From contig JAJTZB010000010.1 of the NCBI GenBank assembly GCA_032906765.1, forward strand, positions 1 to 46,583: DNA of 46,583 nucleotides. Direction: 5' to 3'. The notes under the pieces are model-generated. The model had not been told where the DNA came from. It did not search any database and saw only the letters and a program-made list of their open reading frames with translations. The position numbers and the translations under genes are program-made. Shown piece after piece: positions 1-46,583 of this stretch (position 1 is its first letter; every line of letters starts with the position of its first letter). The stretch is from Nitrososphaerales archaeon (GTDB lineage: Archaea > Thermoproteota > Nitrososphaeria > Nitrososphaerales > Gagatemarchaeaceae).

Positions 1-98
1 GCGGCGAGGATAACGAGTCTGGCCTATTCTCTGGTCAGAGGGTTTCTACTGAGCCCTCGAATGGAAGGGCTTAAATAAAGGAAACGAAGAATGCGGAT

Positions 99-416
99 TT
101 GGTTGTATTGGCATTAGACCCACTTGAACTAATAATCGTCGGCGTGATAGTCGTTGTCATACTCCTATGGGGACCGGGGAAGATTCCAGAACTCGCAAAG
201 GCTTTGGGAAGGGCAAGGAAGGAGTTCGAGCAGGCATCGAAAGAAATCACAGGCTCAGTGGCACCAACGGCGCAGGCGGTGGGTGGTGTGGTTGCTCCTA
301 CAAAAACAGGAGATGAGATACTGGTGGAAACTGCACGGCAGCTCGGAATCAACACCGAGGGCAAGACAAGGGAACAGATATCTCAAGAGATAGTCTGGAA
401 GACGAAGACCAAGTAG
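99..416 (+). CDS. tatA: Sec-independent translocase protein TatA
   Basis: TatA subunit of the twin-arginine translocase, which exports folded proteins across the cytoplasmic membrane. About 105 residues: a short N-terminal membrane helix (residues ~9-24, rich in I/V), the hinge WGPGKIPELAKALG typical of TatA/TatB, then an amphipathic helix and a polar tail. The start chosen is TTG at 99, because a TATA-like element (ttaaataa, 70-77) lies about 25 bases upstream, the spacing of a leaderless archaeal transcript. A second TTG at 108 is also possible. The gene sits upstream of tatC in the same direction, separated by 242 bases, so it may have its own promoter. Family assignment is firm; whether it acts as TatA or TatB cannot be told. 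Confidence 0.9.
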   Translation: MVVLALDPLELIIVGVIVVVILLWGPGKIPELAKALGRARKEFEQASKEITGSVAPTAQAVGGVVAPTKTGDEILVETARQLGINTEGKTREQISQEIVWKTKTK

Positions 417-658
417 TCCCGCGATTGTAACCATCGTCGGAGGATGCCTGGTGGAGAAGCTGGCTGTCTTGATTTCGGCCACTACTACGGCACACGCGCC
501 ACTTGTTTTTCCCACAGTTCTAGTTGTACGGACTCTCAAGGCTTCTTGCTGTAGAGACCGAGGTCCTTGTCTACAACCGTTATTCTTCGGAATCTGATGA
601 TTAGGTGCCTTAGGAAACCGTCATTAACTCCATTAGGGGACTATGTAGATCACACGCA
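417..658. other. Intergenic tatA-tatC gap
   Basis: 242 bases without a convincing gene. The only signal noticed is a TATA-like tcattaact at 621-629, upstream of the tatC TTG. Short frames here have no family resemblance. Confidence 0.5.
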
Positions 659-1558
659 TTGACAGACTCACTGGGAGCATTGGCTTCGAAATCGATGACG
701 CTGAGGGAGCACTTGGGCGAGCTAAAGCAGAGAGTGAAGGCAGTCGCGATTGCTTACATCGCGAGCATGGCTTTCTGGCTGCTTTTCCCGGCGGCGGCCT
801 TCGACCCGAGCGCCCTTTTTACGGGATTGTACAAGCCGATGATCGCCTTCGTGTTGGATAACGCGGCAAGTCTTGCGGCGGGCAGGGTGACGATCATATC
901 AGGGAGTCTGACCGCACCGTTGGAGATATACTTCCTGGCCTCGGCAGTCATGGCTTTGGTCACATCAAGCCCTGTGTTTGGTTACGAGATTTTCAAATTC
1001 GTCGACCCGGCCCTCTATCCCAACGAAAAGAAACTCCTAGGAAGGTTCATGACGGCTTTCATTGGCCTTTTTGTGGGCGGAGCAGCAATCGGGTACTTCC
1101 TCCTTACTCCGGCCATCATCCGGTTCATGACCTATTTTGCACTGGTCTTTGGCATATCGCCCGTTGTCACGGCTAGCGATTACTTTGGAATGGTCTTCAT
1201 CACAGTTGGGGCGGCGGCGATAGCCTTCACAACTCCTGCTGTCTTTGTGCTCCTAGTCCAGTTCGGGATCCTTTCGAGCACCGCTCTTACAAAAAACAGG
1301 CTGATAGTCTACTTGGGTCTGTACGTCTTGATAGCTGCATTGACGCCTGAGCCCGTAGTAGGGCACTTCGGGATGTTCTTTCCCATAGTAATAATGCTCG
1401 AAATCTCAGCCATAATAGCCAGAAGGATTGAGAAGAAAAGAATACAAAGACCCGCAGGGGAAGCTTTCGGAAAGGAAAAAGACAGATGCGCCTCTTGCGG
1501 ATGGCGGCTAGACGAAAACAAACAGTTCTGTCCTAATTGCGGACGCGCGTGGGTGTAG
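659..1558 (+). CDS. tatC: Sec-independent translocase protein TatC with C-terminal zinc ribbon
   Basis: Core polytopic Tat subunit that binds twin-arginine signal peptides. The N-terminus carries the family signature REHLGELKQRV (residues ~17-27), followed by about six hydrophobic segments and a long external loop. Start is TTG 659, with a TATA-like tcattaact about 33 bases upstream. At the C-terminus there is a short basic stretch and then a treble-clef-like zinc ribbon with Cys 277, 280, 291 and 294 (CASC...CPNC). Ordinary TatC proteins of ~250 residues lack this, so it is an added cytoplasmic module of unknown purpose. It lies directly after tatA and faces a second small tatA on the other strand. 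Confidence 0.93.
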   Translation: MTDSLGALASKSMTLREHLGELKQRVKAVAIAYIASMAFWLLFPAAAFDPSALFTGLYKPMIAFVLDNAASLAAGRVTIISGSLTAPLEIYFLASAVMALVTSSPVFGYEIFKFVDPALYPNEKKLLGRFMTAFIGLFVGGAAIGYFLLTPAIIRFMTYFALVFGISPVVTASDYFGMVFITVGAAAIAFTTPAVFVLLVQFGILSSTALTKNRLIVYLGLYVLIAALTPEPVVGHFGMFFPIVIMLEISAIIARRIEKKRIQRPAGEAFGKEKDRCASCGWRLDENKQFCPNCGRAWV

Positions 1559-1653
1559 TGCCCCGAGTGCGAGCAATCCTGTTGACAAGCTCGAAGAGCT
1601 GCACGTTGTGACCAGTGTTGGCATCGCTGAACCTAGGCGCGGACTGACGGAAG

Positions 1654-1776
1654 TCATTCGCCCCTCGCCCTGCTCAGGGCCCTGGCGATGTCCGGAATCT
1701 TCTGCGGCCCCCACAGAAAGATGACTTCGACGATGACACCGATCACAATCCACTGTAGCGGGTCTCCTGACGCCAT
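1654..1776 (-). CDS. Second, 40-residue TatA-like protein
   Basis: Small reading frame on the minus strand: ATG at 1776, TGA ending at 1654. The product begins MASGDPLQWIVIGVIVEVIF and continues LWGPQKIPDIARALSRARGE. It has the TatA layout: one membrane helix, the GP hinge followed by K-I-P-D-I-A in place of K-I-P-E-L-A, and the beginning of the amphipathic helix. It stops there, so the polar tail of the 105-residue TatA at 99 is absent. A TATA-like element (ggataaac, reverse strand, about 1803-1809) lies ~30 bases upstream of the ATG, consistent with a leaderless message. It converges with tatC. It may be a minimal TatA/TatE-like subunit or a decayed paralogue; the intact frame, start and promoter favour a real gene. 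Confidence 0.75.
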   Translation of the reverse strand: MASGDPLQWIVIGVIVEVIFLWGPQKIPDIARALSRARGE

Positions 1777-1887
1777 GCTTCTCGAGTTTTCGGCCGTCTT
1801 GGTTTATCCAAGGACCCGAGAGGCAACGATGGCACCCCATGAAGCGAGACGATAGCGTTTTAACGGCCCAAGGGACGGCAGAACTGT

Positions 1888-2766
1888 TTGCCGCTGTCTG
1901 AGTCGGTCTCGAATTACTGGAAGCTCACGAAACCCAGGATATGGGCTTTGCTCGTTTTCACGGGGTTCGTCGCCATGCTTGTGGCCTACAGGGAGACCGG
2001 AGTCTCCCCGTCTCTGTTCCAGATTCTCGTCCTGGTTGCCGCTCTGACTCTCGGCTCCGCCTCCGCTGACGTCCTGACGAACTATCACGACCGAGACATA
2101 GACAGCGTCATGAAGAGGACGATGGGGAGGCCGCTCCCGAGCGGGAAGATAGCTCCTGGGAATGCGCTCGTGTTCGGCCTAACAATGGCAGTCCTGTCTG
2201 TGCTTCTCGCGGGCTGGTTTAACCTTCTTTCTGCGACGTTCATGCTGATTGGACTCGTTGACAACATCGTAGTCTACTCTCTCGTGCTGAAGCGGAGGAG
2301 TTGGCTGAACATAATCCTAGGCGGCATCTCGGGAGGGATGCCTGTGCTAGTCGGGTACGCAGCTGTGGCAGACGGTGTCTCGCCAATCGCTCTCTACATG
2401 TCGGCCCTCGTAATAGTGTGGATACCGACCCACATCTGGAGCCTAGCAATAGTTAGCAAGGAGGACTACAGGGCCGCCAGGGTGCCTATGCTCCCCGTGG
2501 TGTTCGGAGACAAAGTGGGAACGGTCTGCATAGCCGCGACCAGCGCGCTGCTTGCAGTCTTCTCAGTGGCGATCTTCCTGTTCACAACAATCAGCATCTT
2601 CTACACAGTCGCCGCGACAGTCCTGAGTGCCGCAGTCATGGGCTACAGCGCGAAGCTTGCCATAGACAGGAACGTGAACACGGCCTGGACCCTGTTCAAG
2701 ATAACGAGCCCCTACCTCACGGTCATCTTCCTCGTGCTCGGCATCACAGTCTGGTTACCCCGATGA
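1888..2766 (+). CDS. ctaB: Protoheme IX farnesyltransferase (heme O synthase), UbiA superfamily
   Basis: Integral membrane prenyltransferase that would attach a farnesyl-type chain to protoheme IX to make heme O for haem-copper oxidases. About 292 residues. Visible motifs: LTKPR near residue 13, the first Asp-rich motif NYHDRDIDSVMKRT with following RPLPSG (~65-85), the YSLVLKRRSWLNI segment, GGISGGMPVLVGY, and WIPTHIWSLA with a following Y..ARVPMLP. This pattern separates CtaB/CyoE from other UbiA enzymes such as DGGGP synthase. Start is TTG 1888, ~28 bases after a TATA-like ttttaac (1857-1863). No oxidase gene is visible next to it, so the partner enzyme is inferred to be elsewhere. Confidence 0.88.
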   Translation: MPLSESVSNYWKLTKPRIWALLVFTGFVAMLVAYRETGVSPSLFQILVLVAALTLGSASADVLTNYHDRDIDSVMKRTMGRPLPSGKIAPGNALVFGLTMAVLSVLLAGWFNLLSATFMLIGLVDNIVVYSLVLKRRSWLNIILGGISGGMPVLVGYAAVADGVSPIALYMSALVIVWIPTHIWSLAIVSKEDYRAARVPMLPVVFGDKVGTVCIAATSALLAVFSVAIFLFTTISIFYTVAATVLSAAVMGYSAKLAIDRNVNTAWTLFKITSPYLTVIFLVLGITVWLPR

Positions 2767-2853
2767 GCTGAGAATGCGCGGCTTTTGCGCTGTTAGTAAA
2801 CCACATTTGAGCAGTCTCTTCTAAGCCCCGCGCGCAGCAGAAGGACTCGTATA

Positions 2854-3573
2854 ATGGAGAACCCGTCACTGGTACGTACACCACTGGACTTTCTGCCGCA
2901 CAACAAAGAGTACATCGTCATTGCCAGCCTTCCAAAGAACAGCGTCTCGCTGGCTGTCAAGGCTCAGGAGTCGGGCGCAGACGCAGTAATCCTCAACATA
3001 GACGGGGACGATGGCGCCCATCCGAGCCACCTGGGGAGCTACGACCTCCACGACGCCTACATCAACGACGTGATTTCGACCATCTCAATCCCTTGCGGAA
3101 TCTTCATCGGAGGGGCGAAACCGCTCGCAGAGGAGTACTGGGAGAGGATAATGTCCAGCCGGTTCGGGTTCGTCGAGATGTACGCTCACCAGATGCCGCT
3201 CTTCGTCTTGTCGGACGCCCGCGTCAAGAAAATCGCTGCGGTAGCGACCGGGTACATACTCGAGCAGGTGAAGTATCTCTCGCAGACGGAAGGAGTCGAG
3301 GCTTTGGACTCCGCCACAGTCCCGGCGCAGGCGAGGGGGACGGCATTCAGCGCACTGGACTACGCGACGCTCGGCGTGATAGTCAATCTCTCATCCAAAC
3401 CTGTCCTCCTGAGGACTCAGAAGAGGCTGTCGAGGCTCGATTTGGCCATGGTGATGAAACTCGGCGTGAAGGGGCTGGTGGTCGACCCGGCCATTCTCTC
3501 GGGGGCAGATGAGACATATAGAGAAGAGCTGACAAGCCTCAGCCCAAGGCGACAAGATACTGGTCAGCAGTAA
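2854..3573 (+). CDS. TIM-barrel-like protein of unknown function
   Basis: Not assigned to a known enzyme. The ~239-residue product has alternating hydrophobic strands and helices like a (beta/alpha)8 barrel: YIVIASLP, GADAVILNIDGDDG, IPCGIFIGGAKP, FGFVEMYAH, KIAAVATGY, LGVIVNLSSKPVLLRTQ, GVKGLVVDPAILSG. The acidic NIDGDD segment (residues ~48-53) and the late GVKGLVVDP strand resemble phosphate- or metal-binding loops of barrel enzymes, but I cannot name the substrate. ATG 2854 lies ~30 bases after a TATA-like ttctaagc. Its 3' end overlaps the probable start of the nucleotidyltransferase at 3560, so it probably heads a sugar-nucleotide operon running to 7210. Confidence 0.75.
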   Translation: MENPSLVRTPLDFLPHNKEYIVIASLPKNSVSLAVKAQESGADAVILNIDGDDGAHPSHLGSYDLHDAYINDVISTISIPCGIFIGGAKPLAEEYWERIMSSRFGFVEMYAHQMPLFVLSDARVKKIAAVATGYILEQVKYLSQTEGVEALDSATVPAQARGTAFSALDYATLGVIVNLSSKPVLLRTQKRLSRLDLAMVMKLGVKGLVVDPAILSGADETYREELTSLSPRRQDTGQQ

Positions 3574-4282
3574 GAGCATCCAGGCAGTAATACTTGCGGG
3601 AGGGCTCGGCACGAGGCTGAGGCCCTTCACGTTCCTACTTCCGAAGCCGATGCTCCCGGTCGGACCGAAACCGATTCTGGAGCACATAGTGGAATGGCTT
3701 CACGGGGCGGGAGTGAGAGACATCATAATCTCGACTGGTTATCTGGGCAAGATGATCCAGGAGTACTTCGGCGACGGCAAGGACCTTGGAGTGAGGATAT
3801 CGTACGCCTCCTCGATCCATCCGCTCGGAATCGCAGGTCAGCTGAAGTCAGCAGAGAGCAAGGTCAAGGGCAGATTCCTCTGCCTCTACGGCGACGCCAT
3901 GCTGAACTTTGACCTGAAGAAGGTGCTCGAGTTCCACGGGAAGCACGCGGCTGACGCCACGATGGTCCTCATGAAGTACAGCACCGAGCTGAAGTACGGG
4001 TTCATGGAGACTGACAAGGAAGGTAGGCTGACCGAATGGAGAGAGAAGCCAACGATCACTGGGTACATCAACGTCGGGTGCTACGTTATGGAGCGTAGGT
4101 TCCTGAGGCACGTTCCTGCTGGCAGGATGTACGGAATGAAGGAAGCGTTCGAAAATGCGCAGAAGGCGCACGACAAGCTCTACGGGGTGAAGGTCGAAGG
4201 CGAGTTCACTGACATCGGGGACAGAAAGTCGTACCGGGAGGCAAACGAGGAATACATGAAGCGGATGGGCAAGATGCTCTAG
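3560..4282 (+). CDS. Sugar-phosphate nucleotidyltransferase (NTP_transferase family)
   Basis: Rossmann-like nucleotidyltransferase that would activate a hexose-1-phosphate to an NDP-sugar (mannose-1-P guanylyl- or glucose-1-P thymidylyl/uridylyltransferase type). The signature ILAGGLGTRLRPFT and the following KPMLPVGPKPILEHIVEWL lie at the very N-terminus, so the protein must start upstream of the first ATG (3650). In this frame a stop ends at 3532, and no ATG, GTG or TTG occurs before the motif. CTG at 3560 is the best remaining start and overlaps the upstream gene by 14 bases. Later motifs include LYGDAMLNFD (metal-binding Asp) and EWREKP...INVGCYV. The protein (~240 residues) lacks a beta-helix tail. 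The next gene begins 3 bases downstream, so the two are co-transcribed. Confidence 0.85.
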   Translation: MVSSKSIQAVILAGGLGTRLRPFTFLLPKPMLPVGPKPILEHIVEWLHGAGVRDIIISTGYLGKMIQEYFGDGKDLGVRISYASSIHPLGIAGQLKSAESKVKGRFLCLYGDAMLNFDLKKVLEFHGKHAADATMVLMKYSTELKYGFMETDKEGRLTEWREKPTITGYINVGCYVMERRFLRHVPAGRMYGMKEAFENAQKAHDKLYGVKVEGEFTDIGDRKSYREANEEYMKRMGKML

Positions 4283-4285
4283 TCC

Positions 4286-5527
4286 ATGACAGTTGTGCTG
4301 TTCGAGGACGAGCGATGGCGGGACTTCGCCCCCCTGAGCACGTTGAGACACGTCGGCCTCCTGAGGTGGGGGACGAGGACGCTTCTTGACTCTGTGAGGA
4401 GGGCGGTGGGTGCAAAGGATGTGACGCTCTGGGGCCGACCCGAGATATGTGAGGTGACTCGAACGTCCGAAGAGGTAGAGTACAACGCCTCGATCGAAGG
4501 CGACGTGCTTCTACTGAACGCCCGAGCGAGGCCCAACCTAGGGTTGCAGGCGCTGGTTGAGAGGAGGGGGAGGTTCGTGGCGACATCTGGAGACGTTGTG
4601 GTGGCAGCCAGGATTGGAGTGGAGGATATCGAACCCGGAGTGCTGGGGCTCAAGCGAATCCTGAGACTATCGAAGGGGTCGGATGTGCTGGAACTGCCGA
4701 GAGGCTCTGTCTTCAGGGGGTGCTGGCAGATGGTGGAGAGCAACGGGCTAGCGATTGCAGAGCAAGCGGTTCAATTCAGCGACCAGCTCGAACTGCCGGA
4801 GAAGACAAGGGTGAAGGGTCCAGCCTCAAACCTCAGGGTCCACGGCTCGGCCGAAGTCGAGGACCACGTGACCTTCGACACCAGGCGCGGCCCGGTCATG
4901 GTCGACGAAGGAGCCTCCATTGAGAGCTTCTCGAGGATATCCGGGCCATGCTATGTAGGGCGAAGGACGAGGGTGCACTCCGCGCTGCTGAGGGAGGGAA
5001 CATCAATCTTCGAGGTGTGCAGGATTGGGGGCGAAGTGGAGAACTCGATTATCATGCCCAACACCAACAAGACGCATCTGGGCTACGTCGGCGACTCGGT
5101 GGTGGGCGAGTGGGTCAACCTCGGCGCTGGCAGCACATTCAGCAACCTCAAGAATACCTACGGTAGCGTGCGCGTCGAGGTGAACGGGAGGAGGGTCGAC
5201 ACTGGCATGACCAAGCTTGGACCGGTAATTGGCGACATGGCGAAGGTCTCGATTAACGCCTCGGTGTATTCAGGCAAGAGTGTGGGCGTCGCCAGTCAGG
5301 TTTCGGGCCTGGTGGACAGGAACGTCCCGAGTTTCACCTACTATGACGGCGGCAGGGCCAAAATGGTCGAGCTCCGTCTCGACTCTGTCATCGAGACCCA
5401 GACCAGGATGAAGGAGCGGAGGGGGATGACCCTTTCCAAGGCGGAAGAGTCGCTCATCCGGCTGGCCTTCAAGGCCACCGCGATTGAGAGGCGGAAGGCG
5501 CACGTCAAGAAGGGCAGGATAGCTTGA
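4286..5527 (+). CDS. GlmU-like putative sugar nucleotidyltransferase with left-handed beta-helix
   Basis: About 413 residues. The N-terminal part (VVLFEDERWRDFAPLSTLRH) matches the divergent nucleotidyltransferase half of the alternative GlmU family rather than the classical GGxGTRL type. The C-terminal part (residues ~200-355) is a hexapeptide-repeat left-handed beta-helix with a SRISGPCYVGRRTRV start, NTNKTHLGYVGDSVVGEWVN and GPVIGDMAKVSINASVYSGK. In relatives this half resembles glucosamine-1-phosphate acetyltransferase. Likely role: UDP-N-acetylglucosamine-type sugar-nucleotide synthesis for glycans, alongside the preceding nucleotidyltransferase and the downstream phosphoglucose/mannose isomerase. 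ATG 4286 is 3 bases after the previous stop. Exact substrate unknown. Confidence 0.82.
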   Translation: MTVVLFEDERWRDFAPLSTLRHVGLLRWGTRTLLDSVRRAVGAKDVTLWGRPEICEVTRTSEEVEYNASIEGDVLLLNARARPNLGLQALVERRGRFVATSGDVVVAARIGVEDIEPGVLGLKRILRLSKGSDVLELPRGSVFRGCWQMVESNGLAIAEQAVQFSDQLELPEKTRVKGPASNLRVHGSAEVEDHVTFDTRRGPVMVDEGASIESFSRISGPCYVGRRTRVHSALLREGTSIFEVCRIGGEVENSIIMPNTNKTHLGYVGDSVVGEWVNLGAGSTFSNLKNTYGSVRVEVNGRRVDTGMTKLGPVIGDMAKVSINASVYSGKSVGVASQVSGLVDRNVPSFTYYDGGRAKMVELRLDSVIETQTRMKERRGMTLSKAEESLIRLAFKATAIERRKAHVKKGRIA

Positions 5528-6156
5528 AGGTCCTGTTCGTCGTAGATGTGCACACAAGCAGGGCAGCCCTCGAATGGATAGGACGAAAGGGCAAAGACTA
5601 CGACGCGATCATAGTCGGCGGCGACATTGCGAGAAGCGGAGGTCAGGACTTCGTCAGTGAGTTCCTAGATGCCGTCGCCTCGACTGGCAAGACAGCCTTC
5701 TTCGTGCCAGGGAACGCAGACTCGTCACAGACCAAAGTCCCGACAGGCGTCGTTCCCCTCCACGGGCGGACGGCCACCGTCGGGAAGCACACAATCGGGG
5801 GGCTCGGGGGTTCGAATCCGACCCCGTTCCATACAATCTTCGAACTCGAGGACGCAGACGCGACGTCCATCCTGTCAAGACTGGGCCGCTTGGACATCTT
5901 GGTCTCCCACTGTCCGCCCGTGAACACGAAGTGCGACAGGGCAGGCGGAGCACACATCGGCTCAGCGCCTGTAAGGGAATACATCATCAGGGAACGACCT
6001 TACCTCGTGCTCTCCGGTCACGCGCACGACTCCAGGGGAATAGACAAGGTCGGCGACACGACGATCGTGAACCCTGGCCCCCTCATGCGGGGGAACTATG
6101 CCGAAGTACGGTTGGACGGGCTAATCAGCGTAGAACTTAAGAGCGAAAGACTGTGA
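5524..6156 (+). CDS. Calcineurin-like metallophosphoesterase
   Basis: About 210 residues with the full dimetal phosphoesterase motif series: DVH near residue 8, GGD (~32), GNAD (~63), SHCPP (~128) and GHAH (~165), ending with NPGP. This matches the small archaeal metallophosphoesterases related to YfcE/MJ0936. The substrate (phosphodiester or sugar phosphate) is not predictable. The TTG start at 5524 overlaps the TGA stop of the GlmU-like gene (ttga), so translation is probably coupled. It sits in the sugar-nucleotide operon, where it could remove pyrophosphate-like or nucleotide by-products; that role is inference. Confidence 0.88.
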   Translation: MKVLFVVDVHTSRAALEWIGRKGKDYDAIIVGGDIARSGGQDFVSEFLDAVASTGKTAFFVPGNADSSQTKVPTGVVPLHGRTATVGKHTIGGLGGSNPTPFHTIFELEDADATSILSRLGRLDILVSHCPPVNTKCDRAGGAHIGSAPVREYIIRERPYLVLSGHAHDSRGIDKVGDTTIVNPGPLMRGNYAEVRLDGLISVELKSERL

Positions 6157-6187
6157 GCACGTGCGAATCCCACCGGGGTGAGATGTT

Positions 6188-7210
6188 TTGAAGAGTAATC
6201 TTTCGTTCTCCAGGGTCAAGATGATTGACAGGAAAGCAGTCTATATGGCATACAGAGACTGGCCCTCACTCGCGAGGTCAGGATTCGAAGCAAGGTTTGA
6301 ACTGCCTCCTACTGAGTTCAAGCAGACTTTCGTGCTAGGGATGGGCGGGTCTGCCGCGGGTGGCGACATAATCTCGGGCTGGCTGAGCCCGAGGCAAGGT
6401 GTCGAACTTTCTGTGTTCAAGGGCAGAGTGCCCGTTCATGACATGAAAGGGACGCTGGCCATCGCGTGCAGCGCCTCTGGAGGCACGCAGGAGACGATAG
6501 CGATGATGCAAACGGCGGCGAGGAGAGGCGCAACTGTCGTTTCCATCTCCTCCGGGGGGAAACTCGAGGAGGAGTCCAAGAAGCTCGGCCTCCAGCACAT
6601 CGCGATGCCTGAAGTTGTCGCCCCGCGCTACATGCTCCCGTTCATCGTCTTCTCCTGTCTTGCCGTCGCGAACAGGGGCATGGACCTCGGCTGCGAGGAG
6701 GAGGCTAGAGAAGCTGTCTCCTCTCTCGGCAAGGAGCGCGGCACGGTTGATGTAGAGGTTGCAGATGCCGAGAATCCCTCCAAACAACTTGCGAGGAAGT
6801 TGGTCAAGAAGAATCCCGTGGTCTACGCGAGCGAGGTCACGAGAGGGGTCGGAATCAGGTTCAAGAACGCAATGAACGAGAACGCCAAGAGGCACGCCTT
6901 TTTCGACCTCATGCCGGACCTTTTCCACAACGAGGTCCAGTCATGGGAAGACACATCCAGGGATTTCCTCCCGATCTTTCTCAGGCACGCCGAGGAGAGC
7001 CCTCTTGAGAGGAGGAAGACCGATGCCTTCGTCACAGTGCTCAAGAAACGAGGGACTCGCCCGCTTGAAATTCACGGAAGCGGCAGCGGCAGCCTCTCGC
7101 AGCTTATCACGATGGCGTACCAGCTCGACATGGCGTCATACTATGTCGCGATAGCTCTCGGGCGCGACCCGCTTCAAACGCGGATGATAGACAGGCTGAA
7201 GAAAGAGTGA
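6188..7210 (+). CDS. Bifunctional phosphoglucose/phosphomannose isomerase
   Basis: SIS-domain isomerase interconverting fructose-6-phosphate with glucose-6-phosphate and mannose-6-phosphate, as known for crenarchaeal PGI/PMI. About 340 residues. First SIS domain: FVLGMGGSAAGGDII (residues ~48-62) with the sugar-phosphate-binding CSASGGTQETI (~94-104). Second domain: NAMNENAKRHAFFDLMPDLFHNEVQSW, which contains the catalytic Glu/His neighbourhood of the family, and a C-terminal QLDMASYYVAIALGRDP helix. The start is TTG 6188, preceded by a Shine-Dalgarno-like ggggtgag (6175-6182), so this internal operon gene probably uses a leadered message. It supplies the hexose phosphates needed by the nucleotidyltransferases upstream. 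Confidence 0.92.
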   Translation: MKSNLSFSRVKMIDRKAVYMAYRDWPSLARSGFEARFELPPTEFKQTFVLGMGGSAAGGDIISGWLSPRQGVELSVFKGRVPVHDMKGTLAIACSASGGTQETIAMMQTAARRGATVVSISSGGKLEEESKKLGLQHIAMPEVVAPRYMLPFIVFSCLAVANRGMDLGCEEEAREAVSSLGKERGTVDVEVADAENPSKQLARKLVKKNPVVYASEVTRGVGIRFKNAMNENAKRHAFFDLMPDLFHNEVQSWEDTSRDFLPIFLRHAEESPLERRKTDAFVTVLKKRGTRPLEIHGSGSGSLSQLITMAYQLDMASYYVAIALGRDPLQTRMIDRLKKE

Positions 7211-8245
7211 CTACTTAATCCCGACCAGCTGGGCGAGCTCCTTCCTTGCGCTCGCTCCCAGAACTTGCGCTGCAGCCTCCGGAGACACATCGTTCACGTA
7301 TATTCCTCCGCCCAGCTCCAGCCCAGACCAGTGAGACTTCTTGGGGAAGACTTCGATGTGCCAATGAATCTGCTTGGTCGTCTTCTTCTCGGACGAGCTG
7401 TGGAAGACCATGACGAAACTGAGGTTATCGAACGTCTTGGCCATCCCGCCCAAGGTCGACCGGAGCATCAGCGCGAGGTCCATCATCTCCTTCTGCGACA
7501 GCTTCAACAGGCTTGTCATGTGTCTCTTCGGGTATATCCAGAACTCGTAGCTGTGCGTTGAGACCCAAGGGGCAAAGGCGATGAAGAAGTCCGTGGCCAG
7601 GATTTGACGGGGACCTCCCGTCTCCGTTGACACCACCTGGCACATGGGGCAGACACCGAGCTCGTTCAGAGAGTTCTGGACGGTCTCGGCCTCCACCTCC
7701 ACTGCGGGAGGGACCCTCGGAGTTGTGATGATCTGGATGCTGGGGTGGACGGCCGTCGGAGTCCCTTCCTTTTCACTGTTCGCGAACACCAGGACATAGC
7801 TCACCCCCTTCTGCGCATACAGCCAACGCACCTTATCCTGGAGAGAGGCAAGGATGTTCGTCCACTGCTCCACGTCTATCCGCGAGAAAGGTAACTCATG
7901 CTTCGGCGTTGCTACGAGCACGTAATGATAGCCAACCGCGGGTTCGCTGTAGTGAGGGGACTCGCCGAATGAGGGCGGGGCCGTCGGCGTGACCAGCGGG
8001 TTCTTTGCAGGGAATATCCTCACGGACCAGTTCTTCACTACGTCTCCCTCCGAGTCCGTCTGCTTCAGCAAAGTCTCACCCTTCTTTACGATGACCAGGT
8101 CCGCGGGCGGTGTCATGTCCTCGTTGCCTGGACAGTAGTTGCACTTCTCGACCTTCTGCGGCATGACCTGGCCCGGTTTCAGGCCCCTATCCGGAAGGAT
8201 GACCGAGAGTTTTTCTGTAAAATAATCCTTCCTAATCTCAACCAT
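7211..8245 (-). CDS. GalT-like nucleotidylyltransferase (HIT superfamily), altered active site
   Basis: About 344 residues with the two-half layout of galactose-1-phosphate uridylyltransferases: zinc-type pairs CNYC (35/38) and CPMC (199/202), YEFWIYPKRH, and the C-terminal IHWHIEVFP with following NDVSPEAAAQVL. The family nucleophile is the second His of HPHxQ. Here the aligned motif reads HPSIQ (167-171), with Ser replacing that His. The protein may therefore be a catalytically different phosphorylase or transferase, or not a classical GalT at all. ATG start at 8245, with a TATA-like aataaac (reverse strand, ~8268-8275). Its 3' end abuts the isomerase gene, convergently, with no gap. Confidence 0.8.
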   Translation of the reverse strand: MVEIRKDYFTEKLSVILPDRGLKPGQVMPQKVEKCNYCPGNEDMTPPADLVIVKKGETLLKQTDSEGDVVKNWSVRIFPAKNPLVTPTAPPSFGESPHYSEPAVGYHYVLVATPKHELPFSRIDVEQWTNILASLQDKVRWLYAQKGVSYVLVFANSEKEGTPTAVHPSIQIITTPRVPPAVEVEAETVQNSLNELGVCPMCQVVSTETGGPRQILATDFFIAFAPWVSTHSYEFWIYPKRHMTSLLKLSQKEMMDLALMLRSTLGGMAKTFDNLSFVMVFHSSSEKKTTKQIHWHIEVFPKKSHWSGLELGGGIYVNDVSPEAAAQVLGASARKELAQLVGIK

Positions 8246-8303
8246 CGGAGGCCATCCGACGACGCGTTGTTTATTATCGTTTGCCCGCGGTGTTGTTGGC
8301 TGC

Positions 8304-8344
8304 GGTCATGACCGTCGGCCCCGGCGAACGTTGATAATCAACGA
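8304..8344. promoter_or_regulatory. Divergent promoter region with two palindromes
   Basis: The 120-base gap between the GalT-like gene and phosphoglycerate mutase contains two dyads: a perfect 12-base palindrome cggtcatgaccg (8304-8315), and cgttgat-a-atcaacg (8330-8344), a 7-base inverted repeat with one spacer base. The second is centred 29 bases before the ATG at 8366 and covers the expected TATA box (gataat). A protein bound there would block TBP, so it looks like an operator for the mutase gene. The regulator is unknown. Confidence 0.45.
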
Positions 8345-8365
8345 CTTGGAGATGTCTGGCAGCCA

Positions 8366-9595
8366 ATGAAGATAGGTTACGTCCTGCTGGACGGTTGTGG
8401 CGACAGACCGAGCCCCCTCCTCAACTTCACGACCCCGTTGGAGGCAGCGTACACACCCAACCTAGACAGGATAGCCAGCTCCTCGAGGCTTGGCAGCGTC
8501 GTTACAGTAGGCAGGAAAATTTCACCAGAGTCAGACATAGCGGTGTTCAACATGCTTGGCTACTCATTCGAAGGGGGATATCCTGGGAGAGGCGTAGTTG
8601 AGGCGGTGGGAGCAGACATGCTGTTCAAGAAAGGAGATCTGGCGCTCAGGGCTAACCTGGCATGTGCCCGCGGGAGGGAGATACTCGATAGGAGGGCTGG
8701 AAGGGACGTCTCGCCAGAGGAGGCGAGGCAACTCGAGCAGGAGATTAACGGTATCAGGTTGAAGGATGCTGAATTCGAATACAGGGCGACCGTTTCCTAC
8801 AGGGGAGTCCTCGTGGTAAGGGCCGACCGGGAGCTTTCGGCTGGAATCTCCAACACGGACCCAGCGTATGCCAGGGTGGGTGGCTTCGGTGCCGCAAAAC
8901 TGACGAAAAAGAGAGAGAACATCATGAAATCGCTCCCCGAGACTCCTTCGGCGGCCGCCAGGCGGGCAGCAGACTTGGTTAACGAGTTCACCGTGAAGGT
9001 GCTCAAGGCGCTTTCCTCCAGTCCTGTGAACAAGGTGCGCGTCTCGATGGGGAAGCTCCCTGCCAACTGTGTCCTTCTCAGGGACGCCGGAGACCACCTC
9101 CCACAGGTCGAGCCGTTCGAGCAGAAGTACGGCATGAGGGGGACGGCCCTCGTCGAGATGCCGGCGGAGGTTGGGATCGCGAGGCTCCTCGGGATGAGGA
9201 TGGTGAGCGTCGAGGATAGGAACGACATGAAGAAGAAGGCCTCACTGTTCAACTCGGAGCTCAGAGACGGGACTGTCGTTTACGTGCACATCAAGGGCCC
9301 AGACGAGTTCGGGCACGACGGGGATGCAGTTGGCAAGAAGAAGAGCATCGAGGCAATCGACAGGAACTTCTTCTCAGTCGCAGCGGAGAAACTAGGTGAA
9401 TTGAGGCTCGGCGTCTCGTGCGACCACGCGACACCGTGCACAATCAAGATGCACTCCAGCGACCCCGTTCCTTTGTTAATCACAACAGGCGAGAGAGCCG
9501 ATGGAATGCGCTTCACGGAGAAGAATTCCAAGAAGGGTTCGCTTGGCACTCTCAGGGGAAGCGAGGTGCTCTCCAAGGTGAAGAATTCAGTCTAG
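8366..9595 (+). CDS. apgM: 2,3-bisphosphoglycerate-independent phosphoglycerate mutase, archaeal type
   Basis: Alkaline-phosphatase-superfamily mutase converting 3-phosphoglycerate to 2-phosphoglycerate. About 409 residues, normal for the archaeal aPGAM family. Visible metal and catalytic motifs: VLLDGCGDRP (residues ~6-15), PESDIAVFNMLGY with the catalytic Ser (~55), ISNTDPAY and VGGFG, KGPDEFGHDGD (~309-319) and SCDHATPC with metal ligands (~352-359). In the pathway encoded by this window it would take the 3-phosphoglycerate made by RuBisCO (35679-37004) onward to pyruvate. ATG start preceded by an operator-like TATA region. The stop overlaps the convergent uridine phosphorylase by 4 bases. 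Confidence 0.93.
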   Translation: MKIGYVLLDGCGDRPSPLLNFTTPLEAAYTPNLDRIASSSRLGSVVTVGRKISPESDIAVFNMLGYSFEGGYPGRGVVEAVGADMLFKKGDLALRANLACARGREILDRRAGRDVSPEEARQLEQEINGIRLKDAEFEYRATVSYRGVLVVRADRELSAGISNTDPAYARVGGFGAAKLTKKRENIMKSLPETPSAAARRAADLVNEFTVKVLKALSSSPVNKVRVSMGKLPANCVLLRDAGDHLPQVEPFEQKYGMRGTALVEMPAEVGIARLLGMRMVSVEDRNDMKKKASLFNSELRDGTVVYVHIKGPDEFGHDGDAVGKKKSIEAIDRNFFSVAAEKLGELRLGVSCDHATPCTIKMHSSDPVPLLITTGERADGMRFTEKNSKKGSLGTLRGSEVLSKVKNSV

Positions 9596-10362
9596 GCACC
9601 GTATTTCTTGAGCCTCGCCACGCTGCCGACCGCCACCTCGATGGCGTCAGCGACACCCGCCCCGACCCGAAAGTCGTTCGTCGCGCGGTTTGCGACGACA
9701 GCAAAGACGGCCCCCGTCTTGAGCCCGAAGATTCTGCCTAGAGTGAACAGTGTCGAGGCCTCCATCTCAAAGCACAGCACTCTCGCGGCCTGAAGGTCCT
9801 TCATGAGGGAATCTTTGTCCGAAGGGAAGTAGCCGCGGTAGCCCTTCCTGCCCTGGCCGACGTAGAACGAGTCTGTAGAGGCCGTGATCCCGACGAGATG
9901 CCTCTTCCCAAGCGCGTTGGCCGAATCTTTCAGTGCCATGACGACCTCAGGACTAGCTGCTGCCGGGTACCCGGGTGTGACGTACTGGTTGCTAGTCCCG
10001 TCCATCCTCACAGCGGCGTCAGCGATGATGGTCGAACCAACCTTCGCAGCCGGCGAGATGGCGCCGCATGTTCCTACCCTGATCATGACTTCGACGCCGA
10101 GCCTCGCCAGCTCCTCTATCGCTATCGCCGCCGCTGGTCCGCCAATCCCAGTACTCATTGCGATGACACGGTCCCTTCCCACTCGGCCACCCCAGGTAGT
10201 GTATTCCCTGTGGGACGCAATCGGTTTGGCATCGCTGAAGTGCTCCGCTATCTTTGGAACCCTGTCGGGGTCACCGGGGAGAAAGGCGATCCGTCCGACA
10301 TCAGCCTTCTTCAGCCCGATGTGGTACAGCCTGCCTCCCTCGTCCCTGGGCTCTAGCGCCAT
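9592..10362 (-). CDS. udp: Uridine phosphorylase
   Basis: PNP/UDP-family nucleoside phosphorylase cleaving a pyrimidine nucleoside with phosphate into base and ribose-1-phosphate. About 256 residues. Motifs: FLPGDPDRVPKIAEHF (phosphate-binding Gly-Asp-Pro, ~28-43), STGIGGPAAAIAIEEL, VGTCGAI (~97-103), and CFEMEASTLFTLG with the Glu-Met-Glu ribose-binding signature. It is the last gene of a minus-strand series (decarboxylase, GNAT, thymidine kinase, this gene), 57 bases after the thymidine kinase. Ribose-1-phosphate made here is the expected feed for the PfkB kinase and ribose-1,5-bisphosphate isomerase at 26-35 kb. Substrate range (uridine only or other nucleosides) is not decidable from sequence. 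Confidence 0.9.
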   Translation of the reverse strand: MALEPRDEGGRLYHIGLKKADVGRIAFLPGDPDRVPKIAEHFSDAKPIASHREYTTWGGRVGRDRVIAMSTGIGGPAAAIAIEELARLGVEVMIRVGTCGAISPAAKVGSTIIADAAVRMDGTSNQYVTPGYPAAASPEVVMALKDSANALGKRHLVGITASTDSFYVGQGRKGYRGYFPSDKDSLMKDLQAARVLCFEMEASTLFTLGRIFGLKTGAVFAVVANRATNDFRVGAGVADAIEVAVGSVARLKKYGA

Positions 10363-10419
10363 TCCTTGACTGCCTCCCGACCGGATGCGCTCTGCGATGA
10401 TATCAACGCTTCCAGACCT

Positions 10420-10986
10420 TCACTTCGCTGGCTCGTAGCAGTCGCGACACCTGGGCTCGTACATCTCCTTGCCGCCGACGACTATCACAGGGGAATTCTT
10501 TGGCGCCGGCTTTCCGCCGATAAGCCGCTGGGTCCTCGTCGCCTCTTGACCGCAGATTACGCAAACTGCGCTGAGGTATCTCACGCGGTCGGCCCTGGCC
10601 GCTAGCTCCATTGTCCCGAGGAACGGTTCAGCCTTGAAGTTCATGTTGAGGCCGCAGGCTATGACACGCTTTCTGTAGGCGAGCGAGTCGAGGAGAGGCA
10701 CAATCTGTCTCGGGAAGAACTGGACCTCATCCACGCCTATGATATCGAGCCCGTTTTGCTCGACGATGCCTGGGATCCTACCAACCCCCTCCCTTGAAGC
10801 GACTATGGAGTAGGCTGCGTACCTGAGTCCGTTGTGAGTGACCACTTCCCTTTCGCTGTACCTCTTATCAAAAGACGGCTTGAGAATTGCCCCTTTCTTC
10901 TTAGCGTAGACCTCCCTTTCCACGAGCCTAATGAGCTCAGAGGTCTTTCCTGAGAACATCGGCCCAATGATTACTTCTAACGTCAA
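10420..10986 (-). CDS. tdk: Thymidine kinase
   Basis: Type II thymidine kinase phosphorylating (deoxy)thymidine in nucleotide salvage. 188 residues. Walker A is GPMFSGKTSE (residues ~8-17), the Walker B-like lid is IGVDEVQFFP (~83-92), and a C-terminal zinc site is formed by CVIC (~142-145) and CRDC (~181-184). The start is TTG 10986, only 14 bases after the GNAT stop, so it is internal to an operon. Placement between a GNAT and uridine phosphorylase on one transcript groups it with nucleoside use. Thymidine kinases are patchily distributed in archaea, so horizontal origin is possible, but nothing in the local base composition stands out by eye. Confidence 0.92.
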   Translation of the reverse strand: MTLEVIIGPMFSGKTSELIRLVEREVYAKKKGAILKPSFDKRYSEREVVTHNGLRYAAYSIVASREGVGRIPGIVEQNGLDIIGVDEVQFFPRQIVPLLDSLAYRKRVIACGLNMNFKAEPFLGTMELAARADRVRYLSAVCVICGQEATRTQRLIGGKPAPKNSPVIVVGGKEMYEPRCRDCYEPAK

Positions 10987-11000
10987 CCGTCGGGGCTAGG

Positions 11001-11555
11001 TTACCCTGTGGATTTATCGGTTCCCAAGTCCGCGTACATTGCCACGCTGTCAAAATACTTCCCCTTTCTCAGGACCTTTCTCGGAACCACTCCCACCTCC
11101 TTGAAGCCAAGCCGTTCGTAAAGACGCCTCGCAGCCGCGTTCACAGAAAAGACCTCTAACTCGACTACGCGGATGCCGGCTCTCCTCGCCTCCATGAGCA
11201 AGATCTGCAGCATTCGACCGCCCAGACCGACGTCGCGACAGCCGTCGAGTATAGCTATTCCAAGAGTACCTGTGTGGTGCAACTCCCCCGAGAATGTTCG
11301 CCTCGTTATTTCGCAATTCCCAACAATCTCCCCTCTAACCTGAGCAACGACGCTGATAACATCCCCCCTCTTCAGCCCCTTCAGCATCTTAGAGAGGTAG
11401 CCCTTCTCCGTCTCCGAGGTGACGCGCTTGTCAAGTGTAATCCCAAGCGTCGGGTTGACGCGCTTCTCCGCGACGAGCTTGTTCACGAATCTGACGAGGG
11501 AGGGCAAATCTCCTCTCCTGAGGGTTCTGAGAACTGCCACTCTGCCGTCCTTCAT
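11001..11555 (-). CDS. GNAT family N-acetyltransferase
   Basis: Acetyl-CoA-dependent acetyltransferase of the RimI/GNAT superfamily. The fold signature is present: RTLRRGDLPSLVRFVNKL (N-terminal strand-helix), LGIAILDGCRDVGLGGRMLQILL with the acetyl-CoA pyrophosphate-binding loop in the R/Q-x-x-G-x-G/A region (CRDVGLGG), and the C-terminal VNAAARRLYERLGFKEVG. I chose ATG 11555 (MKDGRVAVLRT) because the domain begins there; TTG 11609 would add 18 residues, and longer frames overlap the decarboxylase gene. The next gene follows after 14 bases. The acceptor (protein N-terminus, amino acid, amine) is unknown; next to a PLP decarboxylase, a polyamine or diamine acceptor is conceivable but unproven. 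Confidence 0.82.
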   Translation of the reverse strand: MKDGRVAVLRTLRRGDLPSLVRFVNKLVAEKRVNPTLGITLDKRVTSETEKGYLSKMLKGLKRGDVISVVAQVRGEIVGNCEITRRTFSGELHHTGTLGIAILDGCRDVGLGGRMLQILLMEARRAGIRVVELEVFSVNAAARRLYERLGFKEVGVVPRKVLRKGKYFDSVAMYADLGTDKSTG

Positions 11556-11619
11556 CCTAAACTCGAGGTAGACCTGCCCGGGACTCCTAGGGAAGGCTGG
11601 GGAACGCAACCGGCCAAGC

Positions 11620-12939
11620 TCAGTTCGGGAGGCAGTCGCCGCCCTCATCGGCGAACAGTCGCTCAACACTCTGGCCTTTCCTGACTACCGCGTAGTTGCC
11701 TTGGCCGTTGCGCATCAGTATGTACGGCCTGGGTTGGCTGTGGAAAGGCATGTTCATCACTGTCGAGTAGGCCCCGACATCCCTGAACATCACGAGCTTC
11801 CCTACCTCTGCCCCGCCGAGTTTGGACCTGCTGGAGGTCGGGAAGACGTCGAGGGGATCGCAGAGTCTGCCCACAAGGACTGTCTTCTGGATTGCCTGCT
11901 TTCCGCCGGGCACGACCTCGACGGGATACTCGTGCTTGAGTAGGGCGGAGTCGATGAGGACGTGGTAGCCTGCGTCGACGTAGATGTACTTGCTCTCGCC
12001 GAACCTCTTCACGTTGACTATGCGAGCGACGAGCACCGTGGACTCTGCGCTGAGGAAACGGCCACTCTCTGCAATGAGGGTGTACTTGCCCCCGAAGCTC
12101 TCGATCAGGCTGTTCAACTGTCCCATGATTTTCGAAGCTGTCTCCTTAGGGGTCGGAACCCTGTGGCCGTACGACACAGGCATCCCTCCGCCCATGTCAA
12201 TCGTCTTCACGTCGTAGTGCCCTAGCCGCTTCCTTGTGTCAAGCACGAAGCTCTCGAGCTTCTCCACCGCCTCTGCGTAGCATGCGGGGTCCTCGATCTG
12301 GCTCCCCAAGTGGAAGTGAAATCCCTCAAAACTGAGCCCAGGGGTCGCGAGGATCTTCCTCAAGGCGTTGAAAGCTGTGTCCTGGATGGGGCCATCGAAC
12401 TGCATTCCGAACTTGCCGTGGCCCATCGACCCCCTCAGCTCGGCGTGCACGTGCACCTCCGGGTTTACCCTTATCATCACGTTCACGCGGGCGTTTGTCC
12501 TCCCGACAGCCTCGATGAGGTTGAGAAGCCCGTTGTAGCTGGCGACGACGACCTTGCTCACCCCAAGGCTGAGTATCTCTTCGTACTCTGACAGTGTCTC
12601 CGTTATGCTCGTGTACAGCACGCTCTCGGCTGAGCCGCCGCACTTGAGCAGGAACTGAAGCTCCGCTGGCGCCGTCAAGTCGAACATTATCCCTTCGCTC
12701 GCGAACGCCCTGATCACTGAAGGGTTGAAGTTCGCCTTGATCGAGTAGGCGACCCTGAACGCTCCCTTGAACTCGGCGAACGCCTGCTCCATCTCGCTCA
12801 CCTTCTTTCTGAGAGTGGTCTCGTCGATCAGGAAATACGGGGTGCCGTATCTTTCCGCTAGCCTGTAGAGATCCTTGTCAGAGAACCTTGGCGCAAAGAT
12901 TCCCGTTCTTGTTACGGGTTGCGCACGTGTGTTAACCAA
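11620..12939 (-). CDS. PLP-dependent decarboxylase, diaminopimelate/ornithine decarboxylase family
   Basis: Fold-type III PLP enzyme of about 439 residues. The Schiff-base Lys lies in RVAYSIKANFN (residues ~62-72). Other signatures are FHFHLGSQIEDP, the Gly-rich MGGGMPVSYG, ESGRFLSAEST and GRLCDPLDVF with the substrate-contacting Cys. The last motif (C-D-x-x-D) is closer to ornithine/carboxynorspermidine-type decarboxylases than the CES.D of diaminopimelate decarboxylase, so lysA is not asserted. The TTG start at 12939 lies 37 bases from a TATA element (12972-12979) shared with the divergent GIY-YIG gene. It heads an operon-like series with GNAT, tdk and udp. Confidence 0.85.
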   Translation of the reverse strand: MVNTRAQPVTRTGIFAPRFSDKDLYRLAERYGTPYFLIDETTLRKKVSEMEQAFAEFKGAFRVAYSIKANFNPSVIRAFASEGIMFDLTAPAELQFLLKCGGSAESVLYTSITETLSEYEEILSLGVSKVVVASYNGLLNLIEAVGRTNARVNVMIRVNPEVHVHAELRGSMGHGKFGMQFDGPIQDTAFNALRKILATPGLSFEGFHFHLGSQIEDPACYAEAVEKLESFVLDTRKRLGHYDVKTIDMGGGMPVSYGHRVPTPKETASKIMGQLNSLIESFGGKYTLIAESGRFLSAESTVLVARIVNVKRFGESKYIYVDAGYHVLIDSALLKHEYPVEVVPGGKQAIQKTVLVGRLCDPLDVFPTSSRSKLGGAEVGKLVMFRDVGAYSTVMNMPFHSQPRPYILMRNGQGNYAVVRKGQSVERLFADEGGDCLPN

Positions 12940-12979
12940 CTTTTTGTTGGCGTTAACCAGATTTTTTTTTGCTTATAAC
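12931..12979. promoter_or_regulatory. Divergent promoter with repeated gttaacca boxes
   Basis: One TATA-like cttataac (12972-12979) sits 29 bases before the GTG start at 13005 and 37 bases from the minus-strand TTG at 12939, so it could serve both genes. Between it and the decarboxylase start, the 8-mer gttaacca occurs twice (12931-12938 and 12952-12959), 21 bases apart, that is about two helical turns. A T9 run (12962-12970) lies between the second copy and the TATA. The arrangement looks like a repressor operator for the decarboxylase operon. Confidence 0.4.
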
Positions 12980-13004
12980 TTTTGTGTAGCATCGCTCAGG
13001 AGTC

Positions 13005-13346
13005 GTGACAACGTTGCAAAACTCGAATTTGGCGCGAAACGCGAAGACAGGAGAGCGGCTGCGACCCAGGACAGGTGGTCAACGCCACTTTGTGTACATC
13101 GTCATGTGCGCGGACAAAACACTCTACACTGGCTATACTACAGACCCGGAGAGAAGGGTTGGGGAGCACAACAAAGGAATCGGTTCGCGCTATACGCGCG
13201 CGAGGAGGCCCGTTGAGCTCGCGTTCCTCGAAGAGAGGAGCTCACGGGAGAGCGCTCTGAGGCGTGAGGTAGAAATCAAAAGGTTAGACAAAAGCGGGAA
13301 GCTCCTTCTCTGCCGAAAATATCGAAGCAGAGAGGGCCTCAGCTAG
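13005..13346 (+). CDS. GIY-YIG nuclease domain protein (YhbQ/UvrC-like)
   Basis: Single-domain GIY-YIG protein, 113 residues. The conserved elements are visible: VYIVMC and LYTGYT (the GIY and YIG strands, residues ~30-43), the Arg of ERRVGEHNKG, RPVELAFLEE, and the metal-binding Glu in ALRREVEIKRL. The first ~27 residues, rich in Asn, Arg and Thr, are an extension beyond the usual ~85-residue YhbQ domain. GTG 13005 fits a leaderless start 29 bases after the TATA; no later ATG precedes the domain. Family members act on branched or damaged DNA, but the target of this protein is unknown. Confidence 0.85.
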   Translation: MTTLQNSNLARNAKTGERLRPRTGGQRHFVYIVMCADKTLYTGYTTDPERRVGEHNKGIGSRYTRARRPVELAFLEERSSRESALRREVEIKRLDKSGKLLLCRKYRSREGLS

Positions 13347-13390
13347 CGCTGGCGAATCCTGACGACGATGCCCTGATTGTGTCGCTGATT

Positions 13391-13849
13391 CTACTTGCCG
13401 ACGACTATCTCTATCGAAGAGACGTTTCTTTGCTCGCTGCCCTCGCCAACGACTTCAGTGTTGATGTTGATGTCTTTGACGAAGAACTGGCCATTGCCGA
13501 GCCTCTTCGTGACTATTTCAGCCACGTCGACTGCCCTGCCGATTGCCATTCCCCTCGCCTTGACTACAATCTCGCCGGCCTGCGTCAGCTGGATGAGAGC
13601 GCTCATGGCGTAGCTCATCACTGGCTTTTGGCCGACAAAGATGTGGTTAGGTGGCGATGTCCTTTGTGGTCTTTGCATTGGTTGCTGCTGCGGCTGCTGC
13701 GACTGCTGTTGCTCTTGCGGCTGCTGCGACTGCTGTTGCTCTTGCGGCTGCTGCGGCTGCTGCGGTTCCGTTGGCCTTGGTCTCGGAGCAGTTCGTGGCC
13801 CCGACCTGTGTCCTTCTGGTCTGCGAGTGTTTGGTTTTCTGTCTGGCAT
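13391..13849 (-). CDS. albA: Chromatin protein Alba with glutamine-rich N-terminal tail
   Basis: DNA/RNA-binding Alba protein. The canonical ~85-residue domain starts near residue 68: HIFVGQKPVMSYAMSAL, then EIVVKARGMAIGRAVDVAEI and a C-terminal IEIVVGK strand, all close to the Alba consensus. The Lys of GQKPVMSY corresponds to the regulated Lys region. Residues 1-67 form an extra tail: a basic Pro/Arg part followed by a Gln/Pro stretch (~29-59) built from a repeated nine-residue unit. Standard Alba lacks such a tail. ATG 13849 follows an aagga-like ribosome site. The TATA (gtataaatag, reverse strand, 13885-13894) lies inside the remnant of a neighbouring pseudogene. Confidence 0.92.
   Translation of the reverse strand: MPDRKPNTRRPEGHRSGPRTAPRPRPTEPQQPQQPQEQQQSQQPQEQQQSQQPQQQPMQRPQRTSPPNHIFVGQKPVMSYAMSALIQLTQAGEIVVKARGMAIGRAVDVAEIVTKRLGNGQFFVKDININTEVVGEGSEQRNVSSIEIVVGK
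13694..13747. repeat. 27-base tandem repeat inside alba
   Basis: Two identical 27-base units (13694-13720 and 13721-13747) lie head to tail in the alba tail. Each encodes nine residues of the type QEQQQSQQP when read on the minus strand. Further CTG/CGG-type partial units flank them. The repeat keeps the frame, so copy number can change by slippage without breaking Alba. Confidence 0.85.
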
Positions 13850-13888
13850 GTGTATTTCCTTAGTTGCGACGCGTCCCCCATGGGCTAT

Positions 13889-14336
13889 TTATACATGATG
13901 AGAGAAACTGGACTCGCTATCCAACCGCTCCCAGCCGATGTACTCCGCCACGTCGACTCTGTTGGCAGCCTCTCCTTTCTTGAGAAAGGTCATCAGATTC
14001 TCGGCGGCCTTCGCCTGACCCGTTCGATGGCTTCCTTGCCGCCGCTCGCTCCTGCAGTGTGAAGAGTCCCTGAGAAATTTGGAGGCTCCACAGTGTCGCG
14101 TCGAAGACCTCTCTGCCCTCCTTCTCCCAGAAGACATCTGTGGCGTATCTTGTCTCCGGCCTCTCCTGGAGAATCCTGAGCACCGAGTCCTCGTCAACGG
14201 TTTCACCCCTTTCGACGTTCACTATCACCACTGTTTCTTTCGTCCTCTGCAGCAGATCGTAGTCAGCCAAAATCCTCCTCGCTTCATCCCCGAGGGTGTC
14301 GTTGACGAAGATTTTCCCTCGCGTCATCCAAAGCAC
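13889..14336 (-). pseudogene. Decayed D-2-hydroxyacid dehydrogenase
   Basis: A remnant of an NAD-dependent D-2-hydroxyacid dehydrogenase. From 14336 the frame reads MTRGKIFVNDTLGDEARRIL, like the family N-terminus. It then jumps straight to TKETVVIVNVERGETVDEDS and ATDVFWEKEGREVF, from the end of the NAD domain, so most of the Rossmann domain (roughly 200 residues) has been deleted. After DVFW the homology continues in a second frame (NFSGTLHTAGASGGKEAIER, the usual TPH/AG region). It finishes in a third frame with AAENLMTFLKKGEAANRVDV, ending AEYIGW. One internal deletion plus two frameshifts make it non-functional. It overlaps the alba promoter at its 3' end. Confidence 0.8.
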
Positions 14337-14345
14337 CCGCGAGGA

Positions 14346-14636
14346 CTACTTGGCCAGAGCCTTGATGGGTATGTCCTGGAAAACGCCGTTGGGAAGGGCG
14401 CGTCTGATTGAAATGGGGAGAGCGTCCTCCTCGAGTTCCGCAGTTGCAATCTCAATCGGTCCTCTGTGACCCCCCTCGATTGGGATAAAGGCAGGAGCGC
14501 CCATCGCAATCTGGAGGGACCTCGCGCCGACAATCCTGGCGCGTTCGAACCGCGTCAGCTTGGGAGGACCGATCTTGATCTCGAATTCAGTAAGTGATGG
14601 TTGCTTAGCCTTCTTTGTCGACTTTTGGGGTGCCAT
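14346..14636 (-). CDS. rpoK: DNA-directed RNA polymerase subunit K (Rpo6)
   Basis: Small RNA polymerase subunit equivalent to bacterial omega and eukaryotic RPB6, helping assemble the large subunits. 96 residues with a basic N-terminal tail, then the hallmark LTRFERARIVGARSLQIAMG (residues ~27-46), PIEIATAELEEDALPISIRR and LPNG. An insert FIPIEGGHRG after the ALQ/MGAP region slightly lengthens the central loop. ATG 14636; TATA-like sequences lie at ~14675-14683 and ~14652-14660 on the reverse strand. It is divergent from the cyclophilin-like gene. Confidence 0.93.
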   Translation of the reverse strand: MAPQKSTKKAKQPSLTEFEIKIGPPKLTRFERARIVGARSLQIAMGAPAFIPIEGGHRGPIEIATAELEEDALPISIRRALPNGVFQDIPIKALAK

Positions 14637-14740
14637 GAGAGAGCCTTGGGTTTGTTAACGCCCCCTTCGGTCGTCTGATAAGTCTTTCCGACTATTTCGA
14701 CAAAAACGCCTAAAACGCGAGATTCTGGTGGCTCCAACAC

Positions 14741-15145
14741 ATGTCCCAGCCATCGGAGACCGGAGCAGGGTCGGTCTCGAAGATTGCATGCACCGCGCAG
14801 GTGAGGGGAAGGGGCAACGCCAGTGTTTCACTCTACAGGCACTTGGCTCCTCTCACTGTGAACGCAATCCTCCGCGCCCTGCCGATTGAGAGCCGTGTCA
14901 GCGTCCAACCGGCAATGGCCTCCCTCTTCACGGACATCAGGGTCGGAGTGGAGAAGCCGAGGCTCAGCCTAGAGAGGGGAGACATCGCATTCCTTGCCTC
15001 TGGGAGCCTCCTTTGCATCTTCCTGCGGAGCGTCAAGAGCGAGAGACCCCTTAACCCGCTGGGCAAGGTCGAGTCGGGAATCGAGGCCCTCGACACGCTG
15101 AAGGCTGGCGACGTTGTGAGGCTGGCGCTCGACGTGTCGGAGTAG
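14741..15145 (+). CDS. Cyclophilin-like fold protein (DUF369 type)
   Basis: 134 residues. The pattern resembles the archaeal/thermophile Cyclophil_like family: IACTAQVRGRGNASVSLYRHLAPLTVNAILRALPI at the start, then RGDIAFLASGSLLCIFL, NPLGKVESGIEALDTLKAGD and a final VRLAL strand. These proteins share a cyclophilin barrel, but peptidyl-prolyl isomerase activity has not been assured for the family. ATG 14741 follows a TATA-like cctaaaac by ~30 bases. Neighbours are RpoK and S25e; no functional link can be read from the sequence. Confidence 0.72.
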   Translation: MSQPSETGAGSVSKIACTAQVRGRGNASVSLYRHLAPLTVNAILRALPIESRVSVQPAMASLFTDIRVGVEKPRLSLERGDIAFLASGSLLCIFLRSVKSERPLNPLGKVESGIEALDTLKAGDVVRLALDVSE

Positions 15146-15227
15146 GCTCCTCGCCCGGGAGGGGCCCAGGCCAACGTTCGACACACTGAGGCACCGCGTC
15201 GGAGCAGATTTTCGAGATGAAGCGGTC

Positions 15228-15569
15228 TTAGCTCTTCGGGACAGCTGACCAGACGTAGTGTCCGCTGAATCCGCCAACCCTAGCGATCTTCTTCTCGGTC
15301 TCGAGGATGCGGAGCAACCCAGTCGCTATCGATGCATTGACGCCGAGCACTCTGGAAGCCCCGAAGACTGTGATTGCCTTCAAGGGTGAGAGCGCCTTGA
15401 CCATCTCATCCTCGCTCATCTTGGGCGGGAGAAAAGGCAACCTCTTCTGCTGCTGGGGAGCACCTTTCTGCTCCTTGCCTTTCTTTCCCTTCTGACCTGC
15501 CTCCTCGTTATCCTTCGCATCTTGCTCCTTCTCCATGGCTGCAAGCGACTTCTTCTTGGTTCCGCCCAT
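15228..15569 (-). CDS. rps25e: 30S ribosomal protein S25e
   Basis: Small-subunit ribosomal protein of archaea and eukaryotes. 113 residues: a Lys/Glu/Gln-rich disordered N-terminal half (residues ~1-57), then the winged-helix core with ITVFGASRVLGVNASIATGL and LRILETEKKIARVGGFSGHY. I placed the start at ATG 15569 (MGGTKKKSLAAM) because the upstream frame does not resemble S25e. A TATA-like cttaattcc (reverse strand, ~15602-15608) lies ~35 bases upstream. The divergent DNA ligase gene starts 90 bases away. Confidence 0.9.
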   Translation of the reverse strand: MGGTKKKSLAAMEKEQDAKDNEEAGQKGKKGKEQKGAPQQQKRLPFLPPKMSEDEMVKALSPLKAITVFGASRVLGVNASIATGLLRILETEKKIARVGGFSGHYVWSAVPKS

Positions 15570-15658
15570 CTCTAATGTCGATAGCCCGACCGAGGGAGCG
15601 GAATTAAGCCTTTTCCTCGGAAAGACGCAAATAAGCCACCCGCCCGTCGCCAACGTAC

Positions 15659-17422
15659 TTGAGATACGCTGCCGTCGCCGACTACTATGCTAGACTGGAG
15701 GGAATCTCAGGCAGGAACGAAATGACTGAGGTCTTCTCCTCGCTCCTGAAGGAGACGCCCAAAGCCGAGCTCTCGATACTAGTGTATCTCACTCAGGGGA
15801 AACTCAGGCCCGACTACGAGGGCGTGGAACTTGGTCTGGCCGAGAAGATGACGCTACGCGCCCTCAACTCCACGACCGGACTCTCTTCCGACGAGGTCTA
15901 CAAGACGTATGTGAAGCTCGGTGACATTGGAAGCGCAGCCGAGAAGTTGCTCGAGGCGAAGGCGCAGGGTACCCTCTTCTCGCAGGCGCTCTCGCTGAGG
16001 AGGGTGTACGACACGCTACTGAGGATAGCAAGGCAGAGCGGCGAAGGCTCCGTTGACGCCAAACAGAAGGAGTTGATCAGCCTCCTCAACGACGCAAGCC
16101 CTCGCGAGGCCAAGTTCATAATGAGGACGGTCACAGGTGAGCTCAGGCTGGGCGTGGCAGACTACACCGTGCTCGACGCCTGTGCCCTCGCTTTCCTAGG
16201 GAGCAAGAAGGAGAGACCCAGTATCGAGAGGGCGTACAACGTGCACCCCGACCTCGGCTTCGTTGTTGAGACCGTCGCGTCGAAGGGAGCCAGTGGCATC
16301 GGCTCGATACGCCTCGAAGTGGGAGTGCCGATCCGCCCGATGCTCGCGGAGAGGCTGAATTCGGCTGAGGCGATTGTCCACAAGATGGGCGACAAGGAGG
16401 TGGCCGCGGAGTACAAGCTTGATGGCGAGAGGCTCCAGATCCACAAGAAAGGCGAGAAAGTCACGCTCTTCTCAAGGAGGCTGGAGGTCATTACCGATCA
16501 CTACCCTGACGCTATCGGGCTCGTGAAGAAGAACGTCTCAGCAACGACCGCCATCCTGGAGGCTGAGGTAGTGGCGATAAACGAAGACACTGGGGAGTAT
16601 CTTCCCTTTCAGGAGCTTATGCACAGGAGGAGGAAGTACGGGGTCGCGGAGGCGATGGCCCGGTACCCAGTCGCACTGAACTTCTTCGACCTTCTCCTCG
16701 CAGGGGCGAAGGATTACACGGAGCAACCGTACACAGTCAGGAGGAAGAAGTTGGAAGAGATACTGAGACCAACTGCCCGGACCCGCCCAGTCCCCGCCCT
16801 TCGCTCGTCCGACCCGAAGGAAATCGAGAGGTTCATGGAGGAGGCGATAGAGAACGGCTGTGAGGGGCTCGTCGTCAAGGACCTGCGGTCCGGCTACAGG
16901 GCGGGAGCAAGGGAATTTGCCTGGATCAAGCTGAAGAGGGAGTACAGGAGCGAGCTGACCGACACAATCGACCTCCCGATCGTCGGCGCATTCCACGGAA
17001 AGGGGAGGAGGACTGGAACGTACGGCACCTACCTCCTCGCAGCCTACGACGACAAGCGCGAGACGTTCACAAGCGTCGCGAAAATAGGCACCGGCTTCTC
17101 GGACGAGGACCTGCGAAAGTTGCCAGAGCTGCTAAAGCCCTACGAGAGCTCGGTCAGGCCACCCAACGTCGAGTCAAAGCTGGAACCAGACGTCTGGTTC
17201 AGGCCCCACCTCGTCATCGAGACAATCGCCGCAGAACTGACTCTATCGCCCATCCACACGGCGGCCATGGACAGGATCAGACCAGGGGCTGGAATCTCAC
17301 TCAGGTTCCCGAAGTTCACAGGGAAGATACGGGACGACAAGCGGGCGGAGGATGCGACGACGGTCGAGGAGATCGTCTCGATGTATAACAGACAACTGAA
17401 GCACGTCGAAGCCTCGTCCTGA
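15659..17422 (+). CDS. lig: ATP-dependent DNA ligase
   Basis: Replicative/repair DNA ligase, 587 residues, normal for archaeal ligase I. Order of domains: N-terminal DNA-binding helices (1-~235), adenylation domain with the catalytic KxDG in AEYKLDGERLQIHK (~250), SRRLEVITDHYPD, EAEVVAIN, FDLLL and GLVVKDLRSGYRAG...WIKLKREY (motif V), then an OB-fold with the C-terminal RFPKFTGKIRDDKRAEDATT (motif VI region). The TTG start at 15659 is ~25 bases after a TATA-like aaataagc. It converges with the uracil phosphoribosyltransferase gene, leaving a 9-base gap. Confidence 0.95.
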   Translation: MRYAAVADYYARLEGISGRNEMTEVFSSLLKETPKAELSILVYLTQGKLRPDYEGVELGLAEKMTLRALNSTTGLSSDEVYKTYVKLGDIGSAAEKLLEAKAQGTLFSQALSLRRVYDTLLRIARQSGEGSVDAKQKELISLLNDASPREAKFIMRTVTGELRLGVADYTVLDACALAFLGSKKERPSIERAYNVHPDLGFVVETVASKGASGIGSIRLEVGVPIRPMLAERLNSAEAIVHKMGDKEVAAEYKLDGERLQIHKKGEKVTLFSRRLEVITDHYPDAIGLVKKNVSATTAILEAEVVAINEDTGEYLPFQELMHRRRKYGVAEAMARYPVALNFFDLLLAGAKDYTEQPYTVRRKKLEEILRPTARTRPVPALRSSDPKEIERFMEEAIENGCEGLVVKDLRSGYRAGAREFAWIKLKREYRSELTDTIDLPIVGAFHGKGRRTGTYGTYLLAAYDDKRETFTSVAKIGTGFSDEDLRKLPELLKPYESSVRPPNVESKLEPDVWFRPHLVIETIAAELTLSPIHTAAMDRIRPGAGISLRFPKFTGKIRDDKRAEDATTVEEIVSMYNRQLKHVEASS

Positions 17423-17431
17423 ATAGACATC

Positions 17432-18079
17432 CTAAAGGGGCGACCCGAAGGCCCTGTCTCCCGCGTCTCCGAGCCCTGGGACGATGTACCCGTGCTCGTT
17501 CAGCTTCGGGTCTATCCCGCACGTGTAAAACTCGGCCTTCGGGAACCTCTTACTGACGTAGTTGATTCCTGCCATGGTGGAGAGGACCGAGAAGAAGACG
17601 AGCCTCTTCGGCTTTGCCTTCTCCATCACCTTCGTTGCGACCTCGAGCAGAGTATGCCCAGTGGCGAGCATCGGGTCTGCTATGATTACAACATCGTCCC
17701 TGCGGATGTTGGGTATCTTTGCATAGCCGACCTCTATCGGAAAGTCTGGAGCTTTGCCGCGCCAGGCGCTGATCACACCCGTTCTCGCCATCGGGAGGTT
17801 CTTGTACATGCCCTCCACGAATGGGATGGACGCCCTCAGGATCATCACAATCACAATCTTGTCGTTGCCCTTCACCCTGTGGCCGATTGTCGCGCCGAGA
17901 GGAGTCTCGATTCTGACCTCTTTTGTCTCCATAGTCCGAAGGAACTCGTAGGCGAGGAACCTCCCGAGCCTGTAGATTGCTTTCCTGAATGCCACCTGGC
18001 TCGTGCGCTTGTTGCGAGCGAGAGTGAGCTGTTCGAGAACCATCGGGTGGTCCAGCACTGTGATCTTGGGCTTTGGCAC
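17432..18079 (-). CDS. upp: Uracil phosphoribosyltransferase
   Basis: Makes UMP from uracil and PRPP. 215 residues. The PRPP-binding loop is DDVVIIADPMLATGHTLLEV (residues ~127-146), with the uracil-binding C-terminus YIVPGLGDAGDRAFG. The MILRASIPFVEGM segment gives the flexible loop region. The GTG start at 18079 is 35 bases from the TATA element at 18111-18117, which it appears to share with the divergent protease gene. It would recover the uracil released by uridine phosphorylase, using PRPP from the synthetase at 34664-35542. Confidence 0.94.
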   Translation of the reverse strand: MPKPKITVLDHPMVLEQLTLARNKRTSQVAFRKAIYRLGRFLAYEFLRTMETKEVRIETPLGATIGHRVKGNDKIVIVMILRASIPFVEGMYKNLPMARTGVISAWRGKAPDFPIEVGYAKIPNIRRDDVVIIADPMLATGHTLLEVATKVMEKAKPKRLVFFSVLSTMAGINYVSKRFPKAEFYTCGIDPKLNEHGYIVPGLGDAGDRAFGSPL

Positions 18080-18107
18080 CCTACGCCCTCGCGGAGCATC
18101 GTCACGA

Positions 18108-18120
18108 CAGTATATATGCT
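18108..18120. promoter_or_regulatory. Shared bidirectional TATA element (upp / nfeD)
   Basis: A near-symmetric cagtatatatgct element centred at ~18114 lies 34 bases before the ATG at 18148 (plus strand) and 35 bases from the GTG at 18079 (minus strand). No other TATA-like sequence is seen in the 68-base gap, so one TATA probably serves both genes. Confidence 0.55.
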
Positions 18121-18147
18121 ACTCTGCGTCGTAATTGATTTGGACAA

Positions 18148-19470
18148 ATGAAGACCTTCAGGCTCGCATTGCTCGTTGTCTTGCTCGCAGCCTTCGCTCT
18201 TCAGGCCAATCTGGCCCGCGCCCAGACCTGCGCGTCGCAGACGGGGTACTACGTTGCTTCCCTCAGCGCGAATATCGACCCAGGTTCCGCAGACTTCCTG
18301 GCCTCTGTCGTGAGCAACGCGGAAGCTGCCTGCGCTGGGCACCTGGTCCTCGTACTTTCGACCAACGGCGGCGACGGGGGCAGCATGGAGTCGATGATCG
18401 GCTCGATATCGAGCTACCAGCAGTGGGGAGGGACGTTCACCACATTGGTGGCTCCGCAGGGAGCGTTCGCCTTCTCCGCCGGCTCGTACATAGCCGAGGC
18501 ATCGACAAAGATCTACATGGTGCCTGGCACGACGATTGGTTCTGCTACCCCGATAGTCTCTGGCATTCCGACGGGCGAGGAGAACACGACGATGAGGAAG
18601 GACATCAACGCCTTCACTTCATACATGGAGACTCTGACGAGCAGCAACGGGAGGAACGCCACTGCTACCGGGCTGATGGTCAGCCAGGGCATGTCGTACC
18701 CCTACACAAGGGCACTCCAGCTCCACGTCATAGACGGCGTGATCAACTCCACAAGCCTCCAAGGCGCCCTCTCCCAGCTCGGTGTACCCGCATCAACGTC
18801 GATCGATACCCCTGGTCTGAGGCCGACCCTCATATCCGTGTTCAGCGACCCCAACGTCTCGAGCCTGCTCTTCCTGCTCGGTGTGTCGGCCGTGCTTATT
18901 GACATCTATCATCCGACGCTCGTCCTCTCCATAGCGGGCGTTGCTGTCATTGCCTTGGCCCTCTTCGGGCTAGGCGTCTTCGGCGCCCCTCCCGTGGCCA
19001 TCCTGCTCATGATTATCGGTGCGGCCTTCATCTTCCTCGAGGTGAAGACTCAACATGGCATCAGTGCCCTGATCGGCGTCGTCATCTTCATTGTCGGGTT
19101 CCTCCTCATTTTCCAGCTGCCTCCCTCTTCCCCCTCGAACCCAGCTCTGCCGGGAGCGAACTTCTCGGGCATACCCAACATCACCTACGGCCTCTTGGCT
19201 GCCCTCGCGGGAGCGATAGTCATCGGGAGCATCTACTTGCGGAGAATCAGACAGGGGTTGATGGGGAGGCCCAAGACGCTAGACCTGGCAAACAAGATTG
19301 GGAAGGAAGGGGTCATGCAGTCTGACCTGAAGCCGCCGGGCAAAGGAGTGGCGCTCATCGAGTCGGAGCAGTGGAGTGTGTTATCCTCGCAGGGACTCGT
19401 GCGCGGCGACCAAGTAAGAGTTAAAGCGGTCAAAGGACTGGAGCTGGTTGTAGAGAAGTTGGGACAGTGA
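18148..19470 (+). CDS. Membrane-bound serine protease of the NfeD/ClpP class
   Basis: 440 residues. An N-terminal signal peptide (MKTFRLALLVVLLAAFALQA, cleavage near ARA-Q) is followed by a ClpP-like protease domain (~30-225). VLVLSTNGGDGGS marks the oxyanion region, and the nucleophile Ser lies in GAFAFSAGSYIAEAS. PGTTIGSATPIV is also typical, and a Lys in the following helix would be the partner of the Ser-Lys dyad. Then come four to five membrane segments (~235-370) and a C-terminal OB-fold NfeD domain. The stop overlaps the slipin start, forming the widespread NfeD-slipin operon, in which the protease is known to cut the stomatin partner in Pyrococcus. Confidence 0.92.
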   Translation: MKTFRLALLVVLLAAFALQANLARAQTCASQTGYYVASLSANIDPGSADFLASVVSNAEAACAGHLVLVLSTNGGDGGSMESMIGSISSYQQWGGTFTTLVAPQGAFAFSAGSYIAEASTKIYMVPGTTIGSATPIVSGIPTGEENTTMRKDINAFTSYMETLTSSNGRNATATGLMVSQGMSYPYTRALQLHVIDGVINSTSLQGALSQLGVPASTSIDTPGLRPTLISVFSDPNVSSLLFLLGVSAVLIDIYHPTLVLSIAGVAVIALALFGLGVFGAPPVAILLMIIGAAFIFLEVKTQHGISALIGVVIFIVGFLLIFQLPPSSPSNPALPGANFSGIPNITYGLLAALAGAIVIGSIYLRRIRQGLMGRPKTLDLANKIGKEGVMQSDLKPPGKGVALIESEQWSVLSSQGLVRGDQVRVKAVKGLELVVEKLGQ

Positions 19471-20372
19471 GCTTTCTCCAGACCGCAGCAATCCTGACAA
19501 CGGGCGATATCATCAACTACGTGATAGAGGGAATCGTCGTCCTAATCGTCATAGGCTTCATTGGATACTCGATCAGGATAATCAAGGAGTACGAAAGAAT
19601 CGTCATGTTCACACTTGGCAGGCTTGTCGGGGCGAAGGGGCCGGGCGTAGTCTTTGTCCTTCCTTTCATCAACAGGATCCAGAAGATTGACCTGAGGGAG
19701 CGCTTCCTAGAGGTGCCCCACCAGACGTGCATCACGAAGGATAACGCGCCGACTGACATCGACTTCCTCATCTACTACAAGGTGTTGGAAGCGACGCAGA
19801 GCGTCGTCCAAGTCCAGAACTTCGAAGGGGCTTCGATAGGTATAGCGACAACCACCCTCAGGGCTGTCGTCGGCGACATTCCCCTCGACGAGCTCCTCGC
19901 GAAGAGGGAGCAGATCAACTCCGTCCTGAGGACGAAGCTCGACGAGGTGACGGTGAGGTGGGGGATCAAGGTGACGAACGTGGAGATAAGAGAGATCAGG
20001 CCTCCGCAGGACGTGCAGGAGGCGATGGTGAAGCAGATGTCTGCTGAGAGGTCCAGGAGGGCGATGGTGACCGAGTCGGACGGCAAGCGCGAGTCGACCG
20101 TCCTGGTGGCAGAGGGCGACAAGAAGTCGACCATCCTAAGGGCAGAGGGAGACAGGCAGGCGGCGATACTGCGGGCGCAGGGTTACGCGGAGGCACTGAG
20201 CCTGATCTTCCAGTCTGCGAAGACGATCGATTCGAAGACGATGGTGCTGCAGTACCTCGACACCCTCAAGGCGCTCGGAGCGAGCCCATCCACGAAGTAC
20301 ATCTTCCCGATGGAGTTCACCAACCTGATCGCGCCACTGAGGGACTACGCCAAGGAATCTGACAAGAAGTAG
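19467..20372 (+). CDS. Slipin (SPFH/stomatin family membrane protein)
   Basis: 301 residues: one N-terminal membrane helix (YVIEGIVVLIVIGFIGYSI), then the SPFH/PHB domain with EYERIVMFTLGRLVGAKGPG, PFINRIQKIDLRE and RTKLDEVTVRWGIKV. After that comes a charged coiled coil with repeated ILRAEGDRQAAILRAQGYAE, ending in a hydrophobic segment. GTG 19467 overlaps the protease stop (gtga), so the pair is translationally coupled. Slipins form oligomeric membrane microdomain scaffolds. The proteolysis-sensitive C-terminal hydrophobic region known in the family is present (KYIFPMEFTNLIAPL), consistent with cleavage by the adjacent protease. Confidence 0.93.
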   Translation: MSFLQTAAILTTGDIINYVIEGIVVLIVIGFIGYSIRIIKEYERIVMFTLGRLVGAKGPGVVFVLPFINRIQKIDLRERFLEVPHQTCITKDNAPTDIDFLIYYKVLEATQSVVQVQNFEGASIGIATTTLRAVVGDIPLDELLAKREQINSVLRTKLDEVTVRWGIKVTNVEIREIRPPQDVQEAMVKQMSAERSRRAMVTESDGKRESTVLVAEGDKKSTILRAEGDRQAAILRAQGYAEALSLIFQSAKTIDSKTMVLQYLDTLKALGASPSTKYIFPMEFTNLIAPLRDYAKESDKK

Positions 20373-20485
20373 GGATAAGCAGACGCTCGGGCGGGGGACG
20401 GCTCCCCAGGAAGCACCAATAACTGCAGCTTTTGTGCCTAGTCTTAAATCCTAACTTCGTAATGCGTTGATGCGGTCGGATTTTC

Positions 20486-21139
20486 ATGTCAGGTCCTGAA
20501 GGTGAAACTCAAGCGAGAAGGAGGACTGTTGTCGTCCTCCAGGACGAGATGAGGAGGGTCCTCGACGCGAGCAGGGTCCTGCTTGACGAGTACAGTGCGC
20601 TCGCCAAGGGAGACAAGATGCAGGTTGGCGCTGCAATGGAGAAGGTGAAGAAGGCGGAGGAAGACGTGTCGACTCTCAGGACGGCTCTGATCCGGGAGCT
20701 CTCTCAGGTGGGCACGCTGCTCGTCAACAGGGAGGACATGCTGCGGGCCGCGTTCGCAGTGGAGGACATCTTCGGGCACGTCAATGGGATAGCGTTCAAG
20801 ATGTCGCAACTCCCACGGGCGACGGCCAGCAACAAGAAGTACAGGGAGGCGATAACCTCCTTGCTCGGCCTGCTGATCGACGGTATCTCCAAGCTCAACG
20901 AGAGCGTTCGGGCGCTCTCAATCAACTCTGACCAGTCGATACAGATGACCTCGCAGGTTCAGCAGATCGAGGGTGCGATAGACACGAAGTACAGGGAGTC
21001 GGTGGCCATGGTGCTGAAGATGTCGAAGGGAGTCAAGGAGCTCCTGATGCTGAAGGAGCTCATAGAATCGATAGAGAACTGCGCGGACGCAATGCTCAGC
21101 GCTGCCGACGCGAGTACGATACTCGCGCTGGGACTCTAG
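20486..21139 (+). CDS. PhoU-like/DUF47 helical protein
   Basis: 217 residues, almost entirely helical. Heptad-rich segments resemble the PhoU/DUF47 fold: RRTVVVLQDEMRRVLDASRV, EKVKKAEEDVSTLRTALIRE, the metal-cluster-like region NREDMLRAAFAVEDIFGHVN, and the closing IESIENCADAMLSAADA, where family members have an E-x-x-x-D metal site. DUF47 proteins are generally placed beside phosphate transporters; none is adjacent here, so its role (phosphate regulation or another helical scaffold) is open. ATG 20486 lies ~40 bases after a TATA-like cttaaatc. Confidence 0.72.
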   Translation: MSGPEGETQARRRTVVVLQDEMRRVLDASRVLLDEYSALAKGDKMQVGAAMEKVKKAEEDVSTLRTALIRELSQVGTLLVNREDMLRAAFAVEDIFGHVNGIAFKMSQLPRATASNKKYREAITSLLGLLIDGISKLNESVRALSINSDQSIQMTSQVQQIEGAIDTKYRESVAMVLKMSKGVKELLMLKELIESIENCADAMLSAADASTILALGL

Positions 21140-21189
21140 CCGGCCGCAGAGACAAGGCTTTAACGCGACCCTAGTGGACTCGGACTCGA

Positions 21190-21741
21190 ATGGCAAGGTC
21201 TGTGGGAAGGCTCTTCGAGAACAGGGTCGTCGTCTGGGACATGGAGGCGTCGAGGAGGCTCTTCAAGGACGGCTACTACGGCAAGCCGCTTGGCATCCCG
21301 AAGCCGAAGGACTTCGAGTTCGACGCGCCGCTGATACTCGACCTGATGGAGGCTTACTACCTCATGAAGAAGAAGGCGCTGGCAGTGAAGAGCGAGGAGG
21401 GGAAGGAGTTGACTGCCAAGGAGCTAAAGAAGGTCTGCGAAGACTCGTACACCGACTTCGCGGAGAAGTACATGGTCTACGTGAAGTTGAGAGAGGCCGG
21501 GTACGTGGTCGCGCCAGGGATAAAGTTCGGGTCAGACTTCGCAGTCTATGAGCACGGTCCCGGCATCGACCACGCGCCGTATATCGTGCAGGTGATGGCG
21601 CCCCACACGACAATCACAGCCACTGCCATGGTAAGGTCCGGCAGGCTCGCGACGACCGTGAGGAAGCAGTTCATCGTTGCCATCGCTGACAGGGAAAAAG
21701 GGAAGGTTGACTACCTCAGGTACGACTGGTGGCGTGCCTAA
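21190..21741 (+). CDS. endA: tRNA-splicing endonuclease
   Basis: Cuts bulge-helix-bulge introns from pre-tRNA. 183 residues, the size of homodimeric/heterotetrameric EndA catalytic subunits. The catalytic triad region is intact: Tyr in VVAPGIKFGSDFAVYEHGPG, His in GIDHAPYIVQV and Lys in TVRKQFIVAI. The N-terminal part (residues 1-~95) forms the alpha/beta domain. ATG 21190 is ~30 bases after the TATA-like ggctttaacg. It converges with the DinB-like gene, leaving a 6-base gap. Confidence 0.93.
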   Translation: MARSVGRLFENRVVVWDMEASRRLFKDGYYGKPLGIPKPKDFEFDAPLILDLMEAYYLMKKKALAVKSEEGKELTAKELKKVCEDSYTDFAEKYMVYVKLREAGYVVAPGIKFGSDFAVYEHGPGIDHAPYIVQVMAPHTTITATAMVRSGRLATTVRKQFIVAIADREKGKVDYLRYDWWRA

Positions 21742-21747
21742 CCTAGG

Positions 21748-22530
21748 TCAGAGTTCGAAACGGAACGGGTCGTAGTGTGCCTCGATAAGCCCGAGCTGCC
21801 TCTGCCTCTCTAGAATTCTCGTGATTGCCTTCCCGTGGATTCTATCGTGCCAGACGAACCTGCGAAGTACCTTCTTGAGTGTCCACGACTCCCCGTCCAC
21901 GACGTGGACTTCGCCGCTGCCTTCCCGCTCGAACATTGCGTTGAGCTTCTCAAGGTACTCCTCGCGCGTCGTGGCGAAGTCATTCCCAAGTCGCTCGGGG
22001 CGCGCTCCCACTCTTGACATATAGTAGCTCTGCGTTCCCAGTACGTGAGCGAAGATCTCCCTCACTGTACACGGGTTCCCCCCGTAGAAGGTCCGTCTGA
22101 CCCTTGACTGGTCTACCCAATCCTTGAACTTCGCCCTTTCGCACAGCGCTAGGAAGGTCGCGCCAGAGCGACGTATGAGTTCGACCAGAGTCGTGAACTC
22201 ATCCTCGCTCAATCCCCCTGCATCTGCGTCTAGCAGAATCTCGTTGTCTGCATCCTCGACCGTCAAGGATGAACGGTGGAGTTGCACGCGCCTGCCTTCG
22301 TATCTCCCTGGCCTGGGCTCCGACCCCAGCCATCTCAGATAAGCGCGTACTTCAGAATCGACTTTCGCAAGCGCATCCAGTTCCGTCATTCCTCTTACGT
22401 ACGCTCCTGGGAGCTGGACCAGGTACCCATGCCACCCCTTGCCGTTGGTTTCGAAGGCGACAGGGACCGTGGAACCCGGCTCGAAGGAGAGTCTTCCGGC
22501 GTCATGACCCTCCCCACGCCGCCTAGCCAT
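21748..22530 (-). CDS. HicB-like plus DinB-like two-domain protein
   Basis: About 260 residues with two recognisable parts. Residues ~15-70 (VPVAFETNGKGWHGYLVQLPGAYVRGMTELDALAKV) have the beta-strand pattern of HicB-like antitoxin domains. The rest is a DinB four-helix bundle (ATFLALCERAKF, REIFAHVLGTQSYYMSRVG and the metal-site-like RFVWHDRIHGKAI, His near residue 235). DinB family enzymes often use a metal for thiol transfer, but only part of the His triad is evident. I chose ATG 22530, since the TATA (22556-22565) lies 31 bases upstream; a longer frame would run through the shared promoter. Function unknown. Confidence 0.7.
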   Translation of the reverse strand: MARRRGEGHDAGRLSFEPGSTVPVAFETNGKGWHGYLVQLPGAYVRGMTELDALAKVDSEVRAYLRWLGSEPRPGRYEGRRVQLHRSSLTVEDADNEILLDADAGGLSEDEFTTLVELIRRSGATFLALCERAKFKDWVDQSRVRRTFYGGNPCTVREIFAHVLGTQSYYMSRVGARPERLGNDFATTREEYLEKLNAMFEREGSGEVHVVDGESWTLKKVLRRFVWHDRIHGKAITRILERQRQLGLIEAHYDPFRFEL

Positions 22531-22555
22531 TCGGGCAATCCCAAGCACTCCAATC

Positions 22556-22565
22556 GCATATAAGT
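22556..22565. promoter_or_regulatory. Shared bidirectional TATA element (DinB-like / trmI)
   Basis: The near-palindromic gcatataagt, centred at ~22561, is 28 bases before the TTG at 22589 (plus strand) and 31 bases before the ATG at 22530 (minus strand). Both distances fit leaderless transcription, and no second TATA is visible in the 58-base gap. Confidence 0.55.
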
Positions 22566-22588
22566 GGCCTGCAATACGCGCGGGTCCG

Positions 22589-23356
22589 TTGGAAACGATA
22601 GCCGAAGACTCGTTCATCCTCGTCTACAGGGACAGGAGGCGCAGGTGGCTCATTCGGCCGAGGGACACGCCGAAGCTGCACACGCATCTCGGGATACTCG
22701 ACGTGTCCGGGCTGGTCGGGAAGGAGTTCGGAGTCCGAACAACCACAACCCTCGGCGACGAGCTGCTAATCCTCAAGCCGACTATTGAGGACCTCATCAT
22801 GAAGCTCTCACGTAAGACGCAGGTGATCTACCCCAAGGACCTAGGCCTGATGGTCGTCAAGCTCGGGGTGCACGCAGGTTCGAGGGTGGTCGAGACCGGG
22901 ACAGGGAGCGGCGCGACGACCGCCCTACTGGCATACCTTGTCCAGCCAGGAGGCGCAGTCTACACGTACGACATCAATCCTGAGTTCCAAGAGAACGCCA
23001 AGAAGAACCTACAGAGGCTCGGGTTGGATGGGTTCGTCAACTTCAAGGTCGGGGACTCGCGCCAAGGCTTCGAGGAGACCGGGATGGACGCCGGCGTCCT
23101 CGACGTCGGCGACCCGTGGGAAGTCGTGACGAGCATGAAGAAGAGCCTGAAGCCGTCCGCACCGATGGCAGCCGTGACCCCCACAACCAACCAGGCAGAG
23201 AAGCTAGTGGAGAAGATGAAGGAAGAAGGCTTCGCAGCGATAGAGACTGTTGAGATACTGATGAGGCATCTGGAAGCGAGGGTTGGGATGACCAGGCCCT
23301 CCAACATCATGGTCGGCCACACGGCCTACCTCGTCTTCGGAAGGACAACGCGCTGA
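22589..23356 (+). CDS. trmI: tRNA (adenine-N1)-methyltransferase, TrmI type
   Basis: SAM-dependent methyltransferase making m1A58 (and in some archaea m1A57) in tRNA. 255 residues. The N-terminal small beta domain includes RDTPKLHTHLGILDVSGLVG and the linker IYPKDLGLMVVKLGVHAGSRV. Methyltransferase motif I is VETGTGSGATTALLAY (residues ~108-123), motif II is YTYDINPEFQENAKKNL, and motif IV is DAGVLDVGDPWE (the family consensus has D-x-P). TTG 22589 suits a leaderless start. The C-terminal RVGMTRPSNIMVGHTAYLVF is typical of TrmI. Confidence 0.92.
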   Translation: METIAEDSFILVYRDRRRRWLIRPRDTPKLHTHLGILDVSGLVGKEFGVRTTTTLGDELLILKPTIEDLIMKLSRKTQVIYPKDLGLMVVKLGVHAGSRVVETGTGSGATTALLAYLVQPGGAVYTYDINPEFQENAKKNLQRLGLDGFVNFKVGDSRQGFEETGMDAGVLDVGDPWEVVTSMKKSLKPSAPMAAVTPTTNQAEKLVEKMKEEGFAAIETVEILMRHLEARVGMTRPSNIMVGHTAYLVFGRTTR

Positions 23357-23406
23357 GCGCCAGTTCATAACAGTTTTAAGTCCACCACTGTCGCGGACGC
23401 CGTTTG

Positions 23407-24024
23407 ATGAACGAAAGGTCCAGGTACGAGGACGTCTCTACACTCTTCTTCCTCGTTCCCTTCATAGCCAGCGGGGTCTACGGTCTCTACCTCTGGGTGG
23501 GCTCAGGGATCTCTCTCGTGCTCCCGAGCAATGTCTACCTGACGGTCACGAGGGACCCAACAGTCTTCGTTGTCGGGACGCTCGCGGTCTTCCTCGGTCT
23601 CATCCTCGAAGTGGCGGGGGTCGAGCCTTCGTCGAGGATGGCTAGGCTGCAGTCTGAGAGTGGGTTCCTTCAGAAGCTGGCTGCTGCGAGCTTTGTCCTG
23701 TCGCTCATCATGGCGCTGTACGCCAACGGCTTCACTGGCGTAACGGGCGCAGTCTCGGATTTCCTGGTGGGCAGGTTCTCGCTCGCCTTCCCAGTGATGC
23801 TCGTCATACTCAGCTACCTCGCGACCGCTCCATTCAAGCGGGGCGCGCTGACCAGAAGCAGGATTCTCGGGATCGTCTCAATGCTGCTCATTCCTCCAGT
23901 TCTGTACGAGGTAGGGAAGAGGAACACGCCAGCAGGCCTGGGGATCTCGCTAGTCCTCCTAATCGCTGGGCTCTACCTGTTCCTCAAAGCGGAGAGAAAG
24001 ACGAAACAAGAGGCTCCCGCTTAA
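23407..24024 (+). CDS. Conserved six-helix membrane protein
   Basis: 205 residues with about six hydrophobic segments (FFLVPFIASGVYGLYLWVGS, VFVVGTLAVFLGLILEVAGV, AASFVLSLIMALYANGF, FPVMLVILSYLATAPF, GIVSMLLIPPVLYEVG, GISLVLLIAGLYLFL) and short charged loops. No catalytic or transport motif is recognised. ATG 23407 (or the TTG immediately before it, at 23404) follows a TATA-like gttttaag by ~28 bases. It is 27 bases upstream of the cation exchanger, in the same direction, so the two are probably co-expressed. Real gene, function unknown. Confidence 0.75.
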   Translation: MNERSRYEDVSTLFFLVPFIASGVYGLYLWVGSGISLVLPSNVYLTVTRDPTVFVVGTLAVFLGLILEVAGVEPSSRMARLQSESGFLQKLAAASFVLSLIMALYANGFTGVTGAVSDFLVGRFSLAFPVMLVILSYLATAPFKRGALTRSRILGIVSMLLIPPVLYEVGKRNTPAGLGISLVLLIAGLYLFLKAERKTKQEAPA

Positions 24025-24051
24025 TACCAGTCGCGTCCTGACCGTGGGCTG

Positions 24052-25275
24052 TTGGCGGGCTTCATCAGGTCCGACAAGGTTCAGGTCGGCGTCCTCCTCC
24101 TCACCTTCATGCCCTTCGTTGCCGTCGTGTTCTTCGGCTTTGAAAGCGGGAACGATGCCGTGGTCGCAACGGCGACCGGTTTGGCGATAGCCTCAGCGGG
24201 GTTCGCTCTCGCATGGGGAACCGAGTCGCTGCAGTTCGTCGTTTCCCAGGTCCTCGCGCTCGCCGTGCTCGCGATCGTCCAGGTGATGCCCGAGTACTCT
24301 GTCGAGGTGGTGCTTGCCTACAGGGGAGCGACCGACGCGACGATTCTGCACTACGCGACGGCTGCGATGACCGGGGCCAACAGGCTGCTCCTCGGACTAG
24401 GCTGGCCGGTCGTGTTCGTCCTGAGTTACTTTGCCTCAAAGAGGGCGGGCGTCAATCGAGATGCGCTGGAACTCGAAGGCCAGCAGAGCATGGCGATACT
24501 GTTCCTCGGGCTGGCGACCCTCTACTCATTCGTGATCGTCGCCAGAAGGAGTCTTGGGGTCGAGGATGCAGCGGTGCTTCTCGCAGTCTTCGCCGCCTAC
24601 CTCTACATCGCGAAGAAGCTGCCGCCGCACGGGGAGGAGAGGCTAGGCGAGCTGGAAGGTCCTGCGCTCGCAGTTGCCTCCCTCTCGGGCGCCAGGAAGT
24701 TGCTTGCCACGGCCTTCTTCGTTGGAGTCGGCGGGGCTGTGATAGTGTTCGGGGCAGAGCCCTTCGTCGGGAGCTTCCTCGCTGTCGCCTCCTCGCTGAA
24801 CGTGAACCAATACCTCCTCATCCAATGGCTTACCCCAGTCCTGACGGAGCTTCCAGAAGCAATCACGGTCTTCTACTGGGCGGCGAAGACTGGGAAGGGC
24901 GCAATGGCGCTGGCCAACCTGGTCTCTTCGAAGCTCAACCAGTGGACCGTGCTCCTCGCCACGATACCTGTCGTGTATGCCATTGCGCTCGGCGGATTCC
25001 ATGGTATAGCTCTGACCCAGCTTCAGGTCGACGAGCTGCTCCTCACAGCTTCTCAGTCGCTCTTCGGCTTCGTCTGCCTAGTAGACCTGAAGCTCTCATG
25101 GAGGGAAGCGGCGCTGCTCTTCGCCCTCTTCGCGGTCCAGTTCGCGTTCCCACCTGTACGGTTCGAGGTCTCCGTCCTGTACATCGTCCTGTCGGCCGTG
25201 GAACTCTTCCTGAACAGGAGCAGGATGGTTGTCTTGGCCACGGTTTCATCGCTCGTCAAAGAGCACATTCATTAA
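24052..25275 (+). CDS. Sodium/calcium exchanger family (CaCA) protein
   Basis: Ion antiporter of about 407 residues with ten to twelve hydrophobic segments and the two inverted alpha repeats of the CaCA superfamily. Alpha-1 is VMPEYSVEVVLAYRG followed by AMTGANRLLLGLGWP. Alpha-2 is PVLTELPEAITVFYWAAKTG followed by ANLVSSKLNQWTVLLATIP. The Glu residues in PEYSVE and LTELPEA are the expected cation ligands, and the N/S of GAN.LL and SSKLNQ match the family pattern. The central cytoplasmic loop (PPHGEERLGELEG) is short. TTG 24052 is the chosen start. The transported ions (Ca2+/H+ or Na+) cannot be settled. Confidence 0.88.
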   Translation: MAGFIRSDKVQVGVLLLTFMPFVAVVFFGFESGNDAVVATATGLAIASAGFALAWGTESLQFVVSQVLALAVLAIVQVMPEYSVEVVLAYRGATDATILHYATAAMTGANRLLLGLGWPVVFVLSYFASKRAGVNRDALELEGQQSMAILFLGLATLYSFVIVARRSLGVEDAAVLLAVFAAYLYIAKKLPPHGEERLGELEGPALAVASLSGARKLLATAFFVGVGGAVIVFGAEPFVGSFLAVASSLNVNQYLLIQWLTPVLTELPEAITVFYWAAKTGKGAMALANLVSSKLNQWTVLLATIPVVYAIALGGFHGIALTQLQVDELLLTASQSLFGFVCLVDLKLSWREAALLFALFAVQFAFPPVRFEVSVLYIVLSAVELFLNRSRMVVLATVSSLVKEHIH

Positions 25276-25300
25276 GTCAGGAGGGCCAGCGTCGGGCTGC

Positions 25301-26746
25301 ATGTCCGAACCCAACCCAGAGAGCGTGACCGCCAAGAAGGCTGACAACTTCGACGAATGGTACACCCAAGTGATGCTGAAGTCAGAGATGGCCGACTACA
25401 GCCCAGTCTCCGGCTGCATGGTCTTCCGACCGTCGGGGTACGCGGTCTGGGAGAACATTCAGAAGGCCACGGACGCAGAGTTCAAGAAGGCGGGAATCCA
25501 GAACTGCTACTTCCCGATCTTCATACCGGAGAGGCTGCTGAAGAAGGAGGCAGAGCACGTGGAGGGGTTCTCCCCGGAGGTCGCCTGGGTGACGGAGGCG
25601 GGCAAGTCAAAGCTGGACGAGAGGCTCGCAATAAGGCCGACTTCTGAGACGGTGATGTACGAGGTGATTTCCCGCTGGATAAGGTCCTGGCGCGACCTGC
25701 CACTGAGACTCAACCAGTGGAACAATGTCGTCCGTTGGGAGTTCAAGCATCCGACGCCGTTTCTCAGGACGAGGGAATTCCTCTGGAACGAGGGGCACAC
25801 TGCCTTCGCGACGAAGGAGGAGGCGGACGCGGAGCGCGACCAGATACTGGGCATCTACAAGATGATAACAGAGGAGTTACTGGCCCTTCCCGGGTACGTC
25901 GGGAGGAAGACGGACAGCGAGAAGTTCGCGGGGGCTGAGGCGTCCTACAGCATCGAGCACCTGCTCCCTGACGGCAAAGCGATTCAGGGACCGGACTTCC
26001 ACTCGGATGGGCAGAGGTTCGCGAAAGCATTCGAGATAGTATTCATCGACAAAGACGGGCAGAAACAGTACGCATACCAGAACACTTGGGCAATCACAAC
26101 AAGGGAGATAGGCGTGATGCTCGCGGCGCACAGCGACGACAAGGGGGCTGTGATACCTCCGAGGTTGGCCGAAATCCAGGTAGTGATAGTGCCGATTGTG
26201 AACGACCAGAACAAGGAAAAAGTCCTCGTGGAGGCGAAGAAACTCGCAGAGCGCCTCTCTCAAAGGTTCAGGACAAGGTTAGACGACAGGGACCATCTGA
26301 CACCTGGGAGGAAGTTCAATGAGTGGGAGCTGAAGGGGGTGCCGCTCAGGGTCGAGGTCGGACCGCGCGACATCGCCTCAGGCCAGGCAGTGCTCGTAAG
26401 GAGGGACACCGGTGCGAAGAGGCCCGCGAAGCTCTCCGCTCTCGAGGAGGAGGTAGCAAGGGACTTCGCGGAGATGCAGCGCAGCCTCCTCGAAAAGGCG
26501 AGGAACTTCCTCGCGAACAATACCCACATGACGAGCTCGTACGCTGAGCTGAAGCGGATAATCGAGACCAAAGGAGGAATAGTCAGGTCGCCTTGGTGCG
26601 GCTCCGCGGAGTGCGAGGCAAAGGTCAAGGAGGAGACTGGAGCGATAATCATCAACATGCCGGTAGACCAGCACCAGGTCAGAGCACAATGCGTAGTCTG
26701 CGGCAAGAACGCGCAGATTGTCGCCAATTTCGCAAAGTCGTACTAG
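25301..26746 (+). CDS. proS: Prolyl-tRNA synthetase, archaeal/eukaryotic type
   Basis: Class II synthetase charging tRNA-Pro. 481 residues, normal for the archaeal form without the bacterial editing insert. Motif 1 region: GCMVFRPSGYAVWENIQ; TSETVMYEVISRWIRS binds proline; motif 2: VVRWEFKHPTPFLRTREFLW; anticodon-binding domain from ~290, starting VVIVPIVNDQ. The C-terminal zinc-binding tail has CGSAECEAK and CVVCGK and ends in Tyr, as in archaeal ProRS. ATG 25301 was chosen: TATA-like cattaag lies ~28 bases upstream. An earlier in-frame start would overlap the exchanger gene. Confidence 0.95.
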   Translation: MSEPNPESVTAKKADNFDEWYTQVMLKSEMADYSPVSGCMVFRPSGYAVWENIQKATDAEFKKAGIQNCYFPIFIPERLLKKEAEHVEGFSPEVAWVTEAGKSKLDERLAIRPTSETVMYEVISRWIRSWRDLPLRLNQWNNVVRWEFKHPTPFLRTREFLWNEGHTAFATKEEADAERDQILGIYKMITEELLALPGYVGRKTDSEKFAGAEASYSIEHLLPDGKAIQGPDFHSDGQRFAKAFEIVFIDKDGQKQYAYQNTWAITTREIGVMLAAHSDDKGAVIPPRLAEIQVVIVPIVNDQNKEKVLVEAKKLAERLSQRFRTRLDDRDHLTPGRKFNEWELKGVPLRVEVGPRDIASGQAVLVRRDTGAKRPAKLSALEEEVARDFAEMQRSLLEKARNFLANNTHMTSSYAELKRIIETKGGIVRSPWCGSAECEAKVKEETGAIIINMPVDQHQVRAQCVVCGKNAQIVANFAKSY

Positions 26747-26766
26747 GCGGAGCGCGCCGGGCCCCA

Positions 26767-27801
26767 TTGAACCAGCGAAGGATTAGGACGGCGGGCGGGG
26801 GCCTCCTCACAGTCGTCGGGGCAGTCAACTGGGACATCAGCGTCTTCGAGGAGAGGTTCGCAAGGCCAGGCGAGGAGGTCCCTGTCAGGCAGGTGGAGGA
26901 GTTCTCCGGCGGAAAGGGGGCAAACGTGGCCGTGGCCTGCGCCAGAATCCTTGGCAGGGGCAGGGTGGCGTTCATAGGCGCCTTGGGTGACGACGACATC
27001 TCCGGGAGGCAGGTTTCGGCCCTGAAGGAAGAAGGGGTGATTACCGACGGACTGGTCTGGGTCAGGGGCTCACGTTCAGGGAGGGCATACATTCTGGTGG
27101 ACGGCAATGGCAGGAAAACGATTCACACTCACTTCGGCGCGAACGAGAGAATCACCCCCCAGCACCTCGCAGGCGGGGGTGTAGCGGACGTGCTCTCAAG
27201 GACGACAATGTTGATTGTGATGGACCCGCCTGTCCCGACCGCTCTCGCTGCGGCAAGGGCAGCCAGGGGGAGGGGTGCCAAGATCCTCTACAGCCCAGGG
27301 GTCAGGACGAGGGAGGGGATACGCGCCCTCGAGAAGGTCGTGCAGCTTTCAGACTACACGGTCGTCGACACCCACGAGCTGAGGAACCTGTACCAGAGGA
27401 GGGACGAGGAAGTAGCACTCGAGAGGTTCAGAGAGTCGCATCCGAAGCTGACAATCGTGGCGACCCTTGGCGAGAGAGGCTGCATGGTGGCGAGGGACGA
27501 GATCACCAGCAACGTATCCGGAGTCGACCTGTCCCTGCTCGGGAAGAGAGCAGTCAACAGCACAGGTTCCGGCGACGCGTTCCTCGGAGTCTTCGCGAGC
27601 TACGTCCTGATGGGTACGAACGCCCTCGACGCGGTGAACTGGGCGAACCTGGCCGGGGCGCTGAAGGCGACGAAGTACGAAACTCGGGGCAGCCCGACGC
27701 GGGGCGAACTTGAGTCCTCGATGGCGAAACTTGAGCGGATCAGACGGTCGCGACTGGGCTTGCCTGAGAGTAGAGCCTCCTGGCCTGGTCGTCGACGCTA
27801 A
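26767..27801 (+). CDS. PfkB-family (ribokinase-like) sugar or nucleoside kinase
   Basis: 344 residues. PfkB landmarks: GAVNWDISVF at the N-terminus, GGKGANVAVACARILG (sugar-binding, residues ~48-63), ALGDDDISGRQV, and the ATP/anion-hole motif VNSTGSGDAFLGVFASY with the catalytic Asp (~272). It resembles ribokinase most in the GGKGAN signature, so ribose is a candidate substrate; ribose-1-phosphate or a nucleoside is also possible given the transporter, isomerase and RuBisCO downstream. Start: TTG 26767, 20 bases after the ProS stop; longer frames overlap proS. The last 62 bases overlap the convergent second PfkB gene. Confidence 0.85.
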   Translation: MNQRRIRTAGGGLLTVVGAVNWDISVFEERFARPGEEVPVRQVEEFSGGKGANVAVACARILGRGRVAFIGALGDDDISGRQVSALKEEGVITDGLVWVRGSRSGRAYILVDGNGRKTIHTHFGANERITPQHLAGGGVADVLSRTTMLIVMDPPVPTALAAARAARGRGAKILYSPGVRTREGIRALEKVVQLSDYTVVDTHELRNLYQRRDEEVALERFRESHPKLTIVATLGERGCMVARDEITSNVSGVDLSLLGKRAVNSTGSGDAFLGVFASYVLMGTNALDAVNWANLAGALKATKYETRGSPTRGELESSMAKLERIRRSRLGLPESRASWPGRRR

Positions 27802-28642
27802 TCGGCAGGTCCACCTTCGCGAGAGCGATCATGTGCAGTGAGAGCGACGACGCCGCGATTCCGAAGCATGCGCTCCAAAGGAACTCGCGCGTCTTGAGGT
27901 ACCAAGATACGATTGTGCCGCCGAGTATGTCGCCCGCCCCCGTGCTGTCGACGACTTTGACACTGGGTACGGGGACTGAGAAGATCCTGTTGCCATCCAG
28001 CACGTAGGCGGGCTCTGCCCCTCTAGTCACAACACCCTTCCTCAGCCCGAGCTCGGCCAGCTTCCTCAGCGCGTCCGTTGGAGCCTCCTTTCCAGTGACC
28101 GCCTCGGCCTCTCCCTGGTCCATCTTGATAGCGTCAACCCTTGACAGGATGTCGGCGTTCTTGAGCTTCGACATTGACACCTCGCCCTTCCCGTCGAACG
28201 CCCTCACGAATCCCTGAGGGTCGAGGAAGGTGAAGTCGGAGTGCTTCGCGATGTCCGAAAGGAGAGCGGCCGAGACCTCGTTCGCAACTGGGCTGACGAG
28301 AGATGCGTTGAACTGGGTGTCAGGGAGTTGGCTCGCCGAGATGTCCTCACACCTGTTCACCAGCGTGAGGGTCCGGCCTTCCCCCTTGGACTCGATCTTG
28401 AAGCTCGTTGTCTTCTGCGTGGCACTCCGGTCTATCGGTCTAAGCGAGATGCCATTCCTCGCAAGCCATGTGAACTGGTCGGGGGGGAAATCGTTTCCGA
28501 TCTTGGTAAGAGCGAATGTGTCCAAGCCGAACCTGGAGCAAATCAGGCCCGCATACGACGGCGGCCCGCCGACGGATGTGATCGTGCGGACAGGCAAGTG
28601 GATTGTGTCGATGGTGACGAAACCCGCGACCAACGCGTTCAA
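27740..28642 (-). CDS. Second PfkB-family carbohydrate kinase
   Basis: 300 residues. N-terminus MNALVAGFVTIDTIHLP, substrate motif SVGGPPSYAGLICSRFGLD (PfkB type with GGPP in place of GGKG), then KMDQGEAEAVTGKEAP and the catalytic VVDSTGAGDILGGTIVSWYL (~233-252). The GGPPSYAG start is like pseudouridine/inositol/nucleoside-type PfkB kinases rather than classical ribokinase. TTG 28642 lies ~30 bases after a TATA-like gttaatct on the reverse strand. It is divergent from the nucleoside-binding protein gene (141-base gap), which supports a role in handling imported nucleosides or ribose-1-phosphate. Confidence 0.85.
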   Translation of the reverse strand: MNALVAGFVTIDTIHLPVRTITSVGGPPSYAGLICSRFGLDTFALTKIGNDFPPDQFTWLARNGISLRPIDRSATQKTTSFKIESKGEGRTLTLVNRCEDISASQLPDTQFNASLVSPVANEVSAALLSDIAKHSDFTFLDPQGFVRAFDGKGEVSMSKLKNADILSRVDAIKMDQGEAEAVTGKEAPTDALRKLAELGLRKGVVTRGAEPAYVLDGNRIFSVPVPSVKVVDSTGAGDILGGTIVSWYLKTREFLWSACFGIAASSLSLHMIALAKVDLPISVDDQARRLYSQASPVATV

Positions 28643-28746
28643 GCGGGGTCAGGCTCTTGCATGGCTCCAGATTAACACTTCGCACATCTGTCATCGAAAC
28701 CCTCGTCCACATCCCGTCGAGATTGAAGGAACCTCGGTGGCAATGG

Positions 28747-28755
28747 ATTATATAG
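28747..28755 (+). promoter_or_regulatory. TATA box of the nucleoside-transporter operon
   Basis: The sequence attatatag, centred ~33 bases before the ATG at 28784, is the strongest TATA in the 141-base divergent gap. It predicts a 6-8 base leader for the binding-protein message. Confidence 0.55.
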
Positions 28756-28783
28756 ACATGGTTGATAGACCAAGCTTACGGAT

Positions 28784-30031
28784 ATGCGGATAGAAAATAG
28801 AAGAGGAATTAGTTCGACTATCAGTGCAGCAATTATCATCATCATCGTCGTCGTCGCAGGAGTGGGATACTATTACTACTACACAACGACCAGCGTACCG
28901 CCAGCCAAGACAAAGCTCACCATCGGCGTAGTCTATGACACTGGCGGAAAGGGTGACAAGTCGTTCAACGATATGGCCTACGCAGGCATATTGAACGCAA
29001 ACAAGACCCTCGGCGTCAACTATATTGAGTTGGGCTCGACGAGCGCGAACGATTACGTACCCAACATAGAGACGCTCGTGGCCAAGCATGTCAACCTCGT
29101 CGTCGCCGTCGGATTCCTGATGGACCAGGCCATCGCCTCGGAGGCAGCGAAGTACCCGAATGTGTACTTCACGCAGGTCGATGGTGACATCTACAACATG
29201 ACCAACGTGGTGGCAGTCAAGTTCCAGGAGAACGTGGGAAGCGCTCTAGTTGGCGCCCTGGCGGTAGCCATGACCAAGACTGACAAGATCGGGTTCATCG
29301 GAGGCATGGACATAGGCCTGATCCACAAGTTCTGGCACGGCTATCAATTCGGTGCCCAATGGGCTTCCACCTACCTGAACAAGCCAGTGGCGGTCCTCCC
29401 GGCCGCGTATACGGGCACAACGCCGGCTGCTTGGAACGCACCTGACATAGCGAAGTCCGAGGCTACAGCCATGTTCGCGCAGGGTGCTGACATCATCTAC
29501 GCGGCTGCTGGCGCAAGCGGGACAGGGCTCTTCGACCAGACAGGAGCACTGAACCAGGCGACCAGCTGGAACTGGAACGTCAACACGCCTCCGCAATACA
29601 TGGCGATAGGCGTTGACGCAGACCAGGACTACTACGGCACATACCAGTACTTCGTACAGCACAACACGAACGCCAGTCAATTCAAGGCGCCATCCTTCGT
29701 CCTTACATCAGAGATGAAGAGAGTGGACGTAGCCGTCTTCACAGTTGCCAAGAGCGTTGTGAACGACAACTTCAGTAACTTCTGGAACAACCCAACGCAG
29801 TGGGGAGCATCCTACTTCAATGGACAGACCCAGGCGTGCGGTAACACCGGGGATCAGCCGTGCCACGTGAGAGGAGTCTTCGTGATGGGACTGGCTCAAC
29901 ACGCGGTCGGCCCAAGCCAGATGACCTACACCAGCCAGTACATGACGCCTGACGCAAAGAGAGTACTCACCCAACTGACGAACGGCATCCTCAACGGAAC
30001 AATCACGGTACCAGAGAACTACGCTCCATAG
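28784..30031 (+). CDS. BMP-family nucleoside-binding protein with class III signal peptide
   Basis: Extracytoplasmic substrate-binding protein of the BMP/PnrA family, which binds purine or pyrimidine nucleosides for an ABC importer. 415 residues. Mature-domain signatures: IGVVYDTGGKGDKSFNDMAY (residues ~46-65), VNLVVAVGFLMDQAI, DKIGFIGGMDIGLIHKF and GADIIYAAAGASGTGLF. The N-terminus MRIENRRGISSTISAAIIII is not a lipoprotein signal. It looks like a class III (type IV pilin-like) leader: positive residues, G-I at 8/9, then an uninterrupted I/V helix and YYYYY, with processing expected after Gly8 by a PibD-like peptidase. Such binding proteins assemble at the cell surface in Sulfolobus. First gene of the importer operon. 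Confidence 0.92.
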   Translation: MRIENRRGISSTISAAIIIIIVVVAGVGYYYYYTTTSVPPAKTKLTIGVVYDTGGKGDKSFNDMAYAGILNANKTLGVNYIELGSTSANDYVPNIETLVAKHVNLVVAVGFLMDQAIASEAAKYPNVYFTQVDGDIYNMTNVVAVKFQENVGSALVGALAVAMTKTDKIGFIGGMDIGLIHKFWHGYQFGAQWASTYLNKPVAVLPAAYTGTTPAAWNAPDIAKSEATAMFAQGADIIYAAAGASGTGLFDQTGALNQATSWNWNVNTPPQYMAIGVDADQDYYGTYQYFVQHNTNASQFKAPSFVLTSEMKRVDVAVFTVAKSVVNDNFSNFWNNPTQWGASYFNGQTQACGNTGDQPCHVRGVFVMGLAQHAVGPSQMTYTSQYMTPDAKRVLTQLTNGILNGTITVPENYAP

Positions 30032-30032
30032 A

Positions 30033-30058
30033 GCTAGGTGAGTGCACACTCACCTAGC
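30033..30058. terminator. Perfect hairpin between binding-protein and ATPase genes
   Basis: Two 12-base arms, gctaggtgagtg (30033-30044) and cactcacctagc (30047-30058), pair perfectly around a 2-base spacer. The hairpin starts just after the BMP stop and is followed by a pyrimidine-rich tract (cttcccctttctt). It probably stabilises or partly ends the abundant binding-protein message, so that less ATPase/permease is made. Whether it terminates or processes RNA is unknown. Confidence 0.6.
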
Positions 30059-30081
30059 CTTCCCCTTTCTTGTGATTAATC

Positions 30082-31593
30082 TTGAGCGAAGCTATGGTCT
30101 CCATGAGGGAGATACGGAAGGAGTTCCCAGGGGTCGTCGCCGTGGACGGGGTAGATTTCACTACGGCGAAGGGCGAGGTGATGAGCCTCCTCGGTGAGAA
30201 CGGAGCCGGCAAGAGCACGCTGATGAGCATCCTCTACGGCCTCTACAGACCTGACACAGGCAGGATAGAAATCGATGGCAAGCCAGCCAGAATCAGGAGC
30301 TCCCGGGACGCGATAAACCTTGGCATCGGGATGGTGAACCAAGCGTTCACGCTCGTTCCTAACTTGACAGTGAGGGAGAACATAATCCTGGGCTTTGAGC
30401 CCTCTTCGGGCGGGCTTCTCGACCAGAAGAAGGCGAAGGAGCAGGTGAACGAGCTGATAGAGAGGACGGGACTGGAGATAGACCAGGACGAGCTCATTGA
30501 GAACCTCCCGACGGGGTTCAAGCAAAGGGCGGAGATACTCAAGGCGCTCTTCAGAGGCGCGAAAGTGCTGATACTCGACGAGCCAACCTCTGTCCTGACA
30601 CCCCTAGAGGTGGAGGAACTCTTCAAGTCGATTCGGAGACTGACTCAATCGGGAGCAACGGTGGTTTTCATAACCCACAAGCTGAAGGAGGTGATGGAGA
30701 TCAGTAACAGAATCACCGTCATGAGGAGGGGTAAGGTCGTGGGCACGATAGACACGAAGGACGCTACGTACACGAAGCTCGCCATGATGATGGTGGGAAG
30801 GGAGGTGGAGAGGAAGTTCAGTTTCGCAGCGTACAAGCCAGGAAACGTGCTGCTAGAGGTCAAGAACCTTGTCTCAGGGGACAAACACAAACCGAGAGCA
30901 GTCAATGACTGTTCCTTTACTGTGAGGGAAGGAGAGATAGTCTGCATCGCCGGCGTCGAGGGCAATGGCCAGTCGGAGCTTGTGGAGACGATAGTGTCCC
31001 TGAGGAGACCCACCTCAGGCGAGGTACTCATCAAGGGATCGAGGTGCAACGAGTGTGGTACGCGAAAGATTCTGGACCTTTCCGTCGCCCATATCCCTGA
31101 GGATCGGGCGCTGAGGGGGCTGGTGATGGACTTCTCCGTGGCCGAGAACAGCGTGCTTGGGACCGTGGACAGGCCACAGTTCTCCTCCCGGGTGGGCGCG
31201 TTGTCAATGAGAAGGGTGAGAGAGTTCGCCAAGAAAGTGATGCAGCTGTTCAACGTGGTGGCCCCCAGCATCGAAACCCAAGCCAAGAACCTCTCGGGCG
31301 GCAACCAGCAGAGGCTCATCGTGGGGAGGGAGCTCTCCAGCGAGCCCCAGTTGCTAATCGCGCACCAACCCACAAGGGGACTGGACGTCGCAAGCACAGA
31401 GTACATACAGTCGCTCCTCGTGCAGGCAAGGAACAACGGCAAGGGGGTTCTCCTTGTGAGCGCTGACTTTGATGAGGTTCTGGACATGAGCGATAGGATA
31501 CTGGTGATGTACGAGGGGAAGATAATAGGTGAATTACAAAGGGGCGCGACGATAGAAGAACTTGGGAAACTTCTTGGAGGGATAGTGGCTTAG
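30082..31593 (+). CDS. Nucleoside ABC transporter ATPase (two ABC domains)
   Basis: 503 residues, a fused pair of ATPase domains as in the YufO/NupO/RbsA type. Domain 1: Walker A GENGAGKSTL (residues ~39-48), Walker B KVLILDEPTSVL. Its ABC signature reads LPTGFKQRAEILK, a degenerate form also common in this family. Domain 2: degenerate Walker A GVEGNGQSEL (~294-303), intact signature LSGGNQQRLIVGREL and Walker B LLIAHQPTRGLDVAST. It therefore probably has one fully competent composite site. TTG 30082 is the start, separated from the BMP gene by the hairpin. It energises the two permeases that follow. Confidence 0.93.
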   Translation: MSEAMVSMREIRKEFPGVVAVDGVDFTTAKGEVMSLLGENGAGKSTLMSILYGLYRPDTGRIEIDGKPARIRSSRDAINLGIGMVNQAFTLVPNLTVRENIILGFEPSSGGLLDQKKAKEQVNELIERTGLEIDQDELIENLPTGFKQRAEILKALFRGAKVLILDEPTSVLTPLEVEELFKSIRRLTQSGATVVFITHKLKEVMEISNRITVMRRGKVVGTIDTKDATYTKLAMMMVGREVERKFSFAAYKPGNVLLEVKNLVSGDKHKPRAVNDCSFTVREGEIVCIAGVEGNGQSELVETIVSLRRPTSGEVLIKGSRCNECGTRKILDLSVAHIPEDRALRGLVMDFSVAENSVLGTVDRPQFSSRVGALSMRRVREFAKKVMQLFNVVAPSIETQAKNLSGGNQQRLIVGRELSSEPQLLIAHQPTRGLDVASTEYIQSLLVQARNNGKGVLLVSADFDEVLDMSDRILVMYEGKIIGELQRGATIEELGKLLGGIVA

Positions 31594-31682
31594 CAGACAG
31601 TGTCCAGAAGTCTACCGAGCCTAGCGAGCTCACCAAGTTATTCCTGCGCGCCCTGCCGTCGATAATTGCACTTCTCCTGGGA

Positions 31683-32681
31683 GTGCTGGCAGGTGCGGTG
31701 CTCATTCTGATTTCAGGCTTCAGCCCTCTGACCGTCTTTGGCGTCATGATTCAAGGGGCGCTCGGCACGGAGGCAGGACAGTCATACGTGCTCACCTATG
31801 CCGCAACATTGATTCTCTCGGGTTTGGCGTTCATGATTCCTGGCAAGGCAGGTATCTGGAATGTCGGGGCGCAAGGGCAGATCTACCTTGGAGGAATCTT
31901 TGCAACCCTGGTGGCCCTCTTCGTTCCGATGCCTTTCGTACTCTGGCCGGTGGTAGCCTTCCTCTTTGGAGCACTCTTCGGTGCCATATGGGCCTTCATC
32001 CCCGGAGTCCTTGAGACCTACAGAAGAGCTTCGGCTATAGTCACGACGATACTGCTCAACTACGTCGCACAAGCCATGTCTTCGTACATCCTCTTCAACT
32101 ACGTCGGAAGAATCCTCCCGCAGACGCTGGTCTCAAACCAGACACCGCTCTTCAGCAACCTTGTGACCCTCCCGAGAATACCGGGATTCTCCGCGTCAAT
32201 AATGATATTCATTTCGATACTGACGGCAATCGCGGCGTGGTACTTCCTCAATCGGACGACCCTAGGGTACAAGATTCGGGCTGTCGGCTCCAGTCCAATG
32301 TCGGCCGAGGCGAAGGGGATAGACCCGAGGACGATGAGGATAATCGCGATGGCCATTGGCGGGTTAATCGCGGGGCTTGCTGGCGCCGGTGATATTCTCT
32401 CGAGGGGAAACTACGTGGACCAGTTCCCCGAAGGATACTTCGGAGGAGAAGGCTTCGCGGGAATAGCAGTTGCTCTTGTCGCTCTCAACAACCCAATCGC
32501 CGCCATTGCGGCTGCATTCTTCTTCGCAGTAATGGTGGCCGGTACGCCCTTCATGGGGGCTGAAGGGCTGCCGAGGGAGCTCGTGTGGGCGATTCAGGGC
32601 CTGATAATCCTCTTCACAGCCATGCCTTACCTCAGCCAGCTCATACTCAAGAGGACAGGGAGGAAGAGACTGTGGCCCTAG
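31683..32681 (+). CDS. Nucleoside ABC transporter permease 1 (NupP/YufP type)
   Basis: At least 332 residues, eight to ten membrane helices. Family landmarks: GKAGIWNVGAQGQIYLGG (the coupling/conserved loop), ASAIVTTILLNYVAQ, IRAVGSSPMSAEAKGID and GEGFAGIAVALVALNNP. The first helix appears to start earlier than the GTG at 31683: the same frame upstream reads ELTKLFLRALPSIIALLLG with no stop back into the ATPase gene. There is no ATG, GTG or TTG in that stretch, so the true start may be a near-cognate codon (for example CTG 31644), or the sequence has an error. The 3' end overlaps permease 2 by 10 bases. Confidence 0.88.
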   Translation: MLAGAVLILISGFSPLTVFGVMIQGALGTEAGQSYVLTYAATLILSGLAFMIPGKAGIWNVGAQGQIYLGGIFATLVALFVPMPFVLWPVVAFLFGALFGAIWAFIPGVLETYRRASAIVTTILLNYVAQAMSSYILFNYVGRILPQTLVSNQTPLFSNLVTLPRIPGFSASIMIFISILTAIAAWYFLNRTTLGYKIRAVGSSPMSAEAKGIDPRTMRIIAMAIGGLIAGLAGAGDILSRGNYVDQFPEGYFGGEGFAGIAVALVALNNPIAAIAAAFFFAVMVAGTPFMGAEGLPRELVWAIQGLIILFTAMPYLSQLILKRTGRKRLWP

Positions 32682-33607
32682 AGCAGCTTCTTCTTGTCGT
32701 GGTGGTTGTTGGCATGCAGCAGGCGGTGACAGTCGCACTCGCAGCTGAGGGTGAGCTAATCACAGAGAAGTCAGGGATAATCAACATAGGCATAGAGGGC
32801 ACGATGCTGATCTCGGCATTTATGGGCGGTTTCGTCAACTGGTTCACGGAGGGGACGGTTGGCATCTACTCACCCCTGCTTGGTCTGCTGGGCGGTGCTG
32901 CCATTGGCATGGTGCTGAACTTCATCTTCGCATTCATAAGCACCAAGCTTCACGTGGACCAGGTGATTGCAGGCATAGGAATCAATGTCTTTGCTGGGGG
33001 GATAACAGTCTTGGGAGTGATAGGCACGGGCGTACTAGCAAAGAGCCCGACGGTCAACTCGACCCCCTTGGCGAACCAGATGCCTTCCCTCTTCTACATC
33101 CCAGGCCTGGCGTCGAGCGGGGGGATAAGCCCGCTTGAGATCCTGATGTTCATCTCACCCCTCTTGGCCTACTTCCTTCTATACAGGACGAGGTTCGGTC
33201 TGCACATACGTGCGGTGGGAGAGAACCCGAAGGCGGCAGAAGCCGCGGGACTCAACGTAGCAAGGACGAGAATACTGGCGACAGCGGTTGGAGGGGCCTT
33301 CCTTGGGATGTCGGGTGCCTACCTGTCGGTCGTCCTCTCCAACTACTTCGTCAGGGGCATGACGAGGGGCCTTGGGTTCATAGCGCTGTCCGCGGTCATT
33401 GCAGGCGCGTGGAGCCCGGTGTGGGTGCTGGGCGTCAGCATCCTCTTCGGCCTTAGCTGGGGCGTCTACGTCCAGTTCAACTCCGCTCTGGGACTGACCT
33501 TCCTCTTCGGTTCCCTTCCGTATCTTGTCACAGTGGTAGTGCTCTCCATCTCGTCCAGGAGGCTCAGGCCCCCCGCCGCACTGGGCCTGCCATATAGGAA
33601 GGAGTAG
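32672..33607 (+). CDS. Nucleoside ABC transporter permease 2 (NupQ/YufQ type)
   Basis: 311 residues with eight to nine membrane helices. It pairs with permease 1 to form the channel. Signatures: AAEGELITEKSGIINIGIEG (residues ~22-41, the NIGIEG loop is diagnostic), KLHVDQVIAGIGINVFAGG, HIRAVGENPKAAEAAGL (the ATPase-coupling helix) and GLGFIALSAVIAGAWSP. GTG 32672 overlaps the previous stop (gtggccctag), indicating translational coupling. The C-terminal PPAALGLPYRKE is usual for this subfamily. The gene ends 46 bases before the convergent R15P isomerase. Confidence 0.93.
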   Translation: MALEQLLLVVVVVGMQQAVTVALAAEGELITEKSGIINIGIEGTMLISAFMGGFVNWFTEGTVGIYSPLLGLLGGAAIGMVLNFIFAFISTKLHVDQVIAGIGINVFAGGITVLGVIGTGVLAKSPTVNSTPLANQMPSLFYIPGLASSGGISPLEILMFISPLLAYFLLYRTRFGLHIRAVGENPKAAEAAGLNVARTRILATAVGGAFLGMSGAYLSVVLSNYFVRGMTRGLGFIALSAVIAGAWSPVWVLGVSILFGLSWGVYVQFNSALGLTFLFGSLPYLVTVVVLSISSRRLRPPAALGLPYRKE

Positions 33608-33653
33608 TGACATCGGGGATTGCGGCTCGAGAAAGCGAATGCAGGCTAAGAGG

Positions 33654-34604
33654 TCAATGCAGCCTTGACACGGGCTCTGGGTACAGCTCCCTCATGAGAA
33701 GCACGATTCCTTGCGGTGGGTACACACCCTGCTCTGTGATTATCAGGTCGATGTACTCCGGAGGGGTAACGTCGAAAGCAGGGTTCTTCACCTTGACTTT
33801 TTTGTTGGCATCCAGATATGACTTGGGGACAACCTCATATGGGCTCCTGTTCTCTATCTCGACGAGCTCCCCAAGCATTGTGGTCGGACTGAGCTTGTAG
33901 GTCTCTGCTGCGACGTAGAACCTGGCCCTCGCCTCGTGCGCGATGAGCGCTATCTGTGCGGTCCCTATCTTGTTGACGACGGCGCCGTTGGAGGCTATGG
34001 CATCGGCCCCCACCAGTGCTTTGTCCACCTTGCGCATGTAGACCCTGGCCGCGGAGTCGGGTATCAGGGAGACGTCCAGGCCCTTCCTGGCCAGTACAGA
34101 TGCTGTAATCCTTCCCTGGTACCTCGGCCGTGTCTCCGTGACAAGGACCCCGAATCTCTTCCCGTCGTTGTGCGCGGAGCTGAGAATAGCTGTGACTGCT
34201 TCGCTGTTGCAGTGTGTCATTATGGTGTCGCCGTTGACTATCCTCTTTGCGCCGATGCTACCAATGGCCTGGACTGCCCCGAGGCTGGAAGCCATGAAGT
34301 TGTCACACGCCTCGTCTATGCCCGCGATTAGAGAACCCAGAGAGACCTCCTTCTCTCTGTTGCGACTTGCAACCGAAAGGACATGGTTTATCGCGTTGGG
34401 GAGTGACACCGCGGTTGGCCTTGCTTCCTTTAACCTAGCGCCAGCAGCGAGAAGGCCTTGGTAGAGCTCATCCGCGGAGGAGAACCTCCCGCCGTCGCAA
34501 TACTGCTTCAAAGCCGAGACGGCTTCCCTCGCTATGCGACCTGCTCCCCTGACTCTCATGCTCTTGATGAGGGAGTAGGTTGACTCGACGGCGTTCCCAC
34601 TCAT
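33654..34604 (-). CDS. Ribose-1,5-bisphosphate isomerase
   Basis: eIF2B/MtnA-superfamily enzyme converting ribose-1,5-bisphosphate to ribulose-1,5-bisphosphate for form III RuBisCO. 316 residues. It has the RVRGAGRIAREA substrate loop (residues ~17-28), the catalytic Cys in IMTHCNS (Cys132) and the catalytic Asp in VGADAIASNGAVVNKIGT (Asp201). These line up with the Cys/Asp pair described for the Thermococcus enzyme. The whole length fits R15P isomerase better than eIF2B alpha. ATG 34604. It follows PRPP synthetase by 59 bases on the minus strand and lies in one block with RuBisCO. Confidence 0.9.
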   Translation of the reverse strand: MSGNAVESTYSLIKSMRVRGAGRIAREAVSALKQYCDGGRFSSADELYQGLLAAGARLKEARPTAVSLPNAINHVLSVASRNREKEVSLGSLIAGIDEACDNFMASSLGAVQAIGSIGAKRIVNGDTIMTHCNSEAVTAILSSAHNDGKRFGVLVTETRPRYQGRITASVLARKGLDVSLIPDSAARVYMRKVDKALVGADAIASNGAVVNKIGTAQIALIAHEARARFYVAAETYKLSPTTMLGELVEIENRSPYEVVPKSYLDANKKVKVKNPAFDVTPPEYIDLIITEQGVYPPQGIVLLMRELYPEPVSRLH

Positions 34605-34663
34605 TTGCGTGGGGAAGCGCAGGCCATCTCAAATCTCTTTCTGATTCAGAGTAGTCCGGGATG

Positions 34664-35542
34664 TCACCCGAGGCTTCTGGCTATCAATGGGGCCACGCTC
34701 ACGACAGCGCTGTCATTGGGGACGGTATCGGTTGTCACCACGTGATCGATGCCTGATGCTATCATTCGTTCGTATGCTCCAGGCGCGAACAGTCCGTGCG
34801 TCACCAGGGCGATGACCCGTCTCGCCCCGGTCTTCTTCAGGATGGTTGCGATGCCAGCCAGTGTGCCTCCGGTACTTACGATGTCATCGACAAGCAGGAC
34901 GTCCCGTCCATCCGCGGAAGGGCCTTCGAAGTCCATCTTCACAGACGCATCCCCAAGCCTGACTTTCGTTGCTGTGGCACTCTCTGCTCCCAGAGCCGAA
35001 GCAACCTTCGAAGCCCACTGCGAGCCCTCTACGTCAGGAGCAACCACGAGAGGGTCGACAAGGCTGAAGTTGCTCGAGGCGTAGGATGCCAAGTCTTTCA
35101 TGGCAGACAGGCTTACGGCGGGAGTGGTGAAGAGCTGTCCCAGGTCATGCGTCCTGTGCAGGTGCGGGTCTACGACGAACAGCTTCGAGGTTCCGCTGGA
35201 GTCAATCAATCTTGCGAAGACACGCGATGATAGCGCCTCACCCTGCTTGAATCTTTCATCCTGCCTCAGGTACGCGAGGTAGGGGAAGACACCCGTGATG
35301 CTCGCAGCTCCAGCTCCGTGGGCAGCATCTGCTAGCATGACAAACTCCATTAGAAGTCCGTCTGGATCCCTGTAAGTGGATTGGATTATCGAGACGACCT
35401 CGCCTTTGCAGTTCCGTGTCAGGTCGAGGTACCTCTCTCCGTCTGGGAACTTCCTCTCTTCAAATTCAACAAGATCGGAGTTCTTCAGAGCAGCAACATC
35501 CCTTCCCAGCTTGGATGCGCCGCTGCCTGCAATGATTAGCAT
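34664..35542 (-). CDS. prs: Ribose-phosphate pyrophosphokinase (PRPP synthetase)
   Basis: Makes PRPP from ribose-5-phosphate and ATP. 292 residues, the short archaeal form. Motifs: SGASKLGRDVAALKN and FPDGERYLDL at the N-terminus, a MEFVMLADAAHGAGAASITG helix, YLAYLRQDERFKQGEALSSR (catalytic flexible loop), VDPHLHRTHDL, and the PRPP-binding DVLLVDDIVSTGGTLAG (residues ~207-223). ATG 35542; TATA-like atattagg lies at ~35597-35604 (reverse strand). Placed between RuBisCO and R15P isomerase, it may link nucleotide synthesis to the pentose-bisphosphate route, or supply PRPP that is turned into ribose-1,5-bisphosphate. That link is inference. Confidence 0.94.
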   Translation of the reverse strand: MLIIAGSGASKLGRDVAALKNSDLVEFEERKFPDGERYLDLTRNCKGEVVSIIQSTYRDPDGLLMEFVMLADAAHGAGAASITGVFPYLAYLRQDERFKQGEALSSRVFARLIDSSGTSKLFVVDPHLHRTHDLGQLFTTPAVSLSAMKDLASYASSNFSLVDPLVVAPDVEGSQWASKVASALGAESATATKVRLGDASVKMDFEGPSADGRDVLLVDDIVSTGGTLAGIATILKKTGARRVIALVTHGLFAPGAYERMIASGIDHVVTTDTVPNDSAVVSVAPLIARSLG

Positions 35543-35678
35543 GACCGTTCTTCTCCCTAACGAGGGGACTGTTACAGACTTGGTATCCCGTCGTACCTAA
35601 TATCATTTGCTTCTTGAGGCAGTAGCTTCATCGTCTCGGGAACCGATTCTCCTTCGAGACAGGGCAGACTGTAGCAGA

Positions 35679-37004
35679 CTAACGGTACGTCAGGGATCCC
35701 CATTTCCTTAGGGCGGCAGCGAGTTCGGGACTCTTCTTGGCGTAGTCGTTGATGTCGTGCCCTTCCATGTAGCAATCTATAGCGTCTCTGAGCGCCTTGG
35801 CGCCGGCGCGCCCGCCGTCCGGATGTCCCCATATCCCCCCACCCATCTGCACAACCAAGTCCGTGCCAAGCATGTCCAGCAGAGGACGGAGAAGACCGAC
35901 GTGAAGCCCTCCCGAACTCACGGGCAAGACAGGCTTCTTCCCGTACCAGCTCTGTTCCAGCGTCCAGCCCACTCCTTGGCTGCTGCCCTTTGTCAGTTTC
36001 TCTTGCAGTCCGAGTACCTCCTCCTTGGATGCCTCGAGCTTGCCTATCACCGTCCCGATGTGGAGCTGGTCCACCCCTATCAGCCTCGCTGTCTCAGCCA
36101 GAACTGCCATCGACATGCCGTGCGTGGGATTCCGTGTGAACGCGGCGTGGAATGCCCTGTGTGCGTGGATTGCAAGACCCAGGTCAGCGCACACGTCTCG
36201 CAGAGTTTCCAACGCAGCCCAGCCTGCAGTGCAAATGTCCACCATGACATACTCTCCGCCCAGCTGGTGGACAAGTCTCGCGCGCCTTTCCATCTCCCTT
36301 GTTTCTGCGGTGATGTTGATCAGGTAGCTCTTCCCCTCTCCGGTTTCCTTCTCGGCCCTGTCTCTGTACGAGAATGTGAGCCGAGCGCGCTTCTCGAACG
36401 AGTTGAAGCTTTGGCTGGTCAAGTTCTCGTCATCCTTCAGGAGGTCCAAACCTCCGCTCCACGCTTCGTAGGCGTGACGGGCATGCTCGACGTAGGTGAG
36501 GCCCAGCTTCGGCTTCGGCACGGACGCTGTGAGCGGTCTCTTCGGTACCCTCATGAACTTCCTAATGCCAGATATGCCGAACTGGGGTCCTCGAAAGCTA
36601 CGGACAATCTCTCTGGGCCATATTACGTCCACCAGCCTCAGTTCCTTGACCGCCTTCATTCCGAAGACGTTTCCGGCGATGGAACTGAGAATCTGCGGCA
36701 TGTTGGCCCCTTCGAAGAGTCCAGGAGGGTAGTAGACTCGCACCATGAAGCCGGAGATGTCGTAGGCTTTCGCCATCAGTCGCCTAACCCTTGGTGTGAG
36801 CGTGGTCAGCGTGGTCCAGGTCCCGACGCTGCTCTCCGACGCCACCCTGCCGGCTGCGTCCTCCACTGTGAAGCCTCGGGCGGGGGTGATTCTGAACAAG
36901 GCAATCAGGTCTCCTCCCTTGGGATTGCTCTTGACATCCACGAAGTCGTGATACCATTCTACTTCGCGGTCGGAGGCTTGGGCGCGGGCTCTCTTCTGGG
37001 CCAT
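35679..37004 (-). CDS. rbcL: Form III ribulose-1,5-bisphosphate carboxylase large subunit
   Basis: Carboxylates ribulose-1,5-bisphosphate to two 3-phosphoglycerates. 441 residues from ATG 37004. All active-site elements are present: KPKLG (164-168), the carbamylated Lys in GGLDLLKDDENL (Lys190, Asp192, Glu193), HAHRAFHAA (280-288), loop 6 HIGTVIGKLE (Lys322), SSGGLH (363-368) and GGGIWGHPDG (388-397). No small subunit gene is seen, as is usual for form III. The start is set by a TATA box (37027-37033, reverse strand) 26 bases upstream; an earlier ATG at 37037 would lie upstream of this TATA. It belongs with R15P isomerase in nucleoside-sugar breakdown, not necessarily autotrophy. Confidence 0.94.
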   Translation of the reverse strand: MAQKRARAQASDREVEWYHDFVDVKSNPKGGDLIALFRITPARGFTVEDAAGRVASESSVGTWTTLTTLTPRVRRLMAKAYDISGFMVRVYYPPGLFEGANMPQILSSIAGNVFGMKAVKELRLVDVIWPREIVRSFRGPQFGISGIRKFMRVPKRPLTASVPKPKLGLTYVEHARHAYEAWSGGLDLLKDDENLTSQSFNSFEKRARLTFSYRDRAEKETGEGKSYLINITAETREMERRARLVHQLGGEYVMVDICTAGWAALETLRDVCADLGLAIHAHRAFHAAFTRNPTHGMSMAVLAETARLIGVDQLHIGTVIGKLEASKEEVLGLQEKLTKGSSQGVGWTLEQSWYGKKPVLPVSSGGLHVGLLRPLLDMLGTDLVVQMGGGIWGHPDGGRAGAKALRDAIDCYMEGHDINDYAKKSPELAAALRKWGSLTYR

Positions 37005-37026
37005 CAGGGTTCCAAGCGTGTGCAAG

Positions 37027-37033
37027 CATATAG
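37027..37033 (-). promoter_or_regulatory. TATA box of the RuBisCO gene
   Basis: The reverse-strand sequence ctatatg is centred 26 bases before ATG 37004, predicting a leaderless message. The next 215 bases up to the S26e gene show no further gene; the only other signal is the S26e TATA (37216-37222). Confidence 0.5.
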
Positions 37034-37253
37034 TCATTTTCTCGTAGCCGCAGCCGCTTCTGATGGCATGTGCCGACTGGCTGCTCGGCGACGCATCCCG
37101 AGGAAGGTCTGCCAGATGCGGCAGGTGGGTGCGACGACTAGGACCCAGAGTGCTCTGGCCGGTACTCCCCAGATAGCCAGCGACGAGTTGCCTGAACCAC
37201 GGCGACCTAGCAGTCTTTTTAAAGAGGCCTCGGAGCGAAGTCCTAGCTTATTT

Positions 37254-37529
37254 TTGTCCAAGAAGAGAAAGAGTCGCGGCCGTTCCAAGGGAGGCAAGGG
37301 GAGGAGCGGCACCATCTACTGCAGCAACTGCGGAGCCTCGGTGCCTAGGGACAAGGCAAAGAAGGTCACAACAAGACTCTCTATGGTCGAACCGACCCTC
37401 GCGAGGGAGCTCAGGCAGGCCGGAGCTTACATTGCAGCACCCACGACAGTTCGCTATTACTGCGTGAGTTGCGCGGTTCATTATGGAATCGTGAAGGTCA
37501 GGGCAAAAACTGAGCGACGAAACTGGTAA
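37254..37529 (+). CDS. rps26e: 30S ribosomal protein S26e
   Basis: Small-subunit ribosomal protein found in TACK archaea and eukaryotes. 91 residues: basic start SKKRKSRGRSKGGKGRSG, first zinc pair YCSNCGASVPRDKAKKV, then LARELRQAGAYIAAP and the second pair YYCVSCAVHYGIVKVRAK. TTG 37254 is chosen; a TATA-like tttttaaa lies ~33 bases upstream. The last 25 codons (37455-37529) have a second, differently coded copy at 38490-38564, after an intervening endonuclease-like gene. The present 3' end therefore looks replaced during an insertion, while the reading frame stays complete. Confidence 0.9.
   Translation: MSKKRKSRGRSKGGKGRSGTIYCSNCGASVPRDKAKKVTTRLSMVEPTLARELRQAGAYIAAPTTVRYYCVSCAVHYGIVKVRAKTERRNW
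37455..37529 (+). repeat. S26e 3' end, functional left copy
   Basis: Encodes YYCVSCAVHYGIVKVRAK followed by TERRNW and TAA. Compared with the right copy it shares 48 of 75 bases by hand alignment, while 18 of 24 residues are the same. Confidence 0.85.
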
Positions 37530-37676
37530 TCTTGGGCCAGAGCTACCCTAGAAAGCCAATCCCAGCCGGATGAGGTTCGTGAATAGAAGCCAATCTTAGT
37601 TTCAGCCAAGTCCACCGAAAAGAGTGCCCGCAAGCATTCCAGCTTTATCACCGACCAGCGAACCCGGCATGCCAAT

Positions 37677-38477
37677 TTGTGCCCGGGTAGTCGCCACGTC
37701 GAACATCTCCTCGTCGAGAGATATGCTGAGGCAATCAAGGTCACCGTCTTTCCAAGCGGAGAAAGAAGAATTAGGAGAGATCCCTCGAGAGAGACCGTCC
37801 AAGCGGCGTTCAATGAATTAGGAACTCATATCGCAGTCGCGTCCGCCTTCGGCGTGAGTCGAGCGGTCGTGAAGCGATGGCTCAGAGATTACTCCTTGAC
37901 TGTCACGTCGCGACCCGAGGTAGGGCTGTCGAATTACATCAGAAGACGCCTAGCCTCTGAGGATGACAGGACGAAGGTTGCGCAGTGGGTCATGGACGAG
38001 GGCTCGATTTCTGTTGCGTTCTTCAAGAGGACCGACCTTACATCATTGGTGGTCTGCGGCAGCATGAACGATTTCGACGTTCTCTCAGAAATCTCCAACA
38101 TCCTTGCGGCGCCCATCACTACCTCATGAGGCCCCAGGCCGACCGTGCTGCCGATGGGGGCTGTCAAGGTCCATGCAGCAAAAGCGTACGCTCTGCTTGA
38201 GGTACTTGGAAACCGTCTCAGCGGTCTAAAAGCCATGGAGGCTAAGGCAGCTCTGAACTTCTTCCCACGCTCCGGGAGCGTAAGGGGGAGGCACACTACT
38301 GATGAGTTCCTAGTTCCTGTATGGAGGGAGTACGCTCACGAGGCGTTGAAAGCGTGGAACTCGAAGCGGAGGGTCAAGCTGGGAGAAACTCAGATTGGTG
38401 AATGGGCCGCAAGCTGGCTTGAGGGAAGAATCAAGAGGGCGCGGAGGTTTATTGACCGCGCTGATGCTCAACAGTAG
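37677..38477 (+). pseudogene. HTH plus LAGLIDADG-like homing endonuclease ORF with in-frame TGA
   Basis: One frame runs from TTG 37677 to TAG 38477, interrupted only by TGA at 38127-38129. Before the stop: an N-terminal helix-turn-helix (GTHIAVASAFGVSRAVVKRW, residues ~49-68), then AQWVMDEGSISVAFF, like the first LAGLIDADG helix with its acidic residue, and DFDVLSEISNILAAP. After the stop the same frame continues with VHAAKAYALLEVLGNRLSGL and KAMEAKAALNFF, the pattern that normally follows in LAGLIDADG proteins. The TGA therefore splits a single protein into 150 and ~115 residues. It may be recent inactivation, or read-through. A TATA-like ctttatca (37643-37650) lies ~30 bases upstream. The family call is by pattern only. 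Confidence 0.55.
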
Positions 38478-38489
38478 ACGTCCTCGACT

Positions 38490-38564
38490 GATTACTGCAT
38501 CAGCTGCAGCGTCCACTACGGGATAGTCAAGGTAAGAGCGAAGAGCGAAAGGAAAGGCTGGTAG
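38490..38564 (+). repeat. Orphan S26e 3' end, displaced right copy
   Basis: Reads DYCISCSVHYGIVKVRAK, then SERKGW and TAG. There is no start codon or upstream S26e sequence in frame; homology to S26e begins abruptly at attactgc. It encodes the second zinc-binding Cys pair of S26e, so it is a remnant of a real gene end, not chance. Confidence 0.85.
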
Positions 38565-38702
38565 CCGCGCTCCAGGCGGAACCTTCTGACCCTTCGTGAA
38601 ACCTGCCTTCGGCTACATTTGCCTGCTCACCATCCAGACGGACCCGATTGCGGTCATGAATTGTGGGGCAGGAGGACGCAACGTTATTGAACTCTGAGAG
38701 GG

Positions 38703-39032
38703 TTGGCGAGACGCATGGCTTATGAACGCCTCAGGGAGTCGCTGACGCGCGGCAACCTTTGGCTCTACATTCTCACGACACTCGAGGGATCTGACGCTTC
38801 TCCGGGAGAGGTCAGGGAGAGAGTGAGGGAAAGGTTTGGGTTCTCTGCTGCCGGGATAACGTTCTACTCGGTTCTTTACAGGCTGAGAAGAGAGGGTCTC
38901 GTGAGGAAGGCATCCGGTGAGTTCCGCTCGACGTACGAGATCACGGGAAAGGGAAGGGAGGAACTCGAGCGGGCAAGGAGGCTAATCAAGGAGGTTGGAG
39001 GATGGATGGAACGGCCTGCGAGAGGGACCTAG
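38703..39032 (+). CDS. PadR-like winged-helix transcriptional regulator
   Basis: 109 residues from TTG 38703 (ATG 38715 would remove four). The pattern LWLYILTTLEGSDASPGEVR, then SAAGITFYSVLYRLRREGLV and YEITGKGREELERARRLI is the PadR winged helix with its C-terminal dimer helix. Ligand and target genes are unknown. A TATA-like cgttattga lies ~20-30 bases upstream. Its 3' end overlaps the convergent CDP-alcohol phosphatidyltransferase gene by 47 bases. The 138 bases between the orphan S26e end and this gene contain nothing else I can name. Confidence 0.8.
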   Translation: MARRMAYERLRESLTRGNLWLYILTTLEGSDASPGEVRERVRERFGFSAAGITFYSVLYRLRREGLVRKASGEFRSTYEITGKGREELERARRLIKEVGGWMERPARGT

Positions 39033-39585
39033 AGGCCCTGTAGGTCCTTTCGAGGAATGTGTACCCCGCCATCAGAAGGACGATGAAGACTCCTAGGTCG
39101 ACGAGACCCAAGAGGGAGAAGACTGCCAATACGATGAGTCTCTCGCTCCGCTCACCCACGCCGACTCCAGACAGGCTGATGCCAAGCGAATCTCCCTTGG
39201 CCCTCGTGTAGCTGACGAGGAGGCTGAAGGATAGGCTGAGGAGGACCACTGTGGATCCTGTGTAGTTCCCGACAAGGATTCCCGTGAAGATCGCGACCTC
39301 GGCAAGCCTGTCTAATGTCGAGTCGAGGAAGCCGCCCCTCTTCGAGACCGCGTTCGTCACCCTAGCCACGGCGCCGTCCACGATGTCGAAGAAGCCTGAA
39401 CCGAGGATGAGGAGTCCCCCGAGCAACTCTCCCTTGTATCCTGAGAGCGAAAAGGAAGCGCCCGAGAGTACAGCGACTAGGAAACCCACGGCTGTCCACG
39501 CCGTAGGGGACAGCCCGAACGCGGTGAAGGCTCTGCCCAGACCGAGCAGGTAGCCGTTCAGGCGGGCGCGGAGCCTGTCCAGCAT
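38986..39585 (-). CDS. CDP-alcohol phosphatidyltransferase (archaetidylinositol-phosphate-synthase-like)
   Basis: Membrane enzyme joining a CDP-archaeol lipid to an alcohol phosphate, most like archaeal archaetidylinositol phosphate synthase. 199 residues, about five to six membrane segments. The signature D-x2-D-G-x2-A-R-x8-G-x3-D-x3-D is visible as DIVDGAVARVTNAVSKRGGF followed by LDSTLDR (residues ~65-91). ATG 39585 (MLDRLRARLN) was chosen because the TATA at 39610-39619 is 30 bases upstream; the longer frame would start upstream of that TATA. Substrate alcohol is inferred from the family. Confidence 0.88.
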   Translation of the reverse strand: MLDRLRARLNGYLLGLGRAFTAFGLSPTAWTAVGFLVAVLSGASFSLSGYKGELLGGLLILGSGFFDIVDGAVARVTNAVSKRGGFLDSTLDRLAEVAIFTGILVGNYTGSTVVLLSLSFSLLVSYTRAKGDSLGISLSGVGVGERSERLIVLAVFSLLGLVDLGVFIVLLMAGYTFLERTYRASRSLSQAVPSILQPP

Positions 39586-39609
39586 GTGCGGGCGAGCCTT
39601 CGAGTCAAC

Positions 39610-39619
39610 ATTATAAATA
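39610..39619. promoter_or_regulatory. Shared bidirectional TATA element (lipid synthase / zinc protein)
   Basis: The sequence attataaata, centred at ~39615, is 30 bases from the minus-strand ATG 39585 and 28 bases from the plus-strand TTG 39643. The 57-base gap has no other TATA. Both genes are therefore predicted to be leaderless from one element. Confidence 0.6.
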
Positions 39620-39642
39620 CTGAGACGAGTTTGCACCCCACC

Positions 39643-39846
39643 TTGGGCAAAGTGGACAAGGGCGTCACGTGCAACGCGAGCGGTTGCGCCAACAAAGCCG
39701 TGCGCTCACTTAGCAGGGAACAGATGTCGGGAAGCGGGCTGAACGTGGGCGGGGAGGGAAGGCGCGTCTACCTCTGCCACGAACACTACAAGGTCTGGAA
39801 GAAGGCTACGAAGAAGTCGAAGTCGCTGGAACGAGCCAGGTGGTAA
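39643..39846 (+). CDS. Small zinc-binding protein of unknown function
   Basis: 67 residues from TTG 39643 (an upstream frame exists, but the TATA lies inside it). It has CNASGCANKAVRSLS near the start and YLCHEHYKVWKKATKKSKS near the end. C-x4-C with C-x-x-H would form a single zinc knuckle; the tail is basic, suggesting RNA or ribosome contact. It is separated from thrS by 15 bases containing a strong Shine-Dalgarno (ggagg, 39847-39851), so the two are probably on one transcript. I do not recognise a named family. Confidence 0.72.
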   Translation: MGKVDKGVTCNASGCANKAVRSLSREQMSGSGLNVGGEGRRVYLCHEHYKVWKKATKKSKSLERARW

Positions 39847-39861
39847 GGAGGGCGGATAGAA

Positions 39862-41556
39862 CTGAAGATTCTCCAGATGCACACCGATTTCATAGAGTAC
39901 AAGCCGATTCAGAAGGAGATAGCGGGCGCGGAGGAGATACGGCCCAAGCAGGTCAGGGAGGACGAGGTCGTAGTTTTGTTCACCACTGTCGAGACGGGGG
40001 ACGACGCGCAGCTGGCCGCGAAGGCCGTGTCTGAGGCGAAGGAATTCCTCTCGAAGCTGGGGACGAAGCGACTGATGATCTACCCCTTCGCCCACCTGTC
40101 GCAGGATCTGGCGACGCCATCTGATGCCCTTCCCGTGCTTCTCGCGATGGAGGCCGAAGCGAAGAAGGCAGGACTCGAGGTGATGCGTGCCCCCTTCGGC
40201 TGGAACAAGGCACTCCAAGTGAAGGTAAAGGGCCACCCCCTCGCTGAGATGTCCAGGAGCTACTCGAACCTCGCAGTGGGAGCAGTCCCGAAGACGAAGC
40301 CGAGGCGCGAGATTTCAGAGAGCGAAGCAATGGCTCGCATAAAGAGGAGCGACTTCGGCAGCCTTCCGGAGACAGACCACAGGATAATAGGCGAGAGGCT
40401 GGACTTGTTCAGCTTCCAGGAGCCTTCGCCTGGGATGGTCTACTGGCACGACAAGGGGCTGAAGCTCCGCAACATACTCGAGGACTTCCTGCGAGCTGAG
40501 CTGGCCAAGAGAGGATACGTCGAAATCAGTAGCCCCGCACTTGCCAACACAGCGCTCTGGCGAGTAAGCGGTCACGCGGAACACTACAAAGACAACATGT
40601 TCCTGACCAAACTGGGAGAGGAGGAACTCGGCATGAAGCCGATGAACTGCCCCTCGACCTTCCTGGTTTACAAGTCGAGAAGATGGAGCTACCGAGACCT
40701 CCCTGTGAAGTACGCGACCTTCGACCCACTCTACAGGAACGAGTTGAGCGGTGTCGCGAGCGGGCTCTTCAGGGTGAAGGTGTTGAGTCAGGACGACGCC
40801 CACATTATCGCAACGGAGGACCAGGCCGAGAAGGAACTGGCTGACCTCCTCGACCTAATGGTGAAAGTGTACGGCGTCTTCAAGCTGGAGTACAAGGTCA
40901 AGGTATCGACAAGGCCGGACGAGTCGATGGGCAGCGACGAAGAGTGGGAGAGGGCCACGAACACGCTGATACGGGTTGTCAAGAAGATGGGGTTCCCTTA
41001 CGAGGTCAAGGCGAAGGAGGGGAACTTCTATGCGCCCAAGATTGACGTGGACATCAAGGACTCTCTGGGTCGCGAGTGGCAGTGCGGTACCTTCCAGCTC
41101 GACCTCCAGATGCCGAAACGTTTCAAACTCACCTACACCGGGTCCGATGGGAAGGAGCACACACCCGTCGTCCTCCACAGGACGATCCTCGGCTCCCTAG
41201 AGAGGTTCATCGGGGTAATGCTGGAACACTACCAAGGCAGGCTGCCGATCTGGCTCTCTCCGGTCCAAGTGAAAGTGATACCGATCACCGACTCGAACGG
41301 TGAGTACGCGGGCCAGGTGCTGAAGAAGCTCGTCGACGCGGGCATCAGGGCGGAGGGCGACTTCGAGCCGGGCACGATGAATGCCAAGGTGAAGAAGGCG
41401 CAGCTGGAGAAGGTCCCCGAGATGGTCATTATCGGGGAGAAGGAGCAGAAGGCCGGGACCATCGCAATAAGGGACAGGGACGGGAAGCAGAGGTTCGGGA
41501 TGACCGCGGAGCAGTTCGTGGAGGAACTGAGGGCCCGGGCCGCTAGATTCGAGTGA
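39862..41556 (+). CDS. thrS: Threonyl-tRNA synthetase, archaeal type
   Basis: Class II synthetase charging tRNA-Thr. About 564 residues. The N-terminal D-amino-acid-deacylase-like editing domain is visible: VVVLFTTVETGDDAQ, RLMIYPFAHLSQDLATPSDA, APFGWNKALQVKVKGHPLAE. Core motifs: MNCPSTFLVYKSRRW (zinc Cys), motif 2 PLYRNELSGVASGLFRVKVL then SQDDAHII (zinc His), PVVLHRTILGS (zinc His), motif 3 GSLERFIGVMLEH, then the anticodon domain. The usual archaeal start MRILxxHxDxIEY is matched by MKILQMHTDFIEY only if translation begins at CTG 39862, 10 bases after a ggagg ribosome site; the first ATG is 39877. I use 39862. Confidence 0.92.
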   Translation: MKILQMHTDFIEYKPIQKEIAGAEEIRPKQVREDEVVVLFTTVETGDDAQLAAKAVSEAKEFLSKLGTKRLMIYPFAHLSQDLATPSDALPVLLAMEAEAKKAGLEVMRAPFGWNKALQVKVKGHPLAEMSRSYSNLAVGAVPKTKPRREISESEAMARIKRSDFGSLPETDHRIIGERLDLFSFQEPSPGMVYWHDKGLKLRNILEDFLRAELAKRGYVEISSPALANTALWRVSGHAEHYKDNMFLTKLGEEELGMKPMNCPSTFLVYKSRRWSYRDLPVKYATFDPLYRNELSGVASGLFRVKVLSQDDAHIIATEDQAEKELADLLDLMVKVYGVFKLEYKVKVSTRPDESMGSDEEWERATNTLIRVVKKMGFPYEVKAKEGNFYAPKIDVDIKDSLGREWQCGTFQLDLQMPKRFKLTYTGSDGKEHTPVVLHRTILGSLERFIGVMLEHYQGRLPIWLSPVQVKVIPITDSNGEYAGQVLKKLVDAGIRAEGDFEPGTMNAKVKKAQLEKVPEMVIIGEKEQKAGTIAIRDRDGKQRFGMTAEQFVEELRARAARFE

Positions 41557-41568
41557 CCTGTCTCAAAC

Positions 41569-42444
41569 TCAAGGGCCGCGCGACTGCGCGTACACCAATG
41601 CCACGAGTTCGTTCATGAACCTCGCTGCAGCGACCGCGGTGGACCCGTTGTCGTAGGGAGGCGAGACTTCCATGATGTCGAATGCGACCAGCTTGGCCGG
41701 CCTTACCGCATAGAGATACTTCAAGAGGGTGAGCGAGGTGAGACCGCCTGCCTCGGGCGTCCCCGTGCCGGGCGCAAACGCAGGGTCGAGCCCGTCGATG
41801 TCGACGCTGACGTACACGTTCCTGAAACCAGAGAGAAACTTCGTGAATCGATTCAGAGCCTCTTCCGAATCGGCGTCCCCGGGCGAGATCACCAACCCGA
41901 ACTTCTTGGAGAGCCCCCACTCCTCCTCCGTCGCTGCTCTGCCGCCGACGTGCGCCACAATCGAGGGCTCGCGGGTCTCCGTAATCCTTCGTAGGTAGCA
42001 GGCGTGAGACGACTTCGAGCCCTCCCATTCATCCCTCAGGTCGAAGTGCGCGTCGAAGACGACCAGGGCCGTGTCCTTCGGGGCATTCCTGAAGGAGCCG
42101 AAGGTGAGCGAGTGTTCTCCGCCGAGCATGCAGAACTTCGACCGCTCCTCGAACAACTCCTTCGTGACCTTGGATACAGTGCCGACCATCTCGGCAGCAT
42201 CGTTCACCTTGGCCAGGTTCCCCACGTCCCTCAACGGCAGCCTCTCCACGTCCACGTCAAGGACTTTCGAGTACGCCTCGACGTTGAGGAAAGCCTCCCT
42301 GATGGCATTCGGACCGAACCTCGTTCCTGGCCTGAACGATGTCGTCCCGTCGTAAGGAACGCCGAACACAGTCAGTAGCGGGTTCTTCACGTCCCTCCCT
42401 CCGACGAGAGGATTAACCGAAGTGAACAGGTTCGTGTAGCTCAA
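41569..42444 (-). CDS. speB: Agmatinase/arginase-family (ureohydrolase) enzyme
   Basis: Manganese ureohydrolase, most like agmatinase, which makes putrescine and urea from agmatine. 291 residues. Metal-binding motifs are intact: CMLGGEHSLTFG (His), VVFDAHFDLRDEWEGSKSSH (Asp-x-His-x-Asp) and SVDIDGLDPAFAPGTGTPEA (Asp-x-Asp and the loop), then FDIMEVSPPYD. Start TTG 42444 (MSYTNLFTSVNPL) is preferred: the TATA ttaata (42469-42476, reverse strand) lies 28 bases upstream, inside the longer frame. Exact substrate (agmatine, guanidinobutyrate, arginine) is not proven. It converges with thrS and follows the polymerase gene on the same strand. Confidence 0.9.
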   Translation of the reverse strand: MSYTNLFTSVNPLVGGRDVKNPLLTVFGVPYDGTTSFRPGTRFGPNAIREAFLNVEAYSKVLDVDVERLPLRDVGNLAKVNDAAEMVGTVSKVTKELFEERSKFCMLGGEHSLTFGSFRNAPKDTALVVFDAHFDLRDEWEGSKSSHACYLRRITETREPSIVAHVGGRAATEEEWGLSKKFGLVISPGDADSEEALNRFTKFLSGFRNVYVSVDIDGLDPAFAPGTGTPEAGGLTSLTLLKYLYAVRPAKLVAFDIMEVSPPYDNGSTAVAAARFMNELVALVYAQSRGP

Positions 42445-42509
42445 CGGCTCAAAGCGCGCTGCCGCGCGTATTAATGGGTTCGGGGGGCGAGACAGCAAGG
42501 CAGGTGTCG

Positions 42510-45500
42510 CTACGAAGACCAGAAGAAGTCCAGCGTAGTGGCGCCCATGATCTCGTCGAATGAGAAGTCGAGGGCGTCGAGTATCTGGTCGAACATCGAG
42601 TGCGCGTACTCGATGTACTTGTCGGTGTCCACGTCTTCAGGTTTCGCGAGCTGGACGGGCTTCACATAGGGTGGTGCCTTCGTCTTGACGAATGAGATTA
42701 TGTCTCCACCCTTGATTTCGCGACCGCTCCTCTCGAGGAGCTGGGCTGCCTTCACGTGCTGCGGCGTGTTGTCGTTGTACCTCGCCGTCGGCTTGCTGAT
42801 CATCACGTTGAACGCGAGCTGTTCGACGGGTATCTCCCTGTTCTTCAGCTTGTTCATGGTCGTGCCGAGGAGTTCCTTGATGCGGCTCCTGGCGGTCTCG
42901 AAGTCGGGTTGAGTCTTGACATCGCTCAGGATTCCGAGCGTGTCGTAGAAGAGCTTCTTGAGGAACTCCGGAGTCTGGGACTTGCGGCCAGTCAGACCCT
43001 TTACATCTGCAGTTCCATCCGGTAAGACGCCGAAGTAGTTCTTCTTGCGGCTGCTGAATGCAACGTATCTGTAAGTCTTGTCGAGATCCAGCTCGACGCC
43101 GAGTTCTGCCTCTGCCCACTTCGTCACCATGGAGATCTGGTCCTTCGTGATGTTCTGAAGGAAGAGGGAGTCGGTGTTCTTCAGCACAATATTCCCGCAG
43201 CTGTCGACAAATGTGTGGTTGCCTTCGACCGAAAGGTCGTACACGTACCCGTCATACTGCTCCTCCACGACGATTGGCCCCGTCCGCCTCTTGCTGTGTT
43301 TTGTCGCCGTTGCAAAGCAGTATGTCTGTTTGCTCGGCCTGTATCGGACTGTGTAGTTAATCCCCATCTGTTGCAAGAGCACGGACAGCCCGGAGGCGAG
43401 ACTCAGTGACTTCGTCTCGTATCTGAAGTTCTTGCTTGAGTAAGCCGCAGTGTATCGTGGGCCGAAGATTTTGCTACCGTCTCCTTTTACGAGGTTATCC
43501 AAGAAGAGCCGCTTATACTCAGGTGGCACGTTGAAGATGAAGTCAGGTAGAGCCTTGCCGTAACTCTTCTGACCGCAAAACGCCTTGAAGAAGACTGCAG
43601 AGAGTTCGTTCATCATCTGCAGCTTGTGAGTCATGTCTCGATACTGTAGCGTCACAGTCTGACCGTGGGACCCAAGGTAGGTCAGGTGTCTTGGCTCTGG
43701 TTGCGAAGCGACTACGGAGGGATTCGCCCCGCTGAACAGAACCATGTAGTCTTCCCTCAGTCTCTCGAGCCACGCAGTGTCAGTGCAAGAGATAGACGCC
43801 CCGAGCCGAGACTTCGTAGTGTCTGGCGTGCTTGAGCTTCCTTCAGGCACATACGCCGCCAACAGCGCCACTAGCGCCCTGAATTCTGGGGTTCCGACCA
43901 GGATGAAGCGTCTCACCTTGATGGGGTTCTTCCTCGTCGTCCAGCTATACCATACCCACGAGTCATCGCATTGAGCGTGCATGACTTTCTGCCTGCCCTT
44001 GTACGTCACTCGATAAGTCTGAGACTTTAGAACGTCGTAGACATCCACAGCAAGCAATTCGTTGGGTGCTGGAATCCTGTACGCCCGCACAAGATGCCTC
44101 CCCGAGAGTTGCGTGGGAGGGGCAAGGACAAGCGATCCATTCTCATCAGCGATCAATGAGTGGTCTTCGGTTACGCGGGTGCAACCCCATCTCTCCCAGA
44201 CACGAAAGATTTTCTTCCCGCTCCGGTGCCGGATTACTTTCTTCACCGGTTTGAAATTGACAGACCCGTTCGCCGTGTCCATGCTCAACGCACTCCAACC
44301 TTCGGGGTACGCTTCTTCCTTCCCGTCCGGGGTGGTGATGGATTCCCCTGCGACGCTGAAGAAGCGTTCGATTGGCATGACCCTTATGTGACCAGATGGG
44401 CTCAAGAGCGTGACGTTTCGCTCGCCTGTTACGCTGTCGCCGTAGAGGACGTTAATGCCGGACTCGGTACACTTCTGTATCGTCTTGGTTATGGCTTCTC
44501 GGCCGAAGGCAGCGGTCGCCTCAGCGACTGGCAGGCAATAGAAGGCGAACGTCTCGAACCCCATTACGCCGTAGGCGGCGTTGAGGATGACCTTGAGGCC
44601 CTGGGTCACGACGCTGTAGAGCTCCCTGTCCTCCTTGCTCAGCGTCTGGTCCCTGGTCAAGGGTTTGTAGTGGCTGACGCGAAGGTCCCTCAGGGAGCCG
44701 GTCACTAGGCTCGTGATGCCCTTCCTCCTTTTGCAGACCCAGGTGCTTGTGTCAGGGACGACGTTACTCCTGCACTCCTCATGGGGGCAATTGACCGTCT
44801 CGTACGAGAGGTTGTGGACCTTGATCAGGCTCGGGTAGAGCGATGCGAAGTCGAGCACAGAGACGTCGAAGAAGACGCCCTGCTTCGGCTCGATTACGAG
44901 GCCCCCCTTGTACTTTTTGCCCTTGATTATGGCCTGCGAGGACGCGCCGCCCTTCTCTAGGAGTTCATCGCTCCTCGGTATGAGCGCGTTAATCTTCCTG
45001 TGCTCGTAAAACAGCATGCTCCTAATCCAGTTGGAGACTCCGAGTCGGCCCACGTCGTTCATCGGCATCTTGGCTATCCTCGCTATCACAAGGAGAAGCT
45101 TCATCACAACGGATCCTCCCATCGTTGCCAGCTCGTACGTAAGCTGCGAGTCGTTGAGACAGTACTTGGCCAGCTCTTCAAGCGGCAGTTCGCCAATCTC
45201 CCCTTCGAATTCCAGCTTTGACTTTCCGATGAGGGCCTCGGATATGCCGTTGAGCGTATGCTCAGTGTATTTGTTGCTGAACGCATAGACTTGGATGGAC
45301 CGGTTCTTGAAGAAGTTGTAGAGGTCGATGTGTATCCCGTGCTTTACGGACGATTCGACTCGCTGCAGCTCGATCGGGTTCTCGGACTCGCCTATCTTCA
45401 GGTTGTCGGCGCGGTGCTTGAGGTATCGCAGGTCGAAGTTGTCACCGTTGAAAGTGATGATCACTGGATAGTCCATCATCTTGTCGAACGCTGCCCTGAG

Positions 45501-46583
45501 CATCTCAGCCTCGTCGTCGAAGATGACGAGCGAGTAAGGGAGCGCCGACGCATTCGCAACGCCGCCTCCTGCCCTCCTCAGCGCGTACACCGTCCGCTCC
45601 GTGTCCCCGAAGAATGACACTGCGATGACAGGGAGGGTCGACTTCTCTGGGTCCGGCAGGCGGCCCTCCTCGTTGGCTACCTCAATGTCGAGCGCGACTC
45701 GCTTGAAGTCGGTCAGGGGCTGCCCGAGGAGCTCGGCCCACTCCTTGAGGAATGGAACGAACTCTGGGGCGTCCTTCTTGGAAACCTCCTCGAGGGACCG
45801 CATTACCCTCTCCGGCACCTCCTTCTTCAGGGCCTTCACCTCGCCTTTCGAGATTGTGTAGAAGGTGCCCATCTTCAGACCCCTGTCGTAGGCGTAGTTC
45901 TCGTAGTACTTGATGTCGGCCTCCCATGCGGTAATCTTGTCCCGTATCGAGTCGTTCCCCCCGCCTATCGCGAGCGGGTCCGTAGTCACAATCTTCCTCA
46001 CAATCACCTTACTGTCGGCGAGGAGGTCGAGCTTCTCTTCATCTACAATCTGAATGACGTCCTTCCTCGACTTGATCTCCGCGAGGTCCTCGGCCGGGAG
46101 CTTCGTGTAGCAGTTGTGCACCACAACGTTATTCACCAGATATGTGTTGTCGCTCGTTTGAATGTTGTACACAGTGCCGCTGAATTTGACAGTCTCTACT
46201 CTTCTGATAGGAACGTAAAAGAATTCTCCAATTCTCTTTGCGTGCGTAAACTTTGGTCGCTTGACGAATCTTACGGTGTAAGCCTCTTTTTGACGCACTT
46301 TCCGTCCTTCTATTGAGTAATTGCTTGGAGCATGTTGCAATGTGATGTGAGCGAATATCCCCAATCGTGCGTATGCCTGTTGAAGCTGGAAGACGAGTAG
46401 TTTGGATACCGACGTCATTTCTTGGACCTCATTTCTCGCCTTCGTATTTCTTGTAAACCCAGTTGAGCCGTCTCCCGCGGTGTAACCCTCTAAGAAAGAT
46501 CTCAGCACCTTCATATTTGAGTGGAACAAGATGAAATCGGGTATCTTCTTGTTCCTCGCCCCATGGCCACACCATTCGTCCAT
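42510..46583 (-). CDS. polB: DNA polymerase B, N-terminally cut by the window, with two inteins
   Basis: Replicative/repair family B DNA polymerase. The 3'-5' exonuclease motifs are VALDIEVANEEG (Exo I), ITFNGDNFDLRYLKHR (Exo II) and YCLNDSQLTYEL (Exo III). Polymerase motif A is LDFASLYPSLIKVHNLSYET, motif B is LKVILNAAYGVMG, and motif C is YGD|TDS, which an intein splits. Paired Cys in CPHEECRS and VCKRRKG resemble the thaumarchaeal/eukaryotic-type zinc site. The C-terminus ends MGATTLDFFWSS. The remaining N-terminus lies beyond 46583. After removal of both inteins, the visible host protein would be ~780 residues. The gap to speB is only 65 bases. Confidence 0.95.
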   Translation of the reverse strand: MDEWCGHGARNKKIPDFILFHSNMKVLRSFLEGYTAGDGSTGFTRNTKARNEVQEMTSVSKLLVFQLQQAYARLGIFAHITLQHAPSNYSIEGRKVRQKEAYTVRFVKRPKFTHAKRIGEFFYVPIRRVETVKFSGTVYNIQTSDNTYLVNNVVVHNCYTKLPAEDLAEIKSRKDVIQIVDEEKLDLLADSKVIVRKIVTTDPLAIGGGNDSIRDKITAWEADIKYYENYAYDRGLKMGTFYTISKGEVKALKKEVPERVMRSLEEVSKKDAPEFVPFLKEWAELLGQPLTDFKRVALDIEVANEEGRLPDPEKSTLPVIAVSFFGDTERTVYALRRAGGGVANASALPYSLVIFDDEAEMLRAAFDKMMDYPVIITFNGDNFDLRYLKHRADNLKIGESENPIELQRVESSVKHGIHIDLYNFFKNRSIQVYAFSNKYTEHTLNGISEALIGKSKLEFEGEIGELPLEELAKYCLNDSQLTYELATMGGSVVMKLLLVIARIAKMPMNDVGRLGVSNWIRSMLFYEHRKINALIPRSDELLEKGGASSQAIIKGKKYKGGLVIEPKQGVFFDVSVLDFASLYPSLIKVHNLSYETVNCPHEECRSNVVPDTSTWVCKRRKGITSLVTGSLRDLRVSHYKPLTRDQTLSKEDRELYSVVTQGLKVILNAAYGVMGFETFAFYCLPVAEATAAFGREAITKTIQKCTESGINVLYGDSVTGERNVTLLSPSGHIRVMPIERFFSVAGESITTPDGKEEAYPEGWSALSMDTANGSVNFKPVKKVIRHRSGKKIFRVWERWGCTRVTEDHSLIADENGSLVLAPPTQLSGRHLVRAYRIPAPNELLAVDVYDVLKSQTYRVTYKGRQKVMHAQCDDSWVWYSWTTRKNPIKVRRFILVGTPEFRALVALLAAYVPEGSSSTPDTTKSRLGASISCTDTAWLERLREDYMVLFSGANPSVVASQPEPRHLTYLGSHGQTVTLQYRDMTHKLQMMNELSAVFFKAFCGQKSYGKALPDFIFNVPPEYKRLFLDNLVKGDGSKIFGPRYTAAYSSKNFRYETKSLSLASGLSVLLQQMGINYTVRYRPSKQTYCFATATKHSKRRTGPIVVEEQYDGYVYDLSVEGNHTFVDSCGNIVLKNTDSLFLQNITKDQISMVTKWAEAELGVELDLDKTYRYVAFSSRKKNYFGVLPDGTADVKGLTGRKSQTPEFLKKLFYDTLGILSDVKTQPDFETARSRIKELLGTTMNKLKNREIPVEQLAFNVMISKPTARYNDNTPQHVKAAQLLERSGREIKGGDIISFVKTKAPPYVKPVQLAKPEDVDTDKYIEYAHSMFDQILDALDFSFDEIMGATTLDFFWSS
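43176..44435 (-). other. Intein in polymerase motif C (YGD|TDS), with LAGLIDADG endonuclease
   Basis: A 420-residue insert starting at Ser (SVTGERNVTLLSPSGH) and ending VLKN before Thr of TDS. Splicing blocks: A at SVTGERNV, B at RVTEDHSLIA (TxxH), F at YDGYVYDLSVEGNHTFVDSC and G at GNIVLKN|T. Endonuclease helices are ALVALLAAYVPEGSSS and RLFLDNLVKGDGSKIFG, both with an acidic residue. The site is the same as the known archaeal polymerase intein between D and TDS. Splicing is needed to restore the catalytic aspartates. Confidence 0.9.
46113..46583 (-). other. Second PolB intein, C-terminal 157 residues only
   Basis: From the window edge to Asn at 46113-46115. A LAGLIDADG helix FLEGYTAGDGSTG (residues ~30-42 of the visible part) and the splice block VYNIQTSDNTYLVNNVVVHN precede Cys, which is the first residue of the C-extein (CYTKLPAEDL). 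The insertion point is in the polymerase N-terminal domain, not in a polymerase motif. The N-terminal half of the intein lies outside the window. The DNA here is visibly more AT-rich than the host exteins. Confidence 0.88.

Follow-up and report, generated by a model that had tools for sequence, protein, structure and literature searches.

A probable gene-end replacement homing element at the ribosomal protein S26e gene of a Nitrososphaerales archaeon

The gene for ribosomal protein S26e in a Nitrososphaerales archaeon ends in a divergent 3' segment, followed by a predicted endonuclease gene and, beyond that, by the gene's own former end. We consider this arrangement, which lies in a window of 46,583 nucleotides (the whole stretch of DNA that was analysed), likely to be a gene-end replacement homing element, whose endonuclease would cut S26e alleles that lack the insert and whose carried gene end would resist cutting. 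The features concerned, all on the forward strand, are the following:

37257..37529, + strand: functional S26e gene (Pfam PF01283, 9e-23), with a likely TTG start; a chimera of the native body and the carried 3' end
37425..37529, + strand: S26e 3' block co-mobile with the endonuclease, from about codons 56-63 onward (start approximate), marked by a drop in GC3
37530..37676, + strand: spacer from the S26e stop to the endonuclease ORF, dissimilar to the regions 3' of S26e in relatives
37677..38477, + strand: ORF of 267 codons for a predicted HTH and single-motif LAGLIDADG endonuclease, with an in-frame TGA at 38127-38129
38490..38564, + strand: orphan native S26e 3' end (Pfam S26e, 1.5e-5), with a native-like GC3 of 0.78
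38703..39032, + strand: PadR-like gene (PF03551, 6.5e-6), the native downstream neighbour of S26e, which marks the old gene end

The left copy of the S26e end (37455-37529) encodes YYCVSCAVHYGIVKVRAKTERRNW followed by a stop, and the right copy (38490-38564) encodes DYCISCSVHYGIVKVRAKSERKGW followed by a stop. The left copy is the duplicated part of the carried block and the counterpart of the right copy; the donor-like block itself begins upstream of the repeat, near codons 56-63. When recomputed, the counts given in the first-pass annotation proved exact: the copies agree at 48 of 75 bases and at 18 of 24 residues, and of the 17 shared residues other than Trp, 13 have a different codon. Because both copies match Pfam Ribosomal_S26e, the right copy is not a chance resemblance, and its score against a profile built from insert-free tails is 93 (shuffled sequences: mean 13, maximum 20). 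All 34 S26e genes compared from the family align without gaps until the last codons. At these positions the synonymous-codon difference between the two copies is 76%, which is above the usual level: pairs of insert-free species differ by 49% on average (sd 14%), and 2.9% of such pairs reach 76%. The occurrence of ATTACTGC at both copies was considered as a target-site duplication and rejected, as the ordinary homology of two S26e ends is expected to give it.

A gene end duplicated on either side of an insert is also what a site-specific integrative element would leave if it inserted at an attachment site in the gene and rebuilt the gene end there, in the manner of integrases at tRNA genes. We give this explanation almost no credence: the insert, about 1 kb long, encodes a predicted LAGLIDADG protein and no integrase or recombinase, and attachment repeats should be near identical, whereas only 48 of 75 bases agree here.

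It is the right copy that represents the native gene end. The first-pass annotation had proposed that empty sites should match this copy, and insert-free relatives do match it better than the left one (up to 92% over 60 nt, compared with at most 80%), the right copy agreeing with G023 at 55/60 positions (92%) and with G018 at 53/60 (88%). In the insert-free genomes G016 and G018, PadR is the first gene after S26e and a CDP-alcohol phosphatidyltransferase-like gene the second; the window has the same PadR gene, which comes after the right copy. The match of insert-free relatives to the orphan and the S26e-PadR synteny together identify the orphan as the old end of the S26e gene. Nor does it belong to a second S26e, a circumstance that would have spoken against the original proposal: the genome contains one S26e gene and the orphan fragment, nothing more, and the fragment has PadR downstream of it, like native S26e in G016 and G018. 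A search of 400 genomes of the order for a donor of the left tail found nothing closer than members of the family.

Close homologues of the endonuclease, sought in 300 genomes of the order, are confined to the family of the window genome (G000). Five of the six, from other genera of that family (G015, G032, G035, G009 and G006), come immediately after S26e, on the same strand and 57-98 bp downstream, with 41-58% identity; with G000, these are the six carriers. In all six the S26e stop precedes the endonuclease ORF, leaving an intact gene in an unspliced layout. An endonuclease borne by an intein or intron, which would split the host frame and have to be spliced out, does not fit this layout, since S26e reaches its stop ahead of the ORF. 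Three carriers have an orphan S26e end beyond the endonuclease, namely G000, G035 (38 nt retained) and G015 (a decayed stretch of about 28 nt); each scores above shuffled sequences (p 0.005 or lower), and no such end was found in G032, G009 or G006. The search for homologues suggested at the outset thus yielded related ORFs adjoining S26e in other genera, two of them with orphan ends of their own. Only three of the six carriers show insertion with duplication directly, and the differing orphan lengths agree with erosion after insertion.

The insert is missing from most family members, a patchy distribution among genomes that appear to be mostly metagenome bins and include no sister-strain pair with and without it. 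Viral contigs contained no relative of the endonuclease, and a viral vehicle is therefore not supported; a search of genome contigs with the G015 protein matched only its own record, and the spacer (37530-37676) gave no blastn match outside its own genome. The sixth close homologue (G010:C103, L061/L038) stands immediately 5' of an ABCE1-like gene. As a side observation, the S26e gene of G010 is insert-free yet has an AT-shifted tail, possibly a ghost left on relocation of the element. We also noted that the orphan end in G035 (G035:C77:12730-12766) and the functional carried tail of G000 share 84% identity over 37 nt, which might faintly hint at repeated rounds in which the tail of an earlier element was displaced, as in WHO clusters.

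In the six carriers the S26e 3' end travels with the endonuclease, as GC3 falls toward the gene end in all six and not in non-carriers or in other endonuclease-flanked genes. As a group, the carriers (n=6) have a normal GC3 of ~0.8 to about codon 56 and of ~0.5 from there to the stop, over the last ~30 codons. On average the tail differs in GC3 from the body by -0.205 in the six carriers, against +0.004 in the 28 non-carriers (permutation p 1.2e-4, on a small sample of six carriers with short tails); for the window the value is -0.15. Within genus g7 (3/21) and within genus g3 (2/8) the lowest values are those of carriers, which speaks against an artefact of shared ancestry. Identity between carrier and native tails is lower than predicted from the gene bodies (p 0.002), and 55-70% of their synonymous codons differ, compared with 49% among non-carriers. 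Set against insert-free alleles, the carriers thus have a divergent host 3' end joined to a non-divergent 5' part. In one carrier, G032, the tail is AT-rich and of the ISCSV protein type, which sets it apart from the other carriers, although the endonuclease is close to that of G035; here the histories of tail and endonuclease are not perfectly linked. At the protein level, the S26e ends of the family are of two types, VSCAV and ISCSV, scattered over genera as if ends had been repeatedly exchanged.

The gene for 3-hydroxyacyl-CoA dehydrogenase provides a second case of a carried gene end. A related endonuclease gene lies on the opposite strand at its 3' end in G007, G016 and G035, and the dehydrogenase gene ends of carriers are AT-shifted (exact p 0.007, from three carriers). 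A displaced native 3' end behind the endonuclease is clear at the G007 HBD gene too: the orphan end, ERKSGKGFYEWGSPSSTKSSSGKA followed by a stop, matches the same gene of G004 at 46/57 nt, compared with 26/57 for the functional G007 end.

Related HTH-LAGLIDADG genes, often with two motifs, are also found directly 5' of L10e in seven family genomes (L087 (G000:C6), L082, L083, L084, L085, L086 and L089) and between rps9 and rpoN in three genera (L088 (G000:C7), L092 and L090). No codon shift or recoding was found at the adjoining L10e 5' end (p 0.10), and no shift at the flanking S9 3' end or rpoN 5' end. Such unaltered gene ends, together with the co-conversion of flanks by the free-standing endonucleases of phage (T4), would suit an ordinary homing gene that stands free in the spacer 3' of S26e, its divergent neighbouring end being a passive track of co-conversion or interspecies transfer with no self-protection. 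We regard this as unlikely: the orphan native end places the target inside the gene and not in the spacer, every carrier has a divergent S26e end, which is hence not incidental, and a native end carried along with the endonuclease would recreate the target.

A further account, which we hold to be very improbable, invokes local mutation or composition, by which DNA beside an AT-richer endonuclease gene drifts toward AT, and takes the orphan for the product of an ancient tandem duplication of the S26e 3' end. The GC3 of the carrier endonuclease genes (0.50-0.63) is indeed below that of the S26e body (0.70-0.81), with the tail intermediate or lower, but the ends of S9, rpoN and L10e beside related endonucleases show no shift, the shift in S26e is block-like with its onset ~30 codons before the stop, and relatives match the orphan, not the functional copy.

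Two minor observations concern the L10e loci. In G008, an orphan 3' half of L10e (L084:1320-1586, minus strand; G008:C64) lies ~3 kb downstream of a complete L10e and is 82% identical to it, the orphan and functional copies being equally distant from relatives. Just upstream of the L10e-associated endonuclease, at L082:4236-4676 and in L084, there is a small ORF that by eye resembles a PD-(D/E)XK nuclease (PDFFLPKLDLVIECWRS), for which Pfam gave no match.

The endonuclease ORF of the window (37677-38477) is a single frame broken by the one in-frame TGA only; it is a probable pseudogene or assembly error, and this copy is probably losing activity. Against Pfam the ORF matched no family except a weak helix-turn-helix, and sequence searches of Pfam and the PDB together detected the HTH and no LAGLIDADG domain. 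In an alignment of seven homologues, the motif AQW(L/I/V)(M/V/I)DE(G/A) is kept and its D-E pair is invariant (D110 and E111 in A1). We read the fold from an AlphaFold model of the intact G015 homologue (m85be885bfa55, mean pLDDT 82.9), in which an N-terminal HTH is followed by an alpha-beta-beta-alpha-beta-beta-alpha domain and then by C-terminal helices. The predicted domain has the element order of the LAGLIDADG fold, with a LAGLIDADG helix that ends in an acidic residue, and Foldseek matched the model to I-CvuI, I-MsoI, I-CreI and I-Vdi141I at E 1e-4 to 1e-3. The nuclease homology suspected from the letters alone is thus upheld by the model, which predicts a LAGLIDADG homing endonuclease fold with putative nuclease activity. 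Between carriers, dN is about 0.25-0.35 and dS is saturated, so the protein is under purifying selection in the relatives.

Although the predicted nuclease domain shares the fold of the I-CreI, I-MsoI, I-CvuI and I-Vdi141I enzymes, these are intron-encoded, whereas no intron or intein is seen at S26e, and the S26e protein adds the N-terminal helix-turn-helix and C-terminal helices to the shared domain. Its relation to the I-CreI group is invisible to sequence profiles.

According to the gene-end replacement model, the mobile unit would comprise the divergent S26e 3' end (the last ~25-32 codons), a short spacer and the HTH-LAGLIDADG endonuclease gene. We infer that the endonuclease would cut insert-free S26e alleles near codons 56-67 and that elements would pass between cells. 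Repair from an element-bearing copy would then use the S26e body as left homology and place the right junction at the old gene end, and its product would be a chimeric but intact S26e, the endonuclease gene and the displaced native end. As the replaced end keeps the protein and alters the DNA, the element's own chromosome should escape cutting.

A gene-end-replacement homing model has been proposed, and partly tested, for the yeast WHO elements at FBA1 in Torulaspora and Lachancea (Coughlan et al., 2020, eLife; PMC7282813). Resistance in WHO is due to a divergent 3' end that moves together with the endonuclease, and the mechanism suggested here is therefore not new in principle. The first-pass annotation had opposed a recoded gene end to one captured from a divergent allele; this is in part a false choice, as in WHO the divergent travelling end itself gives resistance. 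The WHO and S26e elements both have an unspliced endonuclease gene downstream of a host gene with a replaced, divergent 3' end. WHO also resembles the S26e and dehydrogenase elements in leaving the former 3' end as a fragment and in the chimeric evolution of the host gene, and the archaeal elements more generally in occupying further loci, with the endonuclease gene in either orientation. However, WHO proteins are intein-derived and have a zinc finger, whereas the archaeal protein has a single LAGLIDADG motif and an N-terminal HTH. Membership of the WHO family by descent (intein-derived, two-motif, zinc finger) was accordingly rejected, neither the alignment nor Pfam revealing a zinc finger; because the protein type differs, the S26e element would work in the manner of WHO and yet not be WHO by descent. 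The archaeal elements differ further in their host, in their host genes (S26e and 3-hydroxyacyl-CoA dehydrogenase), in that no multi-element clusters were seen, and in that cleavage and resistance are here putative.

Gene hybrids with a comparable anatomy are known from fungal mitochondrial mORFs, at atp6 of Allomyces and at atp6, atp9, cox2 and nad3 of Glomus (PMC3630166). In these, as at S26e, an endonuclease ORF brings a foreign C-terminal end, the native end lies downstream and is closer to relatives, and the differences between the two ends are mostly synonymous. The mORF hybrids are mitochondrial, have mostly been interpreted as horizontal transfer of the end, involve GIY-YIG or other LAGLIDADG types, and are in some cases fused in frame. 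The intronless homing of phage T4 (such as that of SegF) is also S26e-like, in that a free-standing endonuclease stands beside its target gene, flanks are co-converted and resistance arises through sequence divergence. The free-standing endonucleases of T4, which belong to a phage and to other nuclease families, are not known to leave a duplicated orphan gene end, unlike the S26e element.

No earlier archaeal report of this arrangement was found in the literature searched, which comprised open-access papers. The S26e element is apparently an archaeal counterpart of WHO, unrelated to it and independently evolved, and the recurrence of this logic on archaeal chromosomes, at the gene of an essential ribosomal protein, in cells without meiosis and with another type of endonuclease, suggests convergent evolution. 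It would be in effect a natural rescue drive, cutting an essential gene and supplying a resistant end. On a broader reading, which we hold with as much doubt as belief, an undescribed archaeal HTH-LAGLIDADG superfamily may have colonised the ends of core genes (S26e and 3-hydroxyacyl-CoA dehydrogenase, with a rescue gene end in these two, and L10e, S9/rpoN and ABCE1, without visible end replacement), as a naturally evolved and apparently independent parallel to both the WHO elements and engineered rescue gene drives, with repeated replacement of the S26e 3' end and ghost tails after loss. Core marker genes regarded as vertical can be chimeric, a point of consequence for phylogenies based on ribosomal proteins, and the S26e system is small and amenable to direct testing in vitro. 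Finally, a 452 aa ORF that by eye is RuBisCO large subunit-like lies in the window at 35679-37037 on the minus strand, divergent from S26e.
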